DNA of 41,993 bases from a virus. A program made the translations under genes and the position numbers. Below the pieces are notes generated by a model. That model saw only the letters and a list, made by a program, of their open reading frames with translations. It was not told where the DNA came from and searched no databases. This document shows, in pieces, positions 1 through 41,993 of the stretch. Position 1 is the stretch's first letter. Every line of letters starts with the position of its first letter. The DNA is taken from positions 1-41,993 of the IMG/VR virus record IMGVR_UViG_3300005577_000055. One strand, written 5' to 3'.

Positions 1-30
1 CGTCTCTGCCGTTTTCCCCTCCCCTTCCCT

Positions 31-45
31 CCGCACTAAGTGCGG
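31..45. repeat. short palindrome at left end
   Basis: CCGCACT and AGTGCGG arms (7 bp each, perfect) around one central base, overlapping the stop codon of the minus-strand membrane protein gene. It could be a weak terminator for that gene or an end-proximal site. No T-run follows on the minus strand. Confidence 0.35.
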
Positions 46-347
46 TCGACGATCCGCTGTTCGAATTCGTCGAATTTATCGATGAGGGATGTCCTGCCAG
101 CGTCGTAGGCGGCGCGGATAAGCGCGCTTTCTCGATCGTCTCGGGCACGGCTGCAGCCGACCACGACAGCGGAGAGGCCAGCGAAGATCGTTGCGCCGAC
201 GTGGAAGATCATGAGGCTGAGGGGCCAGTGAGTAACCGTTGCGGCTACAACGTGCGGGACGAGGGTGAACGCGAGCACCCTGCTCATCCATGCAAGTCTG
301 CGCACTCCCCTCCCTTGTGATTCCTGAACCGTCTCTTGACTGCACAC
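36..347 (-). CDS. small membrane protein, immunity-region neighbour
   Basis: A 103-residue protein starting at a GTG, with a GGGAG ribosome site a few bases upstream. Two hydrophobic stretches (about residues 23-38 and 42-65) look like a membrane hairpin. The C-terminal third is charged (ESALIRAAYDAG, FDEFEQRI). It lies downstream of the repressor gene on the same strand, where temperate phages often carry superinfection-exclusion or other lysogenic genes; that role is inference from position only. The stop codon falls inside a 15-bp palindrome. I do not recognise the family. Confidence 0.5.
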   Translation of the reverse strand: MCSQETVQESQGRGVRRLAWMSRVLAFTLVPHVVAATVTHWPLSLMIFHVGATIFAGLSAVVVGCSRARDDRESALIRAAYDAGRTSLIDKFDEFEQRIVDRT

Positions 348-515
348 AGCGGCTCCCAGTGGGCCGATCGGGGTAACGGACGCTGATCATCCTGGAATAA
401 TCTGCAAGGCCACGCATGCCAAATCGTGCATATCATCCGGGCGGACTAGAACATATCGGCGACCCTCATCCGGATGGCCTACTGCAAAGGTACCTATAGG
501 ATGAGTTTCATTGCG

Positions 516-986
516 TTACTGGCCGTCCGCAGTTAGGGTCTCGCGCTCGGCAATACGAGCGTTGCGTCGTATGACGACTGCGTGGAATAACCAGTCCTCA
601 GCCACTGCGGCATCGAACGCGAGCTCGAGCTTGACGTAGTGCCTCAAGACCGCTCCGCCGTCCATGGCGATGATCTGGCCATCGGTGAGCATCGGAACCC
701 AGGCGCTGTCGTCGGGCTCGTCGCCTTCCGCGGTCATCCGTCCGAGCAACGAATCATCGCCAGTGGCGAGGTAGCGCTGGATAATCTCTTCTGGCCACTT
801 CAGGCCGCGCTCGATGTCCGCGTACACGCTGGCACCAGTGGTGTCCCAGCCAGCCTCGGCGCGAGCAACGCTGGTCGCAGAGATGCCGATCGCGTCGGCG
901 AACGCCTTCGCGTTCTTGTACCGCGCCGCCCGACGCGCGCGCTGGATCCTCTTGCCGACCTTCACGCGCCGCTCATCCACGCGCAC
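516..986 (-). CDS. XRE-family repressor (probable immunity repressor)
   Basis: DNA-binding protein with a helix-turn-helix at about residues 25-46 (NAKAFADAIGISATSVARAE), preceded by a basic segment. It is divergent from a second small XRE gene, the usual repressor/Cro arrangement. The frame stays open upstream to an ATG at 1112, but that region holds two operator clusters and no ribosome site. I therefore prefer the GTG at 986 (156 residues); GTG at 980 or ATG at 1058 are alternatives. The C-terminal half (about residues 80-156) does not look like a LexA-type peptidase because no Ser-Lys dyad context is visible, so induction by RecA-dependent self-cleavage is unlikely. It probably binds the TGTACA-type half-sites at 1002-1148. 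Confidence 0.75.
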   Translation of the reverse strand: MRVDERRVKVGKRIQRARRAARYKNAKAFADAIGISATSVARAEAGWDTTGASVYADIERGLKWPEEIIQRYLATGDDSLLGRMTAEGDEPDDSAWVPMLTDGQIIAMDGGAVLRHYVKLELAFDAAVAEDWLFHAVVIRRNARIAERETLTADGQ

Positions 987-1001
987 ACGATATCGCACTG
1001 T

Positions 1002-1021
1002 TTTACACGGAAGTACATGCC
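1002..1021 (+). promoter_or_regulatory. operator cluster 1 (two 10-bp half-sites)
   Basis: TTTACACGGA directly followed by AGTACATGCC. These match the tandem AGTACACGGA units at 1067-1086. The cluster sits 16-35 bases upstream of the preferred GTG start of the minus-strand repressor, a good position for autoregulation. Confidence 0.6.
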
Positions 1022-1066
1022 GACCTGGGGGTCTCTTCGGGAACCTCAGTCCGCTCATGTCATCAA

Positions 1067-1086
1067 AGTACACGGAAGTACACGGA
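1067..1086 (+). promoter_or_regulatory. operator cluster 2 (perfect tandem 10-bp repeat)
   Basis: AGTACACGGA occurs twice with no gap, so the two half-sites lie on the same face of the helix one turn apart. It lies between the divergent repressor and Cro-like genes. Confidence 0.65.
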
Positions 1087-1118
1087 TTGACCATTCCGTG
1101 ACCTAGATCCATTGTGGA

Positions 1119-1148
1119 TCCATGTACATCTATGTAAATTCGTGTACA
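1119..1148 (-). promoter_or_regulatory. operator cluster 3 (three 10-bp half-sites)
   Basis: Read on the minus strand, it holds three consecutive units: TGTACACGAA, TTTACATAGA and TGTACATGGA. The outer units also form an inverted repeat CATGTACA/TGTACATG at 1121-1150. The ATG of the Cro-like gene (1148) lies inside the last unit, so binding here would block early transcription or a leaderless start. Confidence 0.65.
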
Positions 1149-1477
1149 TGCCCCCAGTCGACACGGCCCGCCTCAAGGCCCGGCGCGACGAGCTCGACCT
1201 CTCGATGGCCGATCTCGCCGAGCGCCTGGGCATCTCACCGGGCCACCTCAACAACGTCCTCTGCGGCTCGACGCACCCCTCTGGCCGACTGATCCACCGG
1301 TTTTCCCGCGCGCTCAAACTGCCCGTCGAGGAGATCGAAGCCGGGACACGCACGCCGAGAGGTGACCCGTCCGAGCCGCCCCAGCAGCCCCCGAACACCC
1401 CGAAATCGCCGCCGAAGCGGCAGGACACCGAGCACCCCACCGGCCCCAAGCGCGTGACCAACAAGGCCGTCGCGTGA
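1148..1477 (+). CDS. Cro-like XRE regulator, first gene of early operon
   Basis: A 109-residue protein with an N-terminal helix-turn-helix (about residues 19-40, MADLAERLGISPGHLNNVL) and a long Pro/Lys-rich C-terminal tail. The frame opens at 1112, but residues before the ATG at 1148 are encoded by the operator, so I place the start at 1148. That leaves no ribosome site and suggests leaderless translation. Its position opposite the repressor fits a Cro or early-switch role. The stop overlaps the next start by 4 bases. Confidence 0.75.
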   Translation: MPPVDTARLKARRDELDLSMADLAERLGISPGHLNNVLCGSTHPSGRLIHRFSRALKLPVEEIEAGTRTPRGDPSEPPQQPPNTPKSPPKRQDTEHPTGPKRVTNKAVA

Positions 1478-1635
1478 CCACCCTCGTCGCCTTGCCGAGT
1501 GAGACGCGAGAGGAGGCGATCCGGCGCATCGTCGCCGCCGCTCCCCCGCTGACCGCCGAACAGCGAGACCGGATCCGCCGGATCCTCGCCCCGGCCTGCC
1601 AGCCGCGGCTGACGACGTCGCGTAAGGCCGCCTGA
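1474..1635 (+). CDS. 53-residue early protein, unknown
   Basis: The GTG start overlaps the stop of the Cro-like gene (GTGA). The predicted product has an acidic/basic helical core (EEAIRRIVAAAPPLTAEQRDR) and a basic tail ending TSRKAA. Codon use is strongly GC at the third position, like its neighbours. Small helical proteins of this kind are common next to Cro in actinobacterial phages. The function is unknown. Confidence 0.6.
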   Translation: MTTLVALPSETREEAIRRIVAAAPPLTAEQRDRIRRILAPACQPRLTTSRKAA

Positions 1636-1642
1636 TCAGCCG

Positions 1643-1735
1643 GCGGGGCAGGGCTCCCCCTCGACTCCCCCGCCTCGCCGGTGTCCACCCCCAGAGGAAA
1701 AGCCTGCCCCGCGCCATGCCGGGCGCGGAACAGGC
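1643..1735 (+). promoter_or_regulatory. structured leader with competing stems
   Basis: GCGGGGCAGG at 1643-1652 pairs perfectly with CCTGCCCCGC at 1703-1712. The latter bases also take part in a local hairpin (GCCTG 1702-1706 with CAGGC 1731-1735, and CCGCGCC 1709-1715 with GGCGCGG 1722-1728). The two folds exclude each other. The element lies in the 145-base gap between gene 1474-1635 and the 253-residue gene. Confidence 0.4.
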
Positions 1736-1780
1736 AGGCCCCCGGAACCCCGGGAGCAACGACCAGAGGAAAGGCCCCTC

Positions 1781-2542
1781 GTGATCACGACACATCTTAC
1801 GGCTGAGCATCTGGCGCAGCTGGACGCCCTGCTCGCCGACACCACCCCGGGTGGTGGCGTCTACCGGCCGCCGGTCGCCCGCGACATCAACCTGCTCAGC
1901 GTCCTCGCCGACCGCGGCCTGGTTCTCTACACCAGCGACTGCGGCTACGAGATCACCGACGACGGCCGCGCCATCGTGATGGACCGCGCCGTCGACGCCG
2001 CCAACACCCACGTGTTCGTGCTGTACGCCACCGATGACGAGCTGCACGCCGCGATCGGCGCGCTGAAGGTCGCGGCCGACACCGCCGACGACGTGGTGCG
2101 CGACCGCGCCCTGACGGACATCGAAGCCTGCCAGGACGAGCTCGACCGCCGCGACGCTGACGGCCAGTCAGAAAGCACCGGCCGCCACCGCGCGGTCCCG
2201 CCTGACGACCGGCCCACCGAAACGATCGCCCGCGTCGAGCTGCCGACCGAGCAGCTGCCGTTCGTCGGCACGCTCCCGGCCATCCCGGTGACCAAGATCC
2301 TGGACGACCGCGAAGGCGCGGAGCGTCTCCTCGCGGCCATCCAGGACACGCCGAGCCCGGACGACGTCGCCGAGTACCTCGCCGAGCCGCACACCGCAGA
2401 CGAATGGGCCGCACTGGCGGCCGACCTCGGCGACGAGCCCGGCTGGTGGAACCGCAGCATCGTCCCGGGCGGCGTGCTCATCGTCAGCGTGTTCGCGGCC
2501 GTCGTCATCACCTGGTTCGCGGCCTGGCTGGTGATGGGCTGA
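1781..2542 (+). CDS. early protein with C-terminal membrane anchor, unknown
   Basis: A 253-residue protein from a GTG with an AGAGGAAAGG ribosome site at about 1765-1774. The N-terminal part resembles a small helical/winged module (LTAEHLAQLDALLADT, then RGLVLYTSDCGYEITDDGRAIV). The middle is acidic, and a single strongly hydrophobic helix (about residues 229-251) ends the protein, which would anchor it with the bulk in the cytoplasm. It is the first gene after the structured leader. I do not recognise the family. Confidence 0.7.
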   Translation: MITTHLTAEHLAQLDALLADTTPGGGVYRPPVARDINLLSVLADRGLVLYTSDCGYEITDDGRAIVMDRAVDAANTHVFVLYATDDELHAAIGALKVAADTADDVVRDRALTDIEACQDELDRRDADGQSESTGRHRAVPPDDRPTETIARVELPTEQLPFVGTLPAIPVTKILDDREGAERLLAAIQDTPSPDDVAEYLAEPHTADEWAALAADLGDEPGWWNRSIVPGGVLIVSVFAAVVITWFAAWLVMG

Positions 2543-2967
2543 TGTCCGCCACCTCCATGCTGCTCACCCTCCCCGGCGACGTCGTCCGGCACGCCCTGTG
2601 GTCCATGGTCATGGTCACCCCTGCCGCGGTCGCTGTCCCGGGCGTGGCCGTCCCCGGCGCCACGCTGGACGACTACCGCGAGGCCGTCGAGTTCGCCGCG
2701 CACGAAGGCGAACCGCAGCCCTGCAGCTGGTGCCCGAAGAAAAAGCACCAGGCGCGCTGGCGCGGCTATCCCGTGCTCGACCCCGGGCCGTGCCCGCCCG
2801 GCGGGGTTCTCGAGGACCTCGTCGAGGCGTGCGCCTGCTGCTTCTGGGGCCCGTCCGCCGACCCGCTCTACCAGCGCCTCCAGCGCGAGGCCCACGGCGA
2901 CCGGGACCCCCAAGTCGAGCACCTCGGCCGCGACGGCCGCTGGACGAAATTCGAAACGAGGTTCTGA
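2542..2967 (+). CDS. cysteine-rich early protein, unknown
   Basis: 141 residues; its ATG shares one base with the preceding stop (TGATG). Two cysteine clusters (CSWCPKKKH near residue 55 and ACACCFWG near residue 98) could bind zinc. A frame extending upstream is only a shadow of the neighbouring gene. No family recognised. Confidence 0.65.
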   Translation: MSATSMLLTLPGDVVRHALWSMVMVTPAAVAVPGVAVPGATLDDYREAVEFAAHEGEPQPCSWCPKKKHQARWRGYPVLDPGPCPPGGVLEDLVEACACCFWGPSADPLYQRLQREAHGDRDPQVEHLGRDGRWTKFETRF

Positions 2968-2969
2968 CG

Positions 2970-3272
2970 ATGGGGATCGTCCGCAAGATCAAGGACACGG
3001 CCCGCTGGGTCGAGAATGTCGCCGAGGAGGAGGCCCCGCGGCCGAAGCCCGCCGACGCCAAGCCCGCGCCGCCCAAGAAGAAGCCGGACGACGCGAAGCT
3101 CATGCGCGGCCTGGGCGAGCGGATCGGCTTCGCCGGCATCGTCGCCTTCACCGTCGGCGCGGCGCTGCTCGGCGCGGCCGGCTGCCGCCTCGGCGACAGC
3201 ACGCCGTCCGCCCGGCCGACGTGCGACGAGCCCGCGTCCTGGTGCGACGCCGCGGGGACGGTGCAGCGATGA
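2970..3272 (+). CDS. small single-pass membrane protein
   Basis: 100 residues. A charged, Pro/Lys-rich N-terminal half (residues 20-45) is followed by one hydrophobic helix (about residues 53-71, FAGIVAFTVGAALLGAAGC) and a short tail with two cysteines. It is packed between early genes, with a 2-base gap before it and a 4-base overlap after it. The role is unknown. Confidence 0.65.
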   Translation: MGIVRKIKDTARWVENVAEEEAPRPKPADAKPAPPKKKPDDAKLMRGLGERIGFAGIVAFTVGAALLGAAGCRLGDSTPSARPTCDEPASWCDAAGTVQR

Positions 3273-3697
3273 CCACCACCGAGACGCCGTTGCACGTCCG
3301 CCAGGCCGAGGGACTGCGCGCGCTGGCCGACATGATCGAGCAGAACCCGGACCTCGACGCGAACTACCTCGGTTCGCACCTTTACATCTGGCACGCCAAG
3401 ACCAGCGACAAGCTGGCGGCCATCACGCGGGCCGCGCTCCGCGCCGGGGCAACGGTCGAGAAGGACATCACCGGCGGCCAGTACAACGTCGTGGCCAGCT
3501 TCGGCCCGATCCGCGCGATGGCCCTCGCCGAGCGCGTCAACGTCTGCGAGCGCGTCGTCACCGGCACCGAGACCGTCACCCGCACGATCCCCGACCCGAC
3601 CGCGCCGCTGGTCGAGGTCACCGAAACCGTCGAGCACGTCGAGTGGGTCTGCCGCCCGCTGCTCGCCGACCAGTCCGGAAAGGACACCCCGAAGTGA
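3269..3697 (+). CDS. conserved phage protein, unknown
   Basis: 142 residues with an ATGA overlap to the previous gene. It has the look of a compact alpha/beta protein: a helix GLRALADMIEQNPDL, then beta-rich segments, ending in CERVVTGTETV and VEWVCRPLLA. I believe similar proteins are frequent in actinobacterial phages and islands, without a known function. It lies two genes upstream of the RAD52-like protein. Confidence 0.65.
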   Translation: MTTTETPLHVRQAEGLRALADMIEQNPDLDANYLGSHLYIWHAKTSDKLAAITRAALRAGATVEKDITGGQYNVVASFGPIRAMALAERVNVCERVVTGTETVTRTIPDPTAPLVEVTETVEHVEWVCRPLLADQSGKDTPK

Positions 3698-4266
3698 CCG
3701 ACATCCTGCTGCGCCTCGCCGCCGTCGGCCTGCTCCGCAATCGCGCCAACGCCGCCTACAACGCCCTGCGCGCCGAGGCCGAAAAGGACATGAAGCGCGC
3801 CGACCGCCTCAGCGTGTGGGACCCCGACGAGAAGATCTACCTCGGCGCGGTGTCGAAGACCAACCCGGAGAAGACCGCCGGCGTCGGCGACGTCGAAGCG
3901 TTCCTCAGCTGGGTCAAGGCCACCTACCCCGACGACGTCGACTGGGACATGGACATCGTCGGCCCGGACGACGAGGTGAAGGCCGTGCTCTACCAGCACG
4001 CCAAGCACCTCGTGAAGCTCAAGGAGATCGTCAAGCCCGCGTTCCGCGCCAAGGTCCTGGAGGCGTCGAACGCCGCCAAGGAGCCCGCCGGGCCGAAGGG
4101 CGAGCTGGACGTTCCCGGCATCATCATGTCCGCGGCCGCGTCGTCGAACGTGCAGTTCCGCCCGACCGCCGAAGCCTCCGCCACGCTCACCGAGCTGATC
4201 CGCTCCGGCGCGGTGAAGGTCCCCGACCTGCTCGACGTCCCGGACGCACCGGACGGCGGCGAGTGA
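3694..4266 (+). CDS. conserved protein upstream of the annealing protein
   Basis: 190 residues, GTG start overlapping the previous stop by 4 bases. A helical N-terminus is followed by DEKIYLGAVSKTNPEKTAGV and VEAFLSWVKATYPDDVDW. This layout recurs in actinobacterial phage proteins of unknown function. It is translationally coupled to the RAD52-like gene downstream. A partner role in recombination (nuclease modulator or annealing co-factor) is possible from position, but nothing in the sequence proves it. Confidence 0.65.
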   Translation: MTDILLRLAAVGLLRNRANAAYNALRAEAEKDMKRADRLSVWDPDEKIYLGAVSKTNPEKTAGVGDVEAFLSWVKATYPDDVDWDMDIVGPDDEVKAVLYQHAKHLVKLKEIVKPAFRAKVLEASNAAKEPAGPKGELDVPGIIMSAAASSNVQFRPTAEASATLTELIRSGAVKVPDLLDVPDAPDGGE

Positions 4267-4928
4267 AGCCGGGCGTCAGCGAGAAGCTGCGCGAGCCGTT
4301 CCCCCCGGAGGCGATCAGCCTCCGCCCGGTCGTGATCTGCCCGGCGTGCAAGGGCACCGACGTGGTGTGCGAGCAGCACCACCCCGCGGTGCTGTGCGAG
4401 ACCTGCGGCGAGACCGCCCCCGAGGGCCACGAGCACCACGAGTACATCGGGCACGTCTGGATCCGGGAGCGCCTCACTGAGGCCGACGAAGACTGGAAGT
4501 TCGAGCCGGTCGCGAGGGACGACCGCGGCCTGCCGCTGCTCGACAAGCACGGCGGCCTCTGGATCCAGCTCACCGTCGGCGGCGAGACGAAGCTCGGCTA
4601 CGGCGACGCCCCGGACACCTACGGCGGCAACGCCGTCAAGGCCGCCATGAGCAACGCTCTCCGCAACGCTGCCCTGAACTTCGGGGTAGCAACGCAGACG
4701 CTGAAGCACAAGACGCCCGGCACGGTGTCCGCGCCGACCTCGGTCGCCGAGGACCCGCGCCGCGCGAACGAGCTGCGCAACGAACTCACGCGGCACTTCC
4801 ACCGCAAGGGCAAGAACTTCGGCCAGCTCGTCGGCGCGTTCCGGAAGTGGTGCCACGGCGAGCACGAGTTGCGCGACGCACCCGCGCATGTCCTGTTGAC
4901 CTACAAGGAACACCTGGGGATCACATGA
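4263..4928 (+). CDS. RAD52-type single-strand annealing protein with zinc finger
   Basis: 221 residues. The N-terminal LREPFPPEAI, then YIGHVWIRERLTEADEDW, GGLWIQLTVGGETKLGYGDA and AVKAAMSNALRNAALNFGVA, follow the order of conserved segments in RAD52-like annealing proteins (substrate helix, beta sheet, then the A/S-D/N-A-L-R-N-A..FG helix). Between the first and second segments lies a putative zinc finger, C26-x2-C29 and C45-x2-C48. The family anneals complementary single strands in phage recombination. It overlaps its neighbours by 4 bases and is followed by an HNH nuclease, a typical recombination cluster. The family call is from pattern recognition, not a search. Confidence 0.7.
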   Translation: MKPGVSEKLREPFPPEAISLRPVVICPACKGTDVVCEQHHPAVLCETCGETAPEGHEHHEYIGHVWIRERLTEADEDWKFEPVARDDRGLPLLDKHGGLWIQLTVGGETKLGYGDAPDTYGGNAVKAAMSNALRNAALNFGVATQTLKHKTPGTVSAPTSVAEDPRRANELRNELTRHFHRKGKNFGQLVGAFRKWCHGEHELRDAPAHVLLTYKEHLGIT

Positions 4929-5377
4929 AGCGCGGCGGCCCGCTGAAGCGGACGACACAGCTCCGGCGCGGCGGGCCGCTGCGGCAGCGCCGCAAGGCCC
5001 GGCCGGACGCCCGCCGGCCGGAGTTCACCGAGAAGTACGGCAAGGACGTCGTGCACGCCCGCTCCGGCGGCGTGTGCGAGCGCTGCGGGCACGCCCGCGC
5101 CGAGGAGTGGCACCACCGCCTCAACCGCGGCCAGGGCGGCACCTGGGACCCGGCCAACGGCCTGCACCTGTGCAAGCCCTGCCACCGGGACGTCGGCGCG
5201 TCCGACCAGACCCTGTTCGACAACGGCTGGCGGATCCGCCGCAAGGACCCCCGCCCCGCCAGCGACGTCCCCGTCCTGCACTGGCGGCTCGGAATGGTCC
5301 GCCTCGACAGCGACGGCAACTACCACTTCCACCCCGAACCTGCCGAGACCTTCGACACCGCCCAGGAGGCATCGTGA
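4925..5377 (+). CDS. HNH endonuclease
   Basis: 150 residues with a very basic N-terminus (residues 2-35, many Arg/Lys/Gly). The HNH core is C51-x2-C54, H63-H64, N78 and C83-x2-C86-H87, so both zinc cysteine pairs and the catalytic His/Asn are present. It is coupled (ATGA) to the annealing protein gene rather than to the terminase, so a recombination or DNA-processing role is more likely than packaging. The C-terminal 50 residues are beta-rich and unfamiliar. Confidence 0.85.
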   Translation: MKRGGPLKRTTQLRRGGPLRQRRKARPDARRPEFTEKYGKDVVHARSGGVCERCGHARAEEWHHRLNRGQGGTWDPANGLHLCKPCHRDVGASDQTLFDNGWRIRRKDPRPASDVPVLHWRLGMVRLDSDGNYHFHPEPAETFDTAQEAS

Positions 5378-5760
5378 CGACCACAGTGGACGACCTCGTC
5401 CCGAAAACCTTCTACATCCCCGGCCTGTCGTTCCGCGGGCAGATCGCGGACGGCACCATGTCGATCATCGCGCACGATGCGAACGGCGCCGTCCAGCTCG
5501 CGTGGTCGTGCGGCGACGACGACCCGGCCCCGGCCGCCGGCCTGGTGACCGTGCACTCGCCGCTGCCCCGCGTCGCGCCGGGCGTCGCCTTCGTGGGGAA
5601 CTGCGTGGTGCTCGGCGGCAAGTGCTACGCGGCCGCGTCGAAAGCCGGGTACACCAACGAGTTCCGCCCGGTGCTGGCCACCGGCGACATGCGGCTGGTG
5701 TGCGTGCTGCTCGCCCAGTGGCACGACGAGGTCTTCGCCGCCGGGCAGGTCTGGCCATGA
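5374..5760 (+). CDS. early protein, unknown
   Basis: 128 residues, GTG start overlapping the HNH gene by 4 bases. The composition suggests a mostly beta fold (FYIPGLSFRGQIADGTMSI, GVAFVGNCVVLGG). It has no catalytic motif or membrane segment. No family recognised. Confidence 0.6.
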   Translation: MTTTVDDLVPKTFYIPGLSFRGQIADGTMSIIAHDANGAVQLAWSCGDDDPAPAAGLVTVHSPLPRVAPGVAFVGNCVVLGGKCYAAASKAGYTNEFRPVLATGDMRLVCVLLAQWHDEVFAAGQVWP

Positions 5761-6560
5761 CGGCCACGATCGCGGCCGCCGACGTCGACGTCACCGTCAA
5801 GCGGGCCGACGGACGATGGGCCAGCCGCAACGGTGACGAGCCCGCCTCCCCGGACTACCTGAAGCACATGGCGGACGCCGTCCGGCCGCTGCTCGGCCAG
5901 CCGCCGGCCGGGCCGGTCGACGACGTCCAGGTGAAACAGCTGCTCGCCGACAAGGAGCGCCTCGACGACCTCGTCGACGAGCTGCGTAAGCAGGCCGACA
6001 CCCGCGGCGCCACCATCGACCGGCAGGCCCGCCAGATCCAAGACCTGCGACGGGACCTGGACGCGGCCGACGCAGAAGCCCGCCGGCGCGTGGACGCCGC
6101 GGCGTCCACGATGGAGGAGCCGCTGCGGGTCGCGGAGAAGGAAGCCAACCGGCTCCGCGAGGCGCTGGTGCTGCGCACCCAGGAACTCGACGACGCCCGC
6201 GCCCAGCTCCGCAACCGGCCCGCCGCAGACCCGACCCGGGAAAAGCTCGTCGCGGCCGCCGCCGAAGTCACCACGCGCGAGAAGCTCGCCGCGGCCGGCG
6301 CCGACGTTGAGCGCCTCACCGCCGAGGTCGCGCGCCTGACCGAGCGGCTCGCCGCCCGGGAGATCCCCGAGCACAGCTGCCTGTACCCGATCGCCGAGCC
6401 GGCCGCCGAGCCCGGCCCGTGCGAGGTGTGCCAGCGCCCGTACCCGCGCAGCGCCGACGCCTACGAGCTCGAAGACGACGTCCCGCCGACCGTCGAGCCG
6501 TGGGCCGCGCTGTTCGGCCAGATCCGCGCCGAGGCCGAGAAGGCGGGGTGGAAGGCGTGA
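5757..6560 (+). CDS. coiled-coil protein with C-terminal zinc knuckle
   Basis: 267 residues. Residues about 55-205 form a long charged coiled coil (heptads of Leu/Ala with Arg/Glu). The C-terminus carries a H-x-C and C-x2-C group (EHSC, CEVCQRPYP) that could bind zinc, then an acidic tail. Such proteins are usually structural or scaffold partners in early regions; the actual role is unknown. It overlaps both neighbours by 4 bases. Confidence 0.65.
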   Translation: MTATIAAADVDVTVKRADGRWASRNGDEPASPDYLKHMADAVRPLLGQPPAGPVDDVQVKQLLADKERLDDLVDELRKQADTRGATIDRQARQIQDLRRDLDAADAEARRRVDAAASTMEEPLRVAEKEANRLREALVLRTQELDDARAQLRNRPAADPTREKLVAAAAEVTTREKLAAAGADVERLTAEVARLTERLAAREIPEHSCLYPIAEPAAEPGPCEVCQRPYPRSADAYELEDDVPPTVEPWAALFGQIRAEAEKAGWKA

Positions 6561-6772
6561 CCGACCTCAAGGTGCTGCACCAGCACGGGCTGAGCCACCA
6601 CCAGACCGGCCCGCTCTCGACGGCCGGCTACGCCACCGTCGAGGCGGTCGCTGAGCTCGTCGACGCCCACCGGGCGACCGCGGCCGCGTCGGCGCTCTCC
6701 CAGATTCCCGGCTTCGGCGGCCGCCGGGTCGCACTCGTCATCGACGCCATCGACAGCTGGCGCACGCTGTGA
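6557..6772 (+). CDS. small helix-hairpin-helix-like protein
   Basis: 71 residues. The C-terminal half (ALSQIPGFGGRRVALVIDAI) has the turn and hydrophobic spacing of a helix-hairpin-helix, a non-specific DNA-binding element. It directly precedes the LuxR-type regulator and overlaps it by 4 bases. The function is inferred only from this short motif. Confidence 0.55.
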   Translation: MTDLKVLHQHGLSHHQTGPLSTAGYATVEAVAELVDAHRATAAASALSQIPGFGGRRVALVIDAIDSWRTL

Positions 6773-7206
6773 AGGGCCAGGACACCATGGCTGCTCCCAT
6801 CGCCATCCGCGCAGTCACCGCGCCGGCCGCGTCGCCCGGCGCCGCCTACGTCGTCGACGCCTCCATCGTCGACGTCGTCCACGCGAACCTGACCCAGGCC
6901 GGGCTGACCGTGCACCCCGTCAAGGTCGGCGACGAGCAGCTACCGCGGTTCAACGTCCTGCCCGCCCTCACCCGGATCAGCCACCTCGAGGAGGCCCGCC
7001 GGGCGAAGCTCAGCGACCGCGAGTTCGAGACGCTGATGCTCATCGCCGAAGGGCTGTCGAACCCGGAGATCGCCGCGCGGCAGAACGTCAAGCTGGACAC
7101 CTCGAAGACCTTCGTCCGCAACCTCTTCCGGAAGCTGGGCGTGCGGGACCGCGCGCAGGCCGTCGCCGTCGGGTACCAGCGCCGCATCCTCGGCGGAGAC
7201 ACGTGA
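6769..7206 (+). CDS. LuxR-type transcriptional regulator
   Basis: 145 residues. The C-terminal 60 residues (81-140) are a GerE/LuxR helix-turn-helix: LSDREFETLMLIAEGLSNPEIA, then KTFVRNLFRKLGVRDRAQAV. The N-terminal 80 residues are not a recognisable receiver or autoinducer domain and lack a phosphorylation pocket. A phage-encoded LuxR-type factor may time the middle or late operon; that is inference. The preceding stop and this GTG overlap. Confidence 0.8.
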   Translation: MKGQDTMAAPIAIRAVTAPAASPGAAYVVDASIVDVVHANLTQAGLTVHPVKVGDEQLPRFNVLPALTRISHLEEARRAKLSDREFETLMLIAEGLSNPEIAARQNVKLDTSKTFVRNLFRKLGVRDRAQAVAVGYQRRILGGDT

Positions 7207-7322
7207 TGCGGCCACTTCGGACTATCGCTTACTGGATCCGCTGGCTCCTCCGGCCGCGGTCCGTCCGCTGGACGCTACGCGACGACCGGGAATACGCCTG
7301 CGCCGAAGAGGAAGACGCCTGA
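7206..7322 (+). CDS. 38-residue basic/acidic peptide
   Basis: Small open frame joined at both ends by one-base stop/start sharing (TGATG). The N-terminus is basic and Trp-rich (YWIRWLLRPRSVRW); the C-terminus is acidic (EEEDA). It is supported mainly by the perfect fit between its neighbours and by the codon pattern. Function unknown. Confidence 0.5.
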   Translation: MRPLRTIAYWIRWLLRPRSVRWTLRDDREYACAEEEDA

Positions 7323-7531
7323 TGCGCGAGACGTGCACGGACTGCCGGAAGCCGCTCACCGACCCCGTGAGCCAGCAGCGCGGCCGCGGCCCGACGTGCG
7401 AGGCCAAGCACATCGGCGAGAAGCGTGTCGTCCGCGTCGCCAACACCCGCCGGCAGCTGCGCCGCCGTCTCCCCGAAGACGAGCCCCTGCCGGGGCTTCC
7501 CGTTACACCACAACCGAAGGAGCACGCGTGA
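7322..7531 (+). CDS. small zinc-binding protein (DUF6011-like)
   Basis: 69 residues. CTDCRKPLTDPVSQQRGRGP followed by TC matches the pattern C-x2-C..L.(D).S...G.GP.C seen in the small DUF6011 zinc proteins common in actinobacterial phages. The rest is basic (RRQLRRRL). Probably nucleic-acid binding; the biological role is unknown. Confidence 0.65.
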   Translation: MRETCTDCRKPLTDPVSQQRGRGPTCEAKHIGEKRVVRVANTRRQLRRRLPEDEPLPGLPVTPQPKEHA

Positions 7532-7842
7532 GCGTCACCCTCAGCGGCAGCATGCCGAAGGACGACCGGAACGGAATCGGCGCGATCTCCTCCGCGCTGG
7601 TCGACAACCCGGGCGCGATGCAGGTGATCGTCGCCATCGTCCGCGGCAAGACCATCACTATCGACGTCGACTCCGGCGACGAGGTGCCCACCGCCCGGAT
7701 CATGGCCATCGAGGCGTTCGAGGGCAAGTCCGCGATCGGCAAGCAGCTGCGGGAGATCCTCCGCCAGCAGTACTCCCAGCGGACCGGCCACAACGAGTTG
7801 CCGTTCGACAAGAAACCCGAGCCCGCGGACGACGACGACTGA
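7528..7842 (+). CDS. early protein, unknown
   Basis: 104 residues, GTG start overlapping the preceding stop by 4 bases. An alpha/beta N-terminus (AMQVIVAIVRGKTITIDVDSG) is followed by a helix (IGKQLREILRQQYSQ) and an acidic tail. It is the last gene before a 98-base gap and the replication initiator. No family recognised. Confidence 0.6.
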   Translation: MSVTLSGSMPKDDRNGIGAISSALVDNPGAMQVIVAIVRGKTITIDVDSGDEVPTARIMAIEAFEGKSAIGKQLREILRQQYSQRTGHNELPFDKKPEPADDDD

Positions 7843-7940
7843 CCGCGCCCAGTCCGTCCGCACCATCGCCGCTCCCGGCCCGTCCTTTTTTGGGTTGGGA
7901 GCGGCCCCACATCCACGCACAACGAGAACGGAGCAGCAGC

Positions 7941-8627
7941 TTGACCCAGGACAAGCCCGAACAGACGCCTCGGTGGCACCGAGACGTCTGGTTCGACGCG
8001 ATCTGGGGCAGCCAGGCGCTCAAGCCGAACGAGCGCGTCGTGGCGTACGCGTTCGCCAGGTACGCGGGCAAGCTGAAAGTAACTTGGTGCCCGTGGGATG
8101 AATTGCGCCGCCGCACGGGGATCAAGTCCCGTGATGGCATTTCCCGAGCGATTAACGGCCTGATCGAATCCGGGTGGCTGCAGGAGATCGAAAAGGCTCG
8201 CCAGCACCGTTCCGCGCGGTACGAGTTGACCATTCCCGCCAGCCAGGTGTCCGGGAAACGGATCCCTCAGCAGTCCGGGAAAAAGACCTCTGAGAGGCCC
8301 AGTAGTCCGGGAGACGGACATCCCAGTAGTCCGGCAGACGAAACCAGCAGTCCGTCTCCCGGAACCAGAAGTCCGTTTGGCGGACCCGAGGTTAGTACCT
8401 TAGGTAAAGACCATAGAGATCAGACCGGGGGCCACGCTGCCCCCCGGACCCCCTTGCGAGAGGACGACCCTTCGGGCCGTCCTACCGATCAACGTGACTC
8501 AATTTCAGAACGTGGTACTGATCAAAATGATTTGGGAACGCAACCCACTACACGCGCGGGCCCGGAAAACGTGATCGATTTCGCCAGCCGCCGCAGAAAC
8601 CACCCGCCCGGAAAGGAAACCGCATGA
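7941..8627 (+). CDS. winged-helix replication initiator (lambda O-like)
   Basis: 228 residues from a TTG start with GGAG seven bases upstream (7930-7933). Residues 27-97 form a winged helix: KPNERVVAYAFARYAG, then the recognition-like segment DELRRRTGIKSRDGISRAIN and GLIESGWLQEI. A low-complexity Ser/Pro/Gly linker (about 102-146) is encoded by six iteron-like DNA repeats. The last 80 residues are polar and probably contact partners. Phage initiators of the lambda O type bind iterons inside their own gene and recruit the host helicase; the arrangement here fits. The DNA is visibly less GC-rich than its neighbours from about 8080 on. Confidence 0.7.
   Translation: MTQDKPEQTPRWHRDVWFDAIWGSQALKPNERVVAYAFARYAGKLKVTWCPWDELRRRTGIKSRDGISRAINGLIESGWLQEIEKARQHRSARYELTIPASQVSGKRIPQQSGKKTSERPSSPGDGHPSSPADETSSPSPGTRSPFGGPEVSTLGKDHRDQTGGHAAPRTPLREDDPSGRPTDQRDSISERGTDQNDLGTQPTTRAGPENVIDFASRRRNHPPGKETA
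8244..8541 (+). other. putative replication origin: iterons plus AT-richer segment
   Basis: Six copies of a CAGnnGTCCG-type unit begin at 8244, 8268, 8300, 8324, 8345 and 8366, with spacings of 24, 32, 24, 21 and 21 bases (about two helical turns). Several copies continue as GGGAGACGGA-like sequence. They are followed by a palindrome TACCT-T-AGGTA (8396-8406), a stem CCGGGGG/CCCCCGG, a hairpin GGACG/CGTCC (8462-8482) and a stretch near 8490-8541 with far lower GC than the surroundings. All of it is within the initiator gene. Confidence 0.55.
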
Positions 8628-9460
8628 TCGACATGGCAAACGCCATCGCCACCTGCTTCGCCGGAGAGGATCCGGGAAGTGAAATCATCGACGTCACCCC
8701 GGGGATCGCGGTCGAGTGGCTCGAAGCCAACGCGATCAACCGCAACCTCAAGCGTTCCAAGCTCGCCTCGTATCGGCGCTCGATCGAGGCCGGCCGCTGG
8801 AACATCACCGGCGAAAGCATCAAGTTCTCGAAGAGCGGTCGTCTCCTGGACGGCCAGCACCGCCTGACCGCCGTCGCTCAATCCGGCATGACGATCAAGA
8901 CGTACGTCGTGTGGGGCCTCGAAGACGAGGCGCAGGTCGCGATGGACTCCGGCGTCCCCCGCTCGGCGGCCGACGTCCTCGCCATCGACGGCCTGAAGAA
9001 CCGGAGCCGGGTCACCGCCGTCGCGCGGCTCGCCCTGGCGGAACACCTCGGTCTTCCCTTCGACGGCATCGCGTTCAGCAACCTCGAAGTCGTCGACTTC
9101 ATCCAGAAGACCCCGGATCTCAGCGACGCCGTGGAGCTGCTCGGCCAGCGGGGCCGCCAGACGCCCGTCGTCACTCGCGTGGCCGACCTGTGCTTCTGGA
9201 AGTTCTACCGGCTCGACCCGGACGCGGCCCTCCAGTTCTTCACCTCCTTCGCCAGCGGCGCCAACCTCGAAGCCGACAACCCGATCCTGGTCCTGCGCCG
9301 CCGCCTGACCGGCGAGTACGGCCAGGCTCGGCGGATCCGCATCAACGAGCAGATCTCGCTGGTCATCCGCGCGTGGAACTACTGGCGCAAGGGCGAGCCG
9401 ATCAACCGGCTCCAGTCCAGCACCTGGAAGGGCTTCATCGAGATCCCCGACCCGATCTGA
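8624..9460 (+). CDS. DGQHR/ParB-like domain protein
   Basis: 278 residues, ATG overlapping the initiator stop by 4 bases. Residues 66-85 contain IKFSKSGRLLDGQHRLTAV. The DGQHRL core is typical of the ParB/sulfiredoxin superfamily and of DGQHR proteins such as DndB. The preceding helix (SKLASYRRSIEAGRW) also fits. The rest is helical without a clear ParB helix-turn-helix. In phages such proteins are annotated as ParB-like nuclease domains, but activity is rarely shown. Its coupling to the initiator suggests a replication, partition or DNA-modification link. Confidence 0.6.
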   Translation: MIDMANAIATCFAGEDPGSEIIDVTPGIAVEWLEANAINRNLKRSKLASYRRSIEAGRWNITGESIKFSKSGRLLDGQHRLTAVAQSGMTIKTYVVWGLEDEAQVAMDSGVPRSAADVLAIDGLKNRSRVTAVARLALAEHLGLPFDGIAFSNLEVVDFIQKTPDLSDAVELLGQRGRQTPVVTRVADLCFWKFYRLDPDAALQFFTSFASGANLEADNPILVLRRRLTGEYGQARRIRINEQISLVIRAWNYWRKGEPINRLQSSTWKGFIEIPDPI

Positions 9461-9669
9461 TGACCCGCGACCGCTTCGGCGAGCCGGTCGAGCCGGACGA
9501 CGTCCCCGAGCAACCTCACCGCTGCGACAAGGGCTTCCTCGACCGGGACGCTGACCCGCCCCTCCAGCGGTGCCCGGTCTGCAAACCCCACCTGGCCCCG
9601 GAGATCCGCGAAGCCCAGCTCCACGGCCCCTACATCGAGCACCAACCACCACGAGAGGAAAACCCATGA
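9460..9669 (+). CDS. small cysteine-containing protein, unknown
   Basis: 69 residues, sharing one base with the previous stop (TGATG). HRCDKGFL and RCPVCKPH give a C...C-x2-C..H group that may bind zinc. Otherwise it is polar and Pro-rich. No family recognised. Confidence 0.55.
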   Translation: MTRDRFGEPVEPDDVPEQPHRCDKGFLDRDADPPLQRCPVCKPHLAPEIREAQLHGPYIEHQPPREENP

Positions 9670-10091
9670 CCGACGACGAGATCCTGGAGAAGCTCCGGGA
9701 GTACTTCCAGACCAAGGTCAACAACCTGTCCGGCGACGAGATGGCCGAGGGCCCGTTCGACGACGGCACCGAATACGGCGACGCCTGGGAGGCGGCCGCC
9801 GGGGTGATCGACCGGCGCGGCGGACTCCGCATCCGGTTCGAGTTCGGCGACAGTGACCCGACGCTGGCGGCCGCCGCTGAGCGCGAGGCGCGCGCGGAGA
9901 CCGAAGCCCGGCCGCACGACGACAGCGAGAAGCCCGACGGCGTTGTGTACGTCGTCGAGGGCGAGGAGCACGGCGCGCTCTACGCCGCCGCGAGCGGCGC
10001 CATGGCTCGCGACTGGATCGCGACGTACGGGCCCGACTCGTACCCGGGCGTGGACCTGTCCGTGACCGCGCTGGCGGTGGACCGTGGCTGA
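9666..10091 (+). CDS. acidic early protein, unknown
   Basis: 141 residues, very acidic (many Asp/Glu). The ATG overlaps the previous stop by 4 bases and follows a GAGAGGAAAA ribosome site. A helix DEILEKLREYFQTKV opens it, and the C-terminus looks alpha/beta (VVYVVEGEEHGALYAAA). The acidity raises the possibility of a DNA mimic, but that is speculation. Confidence 0.6.
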   Translation: MTDDEILEKLREYFQTKVNNLSGDEMAEGPFDDGTEYGDAWEAAAGVIDRRGGLRIRFEFGDSDPTLAAAAEREARAETEARPHDDSEKPDGVVYVVEGEEHGALYAAASGAMARDWIATYGPDSYPGVDLSVTALAVDRG

Positions 10092-11028
10092 CGACGCTGC
10101 CGGCGCCGTGCGCCGCACCCCACGCCCGGTCGAGGACAGCTGCCGCGCCTACGAGGTCGACGGCGAGATCGTCCGCGTGGCTGGCGGGAAGCCGCTCGAT
10201 GAGGCCGGCCAGGCCGCGCTCGGCGAGATCGTCCGCGCCGCGTCCGCGAAGGTGGCCGCCGAGCACCCGAACCTCGGGGTGGTCCAGGAGCTGATCATGG
10301 CCGGGCTCGCCGCCAACCGCGCCATCCACGACGGCGAGGTCCGCGGCGGCTGCACCGTCCAGGACGGCGCGAAGGTCAAAGCCCGGCTCAAAGCCGCGAT
10401 CAGCGCCGCCCGCGAGGCTCTCGACGCTCAGGCGCAGGTGCGCGAAATCGTCCGCGCGAAGAACGACGACGTCGTCGAGAAGGTCGACGCGGCCCTCGGC
10501 CACCGCTACCACAGGCCGGGCGTCCACTTCTCGATCCCGCGCATCGCGGAGAAGGCCGCGGCCGACCTCGAACTCGCGCTCTGGCTGCACGCCGAGCTGC
10601 AGCACAAGCTCACCCGGCCGTGCGGCGAATGCCACCCGTGCACGAACTGGGCCGACGAGACCTGGCGCCGCGCCGGCCGGAAGCCGCCCGCCGTGGTCAC
10701 CTGGGAGGACAAGCTCGCCGAGACCCGAGGCCTGTACGCGCGCCTCGACGACGCGATCAAGCTGATCGAGGAGATGTCCGACCACATCCGCCAGGATCCG
10801 GCGCTGGCCATCGGCGTCGAGACCCGCCTGGCCGCGCTGCAGGGCGACCAGCCCACCGAGCGGAAGCCGTGCAAGTACGTCGTCTCCGCTTGGGCCGGTC
10901 AGCCGGGCTCCGAGTGCATCGCCTTCGCCGAACCGGGCGCCGACTACTGCAAGCCGCACGGTGACGCCCTTCAGCGCCTCGCTCTCCAGCAGGTCGCCGA
11001 GCCCACCGGGGAGGCCGACCGTGGCTGA
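10084..11028 (+). CDS. helical protein with zinc motifs, unknown
   Basis: 314 residues. It is mostly alpha-helical with Ala/Glu/Lys heptads (for example EALDAQAQVREIVRAKNDDV). CGECHPC near residue 180 and, near the C-terminus, C..YCKPHG resemble zinc-binding groups. Its GTG overlaps the previous stop by 8 bases (GTGGCTGA), the first of four such junctions. Function unknown. Confidence 0.65.
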   Translation: MADDAAGAVRRTPRPVEDSCRAYEVDGEIVRVAGGKPLDEAGQAALGEIVRAASAKVAAEHPNLGVVQELIMAGLAANRAIHDGEVRGGCTVQDGAKVKARLKAAISAAREALDAQAQVREIVRAKNDDVVEKVDAALGHRYHRPGVHFSIPRIAEKAAADLELALWLHAELQHKLTRPCGECHPCTNWADETWRRAGRKPPAVVTWEDKLAETRGLYARLDDAIKLIEEMSDHIRQDPALAIGVETRLAALQGDQPTERKPCKYVVSAWAGQPGSECIAFAEPGADYCKPHGDALQRLALQQVAEPTGEADRG

Positions 11029-11359
11029 CACCCCGCTGTCCCTGCGCTGCACCAGGTCCGGCACCGCCTACGTCGATGGGCCGCTCGTCGCCGACGACTG
11101 GGACAACACCGCGCTCCTCGGCGGCGGCCGCGGCGTGCTCGTCATCGGCACCGACGACGCCGGCCGGGCGCAGGCGCACGCCGACGAGGCCGTCCGGCAC
11201 TTCTTCGGCCCCAGCACGGTCGCCCGCCCGCGCCCGGGTCCGACGCGGTGGCGGCTGTTCTGCACCAGCGAAGACCCCGACGAGCTGGAGTGGCGCCCCG
11301 CCGAGGACGCCGCCGAGCCCGCCGTGCTCTTCACCGCCGAGGAGGCCGACCGTGACTGA
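11021..11359 (+). CDS. early protein, unknown
   Basis: 112 residues, GTG start inside an 8-base overlap (GTGGCTGA). The core (GVLVIGTDDAGRAQAHADEAV) is alpha/beta; the C-terminus is acidic. It has no motif that I can name. Confidence 0.55.
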   Translation: MADTPLSLRCTRSGTAYVDGPLVADDWDNTALLGGGRGVLVIGTDDAGRAQAHADEAVRHFFGPSTVARPRPGPTRWRLFCTSEDPDELEWRPAEDAAEPAVLFTAEEADRD

Positions 11360-11651
11360 CCCCGAAGAGCCCGGCTACGAGCTGGTCATGCCGTTCGTCA
11401 CCGTCGCCAGCAAGGGCGGCCCCCACGAGGACCAGGCCTACACCGCCGGCTGGTCGATGGGCGCTCTCGACGCGCTGCTGGAGCACCAGCGCCCGCCGGT
11501 CGTCGAGGACACGATCCGCGACGACTGCATGCCCCAGGCCGACCGGATCGCGATGCGGCACGGCTACAGCGCGGTGTTCGAGCCGACCGACGTCGGCGGC
11601 TGGGAGTTCATGCAGCTCACCCGCGTCACGGAGGTGAAGCCCGGTGGCTGA
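11352..11651 (+). CDS. early protein, unknown
   Basis: 99 residues, GTG start within a GTGACTGA overlap. Segments YTAGWSMGALDALLEH and IAMRHGYSAVFEPTDVGGWE suggest a small alpha/beta domain. Family not recognised. Confidence 0.55.
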   Translation: MTDPEEPGYELVMPFVTVASKGGPHEDQAYTAGWSMGALDALLEHQRPPVVEDTIRDDCMPQADRIAMRHGYSAVFEPTDVGGWEFMQLTRVTEVKPGG

Positions 11652-11856
11652 CCGCGCACGCGAGCTGCTCGACGCCTACGCCGCGCGAGACGGCGGTCAG
11701 TCTGGCGGCGCCACCATCGGCGAACTTGCCCCGGAGGCGATCGCCGCGCTCAGCGCCGTCCTGGCCTACGCCGACGACCTGGACAAGGTCGACCTGTACG
11801 CCGCGCCCGCCCACTACCTCCGCACCACCATCCGCACCGCTCTGGAGGCACCGTGA
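11644..11856 (+). CDS. 70-residue helical protein, unknown
   Basis: GTG start within a GTGGCTGA overlap. Predicted helices ARELLDAYAAR and AIAALSAVLAYADDLD. No motif. Confidence 0.5.
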   Translation: MADRARELLDAYAARDGGQSGGATIGELAPEAIAALSAVLAYADDLDKVDLYAAPAHYLRTTIRTALEAP

Positions 11857-12056
11857 CCACCCCATCGCGTCCGACGCTCGACGAGACGTTGGCCCGCATC
11901 GAGGCTGTGCTCGTCGAGCCGGAGCCCGCACCGCCCGCCGCGCGCCTCACCGTCGCCCGCTGCGACCGCATCGACCAGCTGCTGGCGGCGGACACCGCCA
12001 CACCACCGCCCGACCTCGGCCTCGTCGCCCGTGCGATCGGCTGGTTCCGCCGATGA
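11853..12056 (+). CDS. 67-residue helical protein, unknown
   Basis: GTG start overlapping the previous stop by 4 bases, with GGAGGCACC just upstream. Two short helices (LDETLARIEAVL, ARCDRIDQLLA) are joined by a Pro/Ala linker. No motif. Confidence 0.5.
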   Translation: MTTPSRPTLDETLARIEAVLVEPEPAPPAARLTVARCDRIDQLLAADTATPPPDLGLVARAIGWFRR

Positions 12057-12400
12057 CCGCCGAGGAGCTGCGCCAGCTGGCCGACCGGCTGGAGACCATC
12101 GGCCGAGAGCGCGCCGAGCTGGGCGTCGGGCCGTGCGAGGACCACAACGGCATGGACTGCCACGCGGCGGCAGCGTTCACCGCCTGGTCCCGCGCGGCCA
12201 GGGTCGTCCGCGAGTACGCCGACAAGCTGCCCGCCTACACCGAGCCGCGCCAGTGGGGCGTCAAGCTGCACGACGGGTCGATCCTCCCGCTGATCCACGG
12301 CGACACCGAGACTCGGGCACGGGCGATCCAGGCCAGCTCGCTGCGCGGTGCCGCGGTGCTCGTCCGTGAGGTCGGCCCGTGGACGGAGGTCCAGCCGTGA
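12053..12400 (+). CDS. early protein, unknown
   Basis: 115 residues, ATGA overlap. It opens with a helix EELRQLADRLETIGRERAEL and ends with a beta-rich part (WGVKLHDGSILPLIHGDTE). Two Cys (GPCEDHNGMDCH) with nearby His could bind a metal. Family not recognised. Confidence 0.55.
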   Translation: MTAEELRQLADRLETIGRERAELGVGPCEDHNGMDCHAAAAFTAWSRAARVVREYADKLPAYTEPRQWGVKLHDGSILPLIHGDTETRARAIQASSLRGAAVLVREVGPWTEVQP

Positions 12401-12690
12401 CCGAGGACAACCGCGACGAAATCGAAGACGCCTGCCTGCACTGCTCGCCGACGCACACGCGGCCCGAGTCCCGGCCGTGGGGCGTGTACGTCGCGCCGGA
12501 GCGGGACGGCGACGACCAGCCCACCCACCTCGTCGTGATGCCGACCAACGGGGCGCACGTCGCGCAGTCCGATGCGGACTGGCTCTGGCAGATCATCCGC
12601 GACTACCGACCGCCCGGCGCGCCGCCGCTTCCCGATGAGCCGGAACCGGCCGCCGTACTCCGAACCAACCGATGGGGGCGTGGAGCGTGA
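12397..12690 (+). CDS. early protein starting VTEDNR, unknown
   Basis: 97 residues. Its first 18 bases are identical to the start of the next gene, so both products begin VTEDNR. Beta-rich middle (WGVYVAPERDGD, THLVVMPTNGAHV), helix DADWLWQIIRDY. Overlaps the previous gene by 4 bases. Function unknown. Confidence 0.55.
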   Translation: MTEDNRDEIEDACLHCSPTHTRPESRPWGVYVAPERDGDDQPTHLVVMPTNGAHVAQSDADWLWQIIRDYRPPGAPPLPDEPEPAAVLRTNRWGRGA

Positions 12691-13094
12691 CCGAGGACAA
12701 CCGCATGCCCAACTTCTGGTGGTGCCCGACGCACCACCTGTACCGCGGCGGCGAGCAGCGCCCGTGCGCCGACGCCGTGCGGCTCGTGCCCGCCCCGCCC
12801 GCGCCCCGGGTGTTCTTCCCGGGAGACACCGTGCCCGCCGGGGTGGCGCTGGCGAACGGCCTCGGCCAGGTCCTCGCAGCTTCCCCGTTCCCATACATGA
12901 TCTCCGGCGGCCCCGGCGCGGCCTACGTCGAGGTGCTGCTGTCGACCAATCCCGCGTGGCAGGCCACTGTCGACCGGGCCCGCGCCGAGCGCGCCGAGGG
13001 GCAGCACACGGAAGGAACCAACCATGCCGCGGTTCGTGATGGCTCGTCAACCGCATGGTCGAGCGAGGAATCCCGATCGGCGCCCGCATCGTGA
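12687..13094 (+). CDS. early protein starting VTEDNR, unknown
   Basis: 135 residues from a GTG overlapping the previous stop. The N-terminus shares VTEDNR with the gene before it; after that the sequences diverge (WWCPTHHLYRGGEQRPC could bind zinc). The last 20 residues are Ser-rich and low complexity, while another frame over the same bases reads as plausible protein (13055-13114), so the 3' end may have suffered a frameshift. Confidence 0.5.
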   Translation: MTEDNRMPNFWWCPTHHLYRGGEQRPCADAVRLVPAPPAPRVFFPGDTVPAGVALANGLGQVLAASPFPYMISGGPGAAYVEVLLSTNPAWQATVDRARAERAEGQHTEGTNHAAVRDGSSTAWSSEESRSAPAS

Positions 13095-13110
13095 TCAAGC
13101 TGGAGGACCG

Positions 13111-13779
13111 ATGACGACCACCACGATGTCCGTCCCGGCGACCGGTCCGCGCGACCGGTCGCGTCCGGCTCTCGCGCGTTCTACGGCCGCGGCGAAGTGC
13201 TGCCTCTGTACCGTCCGGCCGGTCTACTCCGGGCGGGCGTGCGACGACTGCTTGAACGAGCTGGCGCAGTCGCTGCGCCAGCTCGGCGCGTACTGGGCGC
13301 TGCTGCCGCTGATGACCGGGCCGACGCGCGGGCAGGCTGGCCGGATGTCCCCCGGGTACGGCTCGCGGCCGGTCGCGCGGCTCGACGTCCTGGCGGCGCT
13401 GGACCCAAAGACGCTGCCCACCGAGGAAGACGACGTCTGGTCCATCCCCGGCACGGTCGACCGGGTCGCCGACTGGATCGCCCTCATCCGCGGCGAGCCG
13501 ACCGGCCAGGGCCTCTGGTACGTCCACAAGCAGCTGCGCTGGGTGGCGGGGCAGCCGGAGTTTGAGACGGTCGCCGAGGCGCTGCACGAGATCCATCGGC
13601 GCGCGCAGCACCTCGCCGGCGACCGGCCTCAGCGACCGCTCGGCAAGTGCCTGGTGGTGACGTGCGAGGCGCCGGTGTTCTGGGGCGGGCCCGGCAAGGC
13701 GGCGGCCTGCTCGCGGTGCGGCCGCTCGTACGATGGCCTCGACCTCGTCCGGCTCGGCGCTCAGGAGGCAGCAGCGTGA
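13111..13779 (+). CDS. zinc-finger early protein, unknown
   Basis: 222 residues. I chose the ATG at 13111, just after GGAGG; the same frame is open back to 13024, but that part is very basic and lacks a ribosome site. Two cysteine groups, CCLCTVRPVYSGRACDDC near the N-terminus and C..RCGRSYDG near the C-terminus, flank a helical core (VDRVADWIALIRGE, QLRWVAGQPEFETVAEAL). The family occurs in actinobacterial phages to my memory; the role is unknown. Confidence 0.6.
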   Translation: MTTTTMSVPATGPRDRSRPALARSTAAAKCCLCTVRPVYSGRACDDCLNELAQSLRQLGAYWALLPLMTGPTRGQAGRMSPGYGSRPVARLDVLAALDPKTLPTEEDDVWSIPGTVDRVADWIALIRGEPTGQGLWYVHKQLRWVAGQPEFETVAEALHEIHRRAQHLAGDRPQRPLGKCLVVTCEAPVFWGGPGKAAACSRCGRSYDGLDLVRLGAQEAAA

Positions 13780-14366
13780 CCCATCCCCGCCTGGCCTGCC
13801 CGTACTGCGCAGCGGAGGTCAGTTGCCCCGAGCAGAGCACCGACGTGTGCGTGGCGTTTCACCTGCTCGACGACGGCGCGCCCTGTCCGGGGGCGGGCCA
13901 GCAAGCTGTCGTCCAGGCCGGGCCCACCAACGCCGAGCGCGGCGCGGCCGCGGCGAGCCTGCTCCGCGCGCAGACGCTCGGCTTCGACATCGAGGACCCG
14001 ACGGTCGTCGCCACCGTGGTCGAAGCCCACAAACGGAGCACCGAGCAGCTCAAGCTCCAGCGGGCCGCGGAGATCGATGCCGCGAAGGAAGCGCACGCCA
14101 CCGGTGCACCTGCGCCGGCGGAGTCCGTCGTGTACTACATGCGCGTCGGCAACCGCGTGAAGATCGGCTACTCCACGAACCTCGCCAGCCGTATCGCCTC
14201 GGTCATGCCCGAAGAGGTCCTGGCTGTCGAGCCCGGCGGCCGGATGCTCGAAGGCGTCCGGCACCGCCAGTTCGCGGACCTGCGCGTCACCCGCGAGTGG
14301 TTCCGCCACGAGGGTGCGCTGGTCGCGCACATCGAGAAGCTGCAGGCCAACCCGTGCGTAGCGTGA
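13776..14366 (+). CDS. GIY-YIG nuclease-like protein (T5orf172/MUG113 type)
   Basis: 196 residues, GTG overlapping the previous stop by 4 bases. The C-terminal domain (119-189) has VYYMRVGNRVKIGYS, R139 in ASRI, a MLEGVRHRQFA helix and EWFRHEGAL. This matches the GIY-YIG branch found in T5orf172 and MUG113 proteins (Y-x-Y-V/M...VKIG.T...R...H..F...R..GEWF). The N-terminal part has a zinc knuckle (CPYCAAEVSCP) and a helical linker. These nucleases are typically homing or phage accessory enzymes; its substrate is unknown. It occupies the end of the early operon. Confidence 0.7.
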   Translation: MTHPRLACPYCAAEVSCPEQSTDVCVAFHLLDDGAPCPGAGQQAVVQAGPTNAERGAAAASLLRAQTLGFDIEDPTVVATVVEAHKRSTEQLKLQRAAEIDAAKEAHATGAPAPAESVVYYMRVGNRVKIGYSTNLASRIASVMPEEVLAVEPGGRMLEGVRHRQFADLRVTREWFRHEGALVAHIEKLQANPCVA

Positions 14367-14572
14367 TCGTCCACGAGCCGGGCCGCACGCTGATCGACCG
14401 CCACTCCCTCGCGCTGCTCACCGGCCGCTCGGTGAACACCATCCGCGCCCGCTGCGAGGTCGTCGACCACCGGGACGGCCGCGCGCTCTACGACATGGAG
14501 CGCGCGGCCGCGGTGCTCGCCGCCATCCCGACACGCCGCAAGCGACCACCGGTCGCGACAGCGGTCGCGTGA
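14363..14572 (+). CDS. small helix-turn-helix protein
   Basis: 69 residues from the GTG at 14363, which overlaps the previous stop by 4 bases; GTG at 14354 is an alternative. DRHSLALLTGRSVNTIRARC then RALYDMERAAAVL follow the pattern of small MerR/excisionase-like helix-turn-helix proteins. It is the last gene before the 400-base gap and could be a late-gene activator or terminase-region regulator. Confidence 0.6.
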   Translation: MIVHEPGRTLIDRHSLALLTGRSVNTIRARCEVVDHRDGRALYDMERAAAVLAAIPTRRKRPPVATAVA

Positions 14573-14975
14573 GCGCTATATCATCCGATCTTGGGCGGAG
14601 CTTTGCCCGCCAACCCCCTCGAACTACCCCTTGGCTGACGTGGACGAGCCGCGCGGCCGGGCAGCACCTCGGGTTCCACGTGCCCGATGCCCGGCCACCA
14701 CCGGAAACTCCAGGGCGCGGGCTGGAGACCCTGATCCCCGCGAAGTCGAGCGAGCGACGTCCCGCTCGGCGCCTGAACGGCCCTCGGACTGGCAAGTACA
14801 TCCCCTCGTCCGGGGGCCGTTCTCGTACCCGGGGCTGCTCGGCAGAGCCAGCAGAGCCCTCGGCCCAGGCTCGCGCACGAGCGGGACGCGGAGGGCACCC
14901 CGACTACCTGCGGAAAGTCTCCTTCGCTCACCGGCGGGCAAGCCGCCAATAACGATCTTGAGTGGAGGTGACCCG
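14573..14975. other. non-coding gap upstream of terminase (candidate cos/pac or RNA region)
   Basis: 403 bases with no frame showing phage-like codon use. It holds a bulged hairpin TTG-GCGG/CCGC-CAA (14591-14613) that may end the early operon; a perfect 9-bp inverted repeat GGCCGGGCA/TGCCCGGCC (14655-14663, 14688-14696) with a nested CGGG/CCCG stem; and GATCTTG near both ends (14587 and 14954), each followed by a similar G-rich sequence. A strong ribosome site GTGGAGGTGA precedes the terminase ATG. Packaging sites commonly lie just upstream of the small terminase gene. Confidence 0.4.
14655..14696. repeat. 9-bp perfect inverted repeat with nested stem
   Basis: GGCCGGGCA at 14655-14663 and TGCCCGGCC at 14688-14696, with CGGG/CCCG pairing inside the 24-base loop. 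It lies in the terminase-proximal gap. Confidence 0.45.
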
Positions 14976-15494
14976 ATGGCGAAGCCTGACCCGATCAGCG
15001 ACGAGGACAAGCGCCGCGTCCGGGACCTCCACGCCGCCGGCGAGTCCCGCAACGCCATCGCCAAGGCCATCGGCCGCTCAGGCGCCACCGTCTCGAAGAT
15101 CGCCGACGAGCTGGGCCTGTCCTTCGACCGGTCCGCAGTCAAGGCCGCCACCGAGGCCAAGGTCGCCGACGCCCGCGCGCGCCGGGCCGCGCTGATGCTC
15201 GACCTGCTCGACGATGCCGCGCGGCTCCGGAAGCAGCTGTGGGCGGAGACGACGTACATCGACCACGGCGGCCGCGACTTCACGAAGGCCGAGTGGAAGC
15301 AGCCCGAGCCGAACGCGGCCGACAAGCTCAAGCTCGTGCAGGCCTGCACCACCGCGGCCAACGCGAGCATGAAGCTCGAGGAGCACGACACCGGCTCCGG
15401 CGGCGTCGACGGCGCGAAGTCCATGCTCGGGTCCCTGGTGGCTGGGCTGAAGGCCGCGTACGACCAGCTCCCGCCGGACGATGCCGGCGATTGA
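14976..15494 (+). CDS. terminase small subunit
   Basis: 172 residues, ATG preceded by GTGGAGGTGA. The N-terminus is a helix-turn-helix (ISDEDKRRVRDLHAAGESRN, then AIAKAIGRSGATVSKIADEL) that would recognise the packaging site. The middle is helical (oligomerisation) and the C-terminus acidic. Position directly upstream of, and 14 bases overlapping, the large subunit gene supports the call. Confidence 0.8.
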   Translation: MAKPDPISDEDKRRVRDLHAAGESRNAIAKAIGRSGATVSKIADELGLSFDRSAVKAATEAKVADARARRAALMLDLLDDAARLRKQLWAETTYIDHGGRDFTKAEWKQPEPNAADKLKLVQACTTAANASMKLEEHDTGSGGVDGAKSMLGSLVAGLKAAYDQLPPDDAGD

Positions 15495-16788
15495 CCTCTC
15501 GCGGGTCACGACGGTCCTGTCGCCGAAGCAGATCCGTTCGATCGTCGAGGCCCTGAAGACCGAGCAGATCGGGCTGTGGTCCGGCGCTGTCCGGTCGGGT
15601 AAGACCATCGCGTCGCTGCTGACGTTCCTGATCGCGGTGTCGGTCGCGCCGGACACCGGGCTGATCGTGATGGTCGGCAAGACCCGCGAGACCATCGAGC
15701 GGAACCTCATCGAGCCACTGCAGTCCGTGGCGCTGTTCGGCGTGCTGGCCAAGCAGGTGCACCACACTCGCGGCGCCACCACGGCGACGATCCTCGGCCG
15801 GACGATCCACCTGATCGGCGCCAACGACGTCCGCGCCGAGGACCGCATCCGCGGCATGACCATCGCCCTCGCGTACGTCGACGAGGCGACGCTGCTTCCC
15901 CGCGGGTTCTGGATGATGCTGCTCTCCCGGCTCTCCGTCGTCGGCGCGAAGCTGTTCGCCACCACCAACCCGGACGGGCCGGCGCACTGGCTGCGGAAGG
16001 ACTTCATCCTCCGCAAGGCCGAGGTGGGGCTGCAGGACTGGCACTTCACCCTCGACGACAACCCGTCCCTGGACCCGGCGTACGTCGAGCGGCTCAAGCG
16101 GCAGTACGTCGGCCTGTGGTTCCGCCGGTTCGTCCTCGGCGAGTGGTGCCTGGCCGAGGGCGCGGTGTACGACATGTGGGACCCGGACCGGCACGTCGTC
16201 AAGGAGCTGCCGGTCATCGACCGCTGGCTCAGCGCGGGCATCGACTACGGCACCACCAACCCGTTCGCCGCGCTGATCCTCGGCCTCGGCCACCCCGAGC
16301 ATGACGGCGCACGGCGCCTGTACCTCACCCACGAGTGGCGCTGGGACTCCAAGCACCAGCGCCGCGCACTCACCGACGTCGAGTACAGCGAGAAGTTCCG
16401 GGGCTGGCTCGGTGAGCTCCCGCATCCGCACTTCGAGGCGGCGAAGGGCATCTGGCCGGAATGGACGGTCGTCGACCCGTCGGCGGCGTCGTTCGTGCAG
16501 CAGCTGCACCGCGACGGCCTCACCCCCACGCTCGCGCGGAACGAGGTCCTCGACGGCATCCGCACCCTCTCGTCGCTGCTCGCGCGGGACCTGCTGCGCG
16601 TGCACGAGTCCTGCGAGGGGTTCATCAACGAGATCCCCGGCTACAGCTGGGACCCCGACAAAGCCGAGAAGGGCGAAGACGCCCCGATCAAGGCCGACGA
16701 CCACTCGCTCGACGGTGGCCGGTACGGCATCCACACCACCGAGGCGCTCTGGCGCCCACACGTCCAGGAAGGACAAGCAGCAGCATGA
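15481..16788 (+). CDS. terminase large subunit
   Basis: 435 residues: the ATPase and nuclease of the packaging motor. Walker A is GAVRSGKT (35-42), Walker B IALAYVDEA (128-136) with the catalytic Glu, and the coupling motif TTNP (161-164). The nuclease part has D255 in GIDYG, D332 in VVDPSA and Asp residues in ADDHSLDGGRYG (405-415), an RNase H-like set. Order and spacing fit the PBSX/Terminase_3-6 group. It overlaps the small subunit by 14 bases and the next gene by 4. Confidence 0.92.
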   Translation: MPAIDLSRVTTVLSPKQIRSIVEALKTEQIGLWSGAVRSGKTIASLLTFLIAVSVAPDTGLIVMVGKTRETIERNLIEPLQSVALFGVLAKQVHHTRGATTATILGRTIHLIGANDVRAEDRIRGMTIALAYVDEATLLPRGFWMMLLSRLSVVGAKLFATTNPDGPAHWLRKDFILRKAEVGLQDWHFTLDDNPSLDPAYVERLKRQYVGLWFRRFVLGEWCLAEGAVYDMWDPDRHVVKELPVIDRWLSAGIDYGTTNPFAALILGLGHPEHDGARRLYLTHEWRWDSKHQRRALTDVEYSEKFRGWLGELPHPHFEAAKGIWPEWTVVDPSAASFVQQLHRDGLTPTLARNEVLDGIRTLSSLLARDLLRVHESCEGFINEIPGYSWDPDKAEKGEDAPIKADDHSLDGGRYGIHTTEALWRPHVQEGQAAA

Positions 16789-17057
16789 GCGACGAGAAGA
16801 TCGACACCGGCAGCCAGAACGTCACCGGCTACACCAAGCAGAGCCCGGAGGCGCTCAGCCTGGTCAACCGGGTGAAGGACTTCGAGAACCGCACGGCGGA
16901 GTTCCTGCGCTGGTACCTCGGCGAGGGCGTGCCGATCGACCCGCGCCAGCTGGCCTCGGCCCGCACGCACTTCGAGTACGCCTTCTACCACCTGAACCGC
17001 GCGGTGTTCCAGCCCGCCGACCCGATCGGCGACGCGGTCAAGGCCGGCCCGCGCTGA
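16785..17057 (+). CDS. candidate Acb2/Tad1-type hairpin protein (possible anti-CBASS)
   Basis: 90 residues. After a polar N-terminus come two helices: LSLVNRVKDFENRTAEFLRW and ARTHFEYAFYHLNRAVF (59-75). The pattern of a first helix, a short loop and an ART.(L/F)(E/Q).AF..(L/A)NRA.F helix is what I recall for the Acb2/Tad1 hairpin family: small phage proteins that oligomerise and sequester cyclic nucleotides made by CBASS. Size (about 90 residues) and position in a small accessory block between terminase and portal also fit. It overlaps the terminase gene by 4 bases. The family call is by pattern only; a simple helical-hairpin structural protein remains possible. Confidence 0.5.
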   Translation: MSDEKIDTGSQNVTGYTKQSPEALSLVNRVKDFENRTAEFLRWYLGEGVPIDPRQLASARTHFEYAFYHLNRAVFQPADPIGDAVKAGPR

Positions 17058-17584
17058 TGTCCACCCAGGACGTCCACCCCGACGCCACCGTGCGCGGGCG
17101 CACCTGGTCCTGGCGCGAGCCCGAGCGCGGCGAGCACTTCCGGCGCTGCTCGTGGTGCGGCAGCATCCACCCCGAGGACCTGGCCGCAGAGCCGAGCTGG
17201 CTGCCGGAGTGGGCGGACCAGAAGTACGGGTGGCCGCACAAGTTCTACGTCGACGTGACGAACCAGGACCCCGAGCGGCTCTACGTCATCGGCTCCAGCT
17301 GGGGGCCGAGCGTGCCGACCGGCTACACCGTGGAGTGGATCGCCTGGGACGCGCTGACTCCCGATCAGCTCGAGGTGGCGCGCCGCGACGGCTACTTCGA
17401 CCGCGACCGCACCCCGTCGTTCGTCTACTTCGGGACACGCCCCAAGCACCACGCGAAGTTCTACACGATCCACCTGAGCGACCCGGAGCTCGACGAGGCC
17501 GTGAAGCACACCATCGAGCAGCGATCGGGCCTCGCCTTCGACTTCGAAGACGGCCGGGTCCGCTGGCGCCGAGCGGAGACCTGA
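17057..17584 (+). CDS. zinc-ribbon accessory protein, unknown
   Basis: 175 residues sharing one base with the previous stop. CSWCGSIHPEDL near residue 31 is a half zinc ribbon. The remainder looks alpha/beta with many aromatics (WPHKFYVDVTNQDPERLYVI, FVYFGTRPKHHAKFYTIHL). I do not recognise the fold. Such aromatic, His-rich proteins occur between terminase and portal in actinobacterial phages. Confidence 0.6.
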   Translation: MSTQDVHPDATVRGRTWSWREPERGEHFRRCSWCGSIHPEDLAAEPSWLPEWADQKYGWPHKFYVDVTNQDPERLYVIGSSWGPSVPTGYTVEWIAWDALTPDQLEVARRDGYFDRDRTPSFVYFGTRPKHHAKFYTIHLSDPELDEAVKHTIEQRSGLAFDFEDGRVRWRRAET

Positions 17585-17907
17585 TGCCGTACACCAGTCA
17601 CGGCCACTGGTTCGGGCCGGACGCGCCGACCGCCGAGGACGTGCAGCCGCGCCTCGTGGCGCGGTGCGGCGGGCCCGGTCTGTGCCCGGAGTGTGCGCTG
17701 GAAGCCGGCACCCCGCGCCGCACGGTCCAGCGTCGTCGGTACGCCACCCGGGCCGAGCTGGCCGAGCGGATGGCCGCGCACATGCGCGCCGAGAACGACA
17801 TGGACATCAGCTGGGAGCAGCTGGCGCTCGCCGCGCTCGAGGGCCTGGCCGAGATGCATGTCCCCGTCGACGCCCTCGTGAAGATCACCGTCGAAGAGGA
17901 GGCCTGA
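17584..17907 (+). CDS. small zinc-binding accessory protein, unknown
   Basis: 107 residues, one-base start/stop sharing. N-terminal HGHWFGPDAP and CGGPGLCPEC suggest a metal site. The C-terminal half is helical and acidic (AELAERMAAHMRAENDMDIS). No family recognised. Confidence 0.55.
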   Translation: MPYTSHGHWFGPDAPTAEDVQPRLVARCGGPGLCPECALEAGTPRRTVQRRRYATRAELAERMAAHMRAENDMDISWEQLALAALEGLAEMHVPVDALVKITVEEEA

Positions 17908-17908
17908 A

Positions 17909-18073
17909 GTGGCCATGCGTTACGCCAACGCCGACGAGCTGGCCGACATGCTCGCCGCCGTCCCGGACGTCACCTACGACCGGGCGACCGCCCGCGAAGT
18001 CGTCGACAGCCTCATCGCCATCGGCGTGCCGGTCGCCGTGCTCGTGATGATCGACGTTCCCGAGGAAGGCTGA
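17909..18073 (+). CDS. 54-residue protein, unknown
   Basis: GTG start with AGGAGG eight bases or so upstream; the product begins VAMRYANADELADMLAAVPD and ends IDVPEEG. Two amphipathic helices and a hydrophobic strand (VPVAVLVMI). It fills the gap exactly between its neighbours (1 base to each). Confidence 0.6.
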   Translation: MAMRYANADELADMLAAVPDVTYDRATAREVVDSLIAIGVPVAVLVMIDVPEEG

Positions 18074-18074
18074 C

Positions 18075-19637
18075 GTGCCGCTCCCCGACGCTGGCACGCC
18101 GTGGCCGCCGAAGGACTTCGTCGAGGCCTTCGAGACCATGCGCGCGTGGGGCGCCTGGTACTCCGGCGACCCCGACCAGCTCTCCGAGGTCTACGCCCGG
18201 ATCGGCTCCCGACTGGTCAACCACCCGCAGCTGCGCCCCTCGCAGCTGCGCGGCGGGGTGGTCGGCACGCTGGCCCGCTGGTTCTGGGGCCAACCGATCC
18301 CGCCCGGCGAGAAGCGGGGCAAGCTGCACGTCCCCGTCGCGGCCGACATGGCCGCCACGTCGGCGGATCTGCTGTTCTCCGAGCCGATCACCCTCACCTC
18401 CGAGGACACGGCGTCGGAGGGGCAGCTCAAGGAGCTGCTCTCCGACGACCTGCACGCGACGCTGCTGGAGGCCGCGGAGATCGCCGCGGCGAAGAGCGGC
18501 GCGTACCTGCGGATCGTGTGGGACGGCGAGGTCAACCCGGCCGGGCCGTGGCTGCAGGCCGTCCACCCCGACGCCGCCGTCCCCGAGTGGCGCTACGGGA
18601 AGCTCACCGCGGTCACCTTCGTGCGGCAGCTGCAGTGCGACGCGCAGGTGGTCGTGCGGCACCTCGAGCGGCACGAGCTGGGCGTGATCCTGCACGGCGT
18701 CTACGTCGGCACCGAAACCGACCTCGGGAAGCCGGCACCGCTGGACCAGTACCCCGAAACCAAGGGGCTCGCCAGCGAGGTCGCGACCAGGATCAACCAG
18801 CTCACCGCCGCCTACCTCCCCAACATCAAGCCGAACCGGGCATGGGGACACCTGCCCTCCTGCGCGCCGTTCGGCCGCTCGGACTTCGCCGGCACCGAAG
18901 GCCTGATGGACGCCGTCGACGAGACCTACACCTCGTGGATGCGCGACCTCCGCCTGGCGAAGGCCAGGATCATCGTGCCGGAGGCGTTCCTCCAGGACCG
19001 CGGCCCCGGCCGGGGCGCGACGTTCGACAGCGACCGCGAGGCGTACGAGGCGATCAACATGATCCCGGCGACGGACGGCAGCACGCAGTTGACGTTGCAG
19101 CAGTTCGACATTCGCTGGGAGGAGCACGAGAAGACCGCGCTCTCGCTGGTCGGCCGGATCGTCACCACCGCCGGGTACTCGCAGCAGACGTTCGGGCTCA
19201 CCGGCGACGTCGCCGTCACCGCGACCGAGGTGGCCGCGAGGGAACGGAAGTCGCTGATCACCCGCGACAAGAAGATCAAGTACGTGCGGCCACGCCTCGC
19301 CGAGGCCTTGCTGGCGCTGCTCAAGGTCGGCCAGGTCCACTTCGGATGGAAGGTCGACCCGAGCAAGCAGCTCACCGTGAACTTTCCCGACGCCGTCCAG
19401 CAGGACCCCGCGTCGCTGGCGCAGACCCTCGCGCTGATCGAGACCGCCCAGGCCGCGTCGATCGAGACGAAAGTCCGGATGCTCCACCCCGAGTGGGAGA
19501 AGCCCGAGGTGGACGAAGAAGTCGCCCGGATCAAGAAGGACACCGCCCCTCCGCAGGTCGAGAACCCCGACACCTTCACCGGCGGCGAGCCGGGCGACGA
19601 GAAGCCGCCAGCCGACAAGCCCCCGGCGGAGAAGTAG
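18075..19637 (+). CDS. portal protein
   Basis: 520 residues, GTG start one base after the previous stop. The overall layout fits the SPP1 gp6-like portal family: N-terminal helical clip, a beta wing (GAYLRIVWDGEVNPAGPWLQ), the long middle region ending DETYTSWMRDLRLAKARIIV, and a C-terminal Glu/Lys/Pro-rich tail. The portal forms the dodecameric ring at the capsid vertex through which DNA enters and to which the tail attaches. Position between terminase and minor capsid gene is typical. Confidence 0.85.
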   Translation: MPLPDAGTPWPPKDFVEAFETMRAWGAWYSGDPDQLSEVYARIGSRLVNHPQLRPSQLRGGVVGTLARWFWGQPIPPGEKRGKLHVPVAADMAATSADLLFSEPITLTSEDTASEGQLKELLSDDLHATLLEAAEIAAAKSGAYLRIVWDGEVNPAGPWLQAVHPDAAVPEWRYGKLTAVTFVRQLQCDAQVVVRHLERHELGVILHGVYVGTETDLGKPAPLDQYPETKGLASEVATRINQLTAAYLPNIKPNRAWGHLPSCAPFGRSDFAGTEGLMDAVDETYTSWMRDLRLAKARIIVPEAFLQDRGPGRGATFDSDREAYEAINMIPATDGSTQLTLQQFDIRWEEHEKTALSLVGRIVTTAGYSQQTFGLTGDVAVTATEVAARERKSLITRDKKIKYVRPRLAEALLALLKVGQVHFGWKVDPSKQLTVNFPDAVQQDPASLAQTLALIETAQAASIETKVRMLHPEWEKPEVDEEVARIKKDTAPPQVENPDTFTGGEPGDEKPPADKPPAEK

Positions 19638-19643
19638 CGTCCC

Positions 19644-20771
19644 GTGCCGGTCGACCGGACGCTCGGCGCGGACATCGCCGGGACGATCGCCGAGCTCTAC
19701 CACGGCCTCGAGGTCCAGCTGGCCGACCAGATCTCCCGCCAGCTGCGCGCCGGCATCGCCGAACCCCCGGACGCCGAGGCCCAGCTGGCCGCGCTCGGCA
19801 TCCTCTCCCGCGGCGCCAGGTCGCTGCTGAACAAGATCCAGGCCGACCTCACCGGCACCGTCGAGCAGGCCATCGTGCTGGCCTACCACCGCGGCGGCGA
19901 GGCCGCGATCGCCGAACTGGCCAAACGGTCCGAGATGTCCGACCGGATGCTCGCCGACGTGCGGAACCAGCTGCCGCAGCTGGGCGCAATCCAGTCGATG
20001 GTGTACGCGCTCACCAGCAAGCTGCTCGGCACGCACGTGCGGATCCTCCGCTGGGAGCAGGACGCCTACCGCGAGGTCATGGCGAAGACGATCCTCACCG
20101 GCACCCTCACCGGCCGGGAGACCCGCCTCCGCACCGCCCAGCGCGCCTGGGAAGAGCTGCTCAGCCGGGGAATCACCGGGTTCGTCGACAAGCGCAACCG
20201 CCGCTGGGAGCTCGCCTCGTACGTCGAGATGGCCGCCCGCACTGGCACGGCGCAGGCCGCGGTGCAGGGCAACCTCGACCGGCTCGCCTCCGCCGGCATC
20301 AACCTCGTGGTCGTCTCCGACGCCCCGCAGGAGTGCGCGCGCTGCCGGCCGTGGGAGGGGAAGGTCCTCGCCCGCACCGGCCCGGGTGAGCGCCGGGTGC
20401 AGGTGCAGCACGGCACCCAGGACCGCACCGTCGCCGTCCACGTAGCCGGGTCGGTCCTCGAAGCCGTCGAGGCCGGGCTGATGCACCCGAACTGCCGGCA
20501 CAGCCTCTCCGCGTACCTGCCCGGCGTGACCCGGCTCCCGACCGACACCGCCGACCCAGACGGCGACGAGGCCCGGCAGAAGCTCCGTGCGCTCGAGCGG
20601 AAGGTCCGCCGGGCGAAGCTGCAGGCCGCCGGCGCCCTCGACCCCCAAGCCAAGAAGCGGTTCGAGGCCGACGTCCGCGCGGCACAGGCCGAGATCCGCG
20701 AGCACATCCGCACCGCACCCACCACGCTGTTCCGCCAGCCCCATCGTGAGCGGATCGGCACCGCCCGATGA
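19644..20771 (+). CDS. minor capsid protein (Phage_min_cap2 family)
   Basis: 375 residues. The conserved core is clear: ITGFVDKRNRRW and SYVEMAART (177-200), DRLASAGINLVVVSD, then CARC at 231-234, WEGKV, and GLMHPNCRHSL (278-287). This is the signature of minor capsid protein 2/MuF-like proteins, which sit inside the portal-proximal head and may be ejected with DNA. Two Cys and the HPNCRH group may bind metal. The C-terminal 70 residues are basic and helical. Confidence 0.85.
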   Translation: MPVDRTLGADIAGTIAELYHGLEVQLADQISRQLRAGIAEPPDAEAQLAALGILSRGARSLLNKIQADLTGTVEQAIVLAYHRGGEAAIAELAKRSEMSDRMLADVRNQLPQLGAIQSMVYALTSKLLGTHVRILRWEQDAYREVMAKTILTGTLTGRETRLRTAQRAWEELLSRGITGFVDKRNRRWELASYVEMAARTGTAQAAVQGNLDRLASAGINLVVVSDAPQECARCRPWEGKVLARTGPGERRVQVQHGTQDRTVAVHVAGSVLEAVEAGLMHPNCRHSLSAYLPGVTRLPTDTADPDGDEARQKLRALERKVRRAKLQAAGALDPQAKKRFEADVRAAQAEIREHIRTAPTTLFRQPHRERIGTAR

Positions 20772-20781
20772 GGAGTCCACA

Positions 20782-21864
20782 GTGGCCTTCAGCTTCGAAG
20801 ACCTGACCCCGGAAGCGAAGAAGGCCGCATTCGCGCACATGGACGCGAAGCGCCTCGGCAGGGGCGGGCGGCACAAGAAGCTGTCCGCCAGGCAGAAGAG
20901 CGCCGTCGAGCACGGCGGCCGCGGGAAGGTGAGCGGCAAGCTCGGCAGCGGCTCCGTCAAGGGCAGGCTGTCCCCGGCCGACCACGACCGCGGCTCTGTC
21001 GGCGGGAAACTGCCCATCGCCAAGGCCAGGTCGGCCACCCGCAAGCCCGCGACGGCTCCCAAGGCGGCGGAGCCCGACACCCCCGAAGGCCGGTTCGACA
21101 AGGACTTCACCGACTTCATGCACAACCTCGCTGACACGCGGCTCAGCGAGTACGCCTCAATGACCGAGATCCGAAAGGAACTCGATGCCCGCGGGATGTC
21201 CCGAGCAGAGCAGGACGCCCACCTGAAGCGGATGAGCGGAGAACAAAAGCTCCACATCGTCCCGGAGGACAACCGCAAGGCGTTGACCCAGGAAGACCGG
21301 GACGCCGCCATCCACATCGGAGGCGAGCCCAACCACATCGTCAGCCTCGCCGACTTCCCCGACAGGCAACACGCGAAGTTCCAGGCGTCGGCGAAGCCGG
21401 AGGACCGGTACACCGGCCCCGAGGACGTCAGCCCCCCGAGCATCGCCGAGCTGGCCAAGGAGTTCGTCGAGCTGCACGGCCACCAGAACGTGGCGCCCCG
21501 GATCGCGTACCTCGAGAAGAAGAAGCGGCTCCTGCGTGGCGAGCGCGCCCAGCTGGCCGCGCTCAAGTCGCTCAACGATTCTGGCTCCAAGTCAGGCGGC
21601 TCTGGAGGAATCAGCGAAGCCGAGCGAACGAAACTGGAAGCCTTCGTCTCGAAGAGGCAGGCACAGGCGGCCACATCTCCGGACGATCGGTACACCGCAG
21701 GCGCGAAGAACGACGCCGCGAAGAACGACGCGATCACCCTCAAGCAGTACGGCGGCCCCGAAGGCGTAGCGAGCCGCATCGCTCGGCTGGAGAGGCGCAA
21801 GAACCTCGCCGCGGGCGAGCGCGCTCAGCTGGCAATGCTCCGGTCGCTGCTGAAGAACAAGTAG
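20782..21864 (+). CDS. head-region protein with wHTH-like module and duplicated C-terminal domain
   Basis: 360 residues, GTG start with GAGGAG seven bases upstream. A basic, Gly-rich N-terminus (20-95) is followed by a winged-helix-like module (124-190: MTEIRKELDARGMSRAEQDA, then LTQEDRDAAIHIGGEPNH), seen beside head genes in other actinobacterial phages to my memory. The C-terminus holds two copies of one domain: 207-264 and 301-357, each RYT..., then (V)A.RIA.LE(K/R)(K/R)K.L..GERAQLA.L+SL. It lies between the minor capsid protein and scaffold. An internal or ejected head protein is plausible; the function is unknown. Confidence 0.65.
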   Translation: MAFSFEDLTPEAKKAAFAHMDAKRLGRGGRHKKLSARQKSAVEHGGRGKVSGKLGSGSVKGRLSPADHDRGSVGGKLPIAKARSATRKPATAPKAAEPDTPEGRFDKDFTDFMHNLADTRLSEYASMTEIRKELDARGMSRAEQDAHLKRMSGEQKLHIVPEDNRKALTQEDRDAAIHIGGEPNHIVSLADFPDRQHAKFQASAKPEDRYTGPEDVSPPSIAELAKEFVELHGHQNVAPRIAYLEKKKRLLRGERAQLAALKSLNDSGSKSGGSGGISEAERTKLEAFVSKRQAQAATSPDDRYTAGAKNDAAKNDAITLKQYGGPEGVASRIARLERRKNLAAGERAQLAMLRSLLKNK

Positions 21865-21876
21865 GGAGGCCCGACC

Positions 21877-22032
21877 GTGGCCGACACACCGAAGCTGGGC
21901 AGCGGTGCCCGGTTCAAGAAGCTCGTCGCCCAGGTGGCGGCGAAGGGCGCCAAGGCGGACGCGCCGCCCGCGCGCCGTCCGGGCGCCCGCAAGTTCGGGC
22001 GACTCGCCGCGAAAAAGCAGCAGTCCGAGTAG
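21877..22032 (+). CDS. 51-residue basic protein
   Basis: GTG start with GGGAGG seven bases upstream. The product is rich in Lys, Arg, Ala and Gly (for example FKKLVAQVAAKGAKADAPP) and likely binds nucleic acid or the capsid interior. It lies between the duplicated-domain head gene and the scaffold gene. Confidence 0.6.
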   Translation: MADTPKLGSGARFKKLVAQVAAKGAKADAPPARRPGARKFGRLAAKKQQSE

Positions 22033-22056
22033 ACCGTCCAGGAAGGACGTACGATC

Positions 22057-22743
22057 ATGGCAGAACCGTCGCAGGGGCCAGGCGCCCCGGCTGACGCGGG
22101 GACCGGTGGCCAGGCGCCGCAGGGGACCCAGCCGCCCGCAACACCGCCCGCACAGCAGCAGGCCGGCCAGGCGCCGGACAGCCAGCAGCAGGGCACGCCG
22201 AGCATGACGCTCGAGCAAGCGCAGAAGGTCATCGACGATCTCCGCAAGGAGAACGCCAAGCACCGCACCAACCACCAGAGCAGCTCCCAGCAGGCCCAGG
22301 CGGCCATGGACCAGCTCAACGCGGTGCTGAAGGCCCTCGGCAAGAATCCCGATGGCTCGGACGTTCCGGCCGACCCCAAGGCCCTGGCGGCCGAGGTCAC
22401 GCAGCAGCAGGCCATCGCGTGGGAGACCTCTGCCGAGAACGCGATCCTCCGGGTCGCGGGCCCGGCAGGTGCCAACGCGGACGCGCTCCTCGACTCGGCT
22501 TCCTTCATCGAGAGCGTCGTCAGCGAGGACTTCATCGGACTCGACCCGAAATCCGCTGATTTCCGGACGAAGCTGCAGGCCCACATCACCGTGTGGCTCG
22601 ACAAGCACCCGCAGCACAAGGCCGCGGCCGCCGCTCCGCCGGCGACGCGGTCCGGCGGTGACCACCCGGGCGGCACCGGCACCCCGACCACCCGACCCAA
22701 GTCCCTCTCCGCAGCCGTGGCCAAGGTCTACGGCAGCAAGTAG
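22057..22743 (+). CDS. capsid scaffolding protein
   Basis: 228 residues. A Pro/Gln/Gly-rich N-terminus, then a coiled-coil centre (LEQAQKVIDDLRKENAKHRT, QAQAAMDQLNAVLKAL), then a helical segment (AENAILRVAG...ADALLDSASF) and a basic tail ending KSLSAAVAKVYGSK that would contact the shell. This layout and the position just before the major capsid gene fit GP20-like scaffolds that guide procapsid assembly and then leave. Confidence 0.75.
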   Translation: MAEPSQGPGAPADAGTGGQAPQGTQPPATPPAQQQAGQAPDSQQQGTPSMTLEQAQKVIDDLRKENAKHRTNHQSSSQQAQAAMDQLNAVLKALGKNPDGSDVPADPKALAAEVTQQQAIAWETSAENAILRVAGPAGANADALLDSASFIESVVSEDFIGLDPKSADFRTKLQAHITVWLDKHPQHKAAAAAPPATRSGGDHPGGTGTPTTRPKSLSAAVAKVYGSK

Positions 22744-22757
22744 CCAAGGAGCACCCG

Positions 22758-23762
22758 ATGCCCATCACCCTCGCCCAGGCGCAGGTGAACACCCAGGCGG
22801 ACGTCGATTACAGCGTGATCGACAACCTGCGCCGCTACAGCTGGCTGTTCGACCAGATCGTCTTCGACGACACCGTCACTCCGGGCACCGGCGGCGGATC
22901 GCTGACCTACGCCTACACCCGCCTCGTGACCGCGGCGCCGGCCGGTTTCCGCGCGATCAACAGCGAGTACGTGCCCGGCCAGGCCACCCGCGCCCGGGCG
23001 AGCGTGGACCTCAAGCAGCTCGGTGGCGCGTTCTCCGTCGACCGCGTGATCGCCAAGCTGGGCGCGCAGGCGACCAACGAGGTCACGTTCCAGATGCAGC
23101 AGCTGCTCACCTCGATTCGCACCCGCTTCCAGCAGGAGCTGATCCTGGGCGACACGGCGGTCGACGGGAACGGCTTCGACGGCCTGTCGAAGATCCTGAC
23201 CGGCACCACCACCGAGAAGACCGCGACCGTGGCCGACTGGACCGCCGCCACCGTCATCACCCAGGCGCTGGCGATGGCTCGCCTCGACGAGGTCGACGAG
23301 TGGCTCTCGGGCATCGTGCCGTCGCACACCGGCGGCGGCGACCAGGGCGCGCCCGGCGCGCTCCCGCCGGGGGTGAAGGCGATCCTGGGCAACACCAAGA
23401 GCATCACCCGCTTCCGGGCGCTGGCCCGCTGGGCGGCGATGTACACCGAGGAGAAGGACTCCCTCGGCCGGAAGATCGAACGCTACGGCGACTGGGTCCT
23501 GGTCGACCTCGGAGACCGCGCCGACGGCGCCTCGCCGATCATCCCCGTCTCCTCGAGCTCGACCGACCTCTACGCGGTCACGTTCGGCCTGGACTCCGTC
23601 CACGGCGCCTCGCCGGCCAACAGTCAGCTCGTGGAGACCTGGATGCCGGACTTCTCGAACGCGGGCGCCGTCAAGACCGGCGAGATCGAGCTGGGCCCGT
23701 GCGCCCTCGTCGTCAAGAACACCAAGGCCGCCGGCGTGCTGCGCGGCATCGACGTGGTCTGA
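22758..23762 (+). CDS. major capsid protein (HK97-like fold)
   Basis: 334 residues with AAGGAG upstream. Features of the HK97-like shell protein: an N-arm, an E-loop-like region (GGGSLTYAYTRLVTAAPAGF), the spine helix (TNEVTFQMQQLLTSIRTRFQ), and a P-domain/A-domain core (ALPPGVKAILGNTKSI, YGDWVLVDLG). Length and position after the scaffold fit. It self-assembles into the icosahedral head. Confidence 0.85.
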   Translation: MPITLAQAQVNTQADVDYSVIDNLRRYSWLFDQIVFDDTVTPGTGGGSLTYAYTRLVTAAPAGFRAINSEYVPGQATRARASVDLKQLGGAFSVDRVIAKLGAQATNEVTFQMQQLLTSIRTRFQQELILGDTAVDGNGFDGLSKILTGTTTEKTATVADWTAATVITQALAMARLDEVDEWLSGIVPSHTGGGDQGAPGALPPGVKAILGNTKSITRFRALARWAAMYTEEKDSLGRKIERYGDWVLVDLGDRADGASPIIPVSSSSTDLYAVTFGLDSVHGASPANSQLVETWMPDFSNAGAVKTGEIELGPCALVVKNTKAAGVLRGIDVV

Positions 23763-23777
23763 CAGGAGCTGACGATC

Positions 23778-24116
23778 ATGACGAAGTACCTCATCAGCAC
23801 CCCGCAGGCCGGGTTCACCGGCGTCTCGGTCGGCGTGAACTTCACCGACGGCCACGCCGAGATCGACTCGGAGACCCAGGCGTCCGCCCTGCGGTACTTC
23901 CGCGCCCAGGGCTACGGCGTCGAGGAAGTCGACGAGGCGCCCGTGGTCGCCGACGAGGTGGACGACGAGCCGCCCGCCGAGCTGCCCGCGAAGTCCGCGG
24001 CCAAGCCCGAATGGGTCGCCGCCGCCATCGCGCGCGGCTACGACGCGGGCGACGCGGAGAAGGCCACCAAAGAGCAGCTGATCGAGCTGCTGACCAGTGA
24101 GGAGCAGCAGGCATGA
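23778..24116 (+). CDS. capsid-adjacent protein with SAP/HeH-like C-terminus
   Basis: 112 residues with GGAG upstream. The N-terminal half is beta (YLISTPQAGFTGVSVGVNF) and resembles small capsid decoration or neck-associated proteins. The C-terminal 35 residues (PEWVAAAIARGYDAG, KATKEQLIELL) have the helix-extended-helix pattern of SAP/HeH/Rho-N nucleic-acid-binding modules. Overlaps the next gene by 4 bases. Confidence 0.6.
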   Translation: MTKYLISTPQAGFTGVSVGVNFTDGHAEIDSETQASALRYFRAQGYGVEEVDEAPVVADEVDDEPPAELPAKSAAKPEWVAAAIARGYDAGDAEKATKEQLIELLTSEEQQA

Positions 24117-24700
24117 CCCAGCTCGGCGGCTACAACCGCAACGTGCGCGACGCCCTCGCGTTCCTGAACCTGTCCGAGCCGGCCAGCCCGGACACCTTCT
24201 GTCGACGCAACCTCCCGCGCGTGGGCCTGTACGACTCGGCCAGCGACACCGGCCAGGTCGCGCTCGCCACCGGCGTGATGACGTCGGTGCCGATCTTCCT
24301 CCAGGCCGGGGACGTCGTCACCAACCTGTCGTTCCGGTCCGGCGCGACGGCGGCCGGCACGCCGACGAACTACTGGTTCGCGATCTACAGCGACGCCGCC
24401 ACCCCGGCGCTGCTGGCCCAGACCGCGGACCAGACGTCGACGGCGTGGGCGGCGAACACCACGAAGACCCTGGCCCTTTCGGCGCCGTACACGGTGCCGA
24501 AGACCGGGATCTACTGGGCCGCGATCATGGTCACCGCGACCACCCCGCCGACGCTGCTCGGCGCGTGCGCGGCCCCGGCGATCGTCACCGGCGAGCGGAA
24601 CCTCTCGCAGTCCTCGGGCTCCGCCCTGACCGCGACGGCGCCGGCCACGATCGCGACCCCGACGGCGAAGACGTTCGTCCCGTACGTCGTCTGCACCTGA
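24113..24700 (+). CDS. beta-rich capsid decoration-like protein
   Basis: 195 residues, ATGA overlap. After about 50 residues the sequence is almost all beta with Ala/Thr/Gly repeats (DVVTNLSFRSGATAAGTPTN, YWFAIYSDAATPALLAQTAD, TGIYWAAIMVTATTPPT), typical of a jelly-roll or Ig-like surface protein. Its location just after the major capsid gene suggests a head decoration or head-fibre protein. I cannot name the family. Confidence 0.55.
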   Translation: MTQLGGYNRNVRDALAFLNLSEPASPDTFCRRNLPRVGLYDSASDTGQVALATGVMTSVPIFLQAGDVVTNLSFRSGATAAGTPTNYWFAIYSDAATPALLAQTADQTSTAWAANTTKTLALSAPYTVPKTGIYWAAIMVTATTPPTLLGACAAPAIVTGERNLSQSSGSALTATAPATIATPTAKTFVPYVVCT

Positions 24701-24704
24701 TCCC

Positions 24705-24736
24705 GCGCGGGCCCGGCCGGGAGACCGGGCCCGCGC
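24705..24736 (+). terminator. perfect 12-bp hairpin after the capsid module
   Basis: GCGCGGGCCCGG (24705-24716) and CCGGGCCCGCGC (24725-24736) flank an 8-base loop. No T-run follows, which is common for actinobacterial terminators. It begins four bases after the stop of the decoration-like gene and could reduce read-through into the connector genes. Confidence 0.6.
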
Positions 24737-24760
24737 ACCCCCTGGAGGAGGTGAACACCC

Positions 24761-25198
24761 GTGGCTCTCGTCTACGCCACCCGCGCCGAGCTCGTCGCCT
24801 ACGCGCCGGCCGGGACCGTGCTGCCCGCCGACCCGGAAGCCACCAGGTTGCTCACCTCCGCCTCGAAGATCATCCGGCGGGCGACGAAGACGGCGATCTA
24901 CGACGTCGACGTCGACGGCTACCCGACCAACTCGGTGATCCGGCAGGCGTTCCGAGACGCCACGTGCGCGCAGGCGCTGTGGTGGAACGCCAACCCGGGT
25001 GAAGAGACCGGGCAGGCCGGCCAGTACTCCAGCGTGTCAATCGGGTCGCTGAGCCTCACCCGCGCCGGACGCGGCGGCAACGGCTCCACCTCGGCGACCG
25101 GGCAGCAGCTGGCGTCACAGGCCGAAACCGAGCTGCGTGACGCTGGCGTGCTCGCGGGATCGATCGTGCACTCCTACGCGTGGGAGGGCTGGTTCTGA
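24761..25198 (+). CDS. head-tail adaptor protein
   Basis: 145 residues from a GTG with a strong GGAGGAGGTGA site. Helical N-terminal part (LVYATRAELVAYAPAG, EATRLLTSASKIIRRAT), a Gly/Ser-rich loop (SLTRAGRGGNGST) and a final helix. This matches gp6/gp15-like adaptors that form the first ring below the portal. Next three genes are the other connector parts. Confidence 0.7.
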   Translation: MALVYATRAELVAYAPAGTVLPADPEATRLLTSASKIIRRATKTAIYDVDVDGYPTNSVIRQAFRDATCAQALWWNANPGEETGQAGQYSSVSIGSLSLTRAGRGGNGSTSATGQQLASQAETELRDAGVLAGSIVHSYAWEGWF

Positions 25199-25506
25199 TG
25201 ATTCCGGCGTTCCTTCTGCAGCACACCGTCACCATCGAGGCGTTCCAGGGCAACGGCGCCAACGGACCCGTCTACGGCACGCCGCTCGTGGTGCCGTGCT
25301 TCCGCGACGACAAGCGGCGCCTGGTCCGCGCGCCCAACGGCAGCCAGGTCGTGTCCGAGTCCACCGTGTACTGCCAGCCCGGCACCGTCGCACCGCCGGA
25401 ATCCCGGATCAACCTCGGCACCCGGATCGCGACCGTGATCACCACCGCCGACCGGGACGGCGGCACGCTGCCAGTCCCGTCGCATGTGGAGGTGAACTGC
25501 ACGTGA
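25198..25506 (+). CDS. head-tail stopper-like protein
   Basis: 102 residues, ATG sharing one base with the previous stop. Almost entirely beta (HTVTIEAFQGNGANGPVYGT, LVRAPNGSQVVSESTVYC, GTRIATVITTADRDGG), as expected of stopper/closure ring proteins such as SPP1 gp16. Function is assigned from fold-like composition and gene order. Confidence 0.6.
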   Translation: MIPAFLLQHTVTIEAFQGNGANGPVYGTPLVVPCFRDDKRRLVRAPNGSQVVSESTVYCQPGTVAPPESRINLGTRIATVITTADRDGGTLPVPSHVEVNCT

Positions 25507-25853
25507 GCATCAAGTGGGACCTCGACTGGGACGGCGACCGTGTCGGCTTCCTCGTCGAAGAGGCGGCGTTCGCCGGGCTGCAGCAGGGCGCCGAGCACCT
25601 GCTGCAGGTGTCGCGCACGCGCGTGCCCCTCGAGGAGGGCACGCTGGAGCGGTCCGGCGTGGCCAGTGCCGACCGGGCATCGCTGACCGCGGCGGTGTCT
25701 TACGACACCGTGTACGCCTGCCGGCAGCACGAAGAGCTCACCTGGCGGCACGCTCCTGGCCGCACGGCGAAGTACCTCGAGGGCCCGGCCAACGAAGAGG
25801 CCGGCACCATCGGCGAGATCATCGCCGCGGCGATCCGGCGGAGGACCGCGTGA
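25503..25853 (+). CDS. tail completion / HK97 gp10-like protein
   Basis: 116 residues, GTG with 4-base overlap. Helix GLQQGAEHLLQVSRTRVPLE, then GTLERSGVASADRASL, YDTVYACRQHEELTWRH and AKYLEGPANEEAGTI follow the pattern of gp10-like minor capsid/tail completion proteins (an early helix, T/SG.L..S, Y...VE/QH....H..G..KYLE). Position between stopper and tail terminator fits. Confidence 0.7.
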   Translation: MSIKWDLDWDGDRVGFLVEEAAFAGLQQGAEHLLQVSRTRVPLEEGTLERSGVASADRASLTAAVSYDTVYACRQHEELTWRHAPGRTAKYLEGPANEEAGTIGEIIAAAIRRRTA

Positions 25854-26284
25854 GCTTCACCGGCGACCTCCTCGACGGCCTGGCGCAGGTGCTCGCCACC
25901 GGCGGTGCCGGCACGTACCGGGCCGACGGCAGCGCCTACCTCCCGGGCGAGACGGCCATCGTGTTCGAGGCGATGCCGCAGGCCCCTGACCGCGTCATCG
26001 TGCTGTCGGACTACCCGGTGGCCGACGACGCGTCCCTTTCGGACTCGGTGATCGGCGTGCAGGTCCGCTGCCGGGGCGGCGCCGACCCGCACGACGTCAA
26101 GAACATCGCCGGGACGGTGTTCGACCAGTTGCACGGCCGTACCGCCTACCAGGCCGGGACGGTCCGGGTCGTGCAGTCCCTGCACCAGTCCGGCGCCCCG
26201 CTCGGCCGGGACGACAGCAACCGGTGGGAACGCTCAGAGAACTACTACCTCACCGTCCACCGGCCTTCGACCTACCGCACCTAG
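25850..26284 (+). CDS. tail terminator protein
   Basis: 144 residues, GTG with 4-base overlap. An N-terminal helix (DLLDGLAQVLATGG) followed by strands (TAIVFEAMPQAPDRVIVLSD, IGVQVRCRGGADPHDVK) and a helix with FDQLHG is the usual outline of minor capsid/tail terminator proteins that cap the tail tube. It directly precedes the tube gene. Confidence 0.7.
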   Translation: MSFTGDLLDGLAQVLATGGAGTYRADGSAYLPGETAIVFEAMPQAPDRVIVLSDYPVADDASLSDSVIGVQVRCRGGADPHDVKNIAGTVFDQLHGRTAYQAGTVRVVQSLHQSGAPLGRDDSNRWERSENYYLTVHRPSTYRT

Positions 26285-26296
26285 GAGAGAACGATC

Positions 26297-27061
26297 ATGG
26301 CTGTTCCCACGCGTACTCCGCTCGGCGCGTCGACCACACAGCTGATGTGGTACCTCGACGTCGACACCGCTGGCAGCGTCAGCGCGCCGGTGTGGATTCC
26401 GGTGCACGGCATGACGGAATTCAAGCCCGCGCTCGAACCGACACTGCAGGACGACTCCGACTACGACTCGGACGGCTTCCAGTCGTCGACCAAAACCGCC
26501 GAGAAGTGGTCGGTCGAAACGAAGCTCGCGCGGAAAGTCACCGAAGCCGACGGCACCGTCTACGACGCGGGGCAGGAGTTCCTGCGCTCCAAGGCCTTCG
26601 GCAAGCTGGGCCCTGCCAACCGTGTGCACATCCGCTACTACGAGATGACCGAGGACGGCCCCCGCGCCGAGGCTTACGAGGGCTTCGCGGCGGTCGGCTG
26701 GTCGCCGGACGGCGGCAAGATGGAGGACCTCGTCCTCGTCTCCGTCACCCTCACCGGGCAGGGCAAGCTCAACCAGATCACCCACCCCGACACCGGCGTC
26801 TCGCTGCCGATCGTCACGCTGGTCGACCCCGACGACGGTCTGGCCGCGGGCGGCACGCTCGTCGAGATCAGCGGCGCCAACTTCACCGGCGCCACCTCGG
26901 TCAAATTCGGCGCAACCAGCGCGACGTCGTTCGACGTGGTGTCGGGCGGCACGATCGAGGCGATCGCCCCGGCGCACGCCGCGGGGCAGGTCGACGTCAC
27001 CGTCGTCACCCCGGCCGGCACCTCCGCCACTGGGCCCGCCACCAAGTTCACCTACGCGTAG
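26297..27061 (+). CDS. major tail (tube) protein with C-terminal IPT/TIG domain
   Basis: 254 residues with AGGAGA upstream. The N-terminal 165 residues are a tube-like beta fold (LMWYLDVDTAGSVSAPVWIP, VETKLARKV, RVHIRYYEMTEDGPRAEAYE). From about residue 169 there is an Ig-like IPT/TIG domain (GGTLVEISGANFTGATSVKF, then VDVTVVTPAGTS). Such Ig-like decorations on tail tubes are known and are thought to give weak surface adhesion. It precedes the tail chaperones as expected. Confidence 0.8.
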   Translation: MAVPTRTPLGASTTQLMWYLDVDTAGSVSAPVWIPVHGMTEFKPALEPTLQDDSDYDSDGFQSSTKTAEKWSVETKLARKVTEADGTVYDAGQEFLRSKAFGKLGPANRVHIRYYEMTEDGPRAEAYEGFAAVGWSPDGGKMEDLVLVSVTLTGQGKLNQITHPDTGVSLPIVTLVDPDDGLAAGGTLVEISGANFTGATSVKFGATSATSFDVVSGGTIEAIAPAHAAGQVDVTVVTPAGTSATGPATKFTYA

Positions 27062-27069
27062 GCGCGACG

Positions 27070-27570
27070 ATGGCTCTCAAGGACCTCTCGTCGTTCCTCG
27101 ACGACGACGCGATCGACGTGCCGATCGACGGCAAGACCTACCGGGTCAAGTCGCCGGATGCGAAAACCGGCCTGCTGCTGGCGTCGCTGGCGAACGTCGG
27201 CGTCAAGGCCGCGTCCGGCGCCGACGTCGGCCAGGCCGACGTCGAGAAGCTCGACCTCGACGACGCCAAGGAACGCGACTTCATGGAGATGGTCCTCGGC
27301 GACACCCTCGCCGAGCTCATCGCCGACAACGTGGCGTGGACGAAGATCCAGCGGCTCAGCCGCTACTGCTTCATCCACTTCGCCATCGGCGAGGAGGCCG
27401 CCGACGACGCGCTCAAGAGCGGCGCGCTGACGGGGGAAGCCCCGGCCCCGAACCGCGCGGCACGCCGCGCGGGGTCACGGGGCGCGGCGACTACGACGAA
27501 GCGTCGGACCTCCACCGCTGGTACGACGTCGACGAAACCGCCCGCGCGCAAGCCGAGGGCAAAAGCCTGA
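27070..27570 (+). CDS. tail assembly chaperone, short form (gpG-like)
   Basis: 166 residues. Acidic N-terminus (LSSFLDDDAIDVPIDGKTYR), a helical middle (KLDLDDAKERDFMEMVLGDT) and a low-complexity basic C-terminus read in the zero frame. It sits between the tube and tape measure genes, the fixed place of the G/GT-type chaperones that coat the tape measure protein during tail assembly. A second open frame (-1) overlaps its end and gives the long form by frameshifting. Confidence 0.75.
   Translation: MALKDLSSFLDDDAIDVPIDGKTYRVKSPDAKTGLLLASLANVGVKAASGADVGQADVEKLDLDDAKERDFMEMVLGDTLAELIADNVAWTKIQRLSRYCFIHFAIGEEAADDALKSGALTGEAPAPNRAARRAGSRGAATTTKRRTSTAGTTSTKPPARKPRAKA
27432..27438 (+). promoter_or_regulatory. 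putative -1 frameshift site GGGGGAA
   Basis: The zero-frame codons here are ACG GGG GAA (Thr121, Gly122, Glu123). A one-base backward slip puts ribosomes into the frame that is open to 27779. The G-run and the change of protein character just after it make this the most likely slip point. It is not a textbook X XXY YYZ heptamer. Confidence 0.5.
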
Positions 27571-27779
27571 CCTGGCGCCAGCTGCTGAGCGAGTGGCAGC
27601 TGGTGGAAGCCGACCTGCACGAGACCTACGGCCTCGACGTCGGCGACCACCAGCTGCTCGCCGCCCGCTCGTGGCGGTGGCTGCGCGCCCGGATCCTCGG
27701 CCTGCTCGCCAGCGACACCCGCATCACCCGCAAGTTCGCACCCGAAGAGGAGGTGGCCCGTGGCGCTCAACATCGGTGA
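27438..27779 (+). CDS. tail assembly chaperone, -1 frame extension (gpT-like part)
   Basis: Expected as a -1 fusion to the upstream chaperone; join(27070..27438, 27438..27779) would give 236 residues. The extension has the typical helical T-domain: DEASDLHRWYDVDETARAQA, then TWRQLLSEWQLVEADLHETY and WRWLRARILGLLASDTRI. It lacks its own ribosome site. The end overlaps the tape measure start by 20 bases. Confidence 0.7.
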   Translation, partial: SPGPEPRGTPRGVTGRGDYDEASDLHRWYDVDETARAQAEGKSLTWRQLLSEWQLVEADLHETYGLDVGDHQLLAARSWRWLRARILGLLASDTRITRKFAPEEEVARGAQHR

Positions 27780-30411
27780 ACTGGTCGGCTACCTCAAGCT
27801 CGACCGGAAGCAGTGGAACGCGGGCCTCACGGCCGCGCGGGCGCAGCTGAAGCGGCTTGGCACGGGGAACGACGACCTGAACCAGATGCAGTCCCGGATC
27901 GCAAAGATCGGGAGCGGCTTCAAGCTCGCCGCGCTGCAGGCCGGCAACCTCCAGTGGGTCATCTTCGGGATCGCCGGGGCGATGCAGCTGGTTGTCGCCG
28001 CATCGGGGGTACTCGGTCTGGTCGTCGCTGCCGGGTTCGCGGCGGCCGGCGCGCTGATCGCCGTGAAGCTAGGCGCCGAGGGGGCGAAACGAGCGTTCGA
28101 GGGCCTGAAGCCCACACTCGACAACCTCAAGGCGAATGTGTCGAGCAGCTTCGAAAAGGCGCTCATCCCCGCGGTCAACAACCTCAAGGGGATCCTGCCG
28201 AAGCTGACCAACGGGTTCCAGCAGATCGCGACCGCGATCGGCGGCGTCGCCACCAAGGTCACGATCATGCTCAAGTCCTCGGCGGCCGCGGAGCAGCTGA
28301 ACACGATCCTGTCCTTCACCGCGCGGATCGTGCAGAACCTCGGCAAGGCCGCCGCGCCGGTCACCGCGGCGTTCATCCGGATCGGCGCGGTCGCCATGCC
28401 GATCCTGTTCGACCTCACCCGCGGAATCGGAAGCGCCGCGGACCGGTTCAATGCCTGGGTTCAGCGGATGGCCGACACCGGCAACATCACACAGTGGATC
28501 CAGAAAGGCATCGACACCTTCAGGCAGCTCGGCGCCTACCTCGGCGGTGTCGTGCTGCTGGTCGTGCAGATCTTCGATGCGCTGCAGGAAGGCGCCGGCG
28601 CGACCCAGATGTCGATCAGCGGCATCGTGGGGGCCCTGATCGGGCTCGCCGCGGTCGTCACCGGCAACCCGGTGCTGGCGTTCATCGGATTCCTCGCCGG
28701 GACCGGCATCCCGATCCTGCAGAAGTTCATGGCCACCGCTGAAGGCCGGGAGGTGTTCCAGAAGCTCGGCGACGCGATGAACCGGATCGGCAACGTCGTG
28801 TCCGACGTACTCGTCGCCGCGGTCACCCAGCTGGCGCCGCTGATCCCCCCACTGGTGTCGGCCTTCGCCGACCTCGCCGAGCAGACGTTGCCTTCGCTGA
28901 TCACCGCGATCACGTTCCTGGCCCCGGTGCTGCTCAATATCGCGACGTTCATCCAGCAGAACATCGGCTGGATCGGGCCGCTCGCGACCGCGCTGGGCGT
29001 GTGGACGGCGGCGCAGTGGGCGCTCAACATCGCCCTCGACGCCAACCCCATCGGGCTGATCATCCTCGCGATCGGGGCGCTGATCGCGATCGTCGCGACG
29101 ATCATCACCTACTGGGAGCCGATCTCCGGGTTCTTCGTGGACCTGTGGAACACCATCTGGAAGTGGACGTCCGACCGGATCAGCGACATCCGCGACTTCA
29201 TCGTCAACGTGTGGAACGGGATCGTCGACTGGTTCTCCGGCCTCGGCTCGAAGATCGGCGCGGCGTTCTCCTCGGCGATCGACTGGTTCGCGTCGCTGCC
29301 GGGCAAGATCGGCAGCTTCCTGGCCAGCCTGCCCGGCATCCTGTGGAACGCCTTCACCTCCGCGTTCCGGTTCGCGCTCAACGCCGTCGTGCAGGGCATC
29401 GAGTGGGTGATCGCCGAGGTGATCGCGCTGCCGTTCCAGATCCTGTACCTGCTCGGCCAGCTGGGGCAGCTGCTGTGGGGGCTGATGTTGTCGGCGTGGA
29501 GCTTCGCCGGCGACGCGGTCCGGGCGGGCGTGAACGCGCTCGTCGACTTCGTCGTCCAGCTCCCGGGCCGGGTCATCGACGGCCTGATCGTGCTCGGGTC
29601 GCTGCTCGTTGGGTGGGCGACGAACGCCTGGAACTGGGCGCTCACCACCACCATCAACCTGATCCTCAGCATCGTCGACTTCGTGCGGAGCCTGCCGCAG
29701 CGGATCATCTCCGGGATCTCCGCTCTCGGATCGATGCTGTCCAACGCCGCCGGCGCAGCGTTCCGCTGGTACATCAGCACCATGATCAGCACCGCCGAGG
29801 GGATCTGGAGCTTCGTCCGGTCGATCCCCGGCCGGATCATCGACGCCCTCGGCGACCTCGGCGGGATGCTGTGGAACGCGGGCAAGAACATCATCGACGG
29901 GTTCATCAGGGGCATCAAGGCCGCGGCAGGCGCCGTCTACGACGCGGTCGGCGGGATCCTCTCGAAGGTCCGTTCGCTGCTGCCGTTCTCGCCCGCGAAG
30001 GAGGGGCCGTTCTCGGGTAAGGGCTGGGTCCTCTACTCCGGCATGTCGATCTCGCAGGCACTCGCGGACGGCATCCGGAAGCGTGGCGGCGAGGCGGTCC
30101 GTGCGGCCACGCAGCTGGCCTCACAGGTACAGGATGCGGTCGCGGGGGCCGTCGCGACGACGGTCCGGATGCCGTTGAAGCTGACGGACATTGTGCACGC
30201 CGGCGACGTGTCCGAACAGGAATGGCAGCAGCTGCTCAGCTCCGGGTGGCGCGGGCGCGCGGGCGACAACATGGAAGCCCTGTACCGCCCCAGCGGCGAC
30301 ACCACACAGTCCCGGGCGCTGGTGCAGATCGAGAACTACCACCCGCCGGCCGACGCGACCCCGGCCGACGTCGCGCAGGATCTCGACTGGCTCTCGCGGA
30401 CGGGGGGCTGA
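27760..30411 (+). CDS. tail tape measure protein
   Basis: 883 residues, GTG start with GAGGAGG upstream. It is the longest gene of the window and follows the tail chaperones, as in all siphophages. The N-terminus (ELVGYLKLDRKQWNAGLTAA) is typical. Several hydrophobic helices follow (about 63-92, 280-320, 410-470), then Trp/Phe-rich repeated segments (VDLWNTIWKWTSDRISDIRD, LPGKIGSFLASLPGILWNAF) that recur through 450-750, and the conserved end SPAKEGPFSGKGW. It sets tail length and helps DNA cross the cell membrane. No lytic transglycosylase or peptidase motif is obvious. Confidence 0.9.
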   Translation: MALNIGELVGYLKLDRKQWNAGLTAARAQLKRLGTGNDDLNQMQSRIAKIGSGFKLAALQAGNLQWVIFGIAGAMQLVVAASGVLGLVVAAGFAAAGALIAVKLGAEGAKRAFEGLKPTLDNLKANVSSSFEKALIPAVNNLKGILPKLTNGFQQIATAIGGVATKVTIMLKSSAAAEQLNTILSFTARIVQNLGKAAAPVTAAFIRIGAVAMPILFDLTRGIGSAADRFNAWVQRMADTGNITQWIQKGIDTFRQLGAYLGGVVLLVVQIFDALQEGAGATQMSISGIVGALIGLAAVVTGNPVLAFIGFLAGTGIPILQKFMATAEGREVFQKLGDAMNRIGNVVSDVLVAAVTQLAPLIPPLVSAFADLAEQTLPSLITAITFLAPVLLNIATFIQQNIGWIGPLATALGVWTAAQWALNIALDANPIGLIILAIGALIAIVATIITYWEPISGFFVDLWNTIWKWTSDRISDIRDFIVNVWNGIVDWFSGLGSKIGAAFSSAIDWFASLPGKIGSFLASLPGILWNAFTSAFRFALNAVVQGIEWVIAEVIALPFQILYLLGQLGQLLWGLMLSAWSFAGDAVRAGVNALVDFVVQLPGRVIDGLIVLGSLLVGWATNAWNWALTTTINLILSIVDFVRSLPQRIISGISALGSMLSNAAGAAFRWYISTMISTAEGIWSFVRSIPGRIIDALGDLGGMLWNAGKNIIDGFIRGIKAAAGAVYDAVGGILSKVRSLLPFSPAKEGPFSGKGWVLYSGMSISQALADGIRKRGGEAVRAATQLASQVQDAVAGAVATTVRMPLKLTDIVHAGDVSEQEWQQLLSSGWRGRAGDNMEALYRPSGDTTQSRALVQIENYHPPADATPADVAQDLDWLSRTGG

Positions 30412-31274
30412 TGGCCGGCGAGCTGATCACCCAGGACGGTCAGATCGAGTGGCGTGGCACGCTGCTCGGCGCGGGCACGCCGTACCGGTGGCGCGACCTC
30501 GTGGGCTGGCTCGACCTGCCCGAGGTCCGTGACGGGGACATCGACTTCGACAACGCACACGGCGCCCAGCCCGGGCAGCTGCTGCTCGGCCGGCGCACCG
30601 TCGAGTGGACGTTCGTGCTCAACGGCGCCGCGGCCGACTTCGCTGCCCAGACGAAGGTCCTGCGGGCGATCACGGCGCTCGACGAGAACCCCGTCGAGGA
30701 GCCGCTGGTCATCCAGACCGAGGGCCTGAAGGCGATGGTGAACGCGCGCGTCATCCGCCGTTCGATCCCGCGGCCGCCGAACAACGCCTCGGGCTTCAGC
30801 ATCGGCGCGATCCAGTGGCGGGCCACCAACCCGCGGCTGCTGCACCTGCCGCAGATCATCGCCGGGCCGGTCAGCCCGCCGGTGGCCGGCAGCGGCGGCC
30901 TCATCTACCCGCTCGTCTATCCGCTGGTGTACGGGTCGGCGCAGTCCGGCGGCGAGCTGGTGCTGGAGAACGAAGGCAACGCCGCCGTGCAGCCGGTCTT
31001 CCGGATCACCGGCGCCAGCACCGGCCCGGTGATCACCGACGCCGACACCGGGCAGCAGCTGGCGTTCGACCCGAGCTACGTGCTCCCCGCGGGAAAGCAG
31101 CTGTACCTCACCCACGAGAACAGGTCGGTGCTCCTAGACGACGGCGTTTCTAGGAGCAACCAGCTCATCACCCGGCAGTGGTTCACGCTGCCGGTCGGGA
31201 CCTCGCGGGTGCGGTTCACCTCCGCTGACGGCCAGGGGCTGCTCGAGGCCCTCTACTACTCCACTTCGATGTGA
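30411..31274 (+). CDS. distal tail protein (Dit-like)
   Basis: 287 residues, ATG sharing one base with the tape measure stop. Strands and the mid-protein pattern (RRTVEWTFVLNGAAADFAAQ, RVIRRSIPRPPNNASGFSIG) fit the Sipho_tail/Dit family, whose hexamer forms the hub between tail tube and tip. The C-terminal part is a second beta domain (GELVLENEGNAAVQPVFRIT) like the galectin-type domain of Dit proteins. Confidence 0.7.
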   Translation: MAGELITQDGQIEWRGTLLGAGTPYRWRDLVGWLDLPEVRDGDIDFDNAHGAQPGQLLLGRRTVEWTFVLNGAAADFAAQTKVLRAITALDENPVEEPLVIQTEGLKAMVNARVIRRSIPRPPNNASGFSIGAIQWRATNPRLLHLPQIIAGPVSPPVAGSGGLIYPLVYPLVYGSAQSGGELVLENEGNAAVQPVFRITGASTGPVITDADTGQQLAFDPSYVLPAGKQLYLTHENRSVLLDDGVSRSNQLITRQWFTLPVGTSRVRFTSADGQGLLEALYYSTSM

Positions 31275-31283
31275 GGACGGATC

Positions 31284-32513
31284 ATGGCTGAACGTCATTC
31301 CTCCGCCGTGCAGCAGGTCGCCGGCGTCGGACAGCAAACCGTCGAGGACGTCCGGCTCACCCAGAGTGCACTGTGGACGCCGTCCGGACAGATCACGTCG
31401 CGTTCGGGCATCGTCCCGACCGGCACGGCGGCCGCGCCCGGCAGCGTACTGGCGACCACGCCGACGCCGAACGGGCTGGTCCACGTCCAGCCTTTCCGGG
31501 CCGTGCTCCAGTCGAGCCGTAGCGGCGGCACATACACGCTGTGCCTGGACGCGATCAAGGACATCAACATCCTGTCCACCTCGGCGGACCCCTCGAACGC
31601 CCGCCGAGACCTGATCATCGCCCAGCAGAGCGACACCTACATCGGCGGCGACACCAACAGCGACATGGTCGTCAAGCAGGTCGTCGGCACCCCATCCGGC
31701 TCCCCGGTCGACCCGACCGTGACCGGCAGCGCCGACTACCTCGTCCTCGCGCGCGTGACCGTGCCCGCGGGCGCGACCACCATCACCACCGGCAACATCA
31801 CCCAGCTGGCCACCCAGCTCACCGTCGCCACCGGCGGCATCCTGCCCGTCGCCGACGCCACCGAGCGCGGCGCGATCGCCAACCCCTACGACGGGATGAC
31901 GATCTACCGCCGGGACCTCGACTGGGAGGAGACCTACGACGGCACCGCGTGGCGCGCCCCGATGTTCTGCCGCACCGCCGCGCTGGCGAACATCACCAAC
32001 CCCGTCACGTCGCAGATCGCGCTCCTCACGACCGACCTGTACTACTACCGCTGGACCGGCTCAGCCTGGACTCCGACGCAGAACGCCGGCCGGATCGGCG
32101 GCGAATTCCTGGCCAACGCCAACCAGTCCATCGGGGCCGGTGCCGGCGCAGTGGCGCTGACCTTCGGCGGAGTCCGGATCCCCGCGAACGGCGTCACCCT
32201 CACCGGCAGCAACACCGTCAACATCCTCACCGACGGGACCTACAACATCTACGCCGCCGCCGGGGCCGCGTTCAACGCCTCCAACAACTTCGGCGTCGGC
32301 ATCTACGGCACCGGCGGCGCCCCAGGCGCCGCCCAGTCCTGGTGGGCCGCGCCGCACTTCGCCGCCGGTGCCACCGAAGCAGCGTGCTCGGCGAAGCGGT
32401 TCTTCGCCGCCGGAACGTCGCTGCGTGCTTACCTCTACAACAACGGCGCCGCCTTGACCCTCAACCCGACCACCGGCCGCGTCGCCGAATTCGCCGTCTG
32501 GCGGGACAGCTGA
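31284..32513 (+). CDS. minor tail / receptor-binding-type protein
   Basis: 409 residues. The first 200 residues resemble baseplate-attached domains (QPFRAVLQSSRSGGTYTLCL, then VLARVTVPAGATTITTGNIT). The last 140 residues are a beta jelly-roll like TNF/C1q-type or carbohydrate-binding tips (GEFLANANQSIGAGAGAVAL, NILTDGTYNIYAAAGAAFN, AYLYNNGAALTLNP). A head-binding or receptor-binding role is inferred from this layout and gene order. Confidence 0.65.
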   Translation: MAERHSSAVQQVAGVGQQTVEDVRLTQSALWTPSGQITSRSGIVPTGTAAAPGSVLATTPTPNGLVHVQPFRAVLQSSRSGGTYTLCLDAIKDINILSTSADPSNARRDLIIAQQSDTYIGGDTNSDMVVKQVVGTPSGSPVDPTVTGSADYLVLARVTVPAGATTITTGNITQLATQLTVATGGILPVADATERGAIANPYDGMTIYRRDLDWEETYDGTAWRAPMFCRTAALANITNPVTSQIALLTTDLYYYRWTGSAWTPTQNAGRIGGEFLANANQSIGAGAGAVALTFGGVRIPANGVTLTGSNTVNILTDGTYNIYAAAGAAFNASNNFGVGIYGTGGAPGAAQSWWAAPHFAAGATEAACSAKRFFAAGTSLRAYLYNNGAALTLNPTTGRVAEFAVWRDS

Positions 32514-33640
32514 TGTCCGCCCCCGTCTACAGCTACGTGATCGCCGATCTCGCGACCAACCGGATCCTCGAGGAGATCGCGCTCACGAACGTGTCGTTCA
32601 ACAAGCCGCTCGGGAACTGCGGCACGTTCAACGGCACGTGGAAGCTCGGCGAGGAGACCGCGCACCTGGACGCCTACGACCTGTCGATGCCGTGCCGTCG
32701 CGTGATCTACGCGTTCCGGGATGACCGGCCGATGTGGGGCGGGATCGTCTGGACCCGCAAGTACGACAGCGCCAAGCAGACCGTGACCCTCGGCGCGGCC
32801 GAGTTCTGGTCGTACTTCGACCACCGCAAGGTGCTGCCGCTGCTCCCCGGCAGTCCGGCCCTGACCACCGTCGCGGGCCTGGTGGTGACCTACACCAACC
32901 AGGACCAGAACAACATCGCCCGCGCGCTGGTCGCGCTCGCGCAGTCGCACACGGGCGGGAATATCCTCGTCACGCCGGCCGACACGAACCTGTCGAACAT
33001 CAACCGGGACCGGACGTACAACGGCTGGGACCTCACCGACGTCGGGCACGCGCTGGAGAACCTGAGCAACGTCATCGACGGGCCCGACCTCGCCTTCGAC
33101 GTTCTCCCCGGCTCGCCGGCGCCGCGCCGTGTGCTGCGGGTGGGCACGCCGTGGCTGGGCCAGCAGGGCAGCTCGTGGCGGTGGGAGATGGGCGGCAACG
33201 TCGCCTCCTACACCTGGCCCTCGGACGGCACACGCATGGCCACCCGCTCGTTCGCGACCGGCCAGGGCGTCGAGCTCGGCTTGCCGATCGCCGTCGCCGA
33301 GGACACCAGCAAGTACGCGACGGGATTTCCGCTGCTGGAGCTGGAGAAGCAGTACGGCTCCGCCGAAGACGAGGACACCCTCACCGGCCACGCCGAGGCC
33401 GACCAGCAGACCGCACGGATGCCGGTCGCGCTCCCCACCATCGTCGTCCGCGGCGACACCTCCCCCACCGCCGCCGAAGTCGACCGCGGTGACGACGGCT
33501 GGCTGATCCTCCCGCCGGACCCGTTCCACCGCACGGGCTTCGAAGGCCCGGTCCGGATCGTCGATCTCGGCTTCAAGCCGGGCTCCGACGCCGAACGCGT
33601 CGACCTCACGCTCGCGCCACTGCTGGACGGAGTGGCCTGA
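32513..33640 (+). CDS. baseplate/tail tip protein (Gp37-like hub)
   Basis: 375 residues, ATG sharing one base with the previous stop. YSYVIADLATNRILEEIAL, FNKPLGNCGTFNGTWKLG and RPMWGGIVWTRKYD fit the siphovirus Gp37-like tail proteins found in actinobacterial phages (hub-type beta barrels). The second half is alpha/beta with ATGFPLLELEKQYGSAED. It probably forms the tail tip hub with the Dit protein. Confidence 0.7.
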   Translation: MSAPVYSYVIADLATNRILEEIALTNVSFNKPLGNCGTFNGTWKLGEETAHLDAYDLSMPCRRVIYAFRDDRPMWGGIVWTRKYDSAKQTVTLGAAEFWSYFDHRKVLPLLPGSPALTTVAGLVVTYTNQDQNNIARALVALAQSHTGGNILVTPADTNLSNINRDRTYNGWDLTDVGHALENLSNVIDGPDLAFDVLPGSPAPRRVLRVGTPWLGQQGSSWRWEMGGNVASYTWPSDGTRMATRSFATGQGVELGLPIAVAEDTSKYATGFPLLELEKQYGSAEDEDTLTGHAEADQQTARMPVALPTIVVRGDTSPTAAEVDRGDDGWLILPPDPFHRTGFEGPVRIVDLGFKPGSDAERVDLTLAPLLDGVA

Positions 33641-34431
33641 TGGGACAAGTCAACCTTCCGACGAACCTCCTCGACCGGCTCAAGCGCGTCGAAGACCAGA
33701 TCAGCCGCCTCTGGAAAGCCGTCGGGCTTTCCTCCGCCACGATCGCGGCCGGCGGGCTGACGCTGCTGAACAACGCTTTCCTGAAGATGCTCGGCCCGAC
33801 CGACAACGAGATCGTCTACATCGGGCCGGACGGGCTCGGCAACCAGGTCATCCGGATTCGCGACGCCGCCGGAAACATCATCTTCGCGAGTAGGTCCTCC
33901 GGAGGCACTAGCCAACGCGTCGCGATCAACCCGAACCTATCCGGACCAGCACGTATCGAGTTCTACGACGAGACCTCCACGACCGACAGGGTCGCGCTGT
34001 CCCTCGACGGCCCCAACTTCGTGCAGCAGCGCGAAAGCATCGCCACCGGCGCGATCAACGGCGGGAAAGTCTCGTTCTACAACGGGACGACCTACTTCGG
34101 GCACCAGACGGCGGCGGCCGACAGCTACCTCAAGTTCGACAACAGCGGCCAGCTCGTCCTCCGCGGCAAATGGGTCCAGGACAACAGCGAGTCCAACGAG
34201 TCGGCGGTCTTCGTCGGCAACTTCGACGTGAACAGCTCGACCGCGCTCATCAGCTGGGGCCCCACGATGGCCACCCGGATGTCCCTCGTCACCGACGTCT
34301 TCTACAACGGCGCTTCGATCACGCAGAAGAACATCGACTCCCTCTCTGCCTCCGGGTTCGGGGTGCGCTGGAGCCCCAACGCCGGCGTCCGCCTCACCTA
34401 CATCGCGTTCCGGATCAACCAGGCATGGTGA
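33640..34431 (+). CDS. tail fibre / tip protein
   Basis: 263 residues, ATG sharing one base with the previous stop. A short N-terminal coiled coil (LLDRLKRVEDQISRLWKAVG) that would trimerise the chain is followed by repetitive beta sequence (DGLGNQVIRIRDAAGNIIFA, ARIEFYDETSTTDRVALSLD) and an end domain with Thr/Ser/Asn-rich strands. This is the usual form of a short fibre; receptor unknown. Confidence 0.7.
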   Translation: MGQVNLPTNLLDRLKRVEDQISRLWKAVGLSSATIAAGGLTLLNNAFLKMLGPTDNEIVYIGPDGLGNQVIRIRDAAGNIIFASRSSGGTSQRVAINPNLSGPARIEFYDETSTTDRVALSLDGPNFVQQRESIATGAINGGKVSFYNGTTYFGHQTAAADSYLKFDNSGQLVLRGKWVQDNSESNESAVFVGNFDVNSSTALISWGPTMATRMSLVTDVFYNGASITQKNIDSLSASGFGVRWSPNAGVRLTYIAFRINQAW

Positions 34432-34949
34432 CCATGAAATTCCTCGACGTGCGCCGCGAAACCAAGGGCGAACAGGACTACTGGCTGATCGCGATGGACA
34501 TCGACGGCCCAGACGGGAAGCCGGTGCAGGCCGTGCACATCCTGCCGGTCGAGACGCTGGAGTGGCGGGCCGCCGAGTACGGCATCGACCCGGCCGACAC
34601 CGCGACCCTGCTGGACATCGTGCTCGCCGAGCCGCACCTGTCCGAAGAGGACTGGGCCAGCGGGCACCAGCTGCACGACGCCCCGGACATCGACACCGCC
34701 CGCCGCGACCACCTCGCGCGCTGCGCCCGCGCGAAGCTCCGCCACCGGATCTCCACCCGCACCGCCGACCACCCCTGCCGCCGCGTTGCCGACGAGTCCC
34801 CGTTGCACCCCGAAGCCATCGAGTTGAAACGCCAGCTCGTCACCCAGGCCCGCACCGCGCAGGCCGAAGCACGAGCCGCAGTGCCACACGACCGGATCGC
34901 CGCGCTGCACGCGGCCGTCGCCAGGCACGGAAGGGGTGTCGGTGAGTGA
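34428..34949 (+). CDS. tail-region protein, unknown
   Basis: 173 residues from the GTG that overlaps the fibre stop (GTGA); ATG at 34425 and 34434 are in frame too. N-terminal beta part (LDVRRETKGEQDYWLIAMDI), then helices (ATLLDIVLAEPHLSEEDW, AIELKRQLVTQARTAQAEAR). It is regularly found after tail fibre genes in actinobacterial phages as far as I recall. Possibly a fibre assembly factor. Confidence 0.55.
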   Translation: MTMKFLDVRRETKGEQDYWLIAMDIDGPDGKPVQAVHILPVETLEWRAAEYGIDPADTATLLDIVLAEPHLSEEDWASGHQLHDAPDIDTARRDHLARCARAKLRHRISTRTADHPCRRVADESPLHPEAIELKRQLVTQARTAQAEARAAVPHDRIAALHAAVARHGRGVGE

Positions 34950-35181
34950 CCTCGCTCAACTGCTCGTCGCCATCGGAGGCATGGTCGCCGCGATCCTCGG
35001 CGGTGTCGCAGGCCTCGTCACCGCAATCCGCACGTCCGGCCGCGAGCGCCCGAAAGCCGCCAGCAAAGGCGCAGCCCGGTTCGCGAAAGAACTCGCCGCC
35101 GCGGCCGAAGACGGCGAGCTCACACCCGACGAGATCGCCGAAGCGATCCGCCAGCTCGGCACCGAGGAGGACGGCTCATGA
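34936..35181 (+). CDS. small membrane protein of the lysis cassette
   Basis: 81 residues, GTG start in a 14-base overlap; a second GTG at 34942 is possible. One long hydrophobic helix (about residues 5-30, [20 protein letters not shown]) and a charged C-terminal half. A holin or antiholin is plausible given the neighbouring lysin. Confidence 0.6.
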
Positions 35182-35864
35182 CGCGCGATGACGTGATCGA
35201 CCGCGCCGCCCGCGAGTCGAAAGACCACCGCGGCCACGTCCTCATCTGGGTGTCGTTCGCTGTGTTCCTGCTCGGCGCGGCCGCCCTCGCCGCGGTTGTC
35301 TTCATCGGCCGCGCCCAGAACGGTGCGCTGGCCGACCAGGTCGACACGCTGACTCATCGCGCCGACACCGCCGAAAGCATCTCCGGCCAGCTCGCCGACC
35401 AGGTCCGCAAGCTCGGCGGCACGCCGGTGGTGCAGCCGCCCGCCCAGGGCGCCCCCGGCGCCACCGGAGCGACGGGCGCGCAAGGACTGCAGGGCGTTCC
35501 CGGCCGCGACGGGCCAGAGGGCAAGCCAGGTCCCGCCCCGGAGTGCCTGAACACGCCTCAGCGGTGCCAGGGCGCCGACGGGAAGCCCGGGGCGGACGGC
35601 GCGCCTGGAGCGGCGGGCACGGACGGCGCGCCCGGGAAGGACGGCGCTCCGGGCCGGGACGGCGCGCCCGGAGTGTCGGTGACCCGGCAGTACTTCGACC
35701 GCAACGCGGACGGCGAGTGCCGCAACTACAACGACTTCTCCGACGGCACCCAGGTCGACGAGGGCCCGGCCGGAGACGCGGCGTGTGCGCCCCCAGCCCC
35801 GCCGCCGACCACGACGCCGTCGGCGGTGCTGCCGACCGGCACCACACTCCGACGGAGGGACTGA
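35178..35864 (+). CDS. collagen-like membrane protein of the lysis cassette
   Basis: 228 residues, ATGA overlap. A basic/acidic N-terminus, one membrane helix (about 21-44, [20 protein letters not shown]), a short coiled coil (50-78), then collagen-like Gly-X-Y repeats (91-119 and 132-165) interrupted by a segment with two Cys (123, 130), and a Pro/Thr-rich tail. Topology N-in, collagen part outside. It could form a trimeric spacer across the cell wall, a spanin-like or lysis-timing role, or simply a virion fibre; none is shown by the sequence. Confidence 0.7.
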
Positions 35865-35867
35865 CCC

Positions 35868-36683
35868 ATGCGCACGATGTACGACGCCGTCACGGCCCGG
35901 AACATCCCGACAACCGCGGTGATGGTCGCGGGCTACATCGACAAGATCAAGCTGGAACCGTGGTCGGCCGCGGACTGGGCCCGGTTCCCGAGCGCGGTCA
36001 AGGTCGAGATCGTCAAGAAGGCCGGCACCAACGGCGGGCATGTCCTCGACGTCGAGCCCGGCGACGCCACGCCAGCCGAGGCGCCCGGGTGGGTGCGGAT
36101 GCGGCGCGCGGCCGGCGCGATCCCGACCGTCTACTGCAACACCTCGACCTGGCCCAGTGTGCGGGCAGCGTTCCGTGCGGCGAACACGGCCGAGCCGTAC
36201 TACTGGCTGGCCCGCTACGACGGGAAGCCGAAGTGGGACGACGGCTGGGCGGCCGCCGGCGTCGTCGCCAAGCAGTACCAGAACAACCCCGGTTTCGACC
36301 TCAGCAGCGTGGCCGATCACTGGCCCGGAGTGGATGGAGAAGACGACATGCCCAGTGCCGAAGACGTCGCGAACGCCGTGTGGGCCGCAGTGATCAAGAA
36401 CAAGTCGAATGGCAACCCCGACCCGGCCCGCGAAAACCTCGGCTGGACGCTGCGCGGCATCGACGTGGCCAACGCCAAGCTCGACGCGGTGGCCGCGAAG
36501 CTGGCCGACCTCGCGCTCAAGGTGGCTGCGCAGCAGAGCGTGCCGGTGGCCGACCTGGTCTCCGGTCTCCTCGCCGGGCTGCTCCCGGAGGTCAAGGCCG
36601 AACTCGCCGACGTCGAGCACCTCGACGAGACCGCCGTCGCCGATCGGCTCGCTGCGAACCTGACGGCGAGGCTGGCCCAGTGA
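35868..36683 (+). CDS. endolysin, GH25/DUF1906-like glycoside hydrolase
   Basis: 271 residues. The N-terminal 155 residues form a TIM-barrel-like catalytic domain: YDAVTARNIP, VMVAGYIDK, the catalytic pair D61 and E63 in VLDVEPGDATP, PTVYCNTSTWPSV, YYWLARYDGKPKW, then AKQYQNNPGFDLSSV. This is the outline of GH25 muramidases and related DUF1906 enzymes, which cut the glycan of peptidoglycan. The remaining 115 residues are helical and likely bind the wall or oligomerise. Neighbouring membrane genes complete a lysis cassette. Confidence 0.8.
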   Translation: MRTMYDAVTARNIPTTAVMVAGYIDKIKLEPWSAADWARFPSAVKVEIVKKAGTNGGHVLDVEPGDATPAEAPGWVRMRRAAGAIPTVYCNTSTWPSVRAAFRAANTAEPYYWLARYDGKPKWDDGWAAAGVVAKQYQNNPGFDLSSVADHWPGVDGEDDMPSAEDVANAVWAAVIKNKSNGNPDPARENLGWTLRGIDVANAKLDAVAAKLADLALKVAAQQSVPVADLVSGLLAGLLPEVKAELADVEHLDETAVADRLAANLTARLAQ

Positions 36684-36964
36684 ACGCCGTGGCGTGGTAC
36701 CAGCGGTTCCGGAAGGCCCTCGCCGGAGCCGTCGCGGTCGCCGCTGTTCCCGGGGTGCTCGGCCTGCTCAACGCCCTCCCGGGTGTCCACATCGATGCCG
36801 GGCTGTTCGCCACCCTGACCGCCATCGGAGCCGTGCTCGCCGGCGGCGGCACCGTCGCCGCCGTGCCGAACGTGCCCAGCCTCGACGACGCGCTCAAGGC
36901 CGCCGGGCAGCACGGCCTGGTCGTCAGCCCCATCACGGGGATCCCGCCGAACCCGGAGGGGTGA
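36680..36964 (+). CDS. holin-like membrane protein
   Basis: 94 residues, GTG overlapping the lysin stop by 4 bases. Two hydrophobic helices (about 13-32 AGAVAVAAVPGVLGLLNALP and 39-60) and a polar C-terminus ending GIPPNPEG. Size, topology and position after the lysin fit a holin. Confidence 0.7.
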   Translation: MNAVAWYQRFRKALAGAVAVAAVPGVLGLLNALPGVHIDAGLFATLTAIGAVLAGGGTVAAVPNVPSLDDALKAAGQHGLVVSPITGIPPNPEG

Positions 36965-36985
36965 CCCTCCTCCCCGACCTCGGCT

Positions 36986-37022
36986 AGCGAACTCCGAATT
37001 TGGGAGCAACTGGGAGTTCGCT
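36986..37022. repeat. 10-bp inverted repeat with phased TGGGAG repeats
   Basis: AGCGAACTCC (36986-36995) and GGAGTTCGCT (37013-37022) are perfect complements. TGGGAG occurs at 37001, 37011 and 37022, ten and eleven bases apart. The element lies just after the last late gene. Confidence 0.5.
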
Positions 37023-37041
37023 GGGAGCAAAGCGCGAAGCA

Positions 37042-37075
37042 GCCCCTCGCACCTTCGGGTGCGAGGGGCCGCTTT
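37042..37075 (+). terminator. strong intrinsic terminator of the late operon
   Basis: GCCCCTCGCACC (37042-37053), a TTCG loop, and GGTGCGAGGGGC (37058-37069), followed by CGC and a run of five T. It lies between the plus-strand late genes and the minus-strand lipoprotein gene and may act on both strands. Confidence 0.9.
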
Positions 37076-37089
37076 TTGTCGTGTTTCTG

Positions 37090-37623
37090 TCAGGCCTGGC
37101 CGACGAACACGGCCTTGTCGCCGATGAAGTCCGGCTGCAGCTCGATCTGCAGCTCGCCCGGGTCCTTGCCGACAGCGAAGGACATGTTGAGCTTCATCGT
37201 CTTGCCGGGCAGGACCGTGCCGGACTCCAACGCGCTGTCCTTGCACTTGCCGTTCGAGTCGAACACGGCGTCGGCGTGCGCGCCGGCGAACTGGGCCTGC
37301 GCCGTGGACAGCAGGGCGACGTTGAAGGGCTTGTCCGAGCCGTTGACGACGGTGACCTGCAGGGTGACGGCGCGCTCGATGTTCTGCGGCTGCGCGTACT
37401 GTCCCGGCTTGCACGCGGCCGGCTTGCTCACCTCGATGGCGACGCCGTTCGGCCAGGTGTAGCGCTCCCCCCAGGTCGGGGGCTTCTTCGCGTCGGCGGC
37501 CGCAGCACTCGAGGGCGCTCCGCCGGATGCGGGGCTGACGCTGCCGGTGTTGACCGGTTGTGCAGTGCAGCCGGCCAACACCAGCACGGCGGCGGTGGCG
37601 GCGATGAACGTGCGGACGTGCAT
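37090..37623 (-). CDS. secreted lipoprotein (moron)
   Basis: 177 residues with AGAGGGG upstream. Signal peptide with a clear lipobox ending LAGC (Cys19), then an Ala/Ser/Pro linker and an Ig-like beta domain (ERAVTLQVTVVNGSDKPFNV, then VLPGKTMKLNMSFAVGK), resembling DUF4352-type extracellular lipoproteins of actinobacteria. It is transcribed opposite to the late genes, so it may be expressed in the lysogen and alter the host surface; superinfection exclusion is one possibility. Confidence 0.75.
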   Translation of the reverse strand: MHVRTFIAATAAVLVLAGCTAQPVNTGSVSPASGGAPSSAAAADAKKPPTWGERYTWPNGVAIEVSKPAACKPGQYAQPQNIERAVTLQVTVVNGSDKPFNVALLSTAQAQFAGAHADAVFDSNGKCKDSALESGTVLPGKTMKLNMSFAVGKDPGELQIELQPDFIGDKAVFVGQA

Positions 37624-37679
37624 GGGGACCCCTCTGATCGATTCGTGCTGCTGCTGAGTCGCTGGCGCTCTGGCCGCTG

Positions 37680-37784
37680 TTACTCGTCCTCGGGCTCTTC
37701 GGTCGGCTGGTCGCCGGCGACCGCGTCTTCGCGCTCCTCGTCGGTCTCGTACCGCCACACCCGCGGTGGTCGTCTGGTCCTCAT
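37680..37784 (-). CDS. 34-residue acidic peptide
   Basis: ATG with a GAAGGAG ribosome site six bases upstream on the minus strand. Basic N-terminus (RTRRPPRVWRY) and a strongly acidic rest (ETDEEREDAVAGDQPTEEPE). It is upstream of the lipoprotein gene on the same strand. The good ribosome site makes it a credible gene despite its size. Function unknown. Confidence 0.55.
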   Translation of the reverse strand: MRTRRPPRVWRYETDEEREDAVAGDQPTEEPEDE

Positions 37785-37808
37785 GCCGTACTCCTTCGCT
37801 AGATGGCA

Positions 37809-38002
37809 CCGGGCCCCCAGGGAGGTGACCTGGGGGCCCGGGCCCGCGCCCACCCCTACGAAGAGGGGCGCGGTCTGGTCCGCCCGCCGCCCCGGAGGAC
37901 TGGGCCTCGGGGACGGGACGGCGGGCGGAGTTGGAGTGCTGCCGGGCCCTCGAGGGGCTCGGGCCCGGCAGCGTGTCGCACCCGCCCGGTGGGGCGCGAC
38001 AC
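37809..38002. repeat. run of four GC-rich hairpins
   Basis: Stem 1: 37809-37821 with 37829-37841 (13 bp perfect, 7-base loop). Stem 2: CGCGCCC 37845-37851 with GGGCGCG 37866-37872. Stem 3: 37938-37949 with 37961-37972 (12 bp perfect). Stem 4: GTGTCGC 37973-37979 with GCGACAC 37996-38002. They fill the gap between the methyltransferase stop and the 34-residue gene. At least one likely ends methyltransferase transcription. Confidence 0.6.
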
Positions 38003-38053
38003 CCGGCCGGCGCGCACACGAGGGGGGAGGGCGGCGCGCACCGACCGGGCTGA

Positions 38054-38875
38054 TCAGGGGGAGCGGCGGATCTGCGCGACGACGCCGGCCATCAGCCGGT
38101 CGCACGGAGTCTCACGCCGCAACTGCGGGCCGTTCGGCCACCAGCCCTGCGCCGGGATGACGCCAGGACGGACGAGCTCCCAACCATCGAAGAGCTGCTC
38201 GATCGCGGCCCGACGGCGGAAGAATCCGCCGCTGAGGGTCCCCGTCCGGTCGAACACCTGCAGCAGCTGTTCGATGAGCACGACCGACGAGTCGAGCTCC
38301 GGGTCGAGGAAATGACTCGCGACCAGGTGCGACCCGGGCGCCACCAGATCGCTCAGATCCCGCATCCACGCGCGGGCTGCGTCATCGCCGAGCCAGTGCA
38401 GGACACCCGGCGCAACCACGGCGACCGGCTCGTCCCATCTGATCTCGCCGCTTCGGTTGATGCGCTCGACCGCGTCTTCCAGGTCCATCAGGTCTGCGCG
38501 CAGCACCGTCGCCAACCGGTCCGCGAGGTAGCCGGCGCCCTTGGCGGCCAGCAGCATGTCGGGCTCGACGTACACCACGCGCTCCAGCTGGCGAAGGGCT
38601 ACCGCTTCCCACGCGGCAGTGTGCGGCGGGTGTTCGGGCGTCAGCGGCGCCCCGCAGTAGATGACCTGGTCGATGCCGCGCACGCCGACGACGAACCGCC
38701 AGGCCCGCTCGATGAACTCAGCCTCGTTGATCGCGAGCCGCTCGACGTCCGGCGCGATCTCCCGAAGCTTGCCGAGCACCAGACGGTCCTGCTCGTACGC
38801 CTCGTTCCCGCCGAGCATCAAATTCCACAGGCGGGCGCGGTCCTGGCGGCAGTCGGCGTTGGCGGGCACGATCAT
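38054..38875 (-). CDS. SAM-dependent methyltransferase (DUF574 family)
   Basis: 273 residues. RLWNLMLGGNEAYEQDR near the N-terminus, IYCGAPLTPEHPPHTAAWEA, VVYVEPDMLLAAK (SAM-binding acidic residue after strand 2), ATVLRADLMD, EPVAVVAPGVLHWLGDD and APGSHLVASHF follow, in order, the S-adenosyl methyltransferase family PF04672 (DUF574) that is abundant in Streptomyces and relatives. The usual glycine motif (about residue 74) is altered to IYCGAP. Substrate unknown. The ATG overlaps the upstream 85-residue gene by 4 bases, so the two are an operon. Confidence 0.8.
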   Translation of the reverse strand: MIVPANADCRQDRARLWNLMLGGNEAYEQDRLVLGKLREIAPDVERLAINEAEFIERAWRFVVGVRGIDQVIYCGAPLTPEHPPHTAAWEAVALRQLERVVYVEPDMLLAAKGAGYLADRLATVLRADLMDLEDAVERINRSGEIRWDEPVAVVAPGVLHWLGDDAARAWMRDLSDLVAPGSHLVASHFLDPELDSSVVLIEQLLQVFDRTGTLSGGFFRRRAAIEQLFDGWELVRPGVIPAQGWWPNGPQLRRETPCDRLMAGVVAQIRRSP

Positions 38876-39129
38876 CGGCCTGGCTTCCGGGCGTCGGCGA
38901 GGGCCTCCAGCGTCGCGGAGATGTTCTGCTCCAGGGCGCTCGACGTGCTGTCGTCGCTTCGCCCGGCGATGATCGCCGAGGGTCCGTCGGCGCCGATCGC
39001 GATCACGGCGACCAGCCAGCCGTCGCGGTCCTTCGTCAAGCCGGTCGACACGGGTACGGCCCGGCCCATCGTGTCCTGCGTCCAGACGGTGCGCTCTTCG
39101 CGCCACCCGCGAACCTGCATGTTGTTCAT
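38872..39129 (-). CDS. 85-residue protein in operon with the methyltransferase
   Basis: ATG with a GGGGGCGG-type site upstream. A beta hairpin-like part (REERTVWTQDTMGRAVPVST, DGWLVAVIAIGADGPSAII) and a helix (ALEQNISATLEALADA). Translationally coupled to the methyltransferase and divergent from the GntR gene. The family is not recognised. Confidence 0.65.
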   Translation of the reverse strand: MNNMQVRGWREERTVWTQDTMGRAVPVSTGLTKDRDGWLVAVIAIGADGPSAIIAGRSDDSTSSALEQNISATLEALADARKPGR

Positions 39130-39193
39130 CGCCGCCCCCAGGCTGCGTCGACCACGTCCCGCATTCCGCTACTCTCCGTTGACTCATCAGCAC

Positions 39194-39249
39194 GTCTTGA
39201 CAACTACCGTGCCACACCCAGTACAACTGGTCAAGACAAGCTGACCAGT
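39194..39249. promoter_or_regulatory. GntR-type operator and divergent promoter region
   Basis: Two interlocking perfect inverted repeats: GTCTTGAC (39194-39201) with GTCAAGAC (39230-39237), and ACTGGTCA (39226-39233) with TGACCAGT (39242-39249). A TTGACA box (39197-39202) followed 19 bases later by TACAAC (39222-39227) could drive the GntR gene on the plus strand, so bound protein would cover the promoter. The methyltransferase operon starts on the other side. Confidence 0.65.
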
Positions 39250-39263
39250 GCGAGAATGGGAGC

Positions 39264-40025
39264 ATGGTGGATCGCAGAAGCGGAGTCCCTGCATTTCGGC
39301 AGGTCGCGGCCGACATACGCGAGAAGATCGCCGCTGGCCACTACGCCGCCGGCGAGCGGCTGCCAAGCGAACGCGAACTCGTCGAGTCCTACGGTGTGTC
39401 TCGCCCGACCGTCCGCGAAGCGGTCGACGTCCTACGGTCCGAAGGCCTTGTCACCTCCGAACACGGCCGCGGCGTCTTCGTCCGACCGCCGGCCAGCATC
39501 CAGCGCATCGCCCGATCTCGGCTCTCCCGCGACGCCCGGGAACGCAACCGCGGCGCCTTCCTCGCCGACGCCGCCGCCCGCGGCTTCACGCCGTCCACCT
39601 CCGTGAAGATCCGTTTCGAGCAGGCCGACGAACGCGCCGCCGCGCACCTCGCCATCGACGAGGGCGCCGAGATCACCGTGAGGGACAGGGTGATGCGTGC
39701 CGATGGGCTGGTGGTCCAACTTGCGGTGTCGCGCCTACCGCGCGACCTGACACGCGGCACCGCGATCGAACAGGTCGACACCGGCCCGGGCGGCGCCTAC
39801 GCCCGCCTGGAGGAAGCTGGCCACCGACTCGGCTCGTTCGTCGAGCACGTCGGCGCGCGGATGCCGCGCCCGGACGAAGCGACGCTCCTGCAGCTGGCGG
39901 ACGGCGTCCCGGTTATCACCGTCACGCGGGTCGCGTACAGCGAGGACGGCACACCGCTGGAGATGAACGACATGGTGCTCGCCGCGGACCGGTACGAGCT
40001 GTCCTACGAGTGGCCAGCCGACTGA
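39264..40025 (+). CDS. GntR-family regulator with UTRA domain (HutC type)
   Basis: 253 residues. The winged helix is clear (9-76: FRQVAADIREKIAAGHYAAG, ERLPSERELVESYGVSRPTV, EGLVTSEHGRGVFV). The C-terminal half is the UTRA ligand-binding fold (ITVRDRVMRADGLVVQLAVS, YARLEEAGHRLGSF, GVPVITVTRVAYSEDGTPLE). HutC-type GntR proteins, such as KorSA of actinobacterial elements, repress their own promoters and those of neighbours. Interlocking palindromes lie just upstream. Effector unknown. Confidence 0.85.
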   Translation: MVDRRSGVPAFRQVAADIREKIAAGHYAAGERLPSERELVESYGVSRPTVREAVDVLRSEGLVTSEHGRGVFVRPPASIQRIARSRLSRDARERNRGAFLADAAARGFTPSTSVKIRFEQADERAAAHLAIDEGAEITVRDRVMRADGLVVQLAVSRLPRDLTRGTAIEQVDTGPGGAYARLEEAGHRLGSFVEHVGARMPRPDEATLLQLADGVPVITVTRVAYSEDGTPLEMNDMVLAADRYELSYEWPAD

Positions 40026-40036
40026 CCCGCGGCAGC

Positions 40037-40075
40037 ACGACGCCCCCGGTGACCTTGCGGTGCCGGGGGCGTCGT
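40037..40075. terminator. bidirectional terminator
   Basis: ACGACGCCCCCGG (40037-40049) and CCGGGGGCGTCGT (40063-40075), perfect 13-bp arms with a 13-base loop, between the convergent GntR gene and the minus-strand membrane protein gene. Confidence 0.8.
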
Positions 40076-40080
40076 CGCGT

Positions 40081-40395
40081 TCAGGCTGCGGCAGGCCGAG
40101 CAAGCAGTCGGCTGCGGTGTTCGATCGACCAGTCGACGTACTCGCGGTGCCACGCGACCCACTGCTCGATGTCGCCGGCGTCGAGCCAGGCGATGTACTC
40201 GTCGGCCCACTTGGCGTAAGCCTCGCTCGCGTAGCGCACCAGCGCGACGACGACCACGAGGGTGCCGACGAAGACGGGACCGCCCCACGGGAGGTCCGAG
40301 GCGTGGCCGAGGATGAGAGCGGCGATCGCGACGGCGACGAAGGCAGCGCGGCCAAGCAGATATCCAAAGCGACGTGCGATCAAGGCGGCTGTCAT
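40081..40395 (-). CDS. small two-helix membrane protein
   Basis: 104 residues with GAAGGAG seven bases upstream on the minus strand. Two hydrophobic helices (about 9-29 and 38-55) and a charged, Trp-rich C-terminal half (KWADEYIAWLDAGDIEQWVA). It lies between the GntR gene and the integrase, divergent from the latter. An immunity or exclusion role is possible; no family recognised. Confidence 0.65.
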   Translation of the reverse strand: MTAALIARRFGYLLGRAAFVAVAIAALILGHASDLPWGGPVFVGTLVVVVALVRYASEAYAKWADEYIAWLDAGDIEQWVAWHREYVDWSIEHRSRLLARPAAA

Positions 40396-40492
40396 GGGAC
40401 GCTCCTTCGGAGGGTTCGGATCCCGCAGCCGTTTAGATGCGTCTAGCGTGTCCTACGGCCTGCGGTACTGCACTAAAGTAGCATGTTTCCTC
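40396..40492 (+). promoter_or_regulatory. integrase promoter region and possible attachment-site neighbourhood
   Basis: A 97-base gap between divergent genes. TAAAGT (40474-40479) is a candidate -10 box 14 bases before the integrase ATG, and TAGA-TGCG-TCTA (40434-40445) is a small palindrome. Serine integrase genes often lie next to their attachment site, but I cannot identify a core here. Confidence 0.3.
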
Positions 40493-41992
40493 ATGACGCC
40501 CAAGCAGCTCGTGCGCGCGTGGCTTGACCTGCGGATATCCGACGACAAGCAGGGTGAGGGCCGCGGCATCGCACGCCACCGCGAGGAGTGTCTCGCCGTG
40601 TGCGAGCGCCGCGGCTACACCGTCATCGGCGAGACCGTCGAGAACAGCGTCGGCGCCACCAAGGGCCGCCGTAAAGGCCTGATGGACCTTCTGGCCAAGA
40701 TCGAGGCCCGTGCGTTCGATGTGCTGGTGGTCTGGGCCCAAGACCGCCTGCTCCGCCGCAACGACGACCTCGAGCTCTTGATCCAGGCGTGCAGCACGAA
40801 CAACGTGACCGTCGTGACGGTCGGCGGCGACCTGGACCTCGCGACCGACGCCGGGCGGTTGGTCGCTCGGATCCTCGCGAGCGTGGCGGCCGGCGAGATT
40901 GAGCGGAAGCAGGCCCGGATGCGGTCGGCGTTCGAGCAGAGCTTGCGCGAGGGACGACCGTTCGGCGGGAGTCCTCGCAGGTTCGGCTACCAGCCAGGCA
41001 ACGTCGAACTCGACGAAGACGAGGCGCCCATCCTGCGCACCATGTACAGCATGTGGAACAGCGGCGGAACATTGGGCGAGATCGCGCGCTGGGCGAACGG
41101 AGAAGGAAGCCGGACCCCGCGCGGCCGCGCCTGGACAACGGGGTCGCTGCGCGAGGTGCTGGTCAACCCGGCCAACGCTGGACTGCGAGGCACCAAGCGG
41201 TTGCTGACCGACCCAGATGGACGGCCGCTACTCAACGACGCCGGCGAGCAGCGGCGCGCGCAGTGGCATGACGTGATCGGTCCGGCTGTGTGGCCTGGCG
41301 TGGTCGACGAACCGACGTGGCGCGCTGCGGTAGCGCGACTCAAGGACCCGTCGCGGAAGTCTGGGCGCGGAAACGAAGGCCGGAAATGGCTGTCCGCCGG
41401 CTTGTTCCGGTGCGCGACCTGCAACGCGGTGCTGAAGACCCGGACCAACAACCAGCAGCGGTCGGTGGCGTGCCCGTCGCTGCGTCATGCGCGACGGAAG
41501 GCTGAGCCGGTCGAGGACTACGTCCGGGACATTGTGCTCGAGCGGCTGCGCCAGGACGACGCGATCGATCTTGTCCAGGTGCGGACGCCTGACGTCGACC
41601 TGGCGGCGTTGCAGGAGGAAGCCGAGGCGATCAGCGGGCGGCTGCGAGTGATGGCGCGCGATGAGGTTCTCGGTCGGCGGACGCGCGATGAGGTCCTGAG
41701 TGCGCGCGAGGCCGCGAGTGAGCGGCTTAACGAGATCGAGCAGGTCGTCGAAGAGGCCGGCCGTCATGACGTAGTGGCTCGGTTCGTGACCGGTGGGCGT
41801 GATCCGCGTGAGGTGTGGGACGCTCCGGAGACTACGTTGGCGATGCGCCAGGGACTGATTGACGCGCTGGCGGTGGTGACTGTGGGATCGGGGAAGATCG
41901 GGCGGCCGCACAAATACGCGGTGGATGTGCCACCCGTGAACGTCTTTGTTACTTGGCGTACTCCCCCGGTGACACCCGTTCGGCACTCTTAA
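40493..41992 (+). CDS. large serine integrase
   Basis: 499 residues from the ATG at 40493; the frame is open further upstream but overlaps the divergent gene. Resolvase domain: catalytic S16 with R14 (DLRISDDKQ), WAQDRLLRRN at 81-90, GEIERKQARMR at 134-144. Then a recombinase domain (FGYQPGNVELDEDEAPILRT, GEIARWANGEG, TTGSLREVLVNPANAG), a zinc ribbon (C307-x2-C310, C327, perhaps H332) and a coiled coil (about 373-422). This is the full set for site-specific integration of a temperate phage between attP and attB. The window ends one base after its stop codon. Confidence 0.93.
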   Translation: MTPKQLVRAWLDLRISDDKQGEGRGIARHREECLAVCERRGYTVIGETVENSVGATKGRRKGLMDLLAKIEARAFDVLVVWAQDRLLRRNDDLELLIQACSTNNVTVVTVGGDLDLATDAGRLVARILASVAAGEIERKQARMRSAFEQSLREGRPFGGSPRRFGYQPGNVELDEDEAPILRTMYSMWNSGGTLGEIARWANGEGSRTPRGRAWTTGSLREVLVNPANAGLRGTKRLLTDPDGRPLLNDAGEQRRAQWHDVIGPAVWPGVVDEPTWRAAVARLKDPSRKSGRGNEGRKWLSAGLFRCATCNAVLKTRTNNQQRSVACPSLRHARRKAEPVEDYVRDIVLERLRQDDAIDLVQVRTPDVDLAALQEEAEAISGRLRVMARDEVLGRRTRDEVLSAREAASERLNEIEQVVEEAGRHDVVARFVTGGRDPREVWDAPETTLAMRQGLIDALAVVTVGSGKIGRPHKYAVDVPPVNVFVTWRTPPVTPVRHS

Positions 41993-41993
41993 A

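Follow-up and report, generated by a model that had tools for sequence, protein, structure and literature searches.

The gene and its surroundings

The window, that is, the whole of the virus contig that was analysed (41,993 bp), carries an open reading frame for a protein of 90 residues directly behind the gene for the large terminase subunit (Table 1). The reading frame is present as the earlier note had described it, and the helix that had drawn attention to it, ARTHFEYAFYHLNRAVF, corresponds to residues 59-75 of the protein, referred to below as the sponge protein. The start codon of the gene overlaps the terminase stop codon as ATGA, and its own stop codon overlaps the next start, at 17057, as TGATG. 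A Shine-Dalgarno-like stretch, AGGAAGGA, lies upstream, the third-position GC is 1.00, and homologues with identities from 28 to 88% are found in other phages; these features together identify it as a real gene. It is translationally coupled to the preceding large terminase gene. A promoter and terminator scan of 14400-18400 returned a single weak promoter-like match but found no terminator, and such a scan is uninformative for a high-GC actinophage.

Table 1. Genes, predicted helices and predicted ligand-contact codons in the window
Feature	Position	Strand	Basis or remark
HTH repressor-like gene	1148-1474		
Terminase large subunit, upstream, coupled (ATGA)	15481..16788	+	PHROG 2, E 1.5e-44
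Probable Acb2-family cyclic-nucleotide sponge gene, 90 aa	16785..17057	+	PF24729, PHROG 717, profile match to 8h2j/7uq2
Tyr16 codon (Vs.4 Tyr8, 8h2j Tyr11)	16830..16832	+	cGAMP-stacking in Vs.4; alignments, PMC10097602
Predicted helix 1 of hairpin, residues 21-45	16845..16919	+	AlphaFold2 model
Lys31 codon (Vs.4 Lys23, 8h2j Lys26)	16875..16877	+	cGAMP-binding in Vs.4; alignments, PMC10097602
Predicted helix 2 of hairpin, residues 53-74	16941..17006	+	AlphaFold2 model
Arg72 codon (Vs.4 Arg79)	16998..17000	+	cGAMP-binding in Vs.4; alignments, PMC10097602
Phe75 codon (Vs.4 Phe82)	17007..17009	+	cGAMP-stacking in Vs.4; alignments, PMC10097602
Accessory ORF, 175 aa	17057..17584	+	no Pfam/PHROGs match; in L005/L006, absent from L002-L004
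Accessory ORF, 107 aa (MPYTSHGH...)	17584..17907	+	only sub-threshold family matches; mosaic in relatives
Accessory ORF, 52-54 aa, start 17909 or 17915	17915..18073	+	no confident family
Portal protein, end of accessory slot	18075..19637	+	PHROG 533, E 1.9e-107
Large serine integrase	40313-41989		

The proposed position between terminase and portal holds for both flanks, which are assigned by PHROGs, with the amendment that three further small ORFs precede the portal gene. The description of the DNA as an actinobacterial prophage is likewise borne out. The serine integrase and the HTH repressor-like gene indicate a temperate phage, and a close relative lies inside an assembly of Amycolatopsis taiwanensis, where terminase, sponge (about 89% identical) and portal follow one another in the same order as in the window. 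The slot of this A. taiwanensis prophage (L002/L071) holds the sponge gene only and is thus its minimal form. The same genome contains a second, divergent Acb2-family gene (L070, 7479-7727), which is located before a holin-like ORF and directly behind a gene for an Rv2525c-like glycoside hydrolase, a probable endolysin, and presumably belongs to another prophage. At the integrase end of the window, genes for a SAM methyltransferase (PF04672) and a GntR-UTRA regulator lie on opposite strands and adjoin the integrase (38054-40025).

Family membership, predicted fold and predicted pocket

The family search that the earlier note had proposed gives a clear assignment, and the note's reading survives the sequence part of its own refuting condition, the lack of any family match. 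The Pfam profile PF24729, Acb2_Tad1_hairpin, matches the protein over the whole profile at 42.2 bits (E 9.6e-11), above the curated cut-off of 27 bits. PHROG 717, the family of T4 Vs.4 and Acb2 and the group in which the Vs.4 study found the homologues of Vs.4 (PMC10097602), matches at E 8.5e-8; NCBIfam contains no model that matches. When a profile of 17 homologues (alignment A1) is compared with the PDB, the Acb2 structures 8h2j (2.4e-18) and 8ixz (3.4e-18) and the Vs.4 structure 7uq2 (2.7e-13) are retrieved, and all matches outside Acb2/Vs.4, Tad1 among them, have E-values of about 0.8 or worse. The homologue profile is needed for this result, since a single-sequence phmmer search of the PDB gives no significant match, with Vs.4 at E 0.75. 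With L006 as the query, the sole match was L006 itself. A T4 Vs.4 protein sequence was used as a yardstick query and matched 7uq2 (1.3e-56); it served as a pointer, and the conclusions rest on the alignment of the homologue profile with the PDB structures.

The AlphaFold2 model, a monomer prediction from an alignment of 15 rows (A3, consisting of the window and the fetched loci only), agrees with the two-helix protein envisaged at the outset. Both helices of the hairpin have pLDDT values above 90, the mean pLDDT is 82.6, and the model also contains a short third helix at residues 80-87 and a poorly ordered N-terminus. The predicted fold is that of Acb2, a short antiparallel two-helix hairpin in 90 residues with no extra domain. 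In a Foldseek comparison of the model with the PDB, ranks 1-8 are all Vs.4 or Acb2 chains, at E-values that are weak (best 0.1), with probabilities up to 0.99 and a TM-score of about 0.56.

These data support the Acb2 half of the Acb2/Tad1-type assignment in the earlier note. The absence of the Tad1 beta domain makes the protein Acb2-type: the model has no strands of at least three residues, and Tad1 membership is rejected on this ground, on the length of the protein and on the poor E-values of the Tad1 chains. The Acb4 and Tad2 sponges were also considered and set aside, as a Pfam search up to E 10 gives PF24729 only and neither family is among the listed fold matches.

The cGAMP contacts of Vs.4 are Y8, H11, K23, R79 and F82, and its hexamer requires L29, A66, A73 and A77 (PMC10097602). 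Mapped through the profile-to-PDB alignment, four of the five contacts are identical in the sponge protein (Table 1), and the fifth, His11, is Gln19, where most members of the family have Gln, His or Leu. Across the 27 distinct sequences of the two alignments (17 rows in A1, 15 in A3), the Tyr, Lys and Arg never vary, and the position of Phe75 is occupied by Ala in a minority of the aligned homologues. The invariance of the three residues, together with the mostly retained Phe, favours an intact predicted dinucleotide pocket. At the hexamer interface, A59 and A66 match A66 and A73 of Vs.4, and the two differences (L29 to Thr37 and A77 to Leu70) fall at positions that vary in the family, the matched position of 8h2j being bulky too. 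Alignment and model thus show a protein, predicted to be a helical hairpin, that keeps residues with which T4 Vs.4 contacts cyclic dinucleotides.

The terminase-portal slot and late operons

The interval between terminase and portal was surveyed in 32 relatives fetched by terminase alone, 30 of which have both genes. Its length ranges from 6 to 3492 bp (n=30). In 6 of the 30 the sponge gene lies within the interval, in one (L053) it follows closely after the portal, and in the remaining 23 it was not found. The 175- and 107-residue ORFs are present or absent independently among relatives, and in L048 and L049 the same slot holds a much more divergent, Pseudomonas-Acb2-like version of the sponge. 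The slot of the window (16788-18075) and those of loci L039-L069 contain many small ORFs with no assigned function. Among relatives, the sponge is less conserved than the terminase (61% versus 94% in L024, and 53% versus 86% in L006). The presence and absence of the gene in the slot and its weaker conservation indicate cargo behaviour rather than that of a structural gene.

Acb2-family homologues are also found beside terminase and portal genes in otherwise unrelated phages, namely behind the terminase (L077), behind the portal (L027 and L030) and before the terminase (L025). Others are located downstream of the major capsid gene (Rhodobacter phages RcWaterboi and RcapMu, and Leptolyngbya phage Lsp-JY19) or in lysis cassettes (Pseudomonas phage 5400, L076, L078 and L079), and in Brevundimonas phages the gene lies among replication genes instead. 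This late-position pattern was noticed by inspection, with no statistical test. The presence and absence in the slot and the recurrence in late positions of unrelated phages fit a counter-defence gene carried as cargo, not a head component. A more general idea, which we regard as speculative and rather doubtful, is that temperate phages preferentially keep Acb2 genes in their late packaging, head or lysis operons, so that the sponge would be made just as the structural transcripts or proteins that set off nucleotide-signalling defences appear, and that the terminase-portal interval of these actinophages is a counter-defence slot. If this were true, the other small genes of the slot would be further defence inhibitors. 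In Rhizobium phage RHph_X2_26 (L018, 1420-2225), an annotated TIR-domain protein is encoded directly upstream of the Acb2-family gene.

Proposed mechanism and alternatives

The gene very probably encodes an Acb2-family sponge that acts by sequestering cyclic nucleotides. Because its start overlaps the terminase stop and it is positioned behind the terminase gene, it would be expressed late, alongside the packaging and head genes. The protomers would assemble into a hexamer with head-to-head pockets formed by Tyr16, Lys31, Arg72 and Phe75, and these pockets may bind cyclic dinucleotides, and perhaps trinucleotides, produced by the CBASS cyclases of the host or by related signalling systems. The sponge would withhold the nucleotides from their effectors without degrading them, giving an infecting or induced phage time to complete its cycle before host self-killing sets in. 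According to a review of the original work on Acb2, the protein acts when the prophage is induced rather than in the lysogen, which fits late expression (PMC12043709).

A protein with the Acb2 fold might have a natural target other than a CBASS dinucleotide, for example a cyclic trinucleotide that type III CRISPR also uses, or some other actinobacterial nucleotide signal. Which ligands are bound varies among Acb2 homologues, and the family has a separate binding site for cyclic trinucleotides as well (PMC12043709); the replacement of the His11 contact by Gln19 points the same way, as does the lack of a SMODS match in the A. taiwanensis genome. Against it, the Tyr, Lys, Arg and Phe dinucleotide contacts are kept, and SMODS (CD-NTase) cyclases are present in the bacterial family to which A. 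taiwanensis belongs (48 of 392 genomes) and in its genus (2 of 19). Of the 392 genomes, 8 have PF24729 genes, and no co-occurrence with cyclases is seen, since SMODS, the only cyclase type counted, is present in one of these eight compared with 48 of 392 overall. Such a different target is, on balance, unlikely.

The other two alternatives are less probable still. Loss of ligand binding in a degenerate family member would be in keeping with the change of His11 to Gln and the two interface substitutions, but the invariant Tyr, Lys and Arg, the retained Phe and the open frame speak against it. Compared with the three closest relatives, dN is below dS (0.07/0.36, 0.11/0.21 and 0.18/0.31), which also opposes degeneration, though dN is not below dS against the more distant copies in L024 and L006 and the extreme GC3 limits synonymous change; degeneration is judged improbable. 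A small head or packaging protein (a head completion or terminase accessory protein) that merely shares the two-helix hairpin would explain the position between terminase and portal on the same strand and the coupling. It does not account for the 23 of 30 relatives in which the gene was not found, the wide range of interval lengths, the homologues of other phages that adjoin genes for lysis, capsid or DNA replication, or the specific Acb2 profile and residue matches. The structural reading is rejected on presence and absence among relatives and is very improbable.

Comparison with known systems

As a probable Acb2-family sponge, the protein can be set beside several known systems. Tad1 (7uav, 8kbe) shares the helical hairpin at the Pfam level; it has about 125 residues and an N-terminal antiparallel beta-sheet domain before its two helices, which the sponge protein lacks. 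The Acb2 proteins of Pseudomonas phages (8h2j, 8h2x, 8h39, 8ixz) belong to the same Pfam family and have the same hairpin, with identical residues at the Y11 and K26 positions. In contrast with them, the inter-helix loop region of the sponge protein is ∼19 residues shorter, and it differs from 8h2j in having Phe75 in place of Ala and in its host and genomic place. T4 Vs.4 (7uq2) is the top Foldseek match and has the RAVFQP motif in common with the sponge protein, which differs from it in Gln19, in a shorter hairpin and in being encoded by a temperate actinophage, within a late operon.

Acb2 has been annotated as a putative cyclic-oligonucleotide sequestration protein in Microbacterium phage Statler (PMC13348362) and in Mycobacterium phages Xandras and BigBubba, where the annotating authors state that the role of the mycobacteriophage homologues is unknown (PMC11953737). 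These are also actinobacterial phages, of different phage clusters, and are likened to the present gene by annotation, not alignment. Actinobacterial CBASS and its inhibitors have been little tested, and the variable terminase-portal slot provides a place to look for more inhibitors. Given that Acb2 and Vs.4 have been characterised and that actinophages with an annotated Acb2 precede this one, the gene adds one more member and widens the range of an established counter-defence family to include a clade of temperate actinophages. What is mildly new is the accessory slot between terminase and portal, together with the recurrent placement in late operons.
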